A stretch of 37,611 nt of DNA from Caldifarciminota bacterium. Lineage in GTDB: Bacteria; Hydrothermota; Tepidihabitantia; Tepidihabitantales; Tepidihabitantaceae. Of this stretch, positions 1-37,611 are shown in pieces (within the stretch, counting starts at the first letter, position 1; each line of letters starts with the position of its first letter). The translations under genes were made by a program, and so were the position numbers. The DNA lies in assembly GCA_026397595.1 (NCBI GenBank), contig JAPLUO010000223.1:1-37611 (forward strand). Reading direction: 5' to 3'. A model generated the notes under the pieces. It saw only the letters and a program-made list of their open reading frames with translations. It was not told where the DNA came from and did no database searches.

Positions 1-248
1 GTTGTGTCCAGTGAACCGGCGACGCCCAGCCAATTGTGGTTCAGGAAGGCCTAACCCGAGTTTCTGGACAAGCTCCACAATAAATGATTTTGGATGCCCG
101 TGCACTTGACACGCCCGGCGCGACATGACCGGATGGTCGAGTTCTTGGCGGGGAACGACGAGGGCGCTGTGCAAGGCGAACGGCCGATGCTCGGTCGGAA
201 CCTGGGCTACGGCCTTGACCACTGAATGGTCCTCAGGTATCATGGCAC

Positions 249-464
249 ATGAGTAGCGTGCCTCGAATGACGAAGGATCAGTTCCGAGAGATGCTCGGGG
301 ACACCATAGAGCAGAAGCTGATTGAGCTGCTTGGCGACCCTGACGACGGACTCGCCATTAGAAGCTCCGTCCGTGCGCGGCTCCTGCGCCAGAAGCGCAG
401 GGTAGCGCGTGGCGAACGGGGCGAACTGCTTGAAGACGTAGCCCGGCGACTTGGCCTCCAGTAG
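249..464 (+). CDS. Small protein, candidate antitoxin of a RelE/ParE-type module
   Basis: 71 aa ORF ending 3 nt before the RelE-like ORF; small, charged, helical-looking; assigned by position. Confidence 0.5.
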   Translation: MSSVPRMTKDQFREMLGDTIEQKLIELLGDPDDGLAIRSSVRARLLRQKRRVARGERGELLEDVARRLGLQ

Positions 465-466
465 CG

Positions 467-733
467 GTGTCGTTGCGCGTTCGCCTTCTGGATGCGGCGG
501 CCCGGGACTTAGCGCGGCTCGACAAGCCTGCAGGGCGACGAGTCGTCGAACGCATCAACTGGCTGGCACTGAACCACGACACAATCCGAATTGAGGCATT
601 GAGCGGCGGCCTGGCCGGATTCTACAAGCTTCGAGTCGGTGACGTTCGGGTTCTCTACGAGATACTCGACGCGGAGCAGACTCTCATCGTCCACGCGATT
701 GGCCACCGTCGCGAGATATACCGGAAACGCTGA
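467..733 (+). CDS. Type II toxin-antitoxin RelE/ParE family toxin
   Basis: 88 aa, GTG start; motifs LARLDKPAGRRVVERINWL, LSGGLAGFYKLRVGDVRVLYEI and HAIGHRREIYRKR typical of RelE/ParE. Confidence 0.82.
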   Translation: MSLRVRLLDAAARDLARLDKPAGRRVVERINWLALNHDTIRIEALSGGLAGFYKLRVGDVRVLYEILDAEQTLIVHAIGHRREIYRKR

Positions 734-814
734 AAGTCTGCGACGGGAAACGGGGCCATAATCTGAACCCTGCCGGGCCGATGCGCGTTCTTTTCTCCTG
801 ACCACAGATAGTCT

Positions 815-1936
815 ATGAAGGCGATGCTGCTCGCGCGCATCGGTCGCCTGCAAGAAGCGCCGCTGGTCCCCTCTAACCTGCCCGACCCGGTCCCGGCCGC
901 GGGCGAACTGCTCCTGAAAGTCTTGGCCTGCGGAGTCTGTCACACCGAGCTTGATGAAATCGAAGGCCGGACTCCGCCGCCGAAACTGCCGGTGATTCCC
1001 GGACACCAGGTTGTCGGAAGGGTCGTGGCGCTTGGCACGACGGACTTGGGACACGATCCGGAATCGCAGAAGGGGGACAGTCCCCGGCGCTCGAAGCGCC
1101 GCAATCCGGTACAGTCCCCACGATTCCGGTCATGTCCCGCGTCCCAGCGATTCCGGGTGGGCGAACGCGTGGGCGTGGCGTGGATTTTCTCCGTCTGCGG
1201 CCGGTGCGAGTACTGCCGCAGCGGACAGGAGAACCTCTGCCCCGAATTCAGAGCCACGGGCCGCGATGCCAATGGCGGCTATGCCGAGTACATGACGGTG
1301 CCTGAAGGCTTCGCATTCTCGATACCGGAAGTGTTCGCTGACGCCGAAGCCGCGCCTTTGCTCTGCGCCGGAGCCGTCGGCTATCGCTCGCTGCGGCTGA
1401 CGGGTATCAAGGACGGTCAGAACCTCGGCCTGACCGGTTTCGGTGCGTCAGGACACTTGGTGTTGAAGATGGTGAGGCGCCAGTATCCGAAGACGCACGT
1501 CTATGTGTTCGCCCGCAGCAAAGAGGAGCAGGCCTTCGCCCGCGAACTCGGCGCGACGTGGGCCGGCGACACGGACGACCAAGCCCCAGAACTGCTCGAT
1601 TCCATCATTGACACGACCCCGGTCTGGAAACCCGTCGTCGCAGCACTCGGGAATCTGAAGCCGGGCGGCAGGCTGGTCATCAACGCGATTCGGAAAGAGG
1701 AAACCGACAAGGCCGCGCTCCTTGGGTTGGACTACGCGAAGCACCTGTGGATGGAGAAGGAAATCAAGAGCGTGGCCAATGTCACGCGCCAGGATGTAGC
1801 CGAGTTCCTCGAACTGGCGGCCCGGATTCCCATCAAGCCCGAGATTCAGGAATACGCGCTCGAAGACGCGAACCAAGCCTTGCTCGAACTCAAAGAGCGC
1901 CGCATCCGCGGCGCCAAAGTCCTACTGATGGCCTAG
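815..1936 (+). CDS. Zinc-dependent alcohol dehydrogenase family protein (with a 33-codon repeat insertion)
   Basis: CGVCHTELDEIEG, PVIPGHQVVGRVVALG, CGRCEYCRSGQENLC, RVGERVGVAW motifs; residues 78-110 are repeat-derived. Confidence 0.92.
   Translation: MKAMLLARIGRLQEAPLVPSNLPDPVPAAGELLLKVLACGVCHTELDEIEGRTPPPKLPVIPGHQVVGRVVALGTTDLGHDPESQKGDSPRRSKRRNPVQSPRFRSCPASQRFRVGERVGVAWIFSVCGRCEYCRSGQENLCPEFRATGRDANGGYAEYMTVPEGFAFSIPEVFADAEAAPLLCAGAVGYRSLRLTGIKDGQNLGLTGFGASGHLVLKMVRRQYPKTHVYVFARSKEEQAFARELGATWAGDTDDQAPELLDSIIDTTPVWKPVVAALGNLKPGGRLVINAIRKEETDKAALLGLDYAKHLWMEKEIKSVANVTRQDVAEFLELAARIPIKPEIQEYALEDANQALLELKERRIRGAKVLLMA
1046..1144. repeat. Dispersed palindromic element, copy A (inside ADH CDS, with a second hairpin repeat nested in its loop)
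   Basis: TTGGGACACGATCCGGAATCG...CGATTCCGGTCATGTCCCGCG; shares termini with copies at 1940 and 10523. Confidence 0.85.
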
Positions 1937-1939
1937 CCC

Positions 1940-1992
1940 GCTTGGGACACGATCCGAAACCGCCGCGCCGGTTTCGGTCATGTCCCGCGCTC
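1940..1992. repeat. Dispersed palindromic element, copy B (intergenic)
   Basis: GCTTGGGACACGATCCGAAACCGCCGCGCCGGTTTCGGTCATGTCCCGCGCTC. Confidence 0.85.
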
Positions 1993-1996
1993 GGAG

Positions 1997-2857
1997 CTAC
2001 TCGCGACGACCGACAAGCCTTCTGAGCCAGGCCATAATGCCATCGGCGAATGGTTCAAAGTACTCCGCGCCGGAGTAACGCTCGGCTGGAGGGAGATGCA
2101 CGCCGGCGGCTGCTGCCGGCGGCTCGACTTCGGGCCGGACGTCGCGAAACAACGACGATATGACATAGCGGTCGTCTGCGGCCGCGTCTCGCAGTATCAG
2201 ACGTAGTCGGTTCAGCGCGGGGTACGTCGCTGTCCAGTTGTGCCATTCCGTTCTGTGCCTTGCCTCGGCCACCGAAGCCGGGACCGGGTCCGGCACAAGC
2301 GAATACCCGCCGGGCACTCGCCGGACAACGCCGGCGGCGTTCCACCGTTCAAGAACGTTGTAGACTCGCTTCTGGTCCACGTACAGCACCCGCGCGATTG
2401 AAGACGAGTTTCCGTCCTTGTTGAACAGCAGGTAGCCGAACACGTCGGCGCGGACATCCATGCCGAAGAGGGCCCGAAGCTGGAGCTGCAACAACACCGG
2501 CTGAGTCACGACCGGCCTCGTGACCTTCGCCCGGCCTCGCGCAGCCGCGACCGGCTCAGGCGCCGCCGCCGTCGAATCCTCGGTGGACGCGAACGCCTGA
2601 CCGATGCGCCTCAGCCGCGGAGTGCTCACCCATTCCCGGTTCAGCACCAGCCACTCTCGGGCCAGTTTCGACAGCCGCACGTCCTCGCGTCCGAGCGCAA
2701 ATGTCGAAGCGACCAGCGCCTCAAGGTCTACTACCCAGCGTCTCTCGGGTTCGACGTGCCCGGCGACGCCCAGCGCGCACCACTGCCGCCAGTGCAACTC
2801 CAGCAGCCCCTCGCGGAGTTCGGCCCTAAACCTCTTCGGCGACATCACTGTGGCCAT
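1997..2857 (-). CDS. Winged-helix-like protein encoded with a nucleotidyltransferase (AbiE-like module partner)
   Basis: 286 aa; region VLLQLQLRALFGMDVRADVFGYLLFNKDGNSSSIARVLYVDQKRVYNVLERWNAAGVVRRVPGGYSLV resembles wHTH; overlaps upstream NTase ORF by 32 bp. Confidence 0.6.
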   Translation of the reverse strand: MATVMSPKRFRAELREGLLELHWRQWCALGVAGHVEPERRWVVDLEALVASTFALGREDVRLSKLAREWLVLNREWVSTPRLRRIGQAFASTEDSTAAAPEPVAAARGRAKVTRPVVTQPVLLQLQLRALFGMDVRADVFGYLLFNKDGNSSSIARVLYVDQKRVYNVLERWNAAGVVRRVPGGYSLVPDPVPASVAEARHRTEWHNWTATYPALNRLRLILRDAAADDRYVISSLFRDVRPEVEPPAAAAGVHLPPAERYSGAEYFEPFADGIMAWLRRLVGRRE

Positions 2858-3419
2858 GGGTGCGCAGGAAATCCTTCAGGCTGTCCCGAAAAGCACCGGA
2901 CACATCCTGCGTGAGTGTCCAGCGTGCGGCCGCAAGTACTTCGGCTCCTGTCGGCTTCAGCAGTGCAAGGTCTTGGACGTGGTAGCTGTCTTGGTCAACC
3001 GCCGCGTACAGCTTCAGGTGAATCTGGTCGTACCGGCTCGCGTAGTACACTGTAAGGCGGTTGCCGTATTCCTTCCCCTGGAGGCGACCACCGAACCCCT
3101 CCGGCAGACCCATGCCGACCTGCGGAGCGGGCCCCAGGTTCAGCCAGTCTGCGGGCAGGCCGAAGTCGCGCGCGACCTTCAGCGCAGCCGAGGCCAGCGG
3201 TTCGGGCAGTTGTTCGAGCCGCTCGACAACGATACCGCCGGCCGTGGCTCGGGCCAGCCCGAGTACGTCCACGTCGCGCGTGGTCCTGTGCACCAGACCT
3301 AGCGCTGCCAAGGCTGAGCCGCCGCAGACGACGAGACCGACCTTGCTGCCGCCACCGAGGGCAATCTGGCGGTCAAGCGCAGATAGCAGTTCATCAAGGC
3401 GCGTCGAGTCGAACTTCAT
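2826..3419 (-). CDS. Nucleotidyltransferase-fold protein (AbiEii/DUF6036-like)
   Basis: VVCGGSALAALGLVHRTTRDVDVLGLA: GGSAL...R.T.DVDVL signature of nucleotidyltransferase toxins. Confidence 0.68.
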   Translation of the reverse strand: MKFDSTRLDELLSALDRQIALGGGSKVGLVVCGGSALAALGLVHRTTRDVDVLGLARATAGGIVVERLEQLPEPLASAALKVARDFGLPADWLNLGPAPQVGMGLPEGFGGRLQGKEYGNRLTVYYASRYDQIHLKLYAAVDQDSYHVQDLALLKPTGAEVLAAARWTLTQDVSGAFRDSLKDFLRTHGHSDVAEEV

Positions 3420-3420
3420 G

Positions 3421-3446
3421 CTAGTAGTTTAACAACTAACTACTAG
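3421..3446. promoter_or_regulatory. Perfect 9-bp inverted repeat, candidate operator
   Basis: CTAGTAGTT-taacaact-AACTACTAG directly abutting the NTase start codon. Confidence 0.5.
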
Positions 3447-3457
3447 CCTGTAAAGGA

Positions 3458-3526
3458 CTAACTTAGCTTGGTGGCTTCGCCTTCGGCCGGCGCGCGCTCG
3501 AACTGGCTGATGATCGGCAAGGAGCG
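3458..3526 (-). pseudogene. C-terminal remnant of a paralogue of the 3991-4542 membrane protein
   Basis: Reads *RSLPIISQFERAPAEGEATKLS*; matches AKPVISQFEK of the neighbour, with near-identical DNA CTCGAACTGGCTGATGA[T/C]CGG. Confidence 0.4.
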
Positions 3527-3606
3527 CTAACGGTACAGCGGCGCGAAGGGGCTGCTGGACGCCATGATGTCGTCGTGGAGCCGGACAATGCGGGCAGGCC
3601 AACCCG

Positions 3607-3981
3607 CTACCGGTTCGTCAGTTCCCGCCACGCTGCGTCGAACCGCTCAATGACTTCTTTCTGCGCCAGCGACCCGGGCGCGGTCAGGTTGTCGGCGACA
3701 CCGGCCATGAATTCGCCTGTCGCGCGCTCGTAGAACCGCAGCAGTTCGTGGCTCTTCGTGGTCGCCCCGGTGCGAATCGCAATGTCACCGCGCATCTCTG
3801 CGGTCACGCTGACGCCGGCTTCGGTCAGGCGTAGAACTTCATGGTGGTAAGGAACCCAGATCTCGTGACTACGCCTCCTGTACCAGTCTTCAATCGCTTT
3901 CAGGCCGTCGAGACCGGCGACCTCTACCTCAAGCTGGCGGGCGTATTGCTCCATCTCCGCACCGCGGACTGTCGTTGCCAT
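3607..3981 (-). CDS. Hypothetical protein
   Basis: 124 aa ORF, collinear with neighbours. Confidence 0.55.
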   Translation of the reverse strand: MATTVRGAEMEQYARQLEVEVAGLDGLKAIEDWYRRRSHEIWVPYHHEVLRLTEAGVSVTAEMRGDIAIRTGATTKSHELLRFYERATGEFMAGVADNLTAPGSLAQKEVIERFDAAWRELTNR

Positions 3982-3990
3982 AGACCAATC

Positions 3991-4542
3991 CTAATGCTGG
4001 TTCACGGCCGTGTCAATAGTCCGTTTCTCGAACTGGCTGATGACCGGTTTGGCCACCAGGAAGATGACTATCGAAATGGGAATCAGCGCAATCAGGACGG
4101 CCATGACATAACTGAAGCTCTCGGCCTGCGTCGGGTCGAACACAGTCAGCACCTTCCGGAGCAGCGGCTGGCCCAGCAGAACTGACGCGCCTGCCTGAAC
4201 GAGGTTGAGCGCAACGGTCAAATACCAGCCCCACTTCCTGCGCAGGAGCAGTCCGATTGCCCCGGCGCAAATAACGCAGTTGGCCACGACCTGGACAAAG
4301 TTGAACAGTCGGAGCTGGCCAAACAGGGAGTCAATCGCGGAGAAATCCGTGCCGCCAAGCATCGGCCCGAGTTGCGGGGCAAGGCTTTCCGGCCGGAACG
4401 TGGCCGCGAGCGGTATCGCGAGCAGGCCGCCGACGAACCCGAGTCCCGCCTGGACGATAGTGAGCCACGCGAACACCGTCACGGCGATACGCCAGTAGCG
4501 GCTGGCGCCGGCAGTGGTATGACCGCCGGCGCCCGTAGTCAT
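3991..4542 (-). CDS. Hypothetical multi-pass membrane protein
   Basis: Several hydrophobic segments; start at MTTGAGG preceded by GAGGGAG Shine-Dalgarno; the longer ORF start lies in a hairpin loop. Confidence 0.65.
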   Translation of the reverse strand: MTTGAGGHTTAGASRYWRIAVTVFAWLTIVQAGLGFVGGLLAIPLAATFRPESLAPQLGPMLGGTDFSAIDSLFGQLRLFNFVQVVANCVICAGAIGLLLRRKWGWYLTVALNLVQAGASVLLGQPLLRKVLTVFDPTQAESFSYVMAVLIALIPISIVIFLVAKPVISQFEKRTIDTAVNQH

Positions 4543-4561
4543 CGAAACTCCCTCACCCCTG

Positions 4562-4584
4562 CCCTCTCCCATCAAGGGAGAGGG
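4562..4584. repeat. Hairpin repeat CCCTCTCCC-atcaa-GGGAGAGGG (REP-like)
   Basis: Perfect 9-bp stem, 5-nt loop, intergenic. Confidence 0.7.
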
Positions 4585-4590
4585 AGCAAG

Positions 4591-5940
4591 CTACTTCAAG
4601 ACCCCTTCGCGTCTCAGCATGTCGGTCAGGACGGCCTCAAGGTCAGGCTTGGACTTCTCTCTCAGCCGGTAGTTCACGCGCACGATTGGCTTGTTCGCCT
4701 TGATGATGCGCGTCAGGTCAATCGGCGTGCCCGACAGCACGATGTCGCAGTCGGCCTTGTTGATTGCGTCCTCGAGTTCCTTGAGCTGCTCGGCCGAGTA
4801 GCCCATCGCCGGCAGCACCTTCTGCAGGTGCTTGAACTCTTCCATGGTCTTCGCCAGCGAGCCGGACACGAATGGCCGCGGGTCCACGATTTCCTTTGCC
4901 CCGAACTGCTGCGCGGCAATCTTGCCCGCGCCGTAGCCCATGCCGCCGTGCGTCACGGTCGGGCCGTCCTCGACCACGAGCACACGCTTGCCCTTGATTG
5001 CCGCCGGGTCGGCCACGTCGCATGGCGAGTCCGCATCGATGATGACCGCAGTCGGGTTCGCCAGCTTGACGTTCGCGCGCACCTTCTCGATGTCCGTCGC
5101 CTTGGCCGTGTCCTCTTTGTTGATGACCACGACGTCGGCTGAGCGCAGGTTCACCTCGCCGGGGTGATAGCGCAGCTCGTGTCCGGGCCGTAGAGGGTCA
5201 ACCAGGACAATCAGGCAGTCCGGTTTGTAGAAAGATATCTCGTTGTTGCCGCCGTCCCAGACGATGACGTCGGCCTCGGTCTCGGCGTGCTTGAGGATTT
5301 CCGCGTAGTCGCACCCGGCGTAAATGACCATGCCGTTGTCGATGTACGGCTCGTACTCCTCACGCTCCTCAATCGTCGCCTTCTGGTCGTCGAGGTCTTT
5401 GTAGGTCGCGAACCGCTGCCAGACCTGCTTCTCAAGGTCGCCATACGGCATCGGCTCGCGTATCGCCACGACCTTCAGGCCATGGTTCTTGATGACCTCG
5501 TACACGCGGCGCGAGGTCTGGGACTTGCCGCACCCGGTCCTGACCGCGCAGACCGCGGCAATCGGCTTGTTCGCCTGGATTTGCAGGAACCGGGGCGCGA
5601 TGAGTCGCCAGTTTGCCCCAGCCGCGAGCACCCGGGACGCGAGGTTCATCAGGTAGACGTGTGACACGTCCGAATAGGCGAAGACCACTTCCTCGACGTC
5701 GAGCTTCTTAATCAGCTCGGGCAGTTCTTTCTCAACGAATGTCGGGATTCCTTTGGGGTAGAGTTTCCCGGCAAGGCTCGGCGGATAGGTTCTCAGGCCC
5801 CCGGTCGTGCCGAGGTTCTGTTCAGCGGCCGCGGTGAACCCCACGACTTCGTACTCCGCGTTGTCGCGGAAGTACGTGTTGAATACGTGGTAGTCCATCC
5901 CGGCCGCACCGACGATAATGACGCGCTTTTTGTTAGGCAT
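4591..5940 (-). CDS. Cyclic 2,3-diphosphoglycerate synthetase-like GTPase family protein
   Basis: MPNKKRVIIVGAAGMDYHVFNTYFRDN, AVRTGCGKSQTSRRV P-loop, VEDGPTVTHGGMGYGAG; start at MPNKKR has GGAG Shine-Dalgarno. Confidence 0.85.
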   Translation of the reverse strand: MPNKKRVIIVGAAGMDYHVFNTYFRDNAEYEVVGFTAAAEQNLGTTGGLRTYPPSLAGKLYPKGIPTFVEKELPELIKKLDVEEVVFAYSDVSHVYLMNLASRVLAAGANWRLIAPRFLQIQANKPIAAVCAVRTGCGKSQTSRRVYEVIKNHGLKVVAIREPMPYGDLEKQVWQRFATYKDLDDQKATIEEREEYEPYIDNGMVIYAGCDYAEILKHAETEADVIVWDGGNNEISFYKPDCLIVLVDPLRPGHELRYHPGEVNLRSADVVVINKEDTAKATDIEKVRANVKLANPTAVIIDADSPCDVADPAAIKGKRVLVVEDGPTVTHGGMGYGAGKIAAQQFGAKEIVDPRPFVSGSLAKTMEEFKHLQKVLPAMGYSAEQLKELEDAINKADCDIVLSGTPIDLTRIIKANKPIVRVNYRLREKSKPDLEAVLTDMLRREGVLK

Positions 5941-5949
5941 TGTGTTCTC

Positions 5950-5980
5950 CATAGGTCCTATAGGTCCAATAGGCCCTATC
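5950..5980. repeat. 9-bp word array (ATAGGTCCT)n
   Basis: ATAGGTCCT ATAGGTCCA ATAGGCCCT AT between pruA and the cDPGS-like gene. Confidence 0.75.
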
Positions 5981-7523
5981 AGAACCGCTCGGTCATTGAC
6001 TTCGCCTGCAGGAACAGCAGCAGGTAGTCGCGGCCACCTGCCTTGGAGTCGGTGCCGGACAGGTTGAACCCGCCGAACGGCTGCACGTCAACCAGGGCGC
6101 CGGTGCACTTCCGATTGATGTACATGTTCCCGCACATGAACTCCTGCTTGGCCCGGTAGATTTTCTCACGGTTGCTTGTGAAGACGGCGCCGGTCAGGCC
6201 GTACTCGGTTCCGTTGGCGATGTCGAGCGCGTCCGAAAAGTTCCGCGCCTTGACGACCGCGAGCACCGGCCCGAAAATCTCCTCTTGGGCAATTCGCGCG
6301 TTCCGCTTCACGTCGGCGAACACCGTCGGTTGGATGAAGTATCCGTCGCCGGCCGCCTTCTTCCCGCCGCACACCAACCGGCCCTCGACCTTGCCGACCT
6401 CGATGTATGCAAGATGGGACTCGAACGCCCGCTGGTTGATGACCGGGCCCATCCAGTTCTCGCGCTTCTCGGTTGGGCCGACCATTATCTTCTTCACCCG
6501 CGCCGCAAGCTTCTCCAGGAATTCGTCGTACACCTTCGCATCAACAATCGCACGCGAGCAGTCCGAGCACTTCTGACCCTGGAACCCGAACGCGGCAATC
6601 GCCGTGCCCTCGACCGCTTCGTCAACATTAGCCTCCGAGTCAACGATAATGCAGTCCTTGCCGCCCATCTCGGCCACCACCCGCTTTATCCAAGTCTGGC
6701 CCTTCTGGGTCTTCGCCGCCTTCTCAACAATACCGAGGCCCACGGCCTTGGAACCGGTGAACGAGATGAACCGCGTCTTCGGATGCTCGACCAGATAGTC
6801 GCCGACCGCACTGCCCGGCCCGGTCAGCAGGTTCACAACCCCGGCCGGCATCCCGGCCTGCTCCAGCACGTCCATGAACAGTGCCGCGAGCAACGGCGCG
6901 TCCGACGAGGGCTTGAGCACAACCGTGTTGCCGGTAACCGCGGCCGCGGTCGTCATCCCGGCCATGATTGCGCACGGGAAGTTCCACGGCGGAATCACCA
7001 CGCCGACCCCAAGCGGAATGTACCGCACCTCCTGGCTCTCGCCCGGATACGGCGTTACGCCGCACGGCTGGTCATAGCGGATTGCCTCACGGGCGTAGAA
7101 CTCGAGGAAGTCCACCGCCTCGGCAAAATCGGCGTCGGCCTCCAGCCAGTTCTTTCCCTCTTCCAGAATCATCGGCGCGTCGAACTCAAACCGCCGCTGC
7201 TTCATCATCCGCGACGCGCGCAGGATGATGGACGCCCGCTCGATTGCCGGCATGAACCGCCACGTCTTGAACGCGGCAACGGCGGCCCGCATCGCCTTCT
7301 CGGCTTCCTTCACGGTCGCCTTCTGGAAAGTGCCGACCGCTGACTTGTCGGCCGGGTTGTATGAAACGAACTGCTCGCGCGCCTTTGAGTGCTTGCCGCC
7401 GATGACAAGGTCCCAGACCTTGCCCGACTGCGCCTTCAGGTCGGCAAGCGCCCGCTCCATCGGCTGCTGGTTTTCAGGCTTGGAGAAATCCAGATACGGC
7501 TCATTGCTGAACTTCGGTAGCAT
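5979..7523 (-). CDS. pruA: L-glutamate gamma-semialdehyde dehydrogenase (1-pyrroline-5-carboxylate dehydrogenase)
   Basis: 514 aa; VVIPPWNFPCAIMAGMTTAAAVTGNTVVLKPSSDAP, FQGQKCSDCSRAIV, FGGFNLSGTDSKAGGRDYL. Confidence 0.94.
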   Translation of the reverse strand: MLPKFSNEPYLDFSKPENQQPMERALADLKAQSGKVWDLVIGGKHSKAREQFVSYNPADKSAVGTFQKATVKEAEKAMRAAVAAFKTWRFMPAIERASIILRASRMMKQRRFEFDAPMILEEGKNWLEADADFAEAVDFLEFYAREAIRYDQPCGVTPYPGESQEVRYIPLGVGVVIPPWNFPCAIMAGMTTAAAVTGNTVVLKPSSDAPLLAALFMDVLEQAGMPAGVVNLLTGPGSAVGDYLVEHPKTRFISFTGSKAVGLGIVEKAAKTQKGQTWIKRVVAEMGGKDCIIVDSEANVDEAVEGTAIAAFGFQGQKCSDCSRAIVDAKVYDEFLEKLAARVKKIMVGPTEKRENWMGPVINQRAFESHLAYIEVGKVEGRLVCGGKKAAGDGYFIQPTVFADVKRNARIAQEEIFGPVLAVVKARNFSDALDIANGTEYGLTGAVFTSNREKIYRAKQEFMCGNMYINRKCTGALVDVQPFGGFNLSGTDSKAGGRDYLLLFLQAKSMTERF

Positions 7524-7919
7524 GATGCCTCCTGCAATAAGTACTTGTACGAACTCACCTTATCGCAACGGCTATTATTGATTCCGGGCTGCTGCATCGC
7601 AGCACGCGCGGCCGCGGACCAGAGCGACCGCCGTTGCCGGGTACACTACTCTGAAATACCGGTCTGAAGAGCAAGATCGCCCCGCAAACCACTCCAAGGA
7701 TAGCCACCAAGGCATCGCAAGTCAAATCAGGCCCGGCCGTCGGTGCCTGACGCGCGACCAGCGCCCGGTCGCCCGTCACGGGACTCGGGACCGCAGCGCC
7801 ACGCCGTCCCTCCCTTCGTTTCCATTTGCCTGTCTCTAATCCGACTGCTTTGTCCTTGCGCCCATCGAGGGTGCGAGCGCGTAGGATTTGGAGTTTCGGA
7901 TTTCCGGACCCGGCCGGCG

Positions 7920-8168
7920 TTAGCGGCCCGGCACGGTCTGGCCCGGCAGCGAGTCCGGGTGCGTGGCCCGTTGCCAGAGTTGCCCGAACTGTTCCTTGTG
8001 GATGAAGATGTAGAAGACAATCGCGCCAGCGATTGCCAAGGCGAGGACGAACAACAGGCACGACCCGAAGGCATTGGGCTTCCGGTACGGCGCATTGATT
8101 CGCTCAAACTCCAGTACCTTGCGCGCACGCTGTATGTCACGCTTCGGGATTTGCGGCTCGCGGGCCAT
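7920..8168 (-). CDS. Small single-TM hypothetical protein
   Basis: 82 aa with one TM segment (SCLLFVLALAIAGAIVFYIFI). Confidence 0.55.
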   Translation of the reverse strand: MAREPQIPKRDIQRARKVLEFERINAPYRKPNAFGSCLLFVLALAIAGAIVFYIFIHKEQFGQLWQRATHPDSLPGQTVPGR

Positions 8169-8529
8169 GGCTCAGCTACCTGCCAGTCGTGGGTTTCCAC
8201 GATACGACCAGAGTACATCAACGCCGGACCCGGTTTCGATGAGACCGGCTGGCTGATAGTCGTCCGGCTCGACGACGAGCGTAGCCACGTACGCGCTCTT
8301 CTGCCATGATGAGCGCATCAGCCGGACCGCGCCCATCGGCGCCACCTCCAGCGCGAGGGCGAGAAACAACGGACGGGCGTCCGGCACGGCTTGATTGTCA
8401 CTACATCCGCCCCGTTTGTCAAGAACCGACCGCGAGCCCGCCCCGGCGTCGGCGCGAACCTCGGTAAGCTGACGTCTGCCTCTGAAAGTTGCACCGTTTG
8501 GTCTCGGCCTGTAGAATACACGTCCTGCC

Positions 8530-9678
8530 ATGAAGTATCGAACTCTCGGCGCCAGCGGCATCAGGGTTCCTGCCCTGGGTTTCGGCTGTATGCGCCTGCC
8601 GCTTCTGCCCGGCCGAAAAGACTCTAAGCGCCGCTGCGCCGTTGACATCCCGGAAGCGGTGCGGATGATGCACTACGCCTTCGAGCACGGGGTGGACTAC
8701 TTCGACACCGCCTGGGGCTACCACATGGGCTGGAGCGAAGTGGTGCTCAGAAAGGCACTGGCCGGTATGCCCCGGGACAAGGTGATGGTCACGACCAAGA
8801 TGCCGGTCTGGTTGGCGAAGAAGCCCGCGGACTTCAAGCGGCTGCTCTCGACCCAGTTGCGCCGGCTCGGCACCGACTACCTCGACTTCTACTTCCTGCA
8901 CGCGCTCAATGCGAAGTCGTTCGAGCGCGTGCGACAGATGGGCGTGCTCGACTTTCTGGACGCGGCAATGCGCGATGGTCGCATCCGACACGCCGGGTTC
9001 TCCTTCCACGACGATCCGGCCGCGTTCCGGCCGATTGTCGACGCATATGACTGGACCACCTGCCAGATACACTACAACATCGTGGACATCCACCACCAGG
9101 CCGGCCAAGCCGGCCTGCGCTACGCCGCGAAGAAAGGCCTGGGCGTCATCATTATGGAGCCGTTGCGCGGCGGCGACCTCGCCGGCTTCGTCGCGCCCGG
9201 TATCAAAGCGCTCTGGGACAGTTTCCCGTGCAGGCGCACACCGGCCGAATGGGCGTTGCGCTGGCTCTGGGACCAGCCCGAAGTGTCAATGGTCCTTTCC
9301 GGGATGAGCGCGATGCAGCAGGTCAAAGACAACGTCCGTTACGCGAGCCGCAGCCGTGTCGGCGCGCTGACGGAAGCGGAACTCGCGCTCGTGTCCCGGG
9401 TCCGAGGCGCCTACCGGAAACTGCGCGGCATCCGCTGCACCGCCTGCGGGTACTGCATGCCCTGCCCGTCAGGCGTCGCCATCCCGCGCAACTTCGCGCT
9501 GTACAACGACCTGTTCATGTTCCCGGGCTCCAACCAGGCCCGGCTCATGTATCGAACCTGGATGGCGGCCGCGAACCGCGCCTCTGCCTGCAAAGAATGC
9601 GGCACGTGCGCGCCCAAATGCCCGCAGCAGCTCGCAATCCCGGAACTACTCAAAAAGGTCCACTCGACCCTGTCCTGA
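8530..9678 (+). CDS. Aldo/keto reductase with C-terminal 4Fe-4S cysteine motifs
   Basis: MKYRTLGASGIRVPALGFGCMRLP; C-terminal CTACGYCMPCPSGV and CKECGTCAPKCPQQL. Confidence 0.94.
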   Translation: MKYRTLGASGIRVPALGFGCMRLPLLPGRKDSKRRCAVDIPEAVRMMHYAFEHGVDYFDTAWGYHMGWSEVVLRKALAGMPRDKVMVTTKMPVWLAKKPADFKRLLSTQLRRLGTDYLDFYFLHALNAKSFERVRQMGVLDFLDAAMRDGRIRHAGFSFHDDPAAFRPIVDAYDWTTCQIHYNIVDIHHQAGQAGLRYAAKKGLGVIIMEPLRGGDLAGFVAPGIKALWDSFPCRRTPAEWALRWLWDQPEVSMVLSGMSAMQQVKDNVRYASRSRVGALTEAELALVSRVRGAYRKLRGIRCTACGYCMPCPSGVAIPRNFALYNDLFMFPGSNQARLMYRTWMAAANRASACKECGTCAPKCPQQLAIPELLKKVHSTLS

Positions 9679-9770
9679 ATCTGCTGCCGGGTTCTCGCTG
9701 TTGTCGGAACGGCGGGCCAGCCTCGAATCTGTTCACGCATCTGCCGACAAGAGTTGAGGAACTGCTCGCG

Positions 9771-10628
9771 TCAGCGAGCGAAGATGGGTTCGACCGAGGC
9801 GGACTCGACCCAGCCGCCATCGCCGCCCGGAATCTGGATGAGGACGTAGCCGGGACGCTGCTCGCGCAGCATCACCTCGAGCCCGTCGTGGACGACAGCA
9901 ATCTCTTTGTACTCCGCGCCCGGGCCGCTGCGAAGGGTGAGTTCGGGCTGGACCACGACCGCGTGCTCCGAACCGGTGACCGCCGCCCAACTTGCCGCGG
10001 AGACAAAGCAGTAGACAAACACGACCCCGAGCCCGAGCGCAATCCAGCCGAACAGGCGCCCGCCGCGCACGAAGAGCAGCGCAACCGCGGCGAGGGCAAG
10101 GAAGAAGAAGAGCCCGGACAGGACGCGCGCGGAGGCGGCATCGAGCAGGCGCAGGGCGTCATTAAGCATCCGTACCAATGGATTCTCGATGGTCATGGTC
10201 TTGTCCGGCCGGAACTGGCGGGCAAAGGCGAGGTTGTGGATGATGTCTTTGTCGTGCGGTCTTAGTACGTATGCCCGGTCATAGTCGGCGATGGCTCGGC
10301 CGATTTCGCCGAGCTTGAAGTGCGCGTTGCCGCGATTGTAGAGCAGCTCCGCGCTGGTCATGCCCGCGGCGGCGCTGTCATAAAGCGCGACCGCGCCGGC
10401 AAAGTCGCCCGACTCATAGGCCGCATTGCCTCGGCCAAACAAGTCAGCGGGTGCAGCGGCAAATCCCAAACTCCAAATCCCGAATCCCAAACAAATCCCG
10501 ATTACCCAAGCCCCGATTCGCTGCTTGGGACACGATCCGAAACTCCGGGCAGTTTCGGTCATGTCCCGCGCTCCGTCTGCCGCGCACTTGACCACTAGAC
10601 CACTAGACCACTTGGCCACTCTCCGCAT
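9771..10628 (-). CDS. batE: BatE-like TPR plus SH3-like protein (aerotolerance operon)
   Basis: TPR repeats (NAAYESGDFAGAVALYDSAA), two TM segments, SH3-like ELTLRSGPGAEYKEIAVVHDGLEVML; start chosen at TGATG overlap with batD. Confidence 0.78.
   Translation of the reverse strand: MRRVAKWSSGLVVKCAADGARDMTETARSFGSCPKQRIGAWVIGICLGFGIWSLGFAAAPADLFGRGNAAYESGDFAGAVALYDSAAAGMTSAELLYNRGNAHFKLGEIGRAIADYDRAYVLRPHDKDIIHNLAFARQFRPDKTMTIENPLVRMLNDALRLLDAASARVLSGLFFFLALAAVALLFVRGGRLFGWIALGLGVVFVYCFVSAASWAAVTGSEHAVVVQPELTLRSGPGAEYKEIAVVHDGLEVMLREQRPGYVLIQIPGGDGGWVESASVEPIFAR
10449..10516. repeat. 7-bp word array (CAAATCC)n, encodes BatE signal-peptide-like segment
   Basis: CAAATCC CAAACTC CAAATCC CGAATCC CAAACAAATCC CGATTAC. 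Confidence 0.75.
10523..10573. repeat. Dispersed palindromic element, copy C (within BatE N-terminal coding region)
   Basis: GCTTGGGACACGATCCGAAACTCCGGGCAGTTTCGGTCATGTCCCGCGCTC. Confidence 0.85.
10587..10621. repeat. 8-bp word array (GACCACTA)n
   Basis: GACCACTA GACCACTA GACCACTT GGCCACTC. Confidence 0.8.
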
Positions 10629-12418
10629 CACAGCCTCTCCAGCACTATTCTCGCCTTTTCCAGCGTCTGCTGCGGCGTGCACCGCGTCATACCGGACGAG
10701 AACCGGGCCGCGTCGCAGGAGGCAATCAGCTCGAGCAGGGCCGCAACCGTGTCCGCGTCCACGTTCCGGCCGGCAAGCTCGGACTGGAGCTGGTCTCCGG
10801 TCATGCCGGTAGACTCGATGTTGAACCGGTCTCCGACATAGCGAATGACCGCCCGGTTGAGCGCGGCATGAAACTCGCGTTCGTTGCCCTGCGCGAGCAG
10901 CTTCGTCGCCTCGGCCAGTCCTTTCTTCACCAGCCGGCTGGAGCGCGTCCGCCGCGCGTAGCCCTTGTCCTGTTCGAGCTTGCGGCGATGCCTGCCCATC
11001 ACGATGCCGAGAGCGAGCACGACGAGCCCGGCCGGATAGAAGAACCAGGACAGGGAAATGAAAAAGGAGAAAGGGGAAATGACAAAGTTGCGGCCCAGGG
11101 CCGGTTTGATGTGGAGGATGTCGGTGCCGAGCATCTTGACGCCGGATTCGGCATCGGCCAGCGGCGTCTTGCCGGTCGCGCCGGTCGCCACGAACTCAAG
11201 GCGCGGGGTCACCTGCGTGTAGTAGCTGCCGGTCTTCGGGTTGAAGAAGCTCATCGAACCTTCAGGAATGACGAACTTGCCATCCGCGGTCGGTATCAGC
11301 GGGTAGTTGAACGTGCGCTCGCCCGCAACACGGCCGTCAGCAGTCCGCGTGTTCTGTTTCGTTTCCGGGTTCAGGATTTTGACACCGGAAATCGCCCCGA
11401 CTTTCGGCTCGCCCACGAGCCCGAGGTTGCCGGTCCCGGAAATCCCGACCGCCAAGGTCAGGGGCTCGCCGCCGACAGAGCTGTCCCGGCTCAGGGACGC
11501 CGTAACCTTGAACTCGCCCACGCCGCCGTTGAAATCCGGTGGCCGGCCGGCTTCAGGCAGCGGCTTCACGTTAATAGTAATCGGGTCCGACGAGACTTCA
11601 AACGGTTCAGCCGAGTCGAAGAAGAACCCTCCGCTGACCACGGCCTGCCCGGACACGGTCATCTTGTCAATCTTCAACTCGCCGGACTGGGTGGGGAAAA
11701 GTGCGACCTGCTTCAAGGTCGCTGCACTGTACCGCTGACCGTCATAGGTAGTGGTGCGCCAGCTCAACTCCTTGGCATCGAAGAGCTTCTCGGCCCAGAA
11801 CCCGGTGAACCCCGGCATGTTCTTGATTCCAAGGTCGCCAATCTGGGCCTGCGTGTACAGGACATAGGTAACCGTCACCTGCTCGCCCTGGAACACCGAG
11901 GTCCGGTCCGCCGATGCGGTGAGGCGTACGTTCGCTCGGCCCGAACTGCGCGGCTGGGAACGGTCGGGGAACCCGAACGGCGACTGCCGCTGCTGGGACG
12001 GCGTGGGCGCGGCCTGGCTTTCTTTCGTGACCGTTACCGCAATCGGCTGAGTCTGGTAGGTCGTACCCTTGAAGTTGAGCTTGCAGGCGGGGATGGTCAG
12101 GTCGCCGACCCGCTTCGCGGACAGGAAGTAGATGAAGCTGATGGTCTGCTGCTGCGTCATCCGGCCGTTGATGAGCGAGATACTGGTGGACTGGGACGAA
12201 GTGCTGCCGAGTTGGCTGAAGTCCTCAAGCGCGGGCAACTGCGGCCGGGGCACGCCGCCGATGTTCGTACCTTCGACCGTTACCGTCAACTGTATTTGTT
12301 CGTCAAGGCCAGCCGTGGTCCGGTCGACATCGGCGCTGAAATTGAGCTCCGCCGCGAGCGCGGGCAACAATAGGACCGATAGGACGGATAGGACATATCG
12401 GACCGATACCCGGCGCAT
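10628..12418 (-). CDS. batD: BatD family protein (oxygen tolerance)
   Basis: 596 aa; N-terminal LNFSADVDRTTAGLDEQIQLTVTVEG, PRPQLPALEDFSQLGSTSSQSTSISLINGRMTQQQTISFIY, C-terminal TM plus helical domain. Confidence 0.88.
   Translation of the reverse strand: MRRVSVRYVLSVLSVLLLPALAAELNFSADVDRTTAGLDEQIQLTVTVEGTNIGGVPRPQLPALEDFSQLGSTSSQSTSISLINGRMTQQQTISFIYFLSAKRVGDLTIPACKLNFKGTTYQTQPIAVTVTKESQAAPTPSQQRQSPFGFPDRSQPRSSGRANVRLTASADRTSVFQGEQVTVTYVLYTQAQIGDLGIKNMPGFTGFWAEKLFDAKELSWRTTTYDGQRYSAATLKQVALFPTQSGELKIDKMTVSGQAVVSGGFFFDSAEPFEVSSDPITINVKPLPEAGRPPDFNGGVGEFKVTASLSRDSSVGGEPLTLAVGISGTGNLGLVGEPKVGAISGVKILNPETKQNTRTADGRVAGERTFNYPLIPTADGKFVIPEGSMSFFNPKTGSYYTQVTPRLEFVATGATGKTPLADAESGVKMLGTDILHIKPALGRNFVISPFSFFISLSWFFYPAGLVVLALGIVMGRHRRKLEQDKGYARRTRSSRLVKKGLAEATKLLAQGNEREFHAALNRAVIRYVGDRFNIESTGMTGDQLQSELAGRNVDADTVAALLELIASCDAARFSSGMTRCTPQQTLEKARIVLERL
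12370..12410. repeat. 9-bp word array (ATAGGACCG)n, encodes BatD signal peptide core
   Basis: ATAGGACCG ATAGGACGG ATAGGACAT ATCGGACCG ATA. Confidence 0.8.
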
Positions 12419-13095
12419 TACCAGTCTTGCTCGACCTTTCTCTTTCCGCCTGCCTGGCGCTGCTTCTTCTGCTGTTCCTTTTCCTTGTCCTCGACTGCCT
12501 GGACGACCCGTTCGGCCTGGTTCCGGTCCATGCCCTGCTTCGGCTGCGGCTGTTGCTGCTGCTGCTTCTGTTGCGAACTGTCCGGCTTGTTCTGCTGCTC
12601 CTGCTTCTTCTTGAGGCAGAACTCGAGGTTCTGCTTTGCCTGCCGGTCGTTCGGGTTGATGGCAAGGGCGCCGGTGTACGCCTTGATTGCTTGGTCGAGC
12701 TGGCCTGCTTTGAATGCCACGTTGCCCATATTATACACCGCACTGGCCCGGCGTTCCGGTTTCTTGTCAATCATCACCAACTCAAGCTCGCGGGCCGCAT
12801 CCTGATACCGGCCGAGCCGGAAGAGCGCGTTGCCCAGGTTGTAGTGAATCGCGGTCGCGTCCGGCTCCAGCACCTCTGCCATCTGGTACCGGGAAAGTGC
12901 CTCATCATACTTGCCTCGGTTGTAGAGACTGTTGCCCTGCCGCATCAGGCCGCCGACGTCAGCAGCATACGCGGCAAGGACAAAGGACAAAGTACAAATA
13001 GCAAAGTGCCGAACCTGCGGCCGCGAGGGTCTATTCCGCTTCTGCATTTTGACCTTTGACCTTTGCCTCTTGACTTTTGACTTGCATCCATGCAC
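12418..13095 (-). CDS. BatC-like TPR protein with Gln/Lys-rich C-terminal region
   Basis: TPR units (GNSLYNRGKYDEALSRYQMAEVLEP, YNLGNALFRLGRYQDAARELE, YNMGNVAFKAGQLDQAIKAYTGALAINPND); start may be 13047. Confidence 0.78.
   Translation of the reverse strand: MHGCKSKVKRQRSKVKMQKRNRPSRPQVRHFAICTLSFVLAAYAADVGGLMRQGNSLYNRGKYDEALSRYQMAEVLEPDATAIHYNLGNALFRLGRYQDAARELELVMIDKKPERRASAVYNMGNVAFKAGQLDQAIKAYTGALAINPNDRQAKQNLEFCLKKKQEQQNKPDSSQQKQQQQQPQPKQGMDRNQAERVVQAVEDKEKEQQKKQRQAGGKRKVEQDW
12973..13092. repeat. Inverted 7-bp word arrays (AGGACAA)n ... (CTTTTGA)n
   Basis: Left arm AGGACAA AGGACAA AGTACAA ATAGCAA; right arm ATTTTGA CCTTTGA CCTTTGC CTCTTGA CTTTTGA. Confidence 0.8.
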
Positions 13096-14086
13096 CTCGA
13101 CGGTTGCTCATCCCCAGCCCTGCAAGCAGCAGGACCATGGCAATCAGCAGGAACCACTGGTACCGTTCGACGTAATCGGTGAACTGTCCGCCACCGATGT
13201 CCTTCTTGCGCATCCGGTCCAGCTCGGCCAGCAGCCGCTCGGCGGAGAACCCCTCAACTCGCAGGAACCGGCCCCCGGTCGCCTGCGCCATCACAATCAG
13301 CTCGCGCTCGTTCATCCGCGACATCACAACCTGGCCGTCCTTGTCCTTCTTGTACGCGCTCAGGTTGCCCTGCGCATCGTAGTCCGGAATCGGCGCGCCT
13401 TCAGCGGTGGCGAAAGCGACCGGGAATATCCGCACGTGCGCGTCGACCGCGCGCTGGATCGCCTGCGCCGTGTTCTTGCCCAGGTCTTCGCCGTCGGTTA
13501 CAAGCACCAGCGCTTTGTAGTTCATCTCTTTGGGGTTGAAGAGCGAGAGCGAAACGTCAATCGCCTTGCCGAAATCGGTTCCCGGCACGGGCATCATGTC
13601 CGGGCCGATGATATCGAGAAAGAGTTTGGCCGCGTCCGCGTCCGCAGTCAGCGGGCACATCACGTAGGCCTCGCCGGCAAAGGCGACGATGCCGACAGCG
13701 TTTCCGGTCAGGCCGTCAATCAACGAAGCGAGTTCGGTCTTGGCCCGAACCAGCCGCGAAGGCTTCACATCCTGGGCCAGCATCGACTGCGAGCCGTCAA
13801 GCGCAATGACCACGTCAATGCCCTTGCCTTTGTACATCTGAAGTCTCTCGCCCCACTTGGGCCGGGCCGCGGCCAGCAGCAGAAAGGCCAGCGCGCCAAG
13901 CAGTAGCAGCCCCTTAAGCGTGGTAAGACCTGCGGACAGTGACGGTGTAAGACGTTCCGCAAGTTCCGGGTCGATCGCCCGGGACAGGGCGCGGCGCTGG
14001 CTTAACCCGCGGAAGATGAGCAGTGCCAGCCCGACCGGCACGGCAAGCAGGAACCAGAGGTAGACGGGCTCGGCCCATTTGATCAC
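13031..14086 (-). CDS. batB: BatB-like VWA domain membrane protein
   Basis: GIDVVIALDGSQSMLAQDVKPSRL MIDAS; N-terminal Bat TM region; C-terminal TM. Confidence 0.88.
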   Translation of the reverse strand: MIKWAEPVYLWFLLAVPVGLALLIFRGLSQRRALSRAIDPELAERLTPSLSAGLTTLKGLLLLGALAFLLLAAARPKWGERLQMYKGKGIDVVIALDGSQSMLAQDVKPSRLVRAKTELASLIDGLTGNAVGIVAFAGEAYVMCPLTADADAAKLFLDIIGPDMMPVPGTDFGKAIDVSLSLFNPKEMNYKALVLVTDGEDLGKNTAQAIQRAVDAHVRIFPVAFATAEGAPIPDYDAQGNLSAYKKDKDGQVVMSRMNERELIVMAQATGGRFLRVEGFSAERLLAELDRMRKKDIGGGQFTDYVERYQWFLLIAMVLLLAGLGMSNRRGAWMQVKSQEAKVKGQNAEAE

Positions 14087-15060
14087 GGGAGCCTCCGGAA
14101 GACCGTGGCTGCGAGCGCAGCCGCCGCGCCCAGCGCCAGGACGGCGAGCAGTAGCCAGAGCCCGACCAGTTCATTGTACACGGTGTACTGCTTTACTTTG
14201 AACGTGGTCGGCTCCATCCGGTCAATCTCGTCGTAAATCTGCTTGAGCGCTTGTGCGTCGGTGGCAAGGAAGCTCTTGCCGCCGGTCATGTCCGCAATCT
14301 TCTGCAGAGTCTCGGTATCGAGGCTAATCTGCACCTGCACGTAGCGACGGCCGAACATCGGGTCGTTCACCGGGTATGGAACCATGCCCTTGCTGCCGAC
14401 GCCGATCGTGTACACTTTGATGCCGAAACTCGCGGCAGTCTGGGCCGCGGTAATCGGGTCAATGTCGCCGGTGTTGTTCACGCCGTCGGTGAGCAGGATG
14501 ATGACCCGGTCTTTGGCCTTCGAGTCCTTCAGCCGCGCGACCGCACTGGCCAGGCCGAGGCCGATTGCGGTACCGTCTTCGAGCATGCCGAAGTCAACCC
14601 GGTCGAGCAGGCCGTCCAGTATCTGCCGGTCCATGGTCAGCGGGCACTGGGTCAGGCTGGTAGCGGAGAAGATCACGAGGCCGATGCGGTCGCCCTTCCG
14701 CTTCTCGATGAATTCCTTGGCCCGTTCCTTGGCCACATTCAGGCGGTTCTTGGGCGAGAAGTCCTCGGCCTGCATCGAGCCGGAGATTTCGTGGCAGAGC
14801 ATGATGTAGATGCAGCGTGTTTAGACTTCCTGGAACTGGCGTCCACGCTGGGGCCGGGCCAGGGCGACAATCATGAACACGAGCGCGAGCGCGTAGAGGC
14901 TGTGGACGACGATTCGGCCGAGCCGGCCACGGGGCGAAGCGCCGCGAAGGAACCCGAGGTCGCTGTAGACGACCGCGGCCCGGCGTTTCACCATCTGCCA
15001 CCAGATATACGCCGGCACCAGGGCCAGCAGCAGAAAAAAGAACGGGTGCGCGAACCTCAT
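14083..15060 (-). pseudogene. batA: BatA-like VWA domain protein interrupted by an in-frame TAA at 14821-14823
   Basis: N-terminal part 14821-15060 (MRFAHPFFFLLLALVPAYIWW...ALARPQRGRQFQEV) and VWA part 14083-14802 (EISGSMQAEDFSPKNRL...) are in the same frame. Confidence 0.82.
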
Positions 15061-16124
15061 GGTGTGGCCTGACCCGTCGGACTTGTCGGACTCGTCTGAC
15101 TCGGCTCCGGCTTCGGCGTGGTCGCCTGCACCAGTTCGCGAGCCGTGGGGATTACCGCTGCCGCCTCAGTCGCCAGCGGCACGAACTTGGCGTACTTCAC
15201 CATGTCGGCCAGCCGGAAGAACTCGCCGAACCCTTCGCGCTCCGGGATCTTTGTGACCTTCATGGAACGCATGATTTCGGTCGTGGTCTGGTCCAGGGCC
15301 GGGAAACCGAACCGGCGGGTCAGGTAGCGCTTGAGGACTTCCGATACCGTGTAGTAGTAGCGCTTGAAATGACCGGACGCGAGCCAGTCGTCGGCCGGCA
15401 CTCGGTCGAGCGCGGCCAGCGCCTCGACCCACGGGTCGGGCAGGGGCGTGCCGTACAGCCTTATCCGGCGGTAGCGGCGGTACAGGCGCCAGCCCAGGTA
15501 GCTGAGCCCCACCGCCGCGAGAAGCCCGAGCATAATCCATATCGGCAGGAAGTTCGGGAACTGCACCTGCGGCTTCAGGTCGTTGATGTCCTTCATGTCC
15601 TTGGGCATGACGCTCGCGACCTTCACCGGTATCGAGTCCGAGGCCGCGGCCCGGACTTCGCCTTCCGCCGGGTAGGGCACGATGAATGGCGGGATCTTCG
15701 GCTCGCCGGTCGCGAACGCGTCCATCGTAAAGGTATGGACGTCGACGATCGTGTCACCGGCGTAGCGGGTGACGCTCTTCTTGTCGAGAATCATGAACGG
15801 GTCCAGGCTCGGTGTGAACGGCTCACCGACCTTGGTATTGCGGTGGTGTCTTACGACCAGTTCCAGCTTGAACCGGTCGCCTACGGTCAGGTCCCGCTTG
15901 GGCCGGGGCAGAAGCCTCGCGCTGACCGACACGGGTCCGCCGGAGGCGATATGGTACGCAGGCACAGTGTCGCGGGCAACGGTGTCACGGGCGGTCGTGT
16001 CTGGCGCAGCGGTTGAATCTGTGGCCGCCACCGCCAATGCAAAGGTCAAGATGTAAGATGCAAGAATCAAGATGCAGAACCGGGCCGGTCCGGCATCTTG
16101 CACTTTGCACCTTGCATTTTGCAT
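15057..16124 (-). CDS. Bat operon membrane protein (BatD/DUF4381-like)
   Basis: Signal peptide, Ser/Thr/Asp-rich stretch, TM LPIWIMLGLLAAVGLSYLGW, C-terminal YYYTVSEVLKRYLTRRFGFPALDQTTTEIM. Confidence 0.7.
   Translation of the reverse strand: MQNARCKVQDAGPARFCILILASYILTFALAVAATDSTAAPDTTARDTVARDTVPAYHIASGGPVSVSARLLPRPKRDLTVGDRFKLELVVRHHRNTKVGEPFTPSLDPFMILDKKSVTRYAGDTIVDVHTFTMDAFATGEPKIPPFIVPYPAEGEVRAAASDSIPVKVASVMPKDMKDINDLKPQVQFPNFLPIWIMLGLLAAVGLSYLGWRLYRRYRRIRLYGTPLPDPWVEALAALDRVPADDWLASGHFKRYYYTVSEVLKRYLTRRFGFPALDQTTTEIMRSMKVTKIPEREGFGEFFRLADMVKYAKFVPLATEAAAVIPTARELVQATTPKPEPSQTSPTSPTGQATP
15069..15105. repeat. 9-bp word array (CGGACTCGT)n, encodes C-terminal QTSPTSPTG
   Basis: CTGACCCGT CGGACTTGT CGGACTCGT CTGACTCGG. 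Confidence 0.75.
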
Positions 16125-16135
16125 CTTGAATTCTC
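16040..16135. repeat. Inverted 7-bp word arrays (GCAAGAT)n ... (ATCTTGC)n
   Basis: TCAAGAT GTAAGAT GCAAGAA TCAAGAT, then ATCTTGC ACTTTGC ACCTTGC ATTTTGC ATCTTGA. Confidence 0.82.
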
Positions 16136-16136
16136 C

Positions 16137-17090
16137 CTACCTGTATCTCCGCGCTCGCTTCTGAAAGAACTGGTGCAGCTTCTTGGTGAAATCCTCGGCG
16201 GTCGAGACAGGGACATGGTCGATGCCGAGCTGACGGAAGAGCCTTTCGACCGCCTCCTGACGCGCTGCCTGGGACGCGGCAAACCGCTTCCGAAGGACCG
16301 GGTCGGACGTATCGACGGTTGCCAGTTCGCCGGTCTCGGCGTCCTCCATCTCGACGAGCCCCAGCCTGGGCAGTTCTTTCTCGGCTGGGTCGTTCACCGA
16401 GACCACGACGAGGTCATGCTTGCGCGCAACGATTCCCAGCGGCTGCCGGATTGCTTCGGGCCGGTACGAGTCGCCCATCAGGTCGGAAATCAGGAAGACA
16501 ATCGCCCGGCGCTTCAGGACGTGCATCAGGAACTCAAGCGCCTGCCCCGCGTCCGTGCCGCGGCGCTCCGGCTCAAAGTACAGGATGTCACGAATCAGCC
16601 GGAGCACGTGGACCCGCCCTTTTTTCGACGGCACATACTTCTCAATCCGGTCGGTGAAGAAGACCAACCCGACCTTGTCGTTGTTGCGGATGGCGGAGAA
16701 TGCGAGCGTGGCCGCGACCTGTGCTGCCTGCTCGAGCTTGAACAGCCGCTTCGTGCCGAACCGGTCCGAGCCGGAAGCGTCCACCAGCAGGATGACAACC
16801 AGTTCCCGTTCTTCGGCAAACTTCTTAACATACGGCCGGCCGAACCGCGCCGTTACCTTCCAGTCAATCGTCCGTACGTCGTCGCCGGGCAGGTACTCGC
16901 GCACGTCGAGGAACTCGATACCCCGGCCCTTGAAGGATGACTTGTAGTCGCCGGAGAAGAGTGTGTTGACCAGTCGCCGCGTGCGGATTTCAATCTGCCG
17001 GATGTGCCCGGCGCTGACGCGGTCTGACCCGGATGCGTTACGCTTCAGGCTCGACGCCCCAGCCCGACTTCGGGCTTCGGACTTCTTCAT
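16137..17090 (-). CDS. DUF58 domain-containing protein
   Basis: IEIRTRRLVNTLFSGDYKSSFKGRGIEFLDVREYLPGDDVRTIDWKVTARFGRPYVKKFAEERELVVILLVDASGS. Confidence 0.93.
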   Translation of the reverse strand: MKKSEARSRAGASSLKRNASGSDRVSAGHIRQIEIRTRRLVNTLFSGDYKSSFKGRGIEFLDVREYLPGDDVRTIDWKVTARFGRPYVKKFAEERELVVILLVDASGSDRFGTKRLFKLEQAAQVAATLAFSAIRNNDKVGLVFFTDRIEKYVPSKKGRVHVLRLIRDILYFEPERRGTDAGQALEFLMHVLKRRAIVFLISDLMGDSYRPEAIRQPLGIVARKHDLVVVSVNDPAEKELPRLGLVEMEDAETGELATVDTSDPVLRKRFAASQAARQEAVERLFRQLGIDHVPVSTAEDFTKKLHQFFQKRARRYR

Positions 17091-17100
17091 TCGGACTTTG
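17066..17100. repeat. 7-bp word array (GACTTCG)n
   Basis: GACTTCG GGCTTCG GACTTCT TCATTCG GACTTTG. Confidence 0.75.
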
Positions 17101-17104
17101 CCCG

Positions 17105-18103
17105 TCAGGGCACCTCGACGCCTTCGAGCACTCGCTTTACGACGTCGTCGGTGGTCAGTTCCTCGGCCTCTGCCTCATAGCTCAGTATCAGGCGATGCCG
17201 GAGCACGTCCGGCGCCAGCTCTTTGATGTCTTCGGGTATCACGAATCCGCGCCGGCGCAGGAACGCCATTGCCCGCGCCGCGGTCAGCAGGTAGATGGAG
17301 GCGCGGGGCGAAGCGCCGTAGCGAAGCAGTGGCGCAAGGTCGGCCAGGTTGTGCTCTTTGGGTTGACGGGTCGCGAAGACGATGTTCAGGATGTAGTCCT
17401 TCAACTTCTCGTCAACGTAGATACGCGTGCAGAGCGCCCGGGCGCGGATGATTGCGGCCGGTTCGACGACCGGCGATGCGGTCGGCTCGACGCCGGTTGT
17501 CATCCTGTCGACAATCTGCTTCTCCTCTTCCTTGCTCGGGTAGCCAACCCGCAGTTTCAGGAGGAATCGGTCGGTCTGCGCCTCGGGCAGCGGGTAGGTA
17601 CCTTCCTGCTCAATCGGGTTCTGAGTCGCGAGCACGATGAAGGGGTCATCCATCTTGAAAGTGTCATCGCCGATGGTGACCTGCCGTTCCTGCATCGCCT
17701 CCAGCAGCGCGCTCTGCACCTTGGGCGGGGCGCGGTTGATTTCATCGGCCAACACGAGGTTCGCGAATACCGGACCCTTGCGCGCGGTGAACTCGCCGGT
17801 GCGCTGGTTGTATATCTGGGTCCCGACGATGTCGGCCGGAAGCAGGTCGGGCGTGAACTGAATCCGGTGGAACGTCGTGGCAATCGCCCGGGCCAGCGTT
17901 TTCACCGCATAGGTCTTGGCCAGTCCCGGCACGCCCTCGATGAGAACGTGCCCGTTCGCCAGCAACCCGACCATCAGGCGGTCAACGAGGTACTTCTGGC
18001 CGACGATCACCTTGCCGACCTCGCTGGTAATTGCCTGAACGAACAGGCTCTCGCGTTCTATCTCTTCGTGGACTCGCTTGATATCGTCTTTCAGTTCTTC
18101 CAT
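17105..18103 (-). CDS. MoxR family AAA+ ATPase
   Basis: LLANGHVLIEGVPGLAKTYAVKTLARAI, QFTPDLLPADIVGT, VLADEINRAPPKVQSALLEAMQERQVTI, LATQNPIEQEGTYPLPEAQTDRFLLK. Confidence 0.95.
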   Translation of the reverse strand: MEELKDDIKRVHEEIERESLFVQAITSEVGKVIVGQKYLVDRLMVGLLANGHVLIEGVPGLAKTYAVKTLARAIATTFHRIQFTPDLLPADIVGTQIYNQRTGEFTARKGPVFANLVLADEINRAPPKVQSALLEAMQERQVTIGDDTFKMDDPFIVLATQNPIEQEGTYPLPEAQTDRFLLKLRVGYPSKEEEKQIVDRMTTGVEPTASPVVEPAAIIRARALCTRIYVDEKLKDYILNIVFATRQPKEHNLADLAPLLRYGASPRASIYLLTAARAMAFLRRRGFVIPEDIKELAPDVLRHRLILSYEAEAEELTTDDVVKRVLEGVEVP

Positions 18104-18261
18104 GGACTAGGGTTCCTTTCGGCTTGCATGAAGTTAGTAAATAGACTTCGCGCTGGCCCAGTAGGTTGCAGACGAAGCACAGGGCGGCATACGTCTATAA
18201 ACTATTAGACACTACCCGCAACAGCCTTTGTGTCCACACTTGGTGCGGTCCTAACGGCAGA

Positions 18262-18286
18262 GCGGAGCAGGACAAACCTGCTCCGC
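18262..18286. terminator. Stem-loop downstream of the 18310-18867 gene (terminator-like, no T-tract)
   Basis: GCGGAGCAGG-acaaa-CCTGCTCCGC perfect 10-bp stem. Confidence 0.45.
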
Positions 18287-18309
18287 AATGTCGTTGTCGA
18301 AGTGAGGAC

Positions 18310-18867
18310 TTAGTGGCCAAGTGTCTGAAGCGCCTGCATTTCCTGCTGGTGCTTAGCCACCACCTGCTTGTTGGCGTCCGGTATCTGGGAACAGGCAGAC
18401 TTGAAGGCGTCGTAGTCCTTTACGCCCTTCTGGGCAGCCGCGCTCGTGTCCTTTCTCATCTGGGCAATCATCTCCGGAGAGGCTGCATCGATGCTCAGCG
18501 CGGCGGAAGCTGCGAACAACTTGTACAGGGTCGGCCGCAGCACGCCCCAGCTTGAACCGACCTTCTTGAGCGAGTCGTCGACGCCCGGCAGGTTCATCCC
18601 CTCGACGAAGTTGACGAGTGAAACAACCGGCCCATCACCTTCATTGGGCGGCTTCGGCGCCCAATTTCCGGCTTTCAGCGCTGCGCTGAATGTCGGCAGG
18701 ATCTTGAAGAACTGGACCATCTCGTCTTCAGTCAACGTGCCGGTCGCCTCGGCCGGCCACTTCACGGCCGCCGCTGCGGGCTTGTTCGTCTGCGAACCGG
18801 GCTTGCCGCCGCCACAGAAGACGCCGGCGAGTACCACAAACACTGCGATTAATGCTACCGTTCTCAT
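18310..18867 (-). CDS. Putative secreted/lipoprotein, hypothetical
   Basis: Signal-like MRTVALIAVFVVLAGVFCGGG; no recognised domain. Confidence 0.65.
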   Translation of the reverse strand: MRTVALIAVFVVLAGVFCGGGKPGSQTNKPAAAAVKWPAEATGTLTEDEMVQFFKILPTFSAALKAGNWAPKPPNEGDGPVVSLVNFVEGMNLPGVDDSLKKVGSSWGVLRPTLYKLFAASAALSIDAASPEMIAQMRKDTSAAAQKGVKDYDAFKSACSQIPDANKQVVAKHQQEMQALQTLGH

Positions 18868-18960
18868 TGGGTTTCTCCTTTCGAGTAGCCGGACAGAATA
18901 GGCGTCTGCCGCCGAATGTCAAATCCTGACAACCATGCCGTGGCTGAACCCGGTCGGGTC

Positions 18961-19797
18961 TCAGTTGTGCAGAATGAAGAAAACCCGACGTGTGCGACCA
19001 ACCAATGGTTCAGCGGTGTCGCGGCCGTAGCCGATGATGGCGTATTCGAGCGGTGAGCCGCGGAACGCGGGTGAGGACCAACCCAGAATCATGATGGTGC
19101 CCGGCACGTCGCTCCGTGCAGCCAGCCCGACGAACGGAGACCTTGCATCGGTGCGGTCGACTATCGCGTTCAGCCCGGCTCCGGCCAAGTAGTCAGGCTG
19201 GTAAAAAAGGTCTTTGCCCCGGTGGTAGCGCTCGCCGGTGTAGGGGTTGAACGGGATGCCGGGCATGAGCCCGTTAGGACCCTTGAAGTGCAGCAGCATC
19301 CCGTCCTCGTCCTCCAGCTCCCAGGAAATGCCCAACTGCGGGTAGCGGCCGTCATGGTCGGTTGCGTAGTCAACGAGCGCGGCCTGAAACGCCCGCATGT
19401 TCCGCTTCACCGCAGCCTCCCGGCCGAATTCGCGCTGCCGGGCAATCAGGGGCAGGAGCAGTGCGAACGTGAGTATTAACGTCCCGAATGCGCCGGTCAC
19501 GAATCCGGTGTAGGCCATTGCCCGACCGGGCCGACGCGTTTTCAGCGCGATTGCGGACAGGATGATTGCCGGGATGCCGGCGATGAACGTCGCCGGCGTG
19601 AGCGCGACGAGGCCGAGAATGAGGCTGGCGAGGCTCATGGTCTTGCTCTTCCTGGGCGGTCGGGAAGTAGCGGATTCGGGCAGGACCGCCGTCTCGTACG
19701 CGAACTGGGCCTTACGCACGACAGTCAGAACGGCACCGCACGTGGCGCAGATGCGCGCCGTACGCACGTTGACCGTACCGCAGGAATGGCAAATCAT
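18961..19797 (-). CDS. Zinc-ribbon plus DUF4190-like membrane protein with pilin-like C-terminal region
   Basis: MICHSCGTVNVRTARICATCGAVL; LASLILGLVALTPATFIAGIPAIILSAIAL; RNMRAFQAALVDYATDHDGRYPQ. Confidence 0.7.
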   Translation of the reverse strand: MICHSCGTVNVRTARICATCGAVLTVVRKAQFAYETAVLPESATSRPPRKSKTMSLASLILGLVALTPATFIAGIPAIILSAIALKTRRPGRAMAYTGFVTGAFGTLILTFALLLPLIARQREFGREAAVKRNMRAFQAALVDYATDHDGRYPQLGISWELEDEDGMLLHFKGPNGLMPGIPFNPYTGERYHRGKDLFYQPDYLAGAGLNAIVDRTDARSPFVGLAARSDVPGTIMILGWSSPAFRGSPLEYAIIGYGRDTAEPLVGRTRRVFFILHN

Positions 19798-20020
19798 CGT
19801 CAGGGTTTCTTCAATTATCAGGTGAGCGGGCGTCGGTTCTTCGACGCCCTGCTGGGACACCCGTCGCTCTATTAAAGCACGGATTCGGCTCTGGGTCAAG
19901 CCCGGAAACTGAAATGGCCAGCGCATGGCGTGCCGCCGCTCCGCAAGAATCGTGCGTCAGTCCCTGCTTTCGACGGGTTCCAGTAGCGCGATCCCTCAGT
20001 TCCGGTGTGGTCGACCGCAA

Positions 20021-20701
20021 TCAAACCATCTTAATGCCGACGACGATATCGACCGGCAGGCCCCATGTCGAACTCTCTTCGACCCGCCCTACGACAAACC
20101 CGGATCGCTCAACCAGCGCCCGGATCGGAATCGGCCGGCAGTCGACTGCAGCAGGGAACCGACGATGCGCCCACTCGTACAACCGCACCATCAGGCTGCC
20201 CGGCCGTCGCCGCGCCATGGCGACGACGCCGAGCCGGCCGCCCGGCTTCAACACCCGGCGGCACTCGGCGAGCACGACCGGGATGTCCGGGGTATCAAAC
20301 AGCTCAAGCGTGAAGGCCATGAACGCCGCGTCAAACCGGGCGTCCGGCCAGGGCAGGGAGACGGCGTCGCCCTGCACCAGTTCTACGCATCCCGCGAGCC
20401 CGGCGTCGGCAACCCGGGCCCGGGCGCGTGCGACCATTCGGTCCGAGATGTCAATGCCGAAGACGCGGCCTTCCGTCCCTGCCGCGCGGGCCAGATCGAG
20501 CAGCGCGTGACCCGTGCCGAACCCGATTTCCAGTGCTGACTCGCCTTCACGGACCGCCAGCGCTTCCAAGCCGGCGGCGCACAACCGTGCCTCGGACGCG
20601 CCGGCCAGCAGATCATACCAGCGCGCGAGCCGATTGTACGACGACCTGGCATCTTCTCTCGGCCGCAGCACGCGCGAAGGCGACAAACGCGGTTCGCTCA
20701 T
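20021..20701 (-). CDS. Class I SAM-dependent methyltransferase
   Basis: YNRLARWYDLLAG, ALEIGFGTGHALLDLAR, FDAAFMAFTLELFD, LAECRRVLKPGGRLGVV. Confidence 0.92.
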   Translation of the reverse strand: MSEPRLSPSRVLRPREDARSSYNRLARWYDLLAGASEARLCAAGLEALAVREGESALEIGFGTGHALLDLARAAGTEGRVFGIDISDRMVARARARVADAGLAGCVELVQGDAVSLPWPDARFDAAFMAFTLELFDTPDIPVVLAECRRVLKPGGRLGVVAMARRRPGSLMVRLYEWAHRRFPAAVDCRPIPIRALVERSGFVVGRVEESSTWGLPVDIVVGIKMV

Positions 20702-20798
20702 GCGTCATCCCCAGTGCCGGTTTCGACCGAGCTCCGACTCCAAAGCAGGGTGGCGGAGCGGGCGCGTCGCCGTCGCCGGTCCCGCTGCCGGCTATCCG

Positions 20799-21224
20799 CT
20801 ACCTGTCCCCGCCGCGCCGCTGCCGACGTGACTTCAACCCCTCCCAGAACTGGCGGGGGGACACGACCCGCATGCCCTCGACGTTTCCCAGCTCCACCAG
20901 TTCCCGGTCGCCGGTGACGAACACCTCCGCCCGGGCGGCAATCGCCGCCCCCAGAATCGGCAGGTCGTCACGGTCGTTCAAGACGATATCGGTAAGCTCT
21001 GCGGCCGGGGCAACGTCCGCGTCCTCGCGCAGCAACCGGACGAAGTCGGCGGCCGGGCCCGGGCCGATGCCCAACTTCAGCCGGAGGACTCGGCTGACCT
21101 CGTCCAATACCTGCTGCGAAACCACCAGCTCGTGCGAAGCGAGAACCGTGCGCAGGACGTCGGCGCACAGCCCGCGCGTCGCCACGGCGGCGACCAGCAC
21201 ATTGGTGTCGACGAAGACCCTCAA
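20799..21224 (-). CDS. PIN-family toxin
   Basis: MRVFVDTNVLVAAVATRG, LNDRDDLPILGAAIAARAEVFVTGDRELVELG. Confidence 0.9.
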   Translation of the reverse strand: MRVFVDTNVLVAAVATRGLCADVLRTVLASHELVVSQQVLDEVSRVLRLKLGIGPGPAADFVRLLREDADVAPAAELTDIVLNDRDDLPILGAAIAARAEVFVTGDRELVELGNVEGMRVVSPRQFWEGLKSRRQRRGGDR

Positions 21225-21442
21225 GAGACTTCGGCGAACACGTCCTCGTCCGTCAGGTAACCGCGTGCCTCGGCAAAAGGCATTACCCGCTGCCGCAGTT
21301 GCTCGAACTGGCTGAGGCGAAGCTGGCGGCGCAGGGCCTCCCGGGCTACCTGGCTGCGGTTCCTGCCGGACCGGCGGCTTGCCCGGGAGAGCAGCTTGTC
21401 GAGGTCCGGGTCCAACCGAATGGTGAGCGTGCTTGACTTCAT
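21221..21442 (-). CDS. Ribbon-helix-helix antitoxin
   Basis: MKSSTLTIRLDPDLDKLLSRASRRSGRNRSQVAREALRRQL; 4-bp overlap with PIN toxin. Confidence 0.86.
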   Translation of the reverse strand: MKSSTLTIRLDPDLDKLLSRASRRSGRNRSQVAREALRRQLRLSQFEQLRQRVMPFAEARGYLTDEDVFAEVS

Positions 21443-21510
21443 ATGTAGTACAATGTAAGACACGGGAGCCTGCCTGTCAACTCCGACCGACCGACCGCGC
21501 CACGCGGGCT

Positions 21511-21590
21511 ATCTACAATCTGGAATCTAGAATCTGAAACCAGTCGGCTGTTGGCCGTAAGCTGCAAGCTGAAAGCCGTCGGCTGTCATC
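21511..21590. repeat. Two adjacent 7-bp word arrays (ATCTGGA)n and (GTAAGCT)n followed by the TCATCATCGTCTCGACC motif
   Basis: ATCTACA ATCTGGA ATCTAGA ATCTGAA; GTAAGCT GCAAGCT GAAAGCC GTCGGCT. Confidence 0.75.
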
Positions 21591-21692
21591 ATCGTCTCGA
21601 CCAGACCGACCGTCTTGTCATGCCGCGTCTTGACATCGGCCGAGAATGCGAGACGTGTCGGTCGGTATCCATCGCTATCACCCGGCACGCTG

Positions 21693-22277
21693 CTACCTGC
21701 CTGCAAAAACCCACCCGGCACCCAAGCTCAGGCCGAGCGACACCCAGGCTCCGCCCCCACCGTATACCTCGACGGTGAGCACGCCCTGGACCGGGAACGC
21801 GACGCGCCGCGCGGCAACCGGAGTGAATCCGCCTTCCAGCCTGACCCTCGCCCCGGCGTTGAACCCTTGATCGAGCAGCAGCGATGCGCCCGCGCCATAC
21901 TTGGAGAACAGCGGGCCGTTGCCGATGCGGCGCATGACCGCGTACTTGAGCCCGAGTCCTGCCACGACCCCGCCGCCCTGCCCGCCGCTGCTACTGCCAA
22001 CAACCAAGTCGAGCCCGAGGTCGACCCCGATGCCCTGTCCGTTGGGCCACAGGAAGAGCGCGTCCGGTTCTACGCCAAGAGAAAACACGGAGCCCATCGC
22101 CACCAGACTGCCGGCCCCGCGCGCACGGACATCGACTACGACCGACCCGGGCCGGCCCGGACCGGCCATTGCCGCGCCAGCTACGGCCGGTGTCGCCGCT
22201 GCCAGCATGAGGGCAAGCCAGAACTCCCGTGTGTATTCCACTGTTTCACAACCCTTTTTCGACTGCCTGAACTTCAT
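21693..22277 (-). CDS. Hypothetical secreted or outer-membrane-like protein
   Basis: 194 aa Gly-rich with alternating pattern after a hydrophobic N-terminal stretch. Confidence 0.55.
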   Translation of the reverse strand: MKFRQSKKGCETVEYTREFWLALMLAAATPAVAGAAMAGPGRPGSVVVDVRARGAGSLVAMGSVFSLGVEPDALFLWPNGQGIGVDLGLDLVVGSSSGGQGGGVVAGLGLKYAVMRRIGNGPLFSKYGAGASLLLDQGFNAGARVRLEGGFTPVAARRVAFPVQGVLTVEVYGGGGAWVSLGLSLGAGWVFAGR

Positions 22278-22297
22278 CCTCGTCCGGGCCGTAAGCA

Positions 22298-22471
22298 GTA
22301 AGCCGCAAGCTGTCGGCTGTCATCATCGTCTCGACTAGCCAAGTTAGTTCGGCTGATTCGTACAACGTTCATCGTTGGTCGGAGTCACTCGGCGCGGCCC
22401 GTATTGCACGATGTACGAATCCTCCGGTGCAACGATGTACGATACATGTCGCGTCTCGGCATCGCTCGGGA
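22298..22471. repeat. 174-bp direct repeat, copy 1
   Basis: Near-identical to 23297-23470. Confidence 0.93.
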
Positions 22472-22645
22472 GTGCGAGAGGTGGGTATTCCTCGTTTCAG
22501 GGCGCTCCCCAGACAGATTCCTGATGAAATCTCAAGACGGAAGTCAGGAGGCGCGAGCAGGAAGCATTCTGCACCAGGTCCGCCGCAGCGACGGAAGCAG
22601 AGAGGGCGGACTTGCGCCCGCCCTCGCATTGGGCAACGAGGACTG

Positions 22646-23080
22646 CTAGGGCACGCGGCACTGAGCGACGTCGCTGTTAAAGTATTCCTGTTCCATGTCA
22701 TCATACCAGTCGAGCCCAAGAAAGAAGTCCTTGTCCAGGAACGACCCGGACGGCGCCGACTTCGACAATATAAGGGTGTCGGTGACGCCGAAGACTTTGT
22801 ATGTCTTTTCGCCGTTATCGTACTTATGGCCTTCCGAGTTGACCCAAGCCCAATTCAGCGTGATTGGCCACATCGTGTCGCCGCTGTCCCTGACCACCTT
22901 CACCTCGACCATGCAGGTGATCGTGTTCACGTACGAACCACCCTTCGGTTGTAGAAGTATGGCGAGTTTAAGGTGCGCATTGTACGGCAGCCTCTGGTGG
23001 CAGCCTGACCCGGAGCCGACGAAAGCCGCAAACGCCGCGATAATCACGGCGGCGGCCCTGCTGACCATGCTTCGCTGCAA
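22646..23080 (-). CDS. Hypothetical secreted protein/lipoprotein (TTG start)
   Basis: AGGAGG Shine-Dalgarno then TTG start; N-terminal hydrophobic segment followed by GSGSGC. Confidence 0.6.
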   Translation of the reverse strand: MQRSMVSRAAAVIIAAFAAFVGSGSGCHQRLPYNAHLKLAILLQPKGGSYVNTITCMVEVKVVRDSGDTMWPITLNWAWVNSEGHKYDNGEKTYKVFGVTDTLILSKSAPSGSFLDKDFFLGLDWYDDMEQEYFNSDVAQCRVP

Positions 23081-23296
23081 GATTCCTCCTTTGATTTCGC
23101 CGCCTGCATCGCCGCTGTCCTCGACAGCCGGCGGGCGGCCGCTTATCAGTCGGCCGTGATTCTATCGGGTCGGGGATTCAAGTCAAGACGCCCAGAACAA
23201 TGTGCGAGCCCGCCGCACTGTCCGACAGGGACCGCTGAGGCGAACCAACGCTGTGCGATTCGCCATCCCATTGCCCGAGGTCGTAAGCTGTTAGCT

Positions 23297-23470
23297 GTAA
23301 GCCGCAAGCTGTCGGCGGTCATCATCGTCTCGACTAGCCAAGTTAGTTCGGCTGATTCGTACAACGTTCATCGTTGGTCGGAGTCACTCGGCGCGGCCCG
23401 TATTGCACGATGTACGAATCCTCCGGTGCAACGATGTACGACTCATGCCGCGTCTCGGCATCGCTCGGGA
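23297..23470. repeat. 174-bp direct repeat, copy 2
   Basis: Near-identical to 22298-22471. Confidence 0.93.
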
Positions 23471-23494
23471 ATCCGGGAAGCGTCCATCGCGGCT

Positions 23495-24892
23495 CTATCT
23501 CACCTTCACAATACGCAGGGGTTTGCGGTGCTCGCCATCGGGCTTGATGAAGTACACCGCCGGCAAGAGCCCTTCCGCGACCCGGTTTCCCCGGCACACT
23601 CCCACCATCTTCCCGGAGATGTCATATAGGGAGAATTGCTCGGCCTCATGCCCGGGGATTCGGGCAAAGGACACGAAGGGATTGGGAGTCGCCTTCAAGC
23701 CGTCGGCTGACACCCGCCTGCTGCATCCCGGTTCTTCCACTCCCGAAACGCCATTCGAGTCGGTTTTGATGAGGTAAACATCCAGGGCACCTGCCCCGCG
23801 AGAGTTGGTCTGCCCGGCGATGACGTAGCCGCGGTCCGAGGTCTGCCGGACGTATTCGCCCTGATCCAGTCCCGCCCCTCCGTAGGTTCCGCTCCAGATG
23901 GCGTCCCCGGAGGCATCGGTCCGGACGAGGTAGACGTCGTAATTCCCGTAGGTTGTCGTGTTTCCCGCGACGATGTAGCCTCCATCCTCGGTCTGCTGGA
24001 TGGACTTGCCCAATTCGGCCTCCGCTGTTCCGTAGGTTCGAGTCCAGACGGTATCCCCGGAGGCATTCGTCTTGATGAGGTAGACGTCTGCGTTTACGGT
24101 GTCCCGGAAGGACGCGGCGTCTCCTGCGACTATGTAGCCCCCGTCTCTGGTCTCTCGAACGGAGTAGCCATTATCGGACTTGCTGCCTCCGTAGGTCCTC
24201 GTCCACTGAGCATTCCCGGAAGCGTCCGTCTTGATGAGCAGGACATCAGCTTCCACGCTGGAAGTCGTGTATCCTGCCATGATATAGCCATCGTCCGAGG
24301 TCTGCATAACGGAGAGAGCGTAGTTGTTGTACGTCGCGCCGCCATAGGACTGGAACCAGGACACGGACCCCAGGCTATCGGTCTTGACGAGCAAGGCCCT
24401 GTATCTACCGGGCTGGCTGTCGTCGGAGCATCCCGCGATTATGTAGCCGTGGTCAGCGGTCTGCTGACCGGACCAACCTTCATCGGCTCTCGGTCCTCCG
24501 AAGGTCCCGGTCCAAAGCGGCTCCCCAAGGGCATCCGTCTTGATGAGATAGACATCCACGCCGCCTGCCCCGAAGGAATACGTCGAACCGATGACGATGT
24601 AGCCCCCGTCGGAGGTCTGCTGGACGGCGTTGCCGACATCGCCTCCCGTCCCCCCGTAGGTCCGGGTCCAGACGGTGTCACCGGAAGCGTTCGTCTTGAT
24701 GAGGTACACATCAGTGATGCCGGCGCCGAAGGAATAGGTGTACCCGGCGACGATGTAGCCCCCGTCGGCGGTCTGCTGGACGGACTTGCCGTTGTCGCTG
24801 TTCGTCCCGCCGTAGGTCCGTCCCCACGTCTGCTGGGCAGGAACGAAGGATACAAGGAACAATACGGAAAGCATAACGCTGACGGTTTTCAT
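23495..24892 (-). CDS. Secreted 7-repeat (beta-propeller-like) protein with T9SS type A-like sorting C-terminus
   Basis: Seven units W(T)RTYGG..D.G.SVQQT.DGGYIVAG......DVYLIKTDASGD; C-terminus PNPFVSFARIPG...VYFIKPDGEHRKPLRIVKVR; signal MKTVSVMLSVLFLVSFVPAQQ. Confidence 0.85.
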   Translation of the reverse strand: MKTVSVMLSVLFLVSFVPAQQTWGRTYGGTNSDNGKSVQQTADGGYIVAGYTYSFGAGITDVYLIKTNASGDTVWTRTYGGTGGDVGNAVQQTSDGGYIVIGSTYSFGAGGVDVYLIKTDALGEPLWTGTFGGPRADEGWSGQQTADHGYIIAGCSDDSQPGRYRALLVKTDSLGSVSWFQSYGGATYNNYALSVMQTSDDGYIMAGYTTSSVEADVLLIKTDASGNAQWTRTYGGSKSDNGYSVRETRDGGYIVAGDAASFRDTVNADVYLIKTNASGDTVWTRTYGTAEAELGKSIQQTEDGGYIVAGNTTTYGNYDVYLVRTDASGDAIWSGTYGGAGLDQGEYVRQTSDRGYVIAGQTNSRGAGALDVYLIKTDSNGVSGVEEPGCSRRVSADGLKATPNPFVSFARIPGHEAEQFSLYDISGKMVGVCRGNRVAEGLLPAVYFIKPDGEHRKPLRIVKVR

Positions 24893-25188
24893 CGGAGGAC
24901 CTTCCTCTCTCTTTGCGGACCGTTGTGAAGAATGCTCTGCTCCCGACTCGGCCGGTCTGGGACGGTCGGATTCTCCCGGCAAACGCGATTCGCGTCAACT
25001 TTTCCCTCTTTACCAGGGAACCCGGTGGAGCGCGAGTCGAGGACCGGCCGCTGTCGGACAGCGCGGCGGAAACCGTACAACGTCCCATCGTCTGCCGACG
25101 CTACTCTCTATCCCTCCGGGAACGAGCAACGATGTTCGATGCAACGATGTACGAATCTCGCATCGTCTCGACCAACCCGACCATCTTA

Positions 25189-25860
25189 TCATGCCGCGCC
25201 GTCCCTCCTCGCGGTTCTTACCCGGTGCAACCGTTCCATGAAGCCGCCCTCCCGCTCGAAGGCTGCGGCCTGCGCCGCAAGCTGACGATCCAGAAGGTAA
25301 CAGCAGAGGTTCAGCAGCGAGAGCGCCCCATTGGCAGCAAGCTCGGCTGACGTCATGGACAGACAGCGACCTCCAACGACGGACAGGGACTCAGTTCCGC
25401 TGTTCCTCTGTCCTTGATTGTTCCTGGCTGTCTTTGCTCGTCTCTGCTCTTCCCTAACCCAGCTCTGCACGTCTTCCAGGGAAGCGCAGCGCTTGGCCTT
25501 GAAACGCACGAGCGCTGGTTCGTCGGGCGGCCACTGCGCGAGCCTATGCTGGCGCAGAAAGTCCTCGTAGTCTAGGCGCAACTCCTCCAGACTCGCTCGT
25601 GCCACGTTGGTCAGTTTGAGCTCGGTCTTCTTCGAGGTACCGGAGGCGAGGCTGCCTTCAGCGATGTTCTGCACCCCTGAACGGGCCGCCTGCACCATCT
25701 GGTCGTGAGTTCGGCTAAGCGGGCTGACGTAGCGGCCGCAGAACTGGACGGTCACGTCGTAGATGAGTTGCGCCTTTTGGAAACTTATCAGCTTCCGATA
25801 CCCACCGTGCTTCGGAATCAGAGATTCAGGCACCGGAGCGCGTCCAGGGTGCTGGTTCAT
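25189..25860 (-). CDS. Four-helix bundle protein (23S rRNA intervening-sequence protein-like) with suffix domain
   Basis: LISFQKAQLIYDVTVQF...DQMVQAARSGVQNIAEGSLASGTSKKTELKLTNVARASLEELRLDYEDFLRQ. Confidence 0.88.
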   Translation of the reverse strand: MNQHPGRAPVPESLIPKHGGYRKLISFQKAQLIYDVTVQFCGRYVSPLSRTHDQMVQAARSGVQNIAEGSLASGTSKKTELKLTNVARASLEELRLDYEDFLRQHRLAQWPPDEPALVRFKAKRCASLEDVQSWVREEQRRAKTARNNQGQRNSGTESLSVVGGRCLSMTSAELAANGALSLLNLCCYLLDRQLAAQAAAFEREGGFMERLHRVRTARRDGAA

Positions 25861-25890
25861 CGCCGGATGAGTGGAAGATAGCCCTCATTC

Positions 25891-28650
25891 TCACCATTCT
25901 CCAGATTCTCTTGGGTTGTCCATGGCTGGCCATTTCGATCGCAGAGGGCGCACGGCATCCGCCAGTCTCGACGCGGCCCCGGCTTCAAGCATCAGGCCCA
26001 TGGGCTTGGAGTAGTAGGAAACCACCCGGTCGCCGTCCCAGATGGGATAGGACAGGAGCGGCAGGTCCGGGACTGGCAGCGGTTTGCCCTCCCAAGTGAT
26101 GGCCCGAAAACTGGTGTCATCTGATACGTAGATGCCATGCTCGTCGTAGTGGCAGTCATAGTTGTTCTCGGACATGGCGACTGTCGCGAGTTCCCGGCCA
26201 TCCATCAAGGAGATCAGGTGCAGCGCTATGTCGTAGCGCCAGCGCTCGCCATCGTATCCGTGGACGAGGCTGACAACCGGAATGGCTTCGGCCGCGACCG
26301 GGCACAGGGGCTGACCGAAGTTCCCCACACCCCAGACACCGGACTCAGGGGATACGGCAAAAGGCGGGAAGAACTTGGCGTCGCTCTTGCCGACCGCCAC
26401 GCCGAATGTCTTTGAGCCGGAGTAGTCATGATAGATGACGCTGTCGCCCTTCGCTACCGCATACCCGGATTGGTTGAAGAAGACGCCACGCCAGGATTTC
26501 AGGTATATCCGGGTCGCCACCTGCCCGCGCAATGCTCCGTTCGTGGCGGATAATAGCCACATTTCCTTTTCCTGAAGAACGACGAGAGCGGAGTCAATCT
26601 GGCAGACACCAACCGGGTAGTCCTTGCGTATCGAGACGGGTGAAGTCCAGACCGTACCTCGTTCACGCACGGCGGAGACCCAGGCAAACGAGTCGTTTGG
26701 TCCGGGCATCGCCACGAAGTAGAAGCACGACCCCGGCTTGCACACTCCCTTCTTCGTCCTTCTGGCCACCGGCACACCCGTCGCGATGGTGTCGGCCCCG
26801 ACGCCTTGCAGCCAGAGTGTGTCACCGCGCAGCTCCACCCACTTTCTTCGAAAGACACCGATCTGCCGCAGCCAACTGTTCTTGCGATCAGGAGGGCGAA
26901 CTGTGGCGAGACCCTTCCCATCAAAGAGGTCCGTGGTGCTCAGGCGGAGGTCTCTCACCCCATCACCGTTGAAGTCGGCGCTCGCCACGGGCTCGGCCAT
27001 CTCGACCGCAGGAATATCCCACACGCTCACGGCCCCACGCAGAGAGCGCGCGTTGGTCCACCCCGAGAGTCCATTCGGGGTCGCGACCCGGACCCATCCC
27101 TCTCTCATTCCGTACGGCTGTACCAAGCTGCCGCTCGGCAGAGCCTGACTGAACACGCTGCTGGGGTAATCGCCCGGTCGACGAGTGAACAGGGTGCACT
27201 CCAGCGCTGTCCTGTACTGCGGCGCGTCGGTCATCGAAACGAGCAAGGCACGTCTGAGCTCCGCCGAGTTGGTCGGCGGGTCGATTCGGTCAAGAATGCC
27301 GGCTCTGGGAGGCGTCCGTCCCCGTTCGATCTGCCGCATGAACCAATTCGCGGCATCCCTCGACATCATGGTGTCTTTCGAGTTGTAGGTGCTATCGTAG
27401 AGCTGCAGCAGGTCGGCAAAGGGCAGCAGGACGTCGAGTGAGTCAATGAACTCCTCCTTGAAGTCGTGTTTCCTGCTGCCGCCTCGGTCGGCGCAACCGC
27501 CGGGTGGCCAGACCTCCAACTGCCAGTAATGCGGCAAGGAGAGCGCGGTGCGAGTGTATGAACGAGCGGCTGCCGTGTCCGAGCGTTTCATGCTGAGGGC
27601 GACCAGCTTCTTGTACCCTAGGAATCTGACGGCGACGTTTGCTGACCTTGTCAGGAATTCTGCTGCGGCTGCCTCTTGCTTTTCATCGCCGGCAACGGCA
27701 TCCAGCAGGCGTCCCGCTGCCTTGACATCAAACCAGATAGAACTCTTGGCATATACCAGCGACGGGCCGATTCCGACGCCGGTAACCACCTGTGCTTCTG
27801 CTACGTCCGTCGGGTAGTCGATGATGATCTTGCGGGCCAGCGAGCTTGTCTGAGCGATGTCCTTGTGACGCCAAGCGAGTTCCATCAACTGCCAGTACGC
27901 ATAGACGTCCGTTCTTCCGTAAACGGATTTGACGCCGACGAACTCCCTCACAGCTCTCCTGCACAGAGCCGCCGCCGCGCTGTCCGCCTTGAGTTTGATG
28001 TCGAGGTTCACCAGTGCCAGCAGCGCGGTGGCGGCCAGTTCCCGATAGCCATACCGAGTGCTAATCTTGATACTCAGTTCGTAGAGGCGTGCAGCATTCT
28101 GGCGCCGCAAGCTATCCGGCAGCAGATATGACCAATCAGGATATTGCGGGAGTCGTGACGCCAGATCATACGGCGCCCGCGCCCGGCTAGAGTCAGCGCT
28201 AGGCCCGAAGCCAGACATGGAACGCAGAACCTCCTGCCGCGTCAGTGCGACCCAGCCAGTTACGATCGGTGAGATCACGGAACCCCAGAATGAGCTGTCG
28301 CCATAGGAAAAATGGGCATGGGTGAACATGAAAGGGAGATCCCGTTTGTTCAATGGCCGGCGCTGGGACTGCCTGCTAGGTTCACTCCATGCGCCAGACT
28401 CGGCCTCGGGGTGCTTATTCATGTCAACGTCGGGTGGTTGCCACTGGCCAGCAATGATGATTCTCGAGCTGTCAAGCGGCAGGAATTCACCGGACGGCAG
28501 GAAGGTCAGCCAAGGATGGGTCGAGTCAGGGATCGCCAACACTCGGTCGCCTGGCATCAGTCGAGTGCCGTTGGCCAAGACAAGAGGCTCGTCCACTACG
28601 CCGATCGAGACCGCCTGCGTCACGACCAGCAGCAGGGTCAAGAATGTCAT
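25891..28650 (-). CDS. Large hypothetical secreted protein with SH3-like segment
   Basis: 919 aa; N-terminal hydrophobic segment; LVQPYGMREGWVRVATPNGLSGWTNARSL SH3-like; SADFNGDGVRDLRLST FG-GAP-like. Confidence 0.75.
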   Translation of the reverse strand: MTFLTLLLVVTQAVSIGVVDEPLVLANGTRLMPGDRVLAIPDSTHPWLTFLPSGEFLPLDSSRIIIAGQWQPPDVDMNKHPEAESGAWSEPSRQSQRRPLNKRDLPFMFTHAHFSYGDSSFWGSVISPIVTGWVALTRQEVLRSMSGFGPSADSSRARAPYDLASRLPQYPDWSYLLPDSLRRQNAARLYELSIKISTRYGYRELAATALLALVNLDIKLKADSAAAALCRRAVREFVGVKSVYGRTDVYAYWQLMELAWRHKDIAQTSSLARKIIIDYPTDVAEAQVVTGVGIGPSLVYAKSSIWFDVKAAGRLLDAVAGDEKQEAAAAEFLTRSANVAVRFLGYKKLVALSMKRSDTAAARSYTRTALSLPHYWQLEVWPPGGCADRGGSRKHDFKEEFIDSLDVLLPFADLLQLYDSTYNSKDTMMSRDAANWFMRQIERGRTPPRAGILDRIDPPTNSAELRRALLVSMTDAPQYRTALECTLFTRRPGDYPSSVFSQALPSGSLVQPYGMREGWVRVATPNGLSGWTNARSLRGAVSVWDIPAVEMAEPVASADFNGDGVRDLRLSTTDLFDGKGLATVRPPDRKNSWLRQIGVFRRKWVELRGDTLWLQGVGADTIATGVPVARRTKKGVCKPGSCFYFVAMPGPNDSFAWVSAVRERGTVWTSPVSIRKDYPVGVCQIDSALVVLQEKEMWLLSATNGALRGQVATRIYLKSWRGVFFNQSGYAVAKGDSVIYHDYSGSKTFGVAVGKSDAKFFPPFAVSPESGVWGVGNFGQPLCPVAAEAIPVVSLVHGYDGERWRYDIALHLISLMDGRELATVAMSENNYDCHYDEHGIYVSDDTSFRAITWEGKPLPVPDLPLLSYPIWDGDRVVSYYSKPMGLMLEAGAASRLADAVRPLRSKWPAMDNPRESGEW

Positions 28651-28656
28651 TGTCGC

Positions 28657-28815
28657 CTACCTCATGCAAGTCGGGCTGCAGAGCACAATGAAGGGCGGGT
28701 TGAGGAATTCGGCGCGGAGTTGTTCTTCTTTGTAGTCGCCGGACTGGAAGACCTTGCGACTGAGGTCGAAGCGGTCAACCAGCCGTTTGACGGCGTCGGG
28801 CGCGGGCGTGGACAT
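28657..28815 (-). pseudogene. N-terminal remnant of a type IIG restriction-modification/adenine methylase-like protein
   Basis: MSTPAPDAVKRLVDRFDLSRKVFQSGDYKEEQLRAEFLNPPFIVLCSPTCMR*; resembles the ...ERF...Y...YNE.QLR.EFLNPFF..LGWDV N-terminus. Confidence 0.55.
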
Positions 28816-28884
28816 GCGTCAAGAGAATAGGCGTCGGGCGCTGCAAGTCAAGCAGCGGGATGGCTGATGAAGGATGGCGCGGAG

Positions 28885-28914
28885 GTGGTCGAGTGGTCCA
28901 GTGTTCTAGTGAGG
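28885..28914. repeat. 8-bp word array (GTGGTCGA)n
   Basis: GTGGTCGA GTGGTCCA GTGTTCTA GTG; same word (reverse complement) as 10587-10621. Confidence 0.65.
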
Positions 28915-28924
28915 ACAGACGAGG

Positions 28925-29134
28925 TCAGAAGCCTGGAGCCAGAGTGCCTAAGCCTGAATAGCCTCGCTCAGTCTGGCACACCCAGGACTTCCCGGATGGC
29001 CCGGGCTGGCACATCCGTAAGGCCACGTCGGCCGGGGTCAGACCCGCTTCCAGACGAAGTTGCCTGAGCCTCGTCCCTACTTCCTTCGGAAGTAGGGCAG
29101 CGTCAGAACCAGTCGAATCCGCCCTGGAGTCCAT
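28925..29134 (-). pseudogene. Truncated XRE-type HTH fragment
   Basis: VGTRLRQLRLEAGLTPADVALRM...GKSWVCQTERG..GLGTLA then stop. Confidence 0.5.
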
Positions 29135-29229
29135 ACCAGGAGTTTAGCCACAGGATACGGCTTCATCAAGCCCGTCCGAGTCCTAACTTCTGCATTCTCA
29201 ATTCACTATTGGGCCTTTCCGAATCTCCC

Positions 29230-29565
29230 CTCCGCCGTTCCCCCCGTAGCAGTCCCAGTTGCTGTCCCTGTTGCTCTGTCGGTTGTGGTGTGAGTCGTTC
29301 TCCCCGTTGCTGTCCCGATTGCCCTCGGAATCGCTCGCCCGGTTGCTGTCCCGGTGGCGGGCCGAGTCGCTGTCCCCGTTGCTCTCTCCATCGTTCTACC
29401 CGTTGCTCTACCGGTCGCTCTGACCATTGCGGCCCGAGTCGCTCTACCGGTTGCCGTCCTCGTTGCTCTCCCCGTAGCTCTGACCATTGCTCTCCAGATT
29501 GCCGGTAGAGTAGCTTCCTGAGTTGCCGTCCGAGTCGCTCTGTCCATTGCCTGCCCGGTTGCAGG
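29230..29565. repeat. 12-bp minisatellite, 28 diverged units without indels
   Basis: Minus strand consensus AGAGCAACGGGG, e.g. AGAGCAATGGTC AGAGCTACGGGG AGAGCAACGAGG ACGGCAACCGGT AGAGCGACTCGG. Confidence 0.9.
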
Positions 29566-29739
29566 GTCGGCTTTGACCTCCCCGGCCGGACGTTCGAGAA
29601 CACTTCACAACGGCCCAACCATAGTATTAGACTCTTCCCGGCCGGTGCCGGTTTCATGGCCGGTCTCGCTGAACGCCGGCGCCCGCCAGCCGGGCCTTTG
29701 CTTGACTTCACCGGGCGTCGGGAATACAATCACGCCACC

Positions 29740-30366
29740 ATGAGACTCGCTGTCGGCGCGACCCGGATGCAACTGCTCCGCCTCAAGAAGCGGCTGGCGA
29801 TTGCCCGCCGCGGGCACAAGTTGCTGAAGGACAAGCAGGAAGAGTTGATGCGCCTCATCCTCGTCCTGGTGGACGAGATTCGGACAAACCGGCAACGGGT
29901 TCAGCGCGAAACCGCGGCAATCCTCGGCCGGTTCGCCATCGCCCGCGCGGCCTATGGCGCGGAGGCGCTGGACGAAGCGGTGATGCTGCCGTCCAAGAAG
30001 GTTTCGGTGTCGGTCACGACCCGGAACATAATGAACGTGAAGGTGCCGGTGTTCCACAAGGAGATTTCGGGTAAGACGCGCTGCTACGGCTTCGCCACCA
30101 CTTCCGGGGAACTGGACTTTGCGCTGGCCGCGTTCGACGAACTGCTCGACCCGCTGCTGATTCTGGCCGAGAAGGAAAAGACTCTTGAACTGCTGGCCGC
30201 CGAAATCGAACGGACCCGCCGGCGCGTCAACGCACTTGAGTACGTGCTGATACCGAGCATCGCGGAGACGGTGAAGTTCATTAACCTGAAACTGGCCGAA
30301 GCCGAGCGCGGTGACCTGACGCGGCTGATGCGGGTCAAGGAAATCATCCGCGGCGAGGCCAGGTAG
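29740..30366 (+). CDS. atpD: V-type ATP synthase subunit D
   Basis: ATRMQLLRLKKRLAIARRGHKLLKDKQEELMR...RTRRRVNALEYVLIPSIAETVKFINLKLAEAER. Confidence 0.93.
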   Translation: MRLAVGATRMQLLRLKKRLAIARRGHKLLKDKQEELMRLILVLVDEIRTNRQRVQRETAAILGRFAIARAAYGAEALDEAVMLPSKKVSVSVTTRNIMNVKVPVFHKEISGKTRCYGFATTSGELDFALAAFDELLDPLLILAEKEKTLELLAAEIERTRRRVNALEYVLIPSIAETVKFINLKLAEAERGDLTRLMRVKEIIRGEAR

Positions 30367-30373
30367 CGAACAG

Positions 30374-30721
30374 ATGGCCAAGGTGCGGCGGGGCCGGGCT
30401 TGGGGTTTCCTCATCGTCTGGATTGCGCTCACCAGTTTCGCCCTGACCTTCCCATTCCATTTGCAGCGCACGCCGAAGATAATGGAACGCGGGTTCGATA
30501 AGGTGGTTCACACGTCGCTCTTCACGGTCATGGGCATCTCGGCGCAGGCGGCGGCGCCGTGGGTTTCGCTGCTGGTTACCGCACCGCTTGCGGTCGGCCT
30601 TGAACTCGTCCAGAAGAGAATTCCCGGGCGTTCGTACGACATCACTGACATGCTGGCTAACATCGTCGGCATGTTCCTCGGCGTGGCGTCGTTTGAGCTG
30701 TCAAGAAGGCTGGTGACGTGA
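30374..30721 (+). CDS. VanZ-like family protein
   Basis: FDKVVHTSLFTVMG, ELVQKRIPGRSYDITDMLANIVGMFLG. Confidence 0.85.
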   Translation: MAKVRRGRAWGFLIVWIALTSFALTFPFHLQRTPKIMERGFDKVVHTSLFTVMGISAQAAAPWVSLLVTAPLAVGLELVQKRIPGRSYDITDMLANIVGMFLGVASFELSRRLVT

Positions 30722-31974
30722 CCGAGCCGAAGCAGTCCCGGCCCAAGGGCACGCAGGATTTCACGCCGCCGGATTCGGAACGGAGACGGCACGTCGAAGG
30801 CGTGTTCCGGCATCTAGCCGAGTGCTATGGCTACCAGGAAATCATCACGCCGACGTTCGAACACACGACCGTGTTCGTGAAATCGTCGGGCGAGGGCTCG
30901 GACGTAGTTACCAAGGAGATGTACTCTTTCAAGGACCGCGGCGACCGGGACCTGACGCTGCGGCCGGAGGGCACGCCCGGAGTCGTGCGCGCGGTCATCG
31001 AGAACCGGCTGCGGATTCCCTGCCGTTTGTACTACGTCGGCCCGTTCTTCCGGTACGGCCGGCCCCAGAAGGGACGCTTCCGCGAGTTCGGCCAGCTCGG
31101 GCTCGAAGCGCTGGGTGAGGCGAGCCCGCTTGTGGATGCCGAGATCATTTACTTCGGCGCTGGTTTCTTCGAGGACCTTGGGATCCGCGATTGCCTGGTC
31201 CAGGTCAATTCAATCGGCTGCCGGGCGTGCCGACCGGCGTACCGGAATACGCTGCGGGATTTCCTGCTCGACCGTTCCGGGCAGCTCTGTGCCGACTGCC
31301 AGGTGCGCATCGAGCGAAACCCGCTCCGGGTCTTTGACTGCAAGGTCGAGGCCTGCCGGGTGGCGGTGAAGGACGCGCCCACGCCCCGGCAGTATTTGTG
31401 CACGGACTGCGAACAGCATCATGAGCAAGTCTTGTCGGCGTTGAACCGGCGCGGCCTGCGCTATGAGGCCAACGACCGCCTGGTGCGCGGGCTCGACTAC
31501 TATAACCGGACCACGTTCGAGTACATTTCGGCGTCACTCGGCGCGCAGGACAGCCTCGGCGGCGGCGGGCGCTACGACTACCTCGTTGAAGAGCTCGGCG
31601 GACCCGATACGCCCGGGGTGGGCGTCGCCATCGGGCTCGAGCGGACGCTGCTGGCCGCGCCGGCCGAGCCGGCGCCGGCACGCCGGCACAGCGCGTTTGT
31701 CGTCTGGTTGACCGAGGCCGAGCGGGACGCGGCGCAAGAGCTGGCCGACCGGCTGCGGGCGGACGGCATCGCCGCGCAGGTTGACTACGGCGCGCGCAAG
31801 GTCAAGGGACAGTTCAAGTCGGCGGATGCGGCCCAGGCTGCCTGCTGTATCATTATCGGGCCGGACGAATTGGCCAAGGGAGTCTACTCACTCAAAGACC
31901 TGGCGACCGGCGAGCAGCGCGAAGTTGCGTCGGACGCCATCAACGAAGCCGTCCGCGCCCTGTTCCGCGACTAG
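30718..31974 (+). CDS. hisS: Histidine--tRNA ligase
   Basis: KGTQDFTPPDSERRRHVEGVF, LRPEGTPGVVRAVIE, YYVGPFFRYGRPQKGRFREFGQLGLEALG, VRGLDYYNRTTFEY; GTG start overlapping upstream TGA. Confidence 0.96.
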   Translation: MTEPKQSRPKGTQDFTPPDSERRRHVEGVFRHLAECYGYQEIITPTFEHTTVFVKSSGEGSDVVTKEMYSFKDRGDRDLTLRPEGTPGVVRAVIENRLRIPCRLYYVGPFFRYGRPQKGRFREFGQLGLEALGEASPLVDAEIIYFGAGFFEDLGIRDCLVQVNSIGCRACRPAYRNTLRDFLLDRSGQLCADCQVRIERNPLRVFDCKVEACRVAVKDAPTPRQYLCTDCEQHHEQVLSALNRRGLRYEANDRLVRGLDYYNRTTFEYISASLGAQDSLGGGGRYDYLVEELGGPDTPGVGVAIGLERTLLAAPAEPAPARRHSAFVVWLTEAERDAAQELADRLRADGIAAQVDYGARKVKGQFKSADAAQAACCIIIGPDELAKGVYSLKDLATGEQREVASDAINEAVRALFRD

Positions 31975-31980
31975 CCGCGG

Positions 31981-32061
31981 AAGGATTCCAGGATTCGAGG
32001 ATTGCAGGGGTCGAGTGTCCGGACGCTGGAATCCTGGATTCCTTGACCCCTTGAATCCTGC
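31981..32061. repeat. Inverted 8-bp word arrays between convergent genes
   Basis: AGGATTCC AGGATTCG AGGATTGC AGGGGTCG ... GGAATCCT GGATTCCT TGACCCCT TGAATCCT. Confidence 0.85.
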
Positions 32062-32067
32062 CGCGAA

Positions 32068-32946
32068 TCAGCTCGTGGCGGCGAGGGCGTACTCGATGAA
32101 CTGGAGTTCGCAGCCCGCGTCGAGCACCGCCACAGCCGCAGTCCAGCGCCCGCCCGGCGACGCGGGCAGCGCCAGTTCCAGATCCGAGGTGCCCGTCTCG
32201 TCCTTGACGCCCAGGTGTTCCTTCGCTTTCGAAATACCGGCGTATTTCGGGCCGCCGAGCAGTGAAATGTCCGGCTCGTCGCCGCGGGGCCAGGCCAGCA
32301 GGAATACGTGGCACCGGCCGCTCTTCTTCATCTCCCAGTCGTAGTCGAACACGATCTTACCGGCCGGACCGCGCAGAAACGGAACCGTCAGCTTCAACTC
32401 GGCCAGCGACTGGGCATTGGGTGTCGCGGCCTTCGGCGGTCGCGGGTTCCGGGCCGCAGCCAGCGGCAGCATGACGCCGGGTAGCGCGCTGAAGTCGGCC
32501 ACCGGCATGTCAGGGGCCGGCGTGCGGGTTGTTATGGTAATCTCGAACTTCGGCTCGTCCTGTTTCTTTTCAGCGTCTTCCTGTCGTACCGCGGCCAGCC
32601 ATTCGTCATAGTCTCGATCGCCCTTCGATACGGCATGGCGCTCGCACATCGGCATCAGGTTGTCCACCGATGTCCGGCCGCCGGCCAGGAACGACTGGCG
32701 GTGCACCAGCCTCTCGCACTCGTGATAGCAACCGGGCACAGAACAGATCGTACCGCGCAGCGCGGCAACCGCTTCTTCCATCTCTTTGGGCCACTTCTCG
32801 CAGTCGACGTAGGCATACCGGTCTTCGTTTGGCGTCGGTGGGTAGTGGGTCCGTGCGCAATGGCGGCAGATGACCTCTCCTTCGCGCACTCGCCACTCGG
32901 CCGAAGTCGGCCGGTGGCAGTCAGGACAGTTGTAGTTCCACAGCAT
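32068..32946 (-). CDS. Zinc-finger/HNH-like hypothetical protein
   Basis: CPDCHRP...CRHCARTHYPP; CSVPGCYHECERLVHRQSFLAGGRTSVDNLMPMCERHAVSKG; start at MLWNYN has GGAGG Shine-Dalgarno. Confidence 0.65.
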   Translation of the reverse strand: MLWNYNCPDCHRPTSAEWRVREGEVICRHCARTHYPPTPNEDRYAYVDCEKWPKEMEEAVAALRGTICSVPGCYHECERLVHRQSFLAGGRTSVDNLMPMCERHAVSKGDRDYDEWLAAVRQEDAEKKQDEPKFEITITTRTPAPDMPVADFSALPGVMLPLAAARNPRPPKAATPNAQSLAELKLTVPFLRGPAGKIVFDYDWEMKKSGRCHVFLLAWPRGDEPDISLLGGPKYAGISKAKEHLGVKDETGTSDLELALPASPGGRWTAAVAVLDAGCELQFIEYALAATS

Positions 32947-33153
32947 GGATCCCTCCGCGGGTAACGGGCATGGCATCTCGGGTCATCATGGTCATGTTTT
33001 CCTCAAGATATAATGACCGGAGATAGCCCGCTGTCAAGACAGGCAGCGCGGCCGTTCATCGTTGTATCGTACATCGTTGCATCGTTGGCCAAAGTTGTAC
33101 GCACTGTCTGACAGGGGCCGCTGGGGCCAACCAACGAACGAACGTTGTACGAA

Positions 33154-34203
33154 TTAGTCCAGCGGCGCCGGTTCGTGGAAGGTGTAGCCGCGCGCCGCGT
33201 GCCACGCGCGGGGGTCCGAGAAGTAGCGGGTAACCTCTTCGTACTCGTCGTCGGTCAGGAAGCTGATTTCGCGGGGAATCTTGAGGGACAACGCCGCGTC
33301 GCGGTTCGTGAGTGAATCGAGTTTCACGCCGGCCTGCGCGAGGTCGGCGCTGCCCTGCTGCTGCCGGTCAAAGACGACGAAGCAGGCTTCGACCCTGCCG
33401 CCCCATTCCCGGATTTCACGGATCACGCGGGTCTTGGTCCAGCCGTGGACCAGCGTGTCGTCCACGAGCAACACCCGCTTCCGGAAGAGCTCGTGGCTCT
33501 TGATACCCTCGAACGGACTCGCCTCGGGGTAGCGCCGCGTACGCCGGGCATAGAACATCGGCTTGGCCAGCTTCTGGGCCATGACCGCGGCGATGGCGAT
33601 CGAGCCTGACTCGATGCCGCAGACGACGTCAAACTCGAGGTTGCGGACGAGCAGGACCGCCGACGATAGCACGAAGTCATTCACCGCCGGGTAGCTGGCG
33701 AGACCTTTGACGTCGATGTAGATGGGGCTATAGTTCCTGCCCTCGTCCACTTTGAACAACGGGCGCAGGTCGCCGAGCGTGACCTTGATTGCGCCGATTT
33801 GCCAGAGTACGGCGGCAACCGTCTCGTCCAGGTTGCCCGACATCACGCGGCGGATAAGACCGAGGTCCGGCGTGACGATCCGCTGCTCGCGCATCAGGCG
33901 GTAGAACTTGTCGGCTTCGTCTTCGTTCAGCTCGAGCGCGAGCCTGGTCTCGTCGACGTCATAGACGACGTGGAAGCGGCCGAGTTCGCGGTCGCTGCCC
34001 CGCAGGGCGTAGCTCTCGGCGTTCGCTTCCCGTTGCCGCGGGCCGAGCCGGCAGGCAGCCTGGTTGATTTTGGAGCGGTAAGTCGCGAACAGGTCTTCGG
34101 CGAGTGAGGCGACTTCGTCGTATTCGAGGATGTAGGGCGTGCTCGCCCGCATCACCGGGCCGGCGCACTCGATTTCCTTGAGCGGGACCTGGTTAAGTTT
34201 CAT
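33154..34203 (-). CDS. Phosphoribosyltransferase domain protein with uncharacterised N-terminal domain
   Basis: KRVLLVDDTLVHGWTKTRVIREIREWGGRVEACFVVFDRQQQG PRPP-binding motif; OPRT-like VVCGIESGSIAIAAVMAQKL. Confidence 0.75.
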   Translation of the reverse strand: MKLNQVPLKEIECAGPVMRASTPYILEYDEVASLAEDLFATYRSKINQAACRLGPRQREANAESYALRGSDRELGRFHVVYDVDETRLALELNEDEADKFYRLMREQRIVTPDLGLIRRVMSGNLDETVAAVLWQIGAIKVTLGDLRPLFKVDEGRNYSPIYIDVKGLASYPAVNDFVLSSAVLLVRNLEFDVVCGIESGSIAIAAVMAQKLAKPMFYARRTRRYPEASPFEGIKSHELFRKRVLLVDDTLVHGWTKTRVIREIREWGGRVEACFVVFDRQQQGSADLAQAGVKLDSLTNRDAALSLKIPREISFLTDDEYEEVTRYFSDPRAWHAARGYTFHEPAPLD

Positions 34204-34239
34204 TGCCGCCCGGCGCTCGCGGGTGCCGTGTCCGGCCCG

Positions 34240-34884
34240 CTAGGGTCGGCGGGCGGCCTTGAACGCCTGGAACTTCGCGCTGTAGAAGAAATTCCAGAGC
34301 GCGCGGCACTTCCGGCGCAGTTCGGCAAACGAGCCCCGGTTTTCGAGCACGAAGTCGGCCTTGCGCCAGATTTTCGCGTCCGGCGACTGGAGCTTCAGCC
34401 GCGCCACGATGTCATCTTCGGGCACGCCGGCGTCGATCATCCGCTTGGTCTTCAGGCGGTCCGCGGCCGTGACCAGAATCGAGACGTCCACTTCCTTGTC
34501 CATGCCCCAGGCGAACAACAGTGCCGCGTCGAGGACAACGAGGCCTTTCCGGTTCCGGTCCATCTCCTTGCGCACCCGCTGGAGCAGGGGGGGGTGGGTG
34601 ATCGCGTTCAGCTTGGCGAGGCTCGCCTTGCTCGCGAATGCCAGCTTGCCCAAAGCCCGGCGGTCAATGTTGCCGGTCTTGGTCAGAATCCCGCGGCCGA
34701 AGGTCTTCACCAAGCGGTGGTACTCGTCCGTGCCCTTGTTGAGGATTAACCATCCCATCTCGTCCGCGTCGATGATTTTCGCTCCGTAGCGCTTGAGTTC
34801 GCTGGCAACCGTGGACTTACCGGAGCCCATGTTGCCGCCGATTCCAACGAGCAGCCGGTCCTGCGAGAGTTTCCTGTCAAACAT
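34240..34884 (-). CDS. coaE: Dephospho-CoA kinase
   Basis: LVGIGGNMGSGKSTVASELKRYGAKIIDADEMGWLI, RRALGKLAFASKASLAKLNAITHPPLLQRV, VVLDAALLFAWGMDKEVDVSILVTA. Confidence 0.92.
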   Translation of the reverse strand: MFDRKLSQDRLLVGIGGNMGSGKSTVASELKRYGAKIIDADEMGWLILNKGTDEYHRLVKTFGRGILTKTGNIDRRALGKLAFASKASLAKLNAITHPPLLQRVRKEMDRNRKGLVVLDAALLFAWGMDKEVDVSILVTAADRLKTKRMIDAGVPEDDIVARLKLQSPDAKIWRKADFVLENRGSFAELRRKCRALWNFFYSAKFQAFKAARRP

Positions 34885-34988
34885 GGAGAATCATCCCTGC
34901 GGGAAATGGCAGACGGCCAGTTCCCGATTCCTAATCACTGACCGTAGATGGGAGATGACCGGCCGTGGCAAGGAATCACGCTTCCAGC

Positions 34989-35023
34989 ACCCGGTCCCCG
35001 GTCCCCCGTCTCCGGTCATTGGC
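34989..35023. repeat. 7-bp word array (CCCCGGT)n
   Basis: ACCCGGT CCCCGGT CCCCCGT CTCCGGT CATTGGC. Confidence 0.7.
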
Positions 35024-35809
35024 TTATAGAACCTTTGCTTCTTCGCGCAGCAGCCGCGCCAGTTCAGGCACGACCTGGTCCGGCTCGCCTTCAAGCACCC
35101 GTCCCGGCTTGCGGCCGGGCGGCAGCCGGTCTTCGATATACGCGAGGCGCCGGGTCAGTGCTGCCGGGTCAATCCCCAACTCGGCCGCGGCCAGCACCGG
35201 GATTTCCTTCTTCTTTGAAGCCATCATCCCTTTGAGGGTCGGGTAGCGCGGTTCGTAAGCGCCCTTTTGCATCGTAGCGAGGCAGGGCAAAGGGGCGTGG
35301 ACGACCTCGGTCGCGCCCTCCACCTCGCGCCGGGCCACGACGCTGCCCGTTGCGAAGTCGGCCGCAAGCTCGGCCACGACCGAGACGTGCGGAATTCCGA
35401 GGAAATGGGCAATTACCGGCGGCACGGCAGCCAGGTCGTCGTCAATCGCCTGTTTCCCGCAAAGGACCAGGTCGAACGGCTGATGCTTCACGGCTGCGGC
35501 CAGCAGCCGGCCCACGGCCAGGGCATCAATGCCGTCGAACTCAGGAGCGGTAAGTTGAACCGCATTGTCCGCGCCCATCGCCAAGGCGGTCCGGAGCGCG
35601 GTCTTCACCCGTTCCGGGCCGAGCGAAATTACGGTGATTATTCCGGTGCCGGCCTTTTCCTTGAGGCGCAGGGCCGTCTCAAGCGCGTATTCGTCGTAGG
35701 GATTGATGACCCACTCCATCTCGGTCGCGTCAACGAAACCGGTCTGGGTATTCACCCGGATTTTCGTCTCGGTTGACGGAACCTGCTTGACGCAGACCGT
35801 TATGTTCAT
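35024..35809 (-). CDS. etfB: Electron transfer flavoprotein subunit beta
   Basis: MNITVCVKQVPSTETKIRVN, VINPYDEYALETALRLKE, DLVLCGKQAIDDDLAAVPPVIAHFLGIPHVS; ATGA overlap with fabF stop. Confidence 0.93.
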   Translation of the reverse strand: MNITVCVKQVPSTETKIRVNTQTGFVDATEMEWVINPYDEYALETALRLKEKAGTGIITVISLGPERVKTALRTALAMGADNAVQLTAPEFDGIDALAVGRLLAAAVKHQPFDLVLCGKQAIDDDLAAVPPVIAHFLGIPHVSVVAELAADFATGSVVARREVEGATEVVHAPLPCLATMQKGAYEPRYPTLKGMMASKKKEIPVLAAAELGIDPAALTRRLAYIEDRLPPGRKPGRVLEGEPDQVVPELARLLREEAKVL

Positions 35810-37059
35810 TGCCAGGGCTTCACCAGCAGGCACGCGTTGTGCCCGCCGAATCCGAACGAATTCGACAGCGCGGCCCGAATCCGGCAGTCGCGCGCCGCAT
35901 CCTTGATGAAATCAAGCTCCACCCCGTCGTCTGGGGTCACGTGATTTATGGTCGCATGCACCCGCTGATGTTTCACTTGCAGCGCCATCGCCACGAACTC
36001 CATCGACCCCGCCGCTCCAAGTCCGTGTCCAATCATCGACTTCGTCGAGTTCACGGCGAGCTGCTTCGCATGGTCGCCGAACACGGCATACAGCGCCTTC
36101 ACCTCGGACGCATCATTCAAAGGCGTTGAAGTACCGTGGGCATTCACATAGTCGATGTCATCGGGCGTCAGGCCGGCCTCGGCAATCGCCTCCCGCATCA
36201 CCGCGGTTGCGCCCATCGCATCCGGGTCCGGGGCAGTGATATGATACGCATCAGCCGTCGCGCCGTACCCGACCAGCTCGCAGTGAATCTGCGCTCCGCG
36301 CCGGCGGGCGTGCTCAAGCTCTTCGAGGACGACTATGCCGGCGCCCTCACCCATCACGAACCCGTCCCGGCTCCGGTCAAATGGCCGGGAGGCTTTCTCC
36401 GGTTCCGAGTTCAGCTTGGAAAGAGCGCCCATGTTGCAGAATCCCGCGATGGTGAATCGCGAAATCGCGGCCTCGCCCCCACCGGCAACCATCACGTCGG
36501 CGTCGCCGTGCATGATGTGACGGAATGCGCTGCCGGTCGCGTGAGCGGCGGACGCGCAGGCCGAGGTTATGTCGTAGTTCGGGCCACGCAGGCCGTAAGC
36601 GATGGCAATCTGGCCGCAGGCCATGTCCGGGATCATCATCGGCACCAGCAACGGGGACACGCGCCGCGGGCCTTTCGTAAGAAACTGGGTGAACTGGGCC
36701 TCCCAGGACTGGATGCCGCCCATGCCGCAGCCGGTGATAACGCCGATCCGGCTCCGGTCCTCCTTCTCGAATTCGATCTTCGAGTCCCTGACCGCCTCGT
36801 CGGCCGCCCAGAGGCCAAGCTGGACGAACCGATCGGTCCGCTTCACCAGCTTCGCGTCCAGCCGCGCGGTCGGATCGAACCCCTTGACCTCGGCATCAAT
36901 CTGCACCTCGAGATCTGAGGTGTCAAACAAGGTGCTTCGGGCCGCGCCGCTCTTGCCGGCGACAAGACCCTGCCAGAAAGTCGGGACGTCGTTACCGATA
37001 GGCGTGACCACGCCCATCCCGGTAACCACTACCCGTCGGCGACCGCTCTGGTTGCTCAT
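35806..37059 (-). CDS. fabF: Beta-ketoacyl-ACP synthase II
   Basis: RRVVVTGMGVVTPIGNDVPTFWQGLVAGKSG, ITSACASAAHATGSAFRHI, VNAHGTSTPLND, NSTKSMIGHGLGAAGSMEFV, NSFGFGGHNACLL. Confidence 0.97.
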   Translation of the reverse strand: MSNQSGRRRVVVTGMGVVTPIGNDVPTFWQGLVAGKSGAARSTLFDTSDLEVQIDAEVKGFDPTARLDAKLVKRTDRFVQLGLWAADEAVRDSKIEFEKEDRSRIGVITGCGMGGIQSWEAQFTQFLTKGPRRVSPLLVPMMIPDMACGQIAIAYGLRGPNYDITSACASAAHATGSAFRHIMHGDADVMVAGGGEAAISRFTIAGFCNMGALSKLNSEPEKASRPFDRSRDGFVMGEGAGIVVLEELEHARRRGAQIHCELVGYGATADAYHITAPDPDAMGATAVMREAIAEAGLTPDDIDYVNAHGTSTPLNDASEVKALYAVFGDHAKQLAVNSTKSMIGHGLGAAGSMEFVAMALQVKHQRVHATINHVTPDDGVELDFIKDAARDCRIRAALSNSFGFGGHNACLLVKPWQ

Positions 37060-37086
37060 TGGCAGTTCAACGTCGAGGGATTCCGA

Positions 37087-37329
37087 CTACTTCTTTTCGG
37101 CTATTCTTTTCTGCAGGTACTCGGCAGCCTTGCCGACGGTCACCAGTTGCTGCGAGTCCTCGTCCGGGATTTCGACCGCGAACTTCTCCTCGAATGCCAT
37201 GACCAACTCGACGATATCGAGCGAGTCCGCGCCCAGGTCGTCAACGAAATGAGCGCTCTCAGTGACTTTCTCCGGCGTCACGTGCAACTGTTCGACTATG
37301 ATGTTCTTGACATCGTCTATCAGCGCCAT
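37087..37329 (-). CDS. acpP: Acyl carrier protein
   Basis: [58 protein letters not shown] Shine-Dalgarno. Confidence 0.97.
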
Positions 37330-37350
37330 CTATTTCCTCCTTAAGGATTC

Positions 37351-37369
37351 CGGCCTGCGCAGCAGGCCG
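37351..37369. promoter_or_regulatory. Hairpin in the acpP leader
   Basis: CGGCCTGC-gca-GCAGGCCG perfect 8-bp stem upstream of acpP. Confidence 0.4.
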
Positions 37370-37493
37370 TTATTGGCAACTGCAAACTGCACTCCTAGCG
37401 TAGCAGTCTATCAATATGCCCGCTAAAGTCAAATTCAGGCGGGCTTTACGAATCCCGAGGTAGGGATTTCACCACCAAGGTGTGATGAAAGAA

Positions 37494-37551
37494 AGTGCTC
37501 CTCCAGTAGAATTGATGTGTAAGAAAAGCAAAGCTCTAAAGGAGGAGCACT
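37494..37551 (+). promoter_or_regulatory. 11-bp inverted repeat sequestering the transposase Shine-Dalgarno
   Basis: AGTGCTCCTCC (37494-37504) pairs perfectly with GGAGGAGCACT (37541-37551), which holds the SD and abuts ATG 37552. Confidence 0.75.
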
Positions 37552-37611
37552 ATGTACTATGTCGGTGTAGATTACCACAAACGCTACTCGGTAGCAACAG
37601 TGTTGAACTCG
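37552..37611 (+). mobile_element. IS110-family transposase, 5' end only (runs off window)
   Basis: MYYVGVDYHKRYSVATVLNS: N-terminal GVDxHK of IS110-family DEDD transposases. Confidence 0.85.

Follow-up and report, generated by a model that had tools for sequence, protein, structure and literature searches.

How a dehydrogenase gene of a candidate-phylum bacterium comes to carry a palindrome within its reading frame, and what kind of element that palindrome is, are the questions raised by this locus. The window, by which we mean the whole stretch of 37,611 nucleotides analysed here, comes from a metagenome-derived genome (hereafter G000; 4.70 Mb in 494 contigs, with 6.6% contamination) of candidate division WOR-3, which corresponds to Caldifarciminota in the current NCBI taxonomy. 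The gene and its insertion are delimited as follows.

815..1936, + strand: zinc-dependent alcohol dehydrogenase (ADH) gene, 373 aa, with the insert as residues 78-110 (open frame, domain matches and alignment)
1046..1144, + strand: in-frame insertion of 99 bp, that is 33 codons, exact in length and with edges placed to within a few bases (alignment gap against 31 homologues from outside the genus)
1148..1156, + strand: host CGATTCCGG (Arg-Phe-Arg), a 9-bp direct repeat of 1121-1129 (sequence)

The frame 815-1936 stays open across the element, and its product carries the domains PF08240/PF00107 and matches TIGR02822 with 282.3 bits, slightly under the cutoff of 283.5 bits. A previous sequence-only reading had proposed an insertion of 33 in-frame codons, here located between LGTTD and QRFRVGERVG, and an alignment of 33 homologues bears this out: all 31 homologues from other lineages show a 33-column gap opposite the insert, while the remaining two belong to the same genus and each have a different insert at the site. 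Joining 1045 to 1145 gives LGTTDQRFRVGERVG and restores the family spacing, as had been predicted, and a search for homologues with an alignable insert but without a related DNA repeat found none among the distant ones. The exact element boundaries also claimed by that reading did not hold, their position being uncertain by several bases: the length of 33 codons is firm whereas the ends are not, and a 99-bp frame could equally be set a few bases to one side around a conserved core at 1048-1138. In an AlphaFold model of the enzyme (mean pLDDT 81.8), whose closest structural neighbour is an ordinary ADH (6iqd), the insert sits between strands 65-73 and 118-121, with residues 77-110 below 50 and the remainder good. 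As modelled, the insert would be a disordered loop; the peptide is presumably translated, and the folded enzyme would tolerate it in the GroES-like domain, as that reading had suggested.

The element itself is composite. Its outer hairpin, module A (GGGACACGATCC...GGTCATGTCCC), has for a loop a second palindrome, module B (GGGGACAGTCCCC), and the 99-nt insert folds with a z of -5.1 as DNA and likewise as RNA, none of 200 shuffles folding equally well. These parts, and two further copies of A in the window, are listed below.

1048..1138, + strand: conserved 91-nt core of the composite element A(B) (91-nt copies of G000 in MutS, contig C186, and ApbE, contig C490)
1048..1066, + strand: left arm of module A, GGGACACGATCC plus GGAATCG, with a conserved unpaired C and a bulged T (fold and covariation)
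1073..1119, + strand: module B inside the A loop, GGGGACAGTCCCC / GGCGC-loop-GCGCC / GGTACAGTCCCC (fold, motif counts and relatives)
1121..1138, + strand: right arm of module A, CGATTCC plus GGTCATGTCCC (fold)
1944..1986, + strand: short A copy of 43 nt, intergenic, starting 7 bp past the ADH stop codon (1934-1936)
10527..10567, + strand: short A copy of 41 nt, probably intergenic, 5' of a minus-strand gene near 9771-10500

The same palindrome had been reported at 1940 and 10523; this is true of A, the outer hairpin, which measures 43 and 41 nt there, but module B is absent from both places, where only the arms match the ADH element. Near-identical 91-nt copies do exist elsewhere in G000, on C186 within MutS (94%) and on C490 within ApbE (90%). 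Cores of A measure 39, 40, 42, 43, 64 or 91 nt, lengths that are mixed modulo 3, with 39-43 nt as the usual core and 91 as the nested form. Net inserts at several further sites amount to about 36-48 bp and depart from the 39-43 nt core, so that the edges of the element were remodelled. On the left the flanks agree on (G)GCTT and on the right, weakly, on GCGCC; the arms pair across almost the whole element, that is, as terminal inverted repeats. A 140-nt form (L035/L375, on C19 of G000) has yet another palindrome as its loop (TGTCATTCCGCG...CGGAATGACG); the A loop thus accepts several unrelated modules.

Covariation shows which property of module A is maintained. The comparison used 68 distinct short copies, drawn from G000 and its relative G003. 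Within a copy, the two arms are 96.8% complementary at their five variable positions, against 62.4% (maximum 68.8%) when the right arms are permuted among copies 2000 times. The pairs alternate G-C/C-G, A-T/T-A and T-A/C-G among copies, while the C:A mismatch and the bulged T are constant features of the stem; because the arm pairs switch together, the hairpin is maintained. G-T pairs are rare in these stems, which would fit a palindrome acting at the DNA level no less well than one acting in RNA. The element has no Rfam match up to E = 1, and no plasmid relatives of the 99-bp element were found.

That the palindrome is dispersed, as the sequence-only reading held, is confirmed by 56 matches in G000 at E<=10 (BLAST) and by 84 occurrences of the A arm motif GGGACAYGAYC, against 3 of its reversed control; GGGACWGTCCC occurs 152 times, against 2 for the control. 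A arm motifs number 39-153 per genome in six genus members, 35-62 in sister genus g6 and 36 in g3; elsewhere in the phylum, most genomes lie close to the control count. The repeat is confined to one WOR-3 genus together with a few sister genera. G007, a relative assembled as one contig, offered five paired A copies, too few to test an HUH mechanism by replichore orientation. The window holds other features of its own: several direct repeats of 38-192 bp (CATCGTCTCGACCAG..., CGGTGCAACGATGTACG...), 0.7-3.6 kb apart, form a second dispersed family at 21553-25198; a dense 12-bp tandem repeat (GCTCTxxCCGTT-like) at 29249-29562 seems to encode, on one strand, a degenerate protein repeat of 4 residues; and a small gene pair at 241-700, with the toxin ORF starting from about 470, resembles a RelE/ParE-type toxin-antitoxin system.

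In-frame insertion extends well beyond ADH. Our survey covered module A only, in 90 copies from two genomes (G000 and G003), whose flanks were scored by a codon model; its training set was 6,823 codons from 12 genes of the sister genome, which themselves contain repeats. In 31 of the 90 copies, a few of which sit in ORFs without clear identity, the two flanks code in one shared frame that stays open across the element; in 7 the coding flanks are out of frame, in 2 the shared frame meets a stop, and the others are intergenic, between opposite-strand genes, or ambiguous. Disrupted genes were ruled out as an explanation of the out-of-frame copies, for on inspection all seven fall between two different genes or at a gene end, with a different gene on each side in every case, and no clearly frameshifted gene was found among the 90. 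G003, which played no part in the choice of sites, has 22 of its 26 coding-flanked copies in frame (binomial P = 1e-7 against one-third, taking copies as independent). Module A is stop-free in five of six frames, and all five are occupied (9/8/6/5/3), with inserts in both orientations; no particular peptide is therefore favoured. Covarying arms and the use of all five stop-free frames together designate the hairpin, not the peptide, as the conserved entity.

The interrupted proteins include AlaRS (three copies), LysRS, RtcB, KdpC, a NuoG/Fdh-like protein (two copies) and RecF in G003, and MutS, NifS (two), RsmB, RecF, ApbE, a glycosyltransferase (two) and a radical SAM protein in G000, where several host names come from reading the sequence. 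At L358 (G003 C75:42000-45200), identified by a Pfam scan of fragments, a single AlaRS gene is interrupted by A at three places, each time in frame, with two different reading frames in use. An element also occurs at the N-terminus of UvrA, and at L078, near 1387-1429 (G000 C351), an A element lies across the stop codon of an antitoxin-like gene, just ahead of a MazF-like toxin gene, and may alter the junction of the two. RecF at L093 (G000 C416) combines a palindromic insert with about 90 in-frame residues of low-complexity filler (KSEARSQKLEVRS-like), and similar fillers lie within UvrA (L098) and MutS (L101); in this genus, in-frame entry into genes seems to extend to further dispersed repeats.

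Orthologous sites in the relatives are polymorphic, being empty or occupied by A, B, C (another module of the family) or nested forms. At ADH site 1, G000 carries A(B), both G001 and G002 carry B lacking the outer A arms, G004 carries C and G003 a filler repeat of unrelated sequence; ADH site 2 has differing inserts in G001, G002 and G003 and is empty in G000 and G004. In RecF, A is found alone in G003, C alone in G004, A with C inside in G000 and a composite in G001. The RsmB site holds A in G000 and G003, C in G001, G002 and G004, and is empty in G005 and the outgroups; a model of RsmB, built on a shallow alignment, is of low confidence over the insert (72-102) and its surroundings and adds little. 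All 19 inserts in unselected same-genus orthologues at the compared sites are in frame and open.

The explanation that we find very probable, taken as a whole, is that of a REP/MITE-like mobile palindrome, non-autonomous and translated as tolerated loops, whose hairpin is under selection and whose old copies are remodelled. Short modular hairpin repeats, A with B or C nested in its loop or replacing it, would have spread through one WOR-3 genus, inserting within genes as well as between them. The survivors would be frame-preserving insertions located in permissive loops, most of them at the surface, where they would be translated as roughly 12-33 additional residues, selection acting on the DNA hairpin rather than on the peptide. 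As lineages diverge, old insertions at the same loop would be remodelled, lost or exchanged. Mobility itself is suggested by presence or absence, and by exchange, at orthologous sites; no target-site duplication could be defined, the relatives being too diverged at the insertion sites.

As for the mobiliser, our guess is a Y1 (HUH) transposase acting in trans on the asymmetric hairpin. In IS200 and REP hairpins, Y1 (HUH) enzymes recognise an asymmetric stem, and the conserved mismatch and bulge of module A recall that asymmetry. It is possible, rather than probable, that these repeats are genuine REPs with a new class of tag, mobilised by RAYT-like Y1 transposases. Each of the 8 A-rich genomes that were checked has Y1_Tnp genes (4-7 in genus members, 5 in G007 and 2 in G010), as against just one of five A-poor genomes from the family, a correlation that is nevertheless confounded by kinship. 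Moreover, none of 31 loci examined has an A element beside a Y1_Tnp gene, and the ends of A carry no GTAG or CGTC tag.

Two other readings concern the history of the occupied sites. According to the first, which we judge unlikely, ADH received a single insertion in the ancestor of the genus, which has since decayed and been rearranged without ongoing mobility. Module B does lie at the same ADH position in G001 and G002, 86% identical to the window copy, and a similar same-locus pattern is known for RPE-4/6/7 of Rickettsia (PMC3767692). Yet the site is occupied by another module, C, in G004 and by unrelated filler in G003, several further sites are empty in some relatives, and the window copy is nearer to the MutS copy of its own genome (91%) than to the orthologous ADH copies (86%), a small difference in identity that suggests a separate insertion or homogenisation. 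According to the second, a speculative proposal to which we give a rather low probability, certain loops of conserved proteins in this genus (ADH sites 1 and 2, RecF, RsmB, MutS and ApbE) would be reusable slots, into which palindromic modules of unrelated kinds, and dispersed repeats of other sorts, repeatedly insert, nesting within one another, replacing one another and being lost again. If true, a continuing and possibly site-preferring mechanism would be diversifying protein loops genome-wide.

It is highly improbable that the element is excised after transcription or skipped in translation (intron-like, by ribosome bypass or by protein splicing), leaving a mature protein without the peptide. 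A highly stable hairpin flush with the insert, its location in conserved essential enzymes and the short direct repeat CGATTCCGG at its right border in ADH would suit such a process. However, precise removal requires neither a kept frame nor the lack of stops, and both are found despite core lengths mixed modulo 3; this retention of frame argues against removal as an intron or intein. Both orientations and five frames also occur, and the element, which lacks an Rfam match, falls short of intein size. Finally, an artefact of assembly or binning, conceivable for a metagenome-derived genome of 494 contigs with 6.6% contamination, can practically be dismissed, since the independent WOR-3 assemblies Zod_Metabat.816 and UBA2258 (L105, L106) have GGGGACAGTCCCC-type inserts at the identical ADH site, several genus members have related inserts at the same sites, and reading frames are preserved everywhere.

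Among known systems, the closest analogy, as already suggested from the sequence of this locus, is with the palindromic elements of Rickettsia (RPEs), which are in-frame palindromic insertions in unrelated genes (PMC10969869; PMC3767692; Ogata 2000, cited in both) and of which different groups may occupy one locus in orthologues (PMC3767692). The WOR-3 family shares with them a dispersed repeat folding as a palindrome, residence in frame within unrelated and often essential genes without destroying them, and the presence of different elements, or none, at one locus in orthologues. It differs in size (core of 39-43 nt, nested 91 nt, against about 100-150 bp for RPEs), in ends that lack the CGTC tag carried by RPEs at one end (PMC3733652), and in its host, an unrelated phylum with GC-rich DNA (62% GC in the window). 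It shows in addition module nesting, the use of five frames and no single conserved peptide, and no sequence relation to RPEs is apparent. The WOR-3 family works like RPEs but is not one of them by sequence or tag.

GTAG and CGTC REPs are also found within genes, with a reported preference for those of replication and repair (PMC3733652). They resemble the present family as hairpins of 20-40 bp, some within ORFs, and the WOR-3 hosts include MutS and RecF; however, the WOR-3 ends carry neither tetranucleotide tag, and about one third of the sorted A copies are intragenic. The likeness to RAYT/REPtron systems lies in an imperfect hairpin with conserved mismatch and bulge and in Y1 transposase genes within the same genomes, whereas no Y1_Tnp gene is flanked by the WOR-3 repeat (0 of 31 loci), in contrast to these systems and to GTAG REPs. 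Bacterial MITEs such as ERIC, Correia and RU-1/RU-2 are small inverted-repeat elements able to make in-frame fusions (PMC10969869, PMC2759123); the WOR-3 element has terminal inverted repeats as they do, but no target-site duplication was identified among comparators that are too diverged.

In the open-access literature searched, we found no description of a palindromic repeat family in WOR-3, and in-frame palindromic insertion in proteins was known earlier mainly from Rickettsia and from scattered REP cases. Here it occurs in a candidate phylum that is GC-rich and unrelated to Rickettsia; essential genes carry it at high density, the modules are visibly nested, and the occupants of the same loops are exchanged from species to species. 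This supports such insertion as a route that protein evolution has taken recurrently, and not as the quirk of a single intracellular lineage. The natural loop insertions in AlaRS, LysRS, MutS, RecF and ADH, several of which have empty relatives, make insertion tolerance directly testable.
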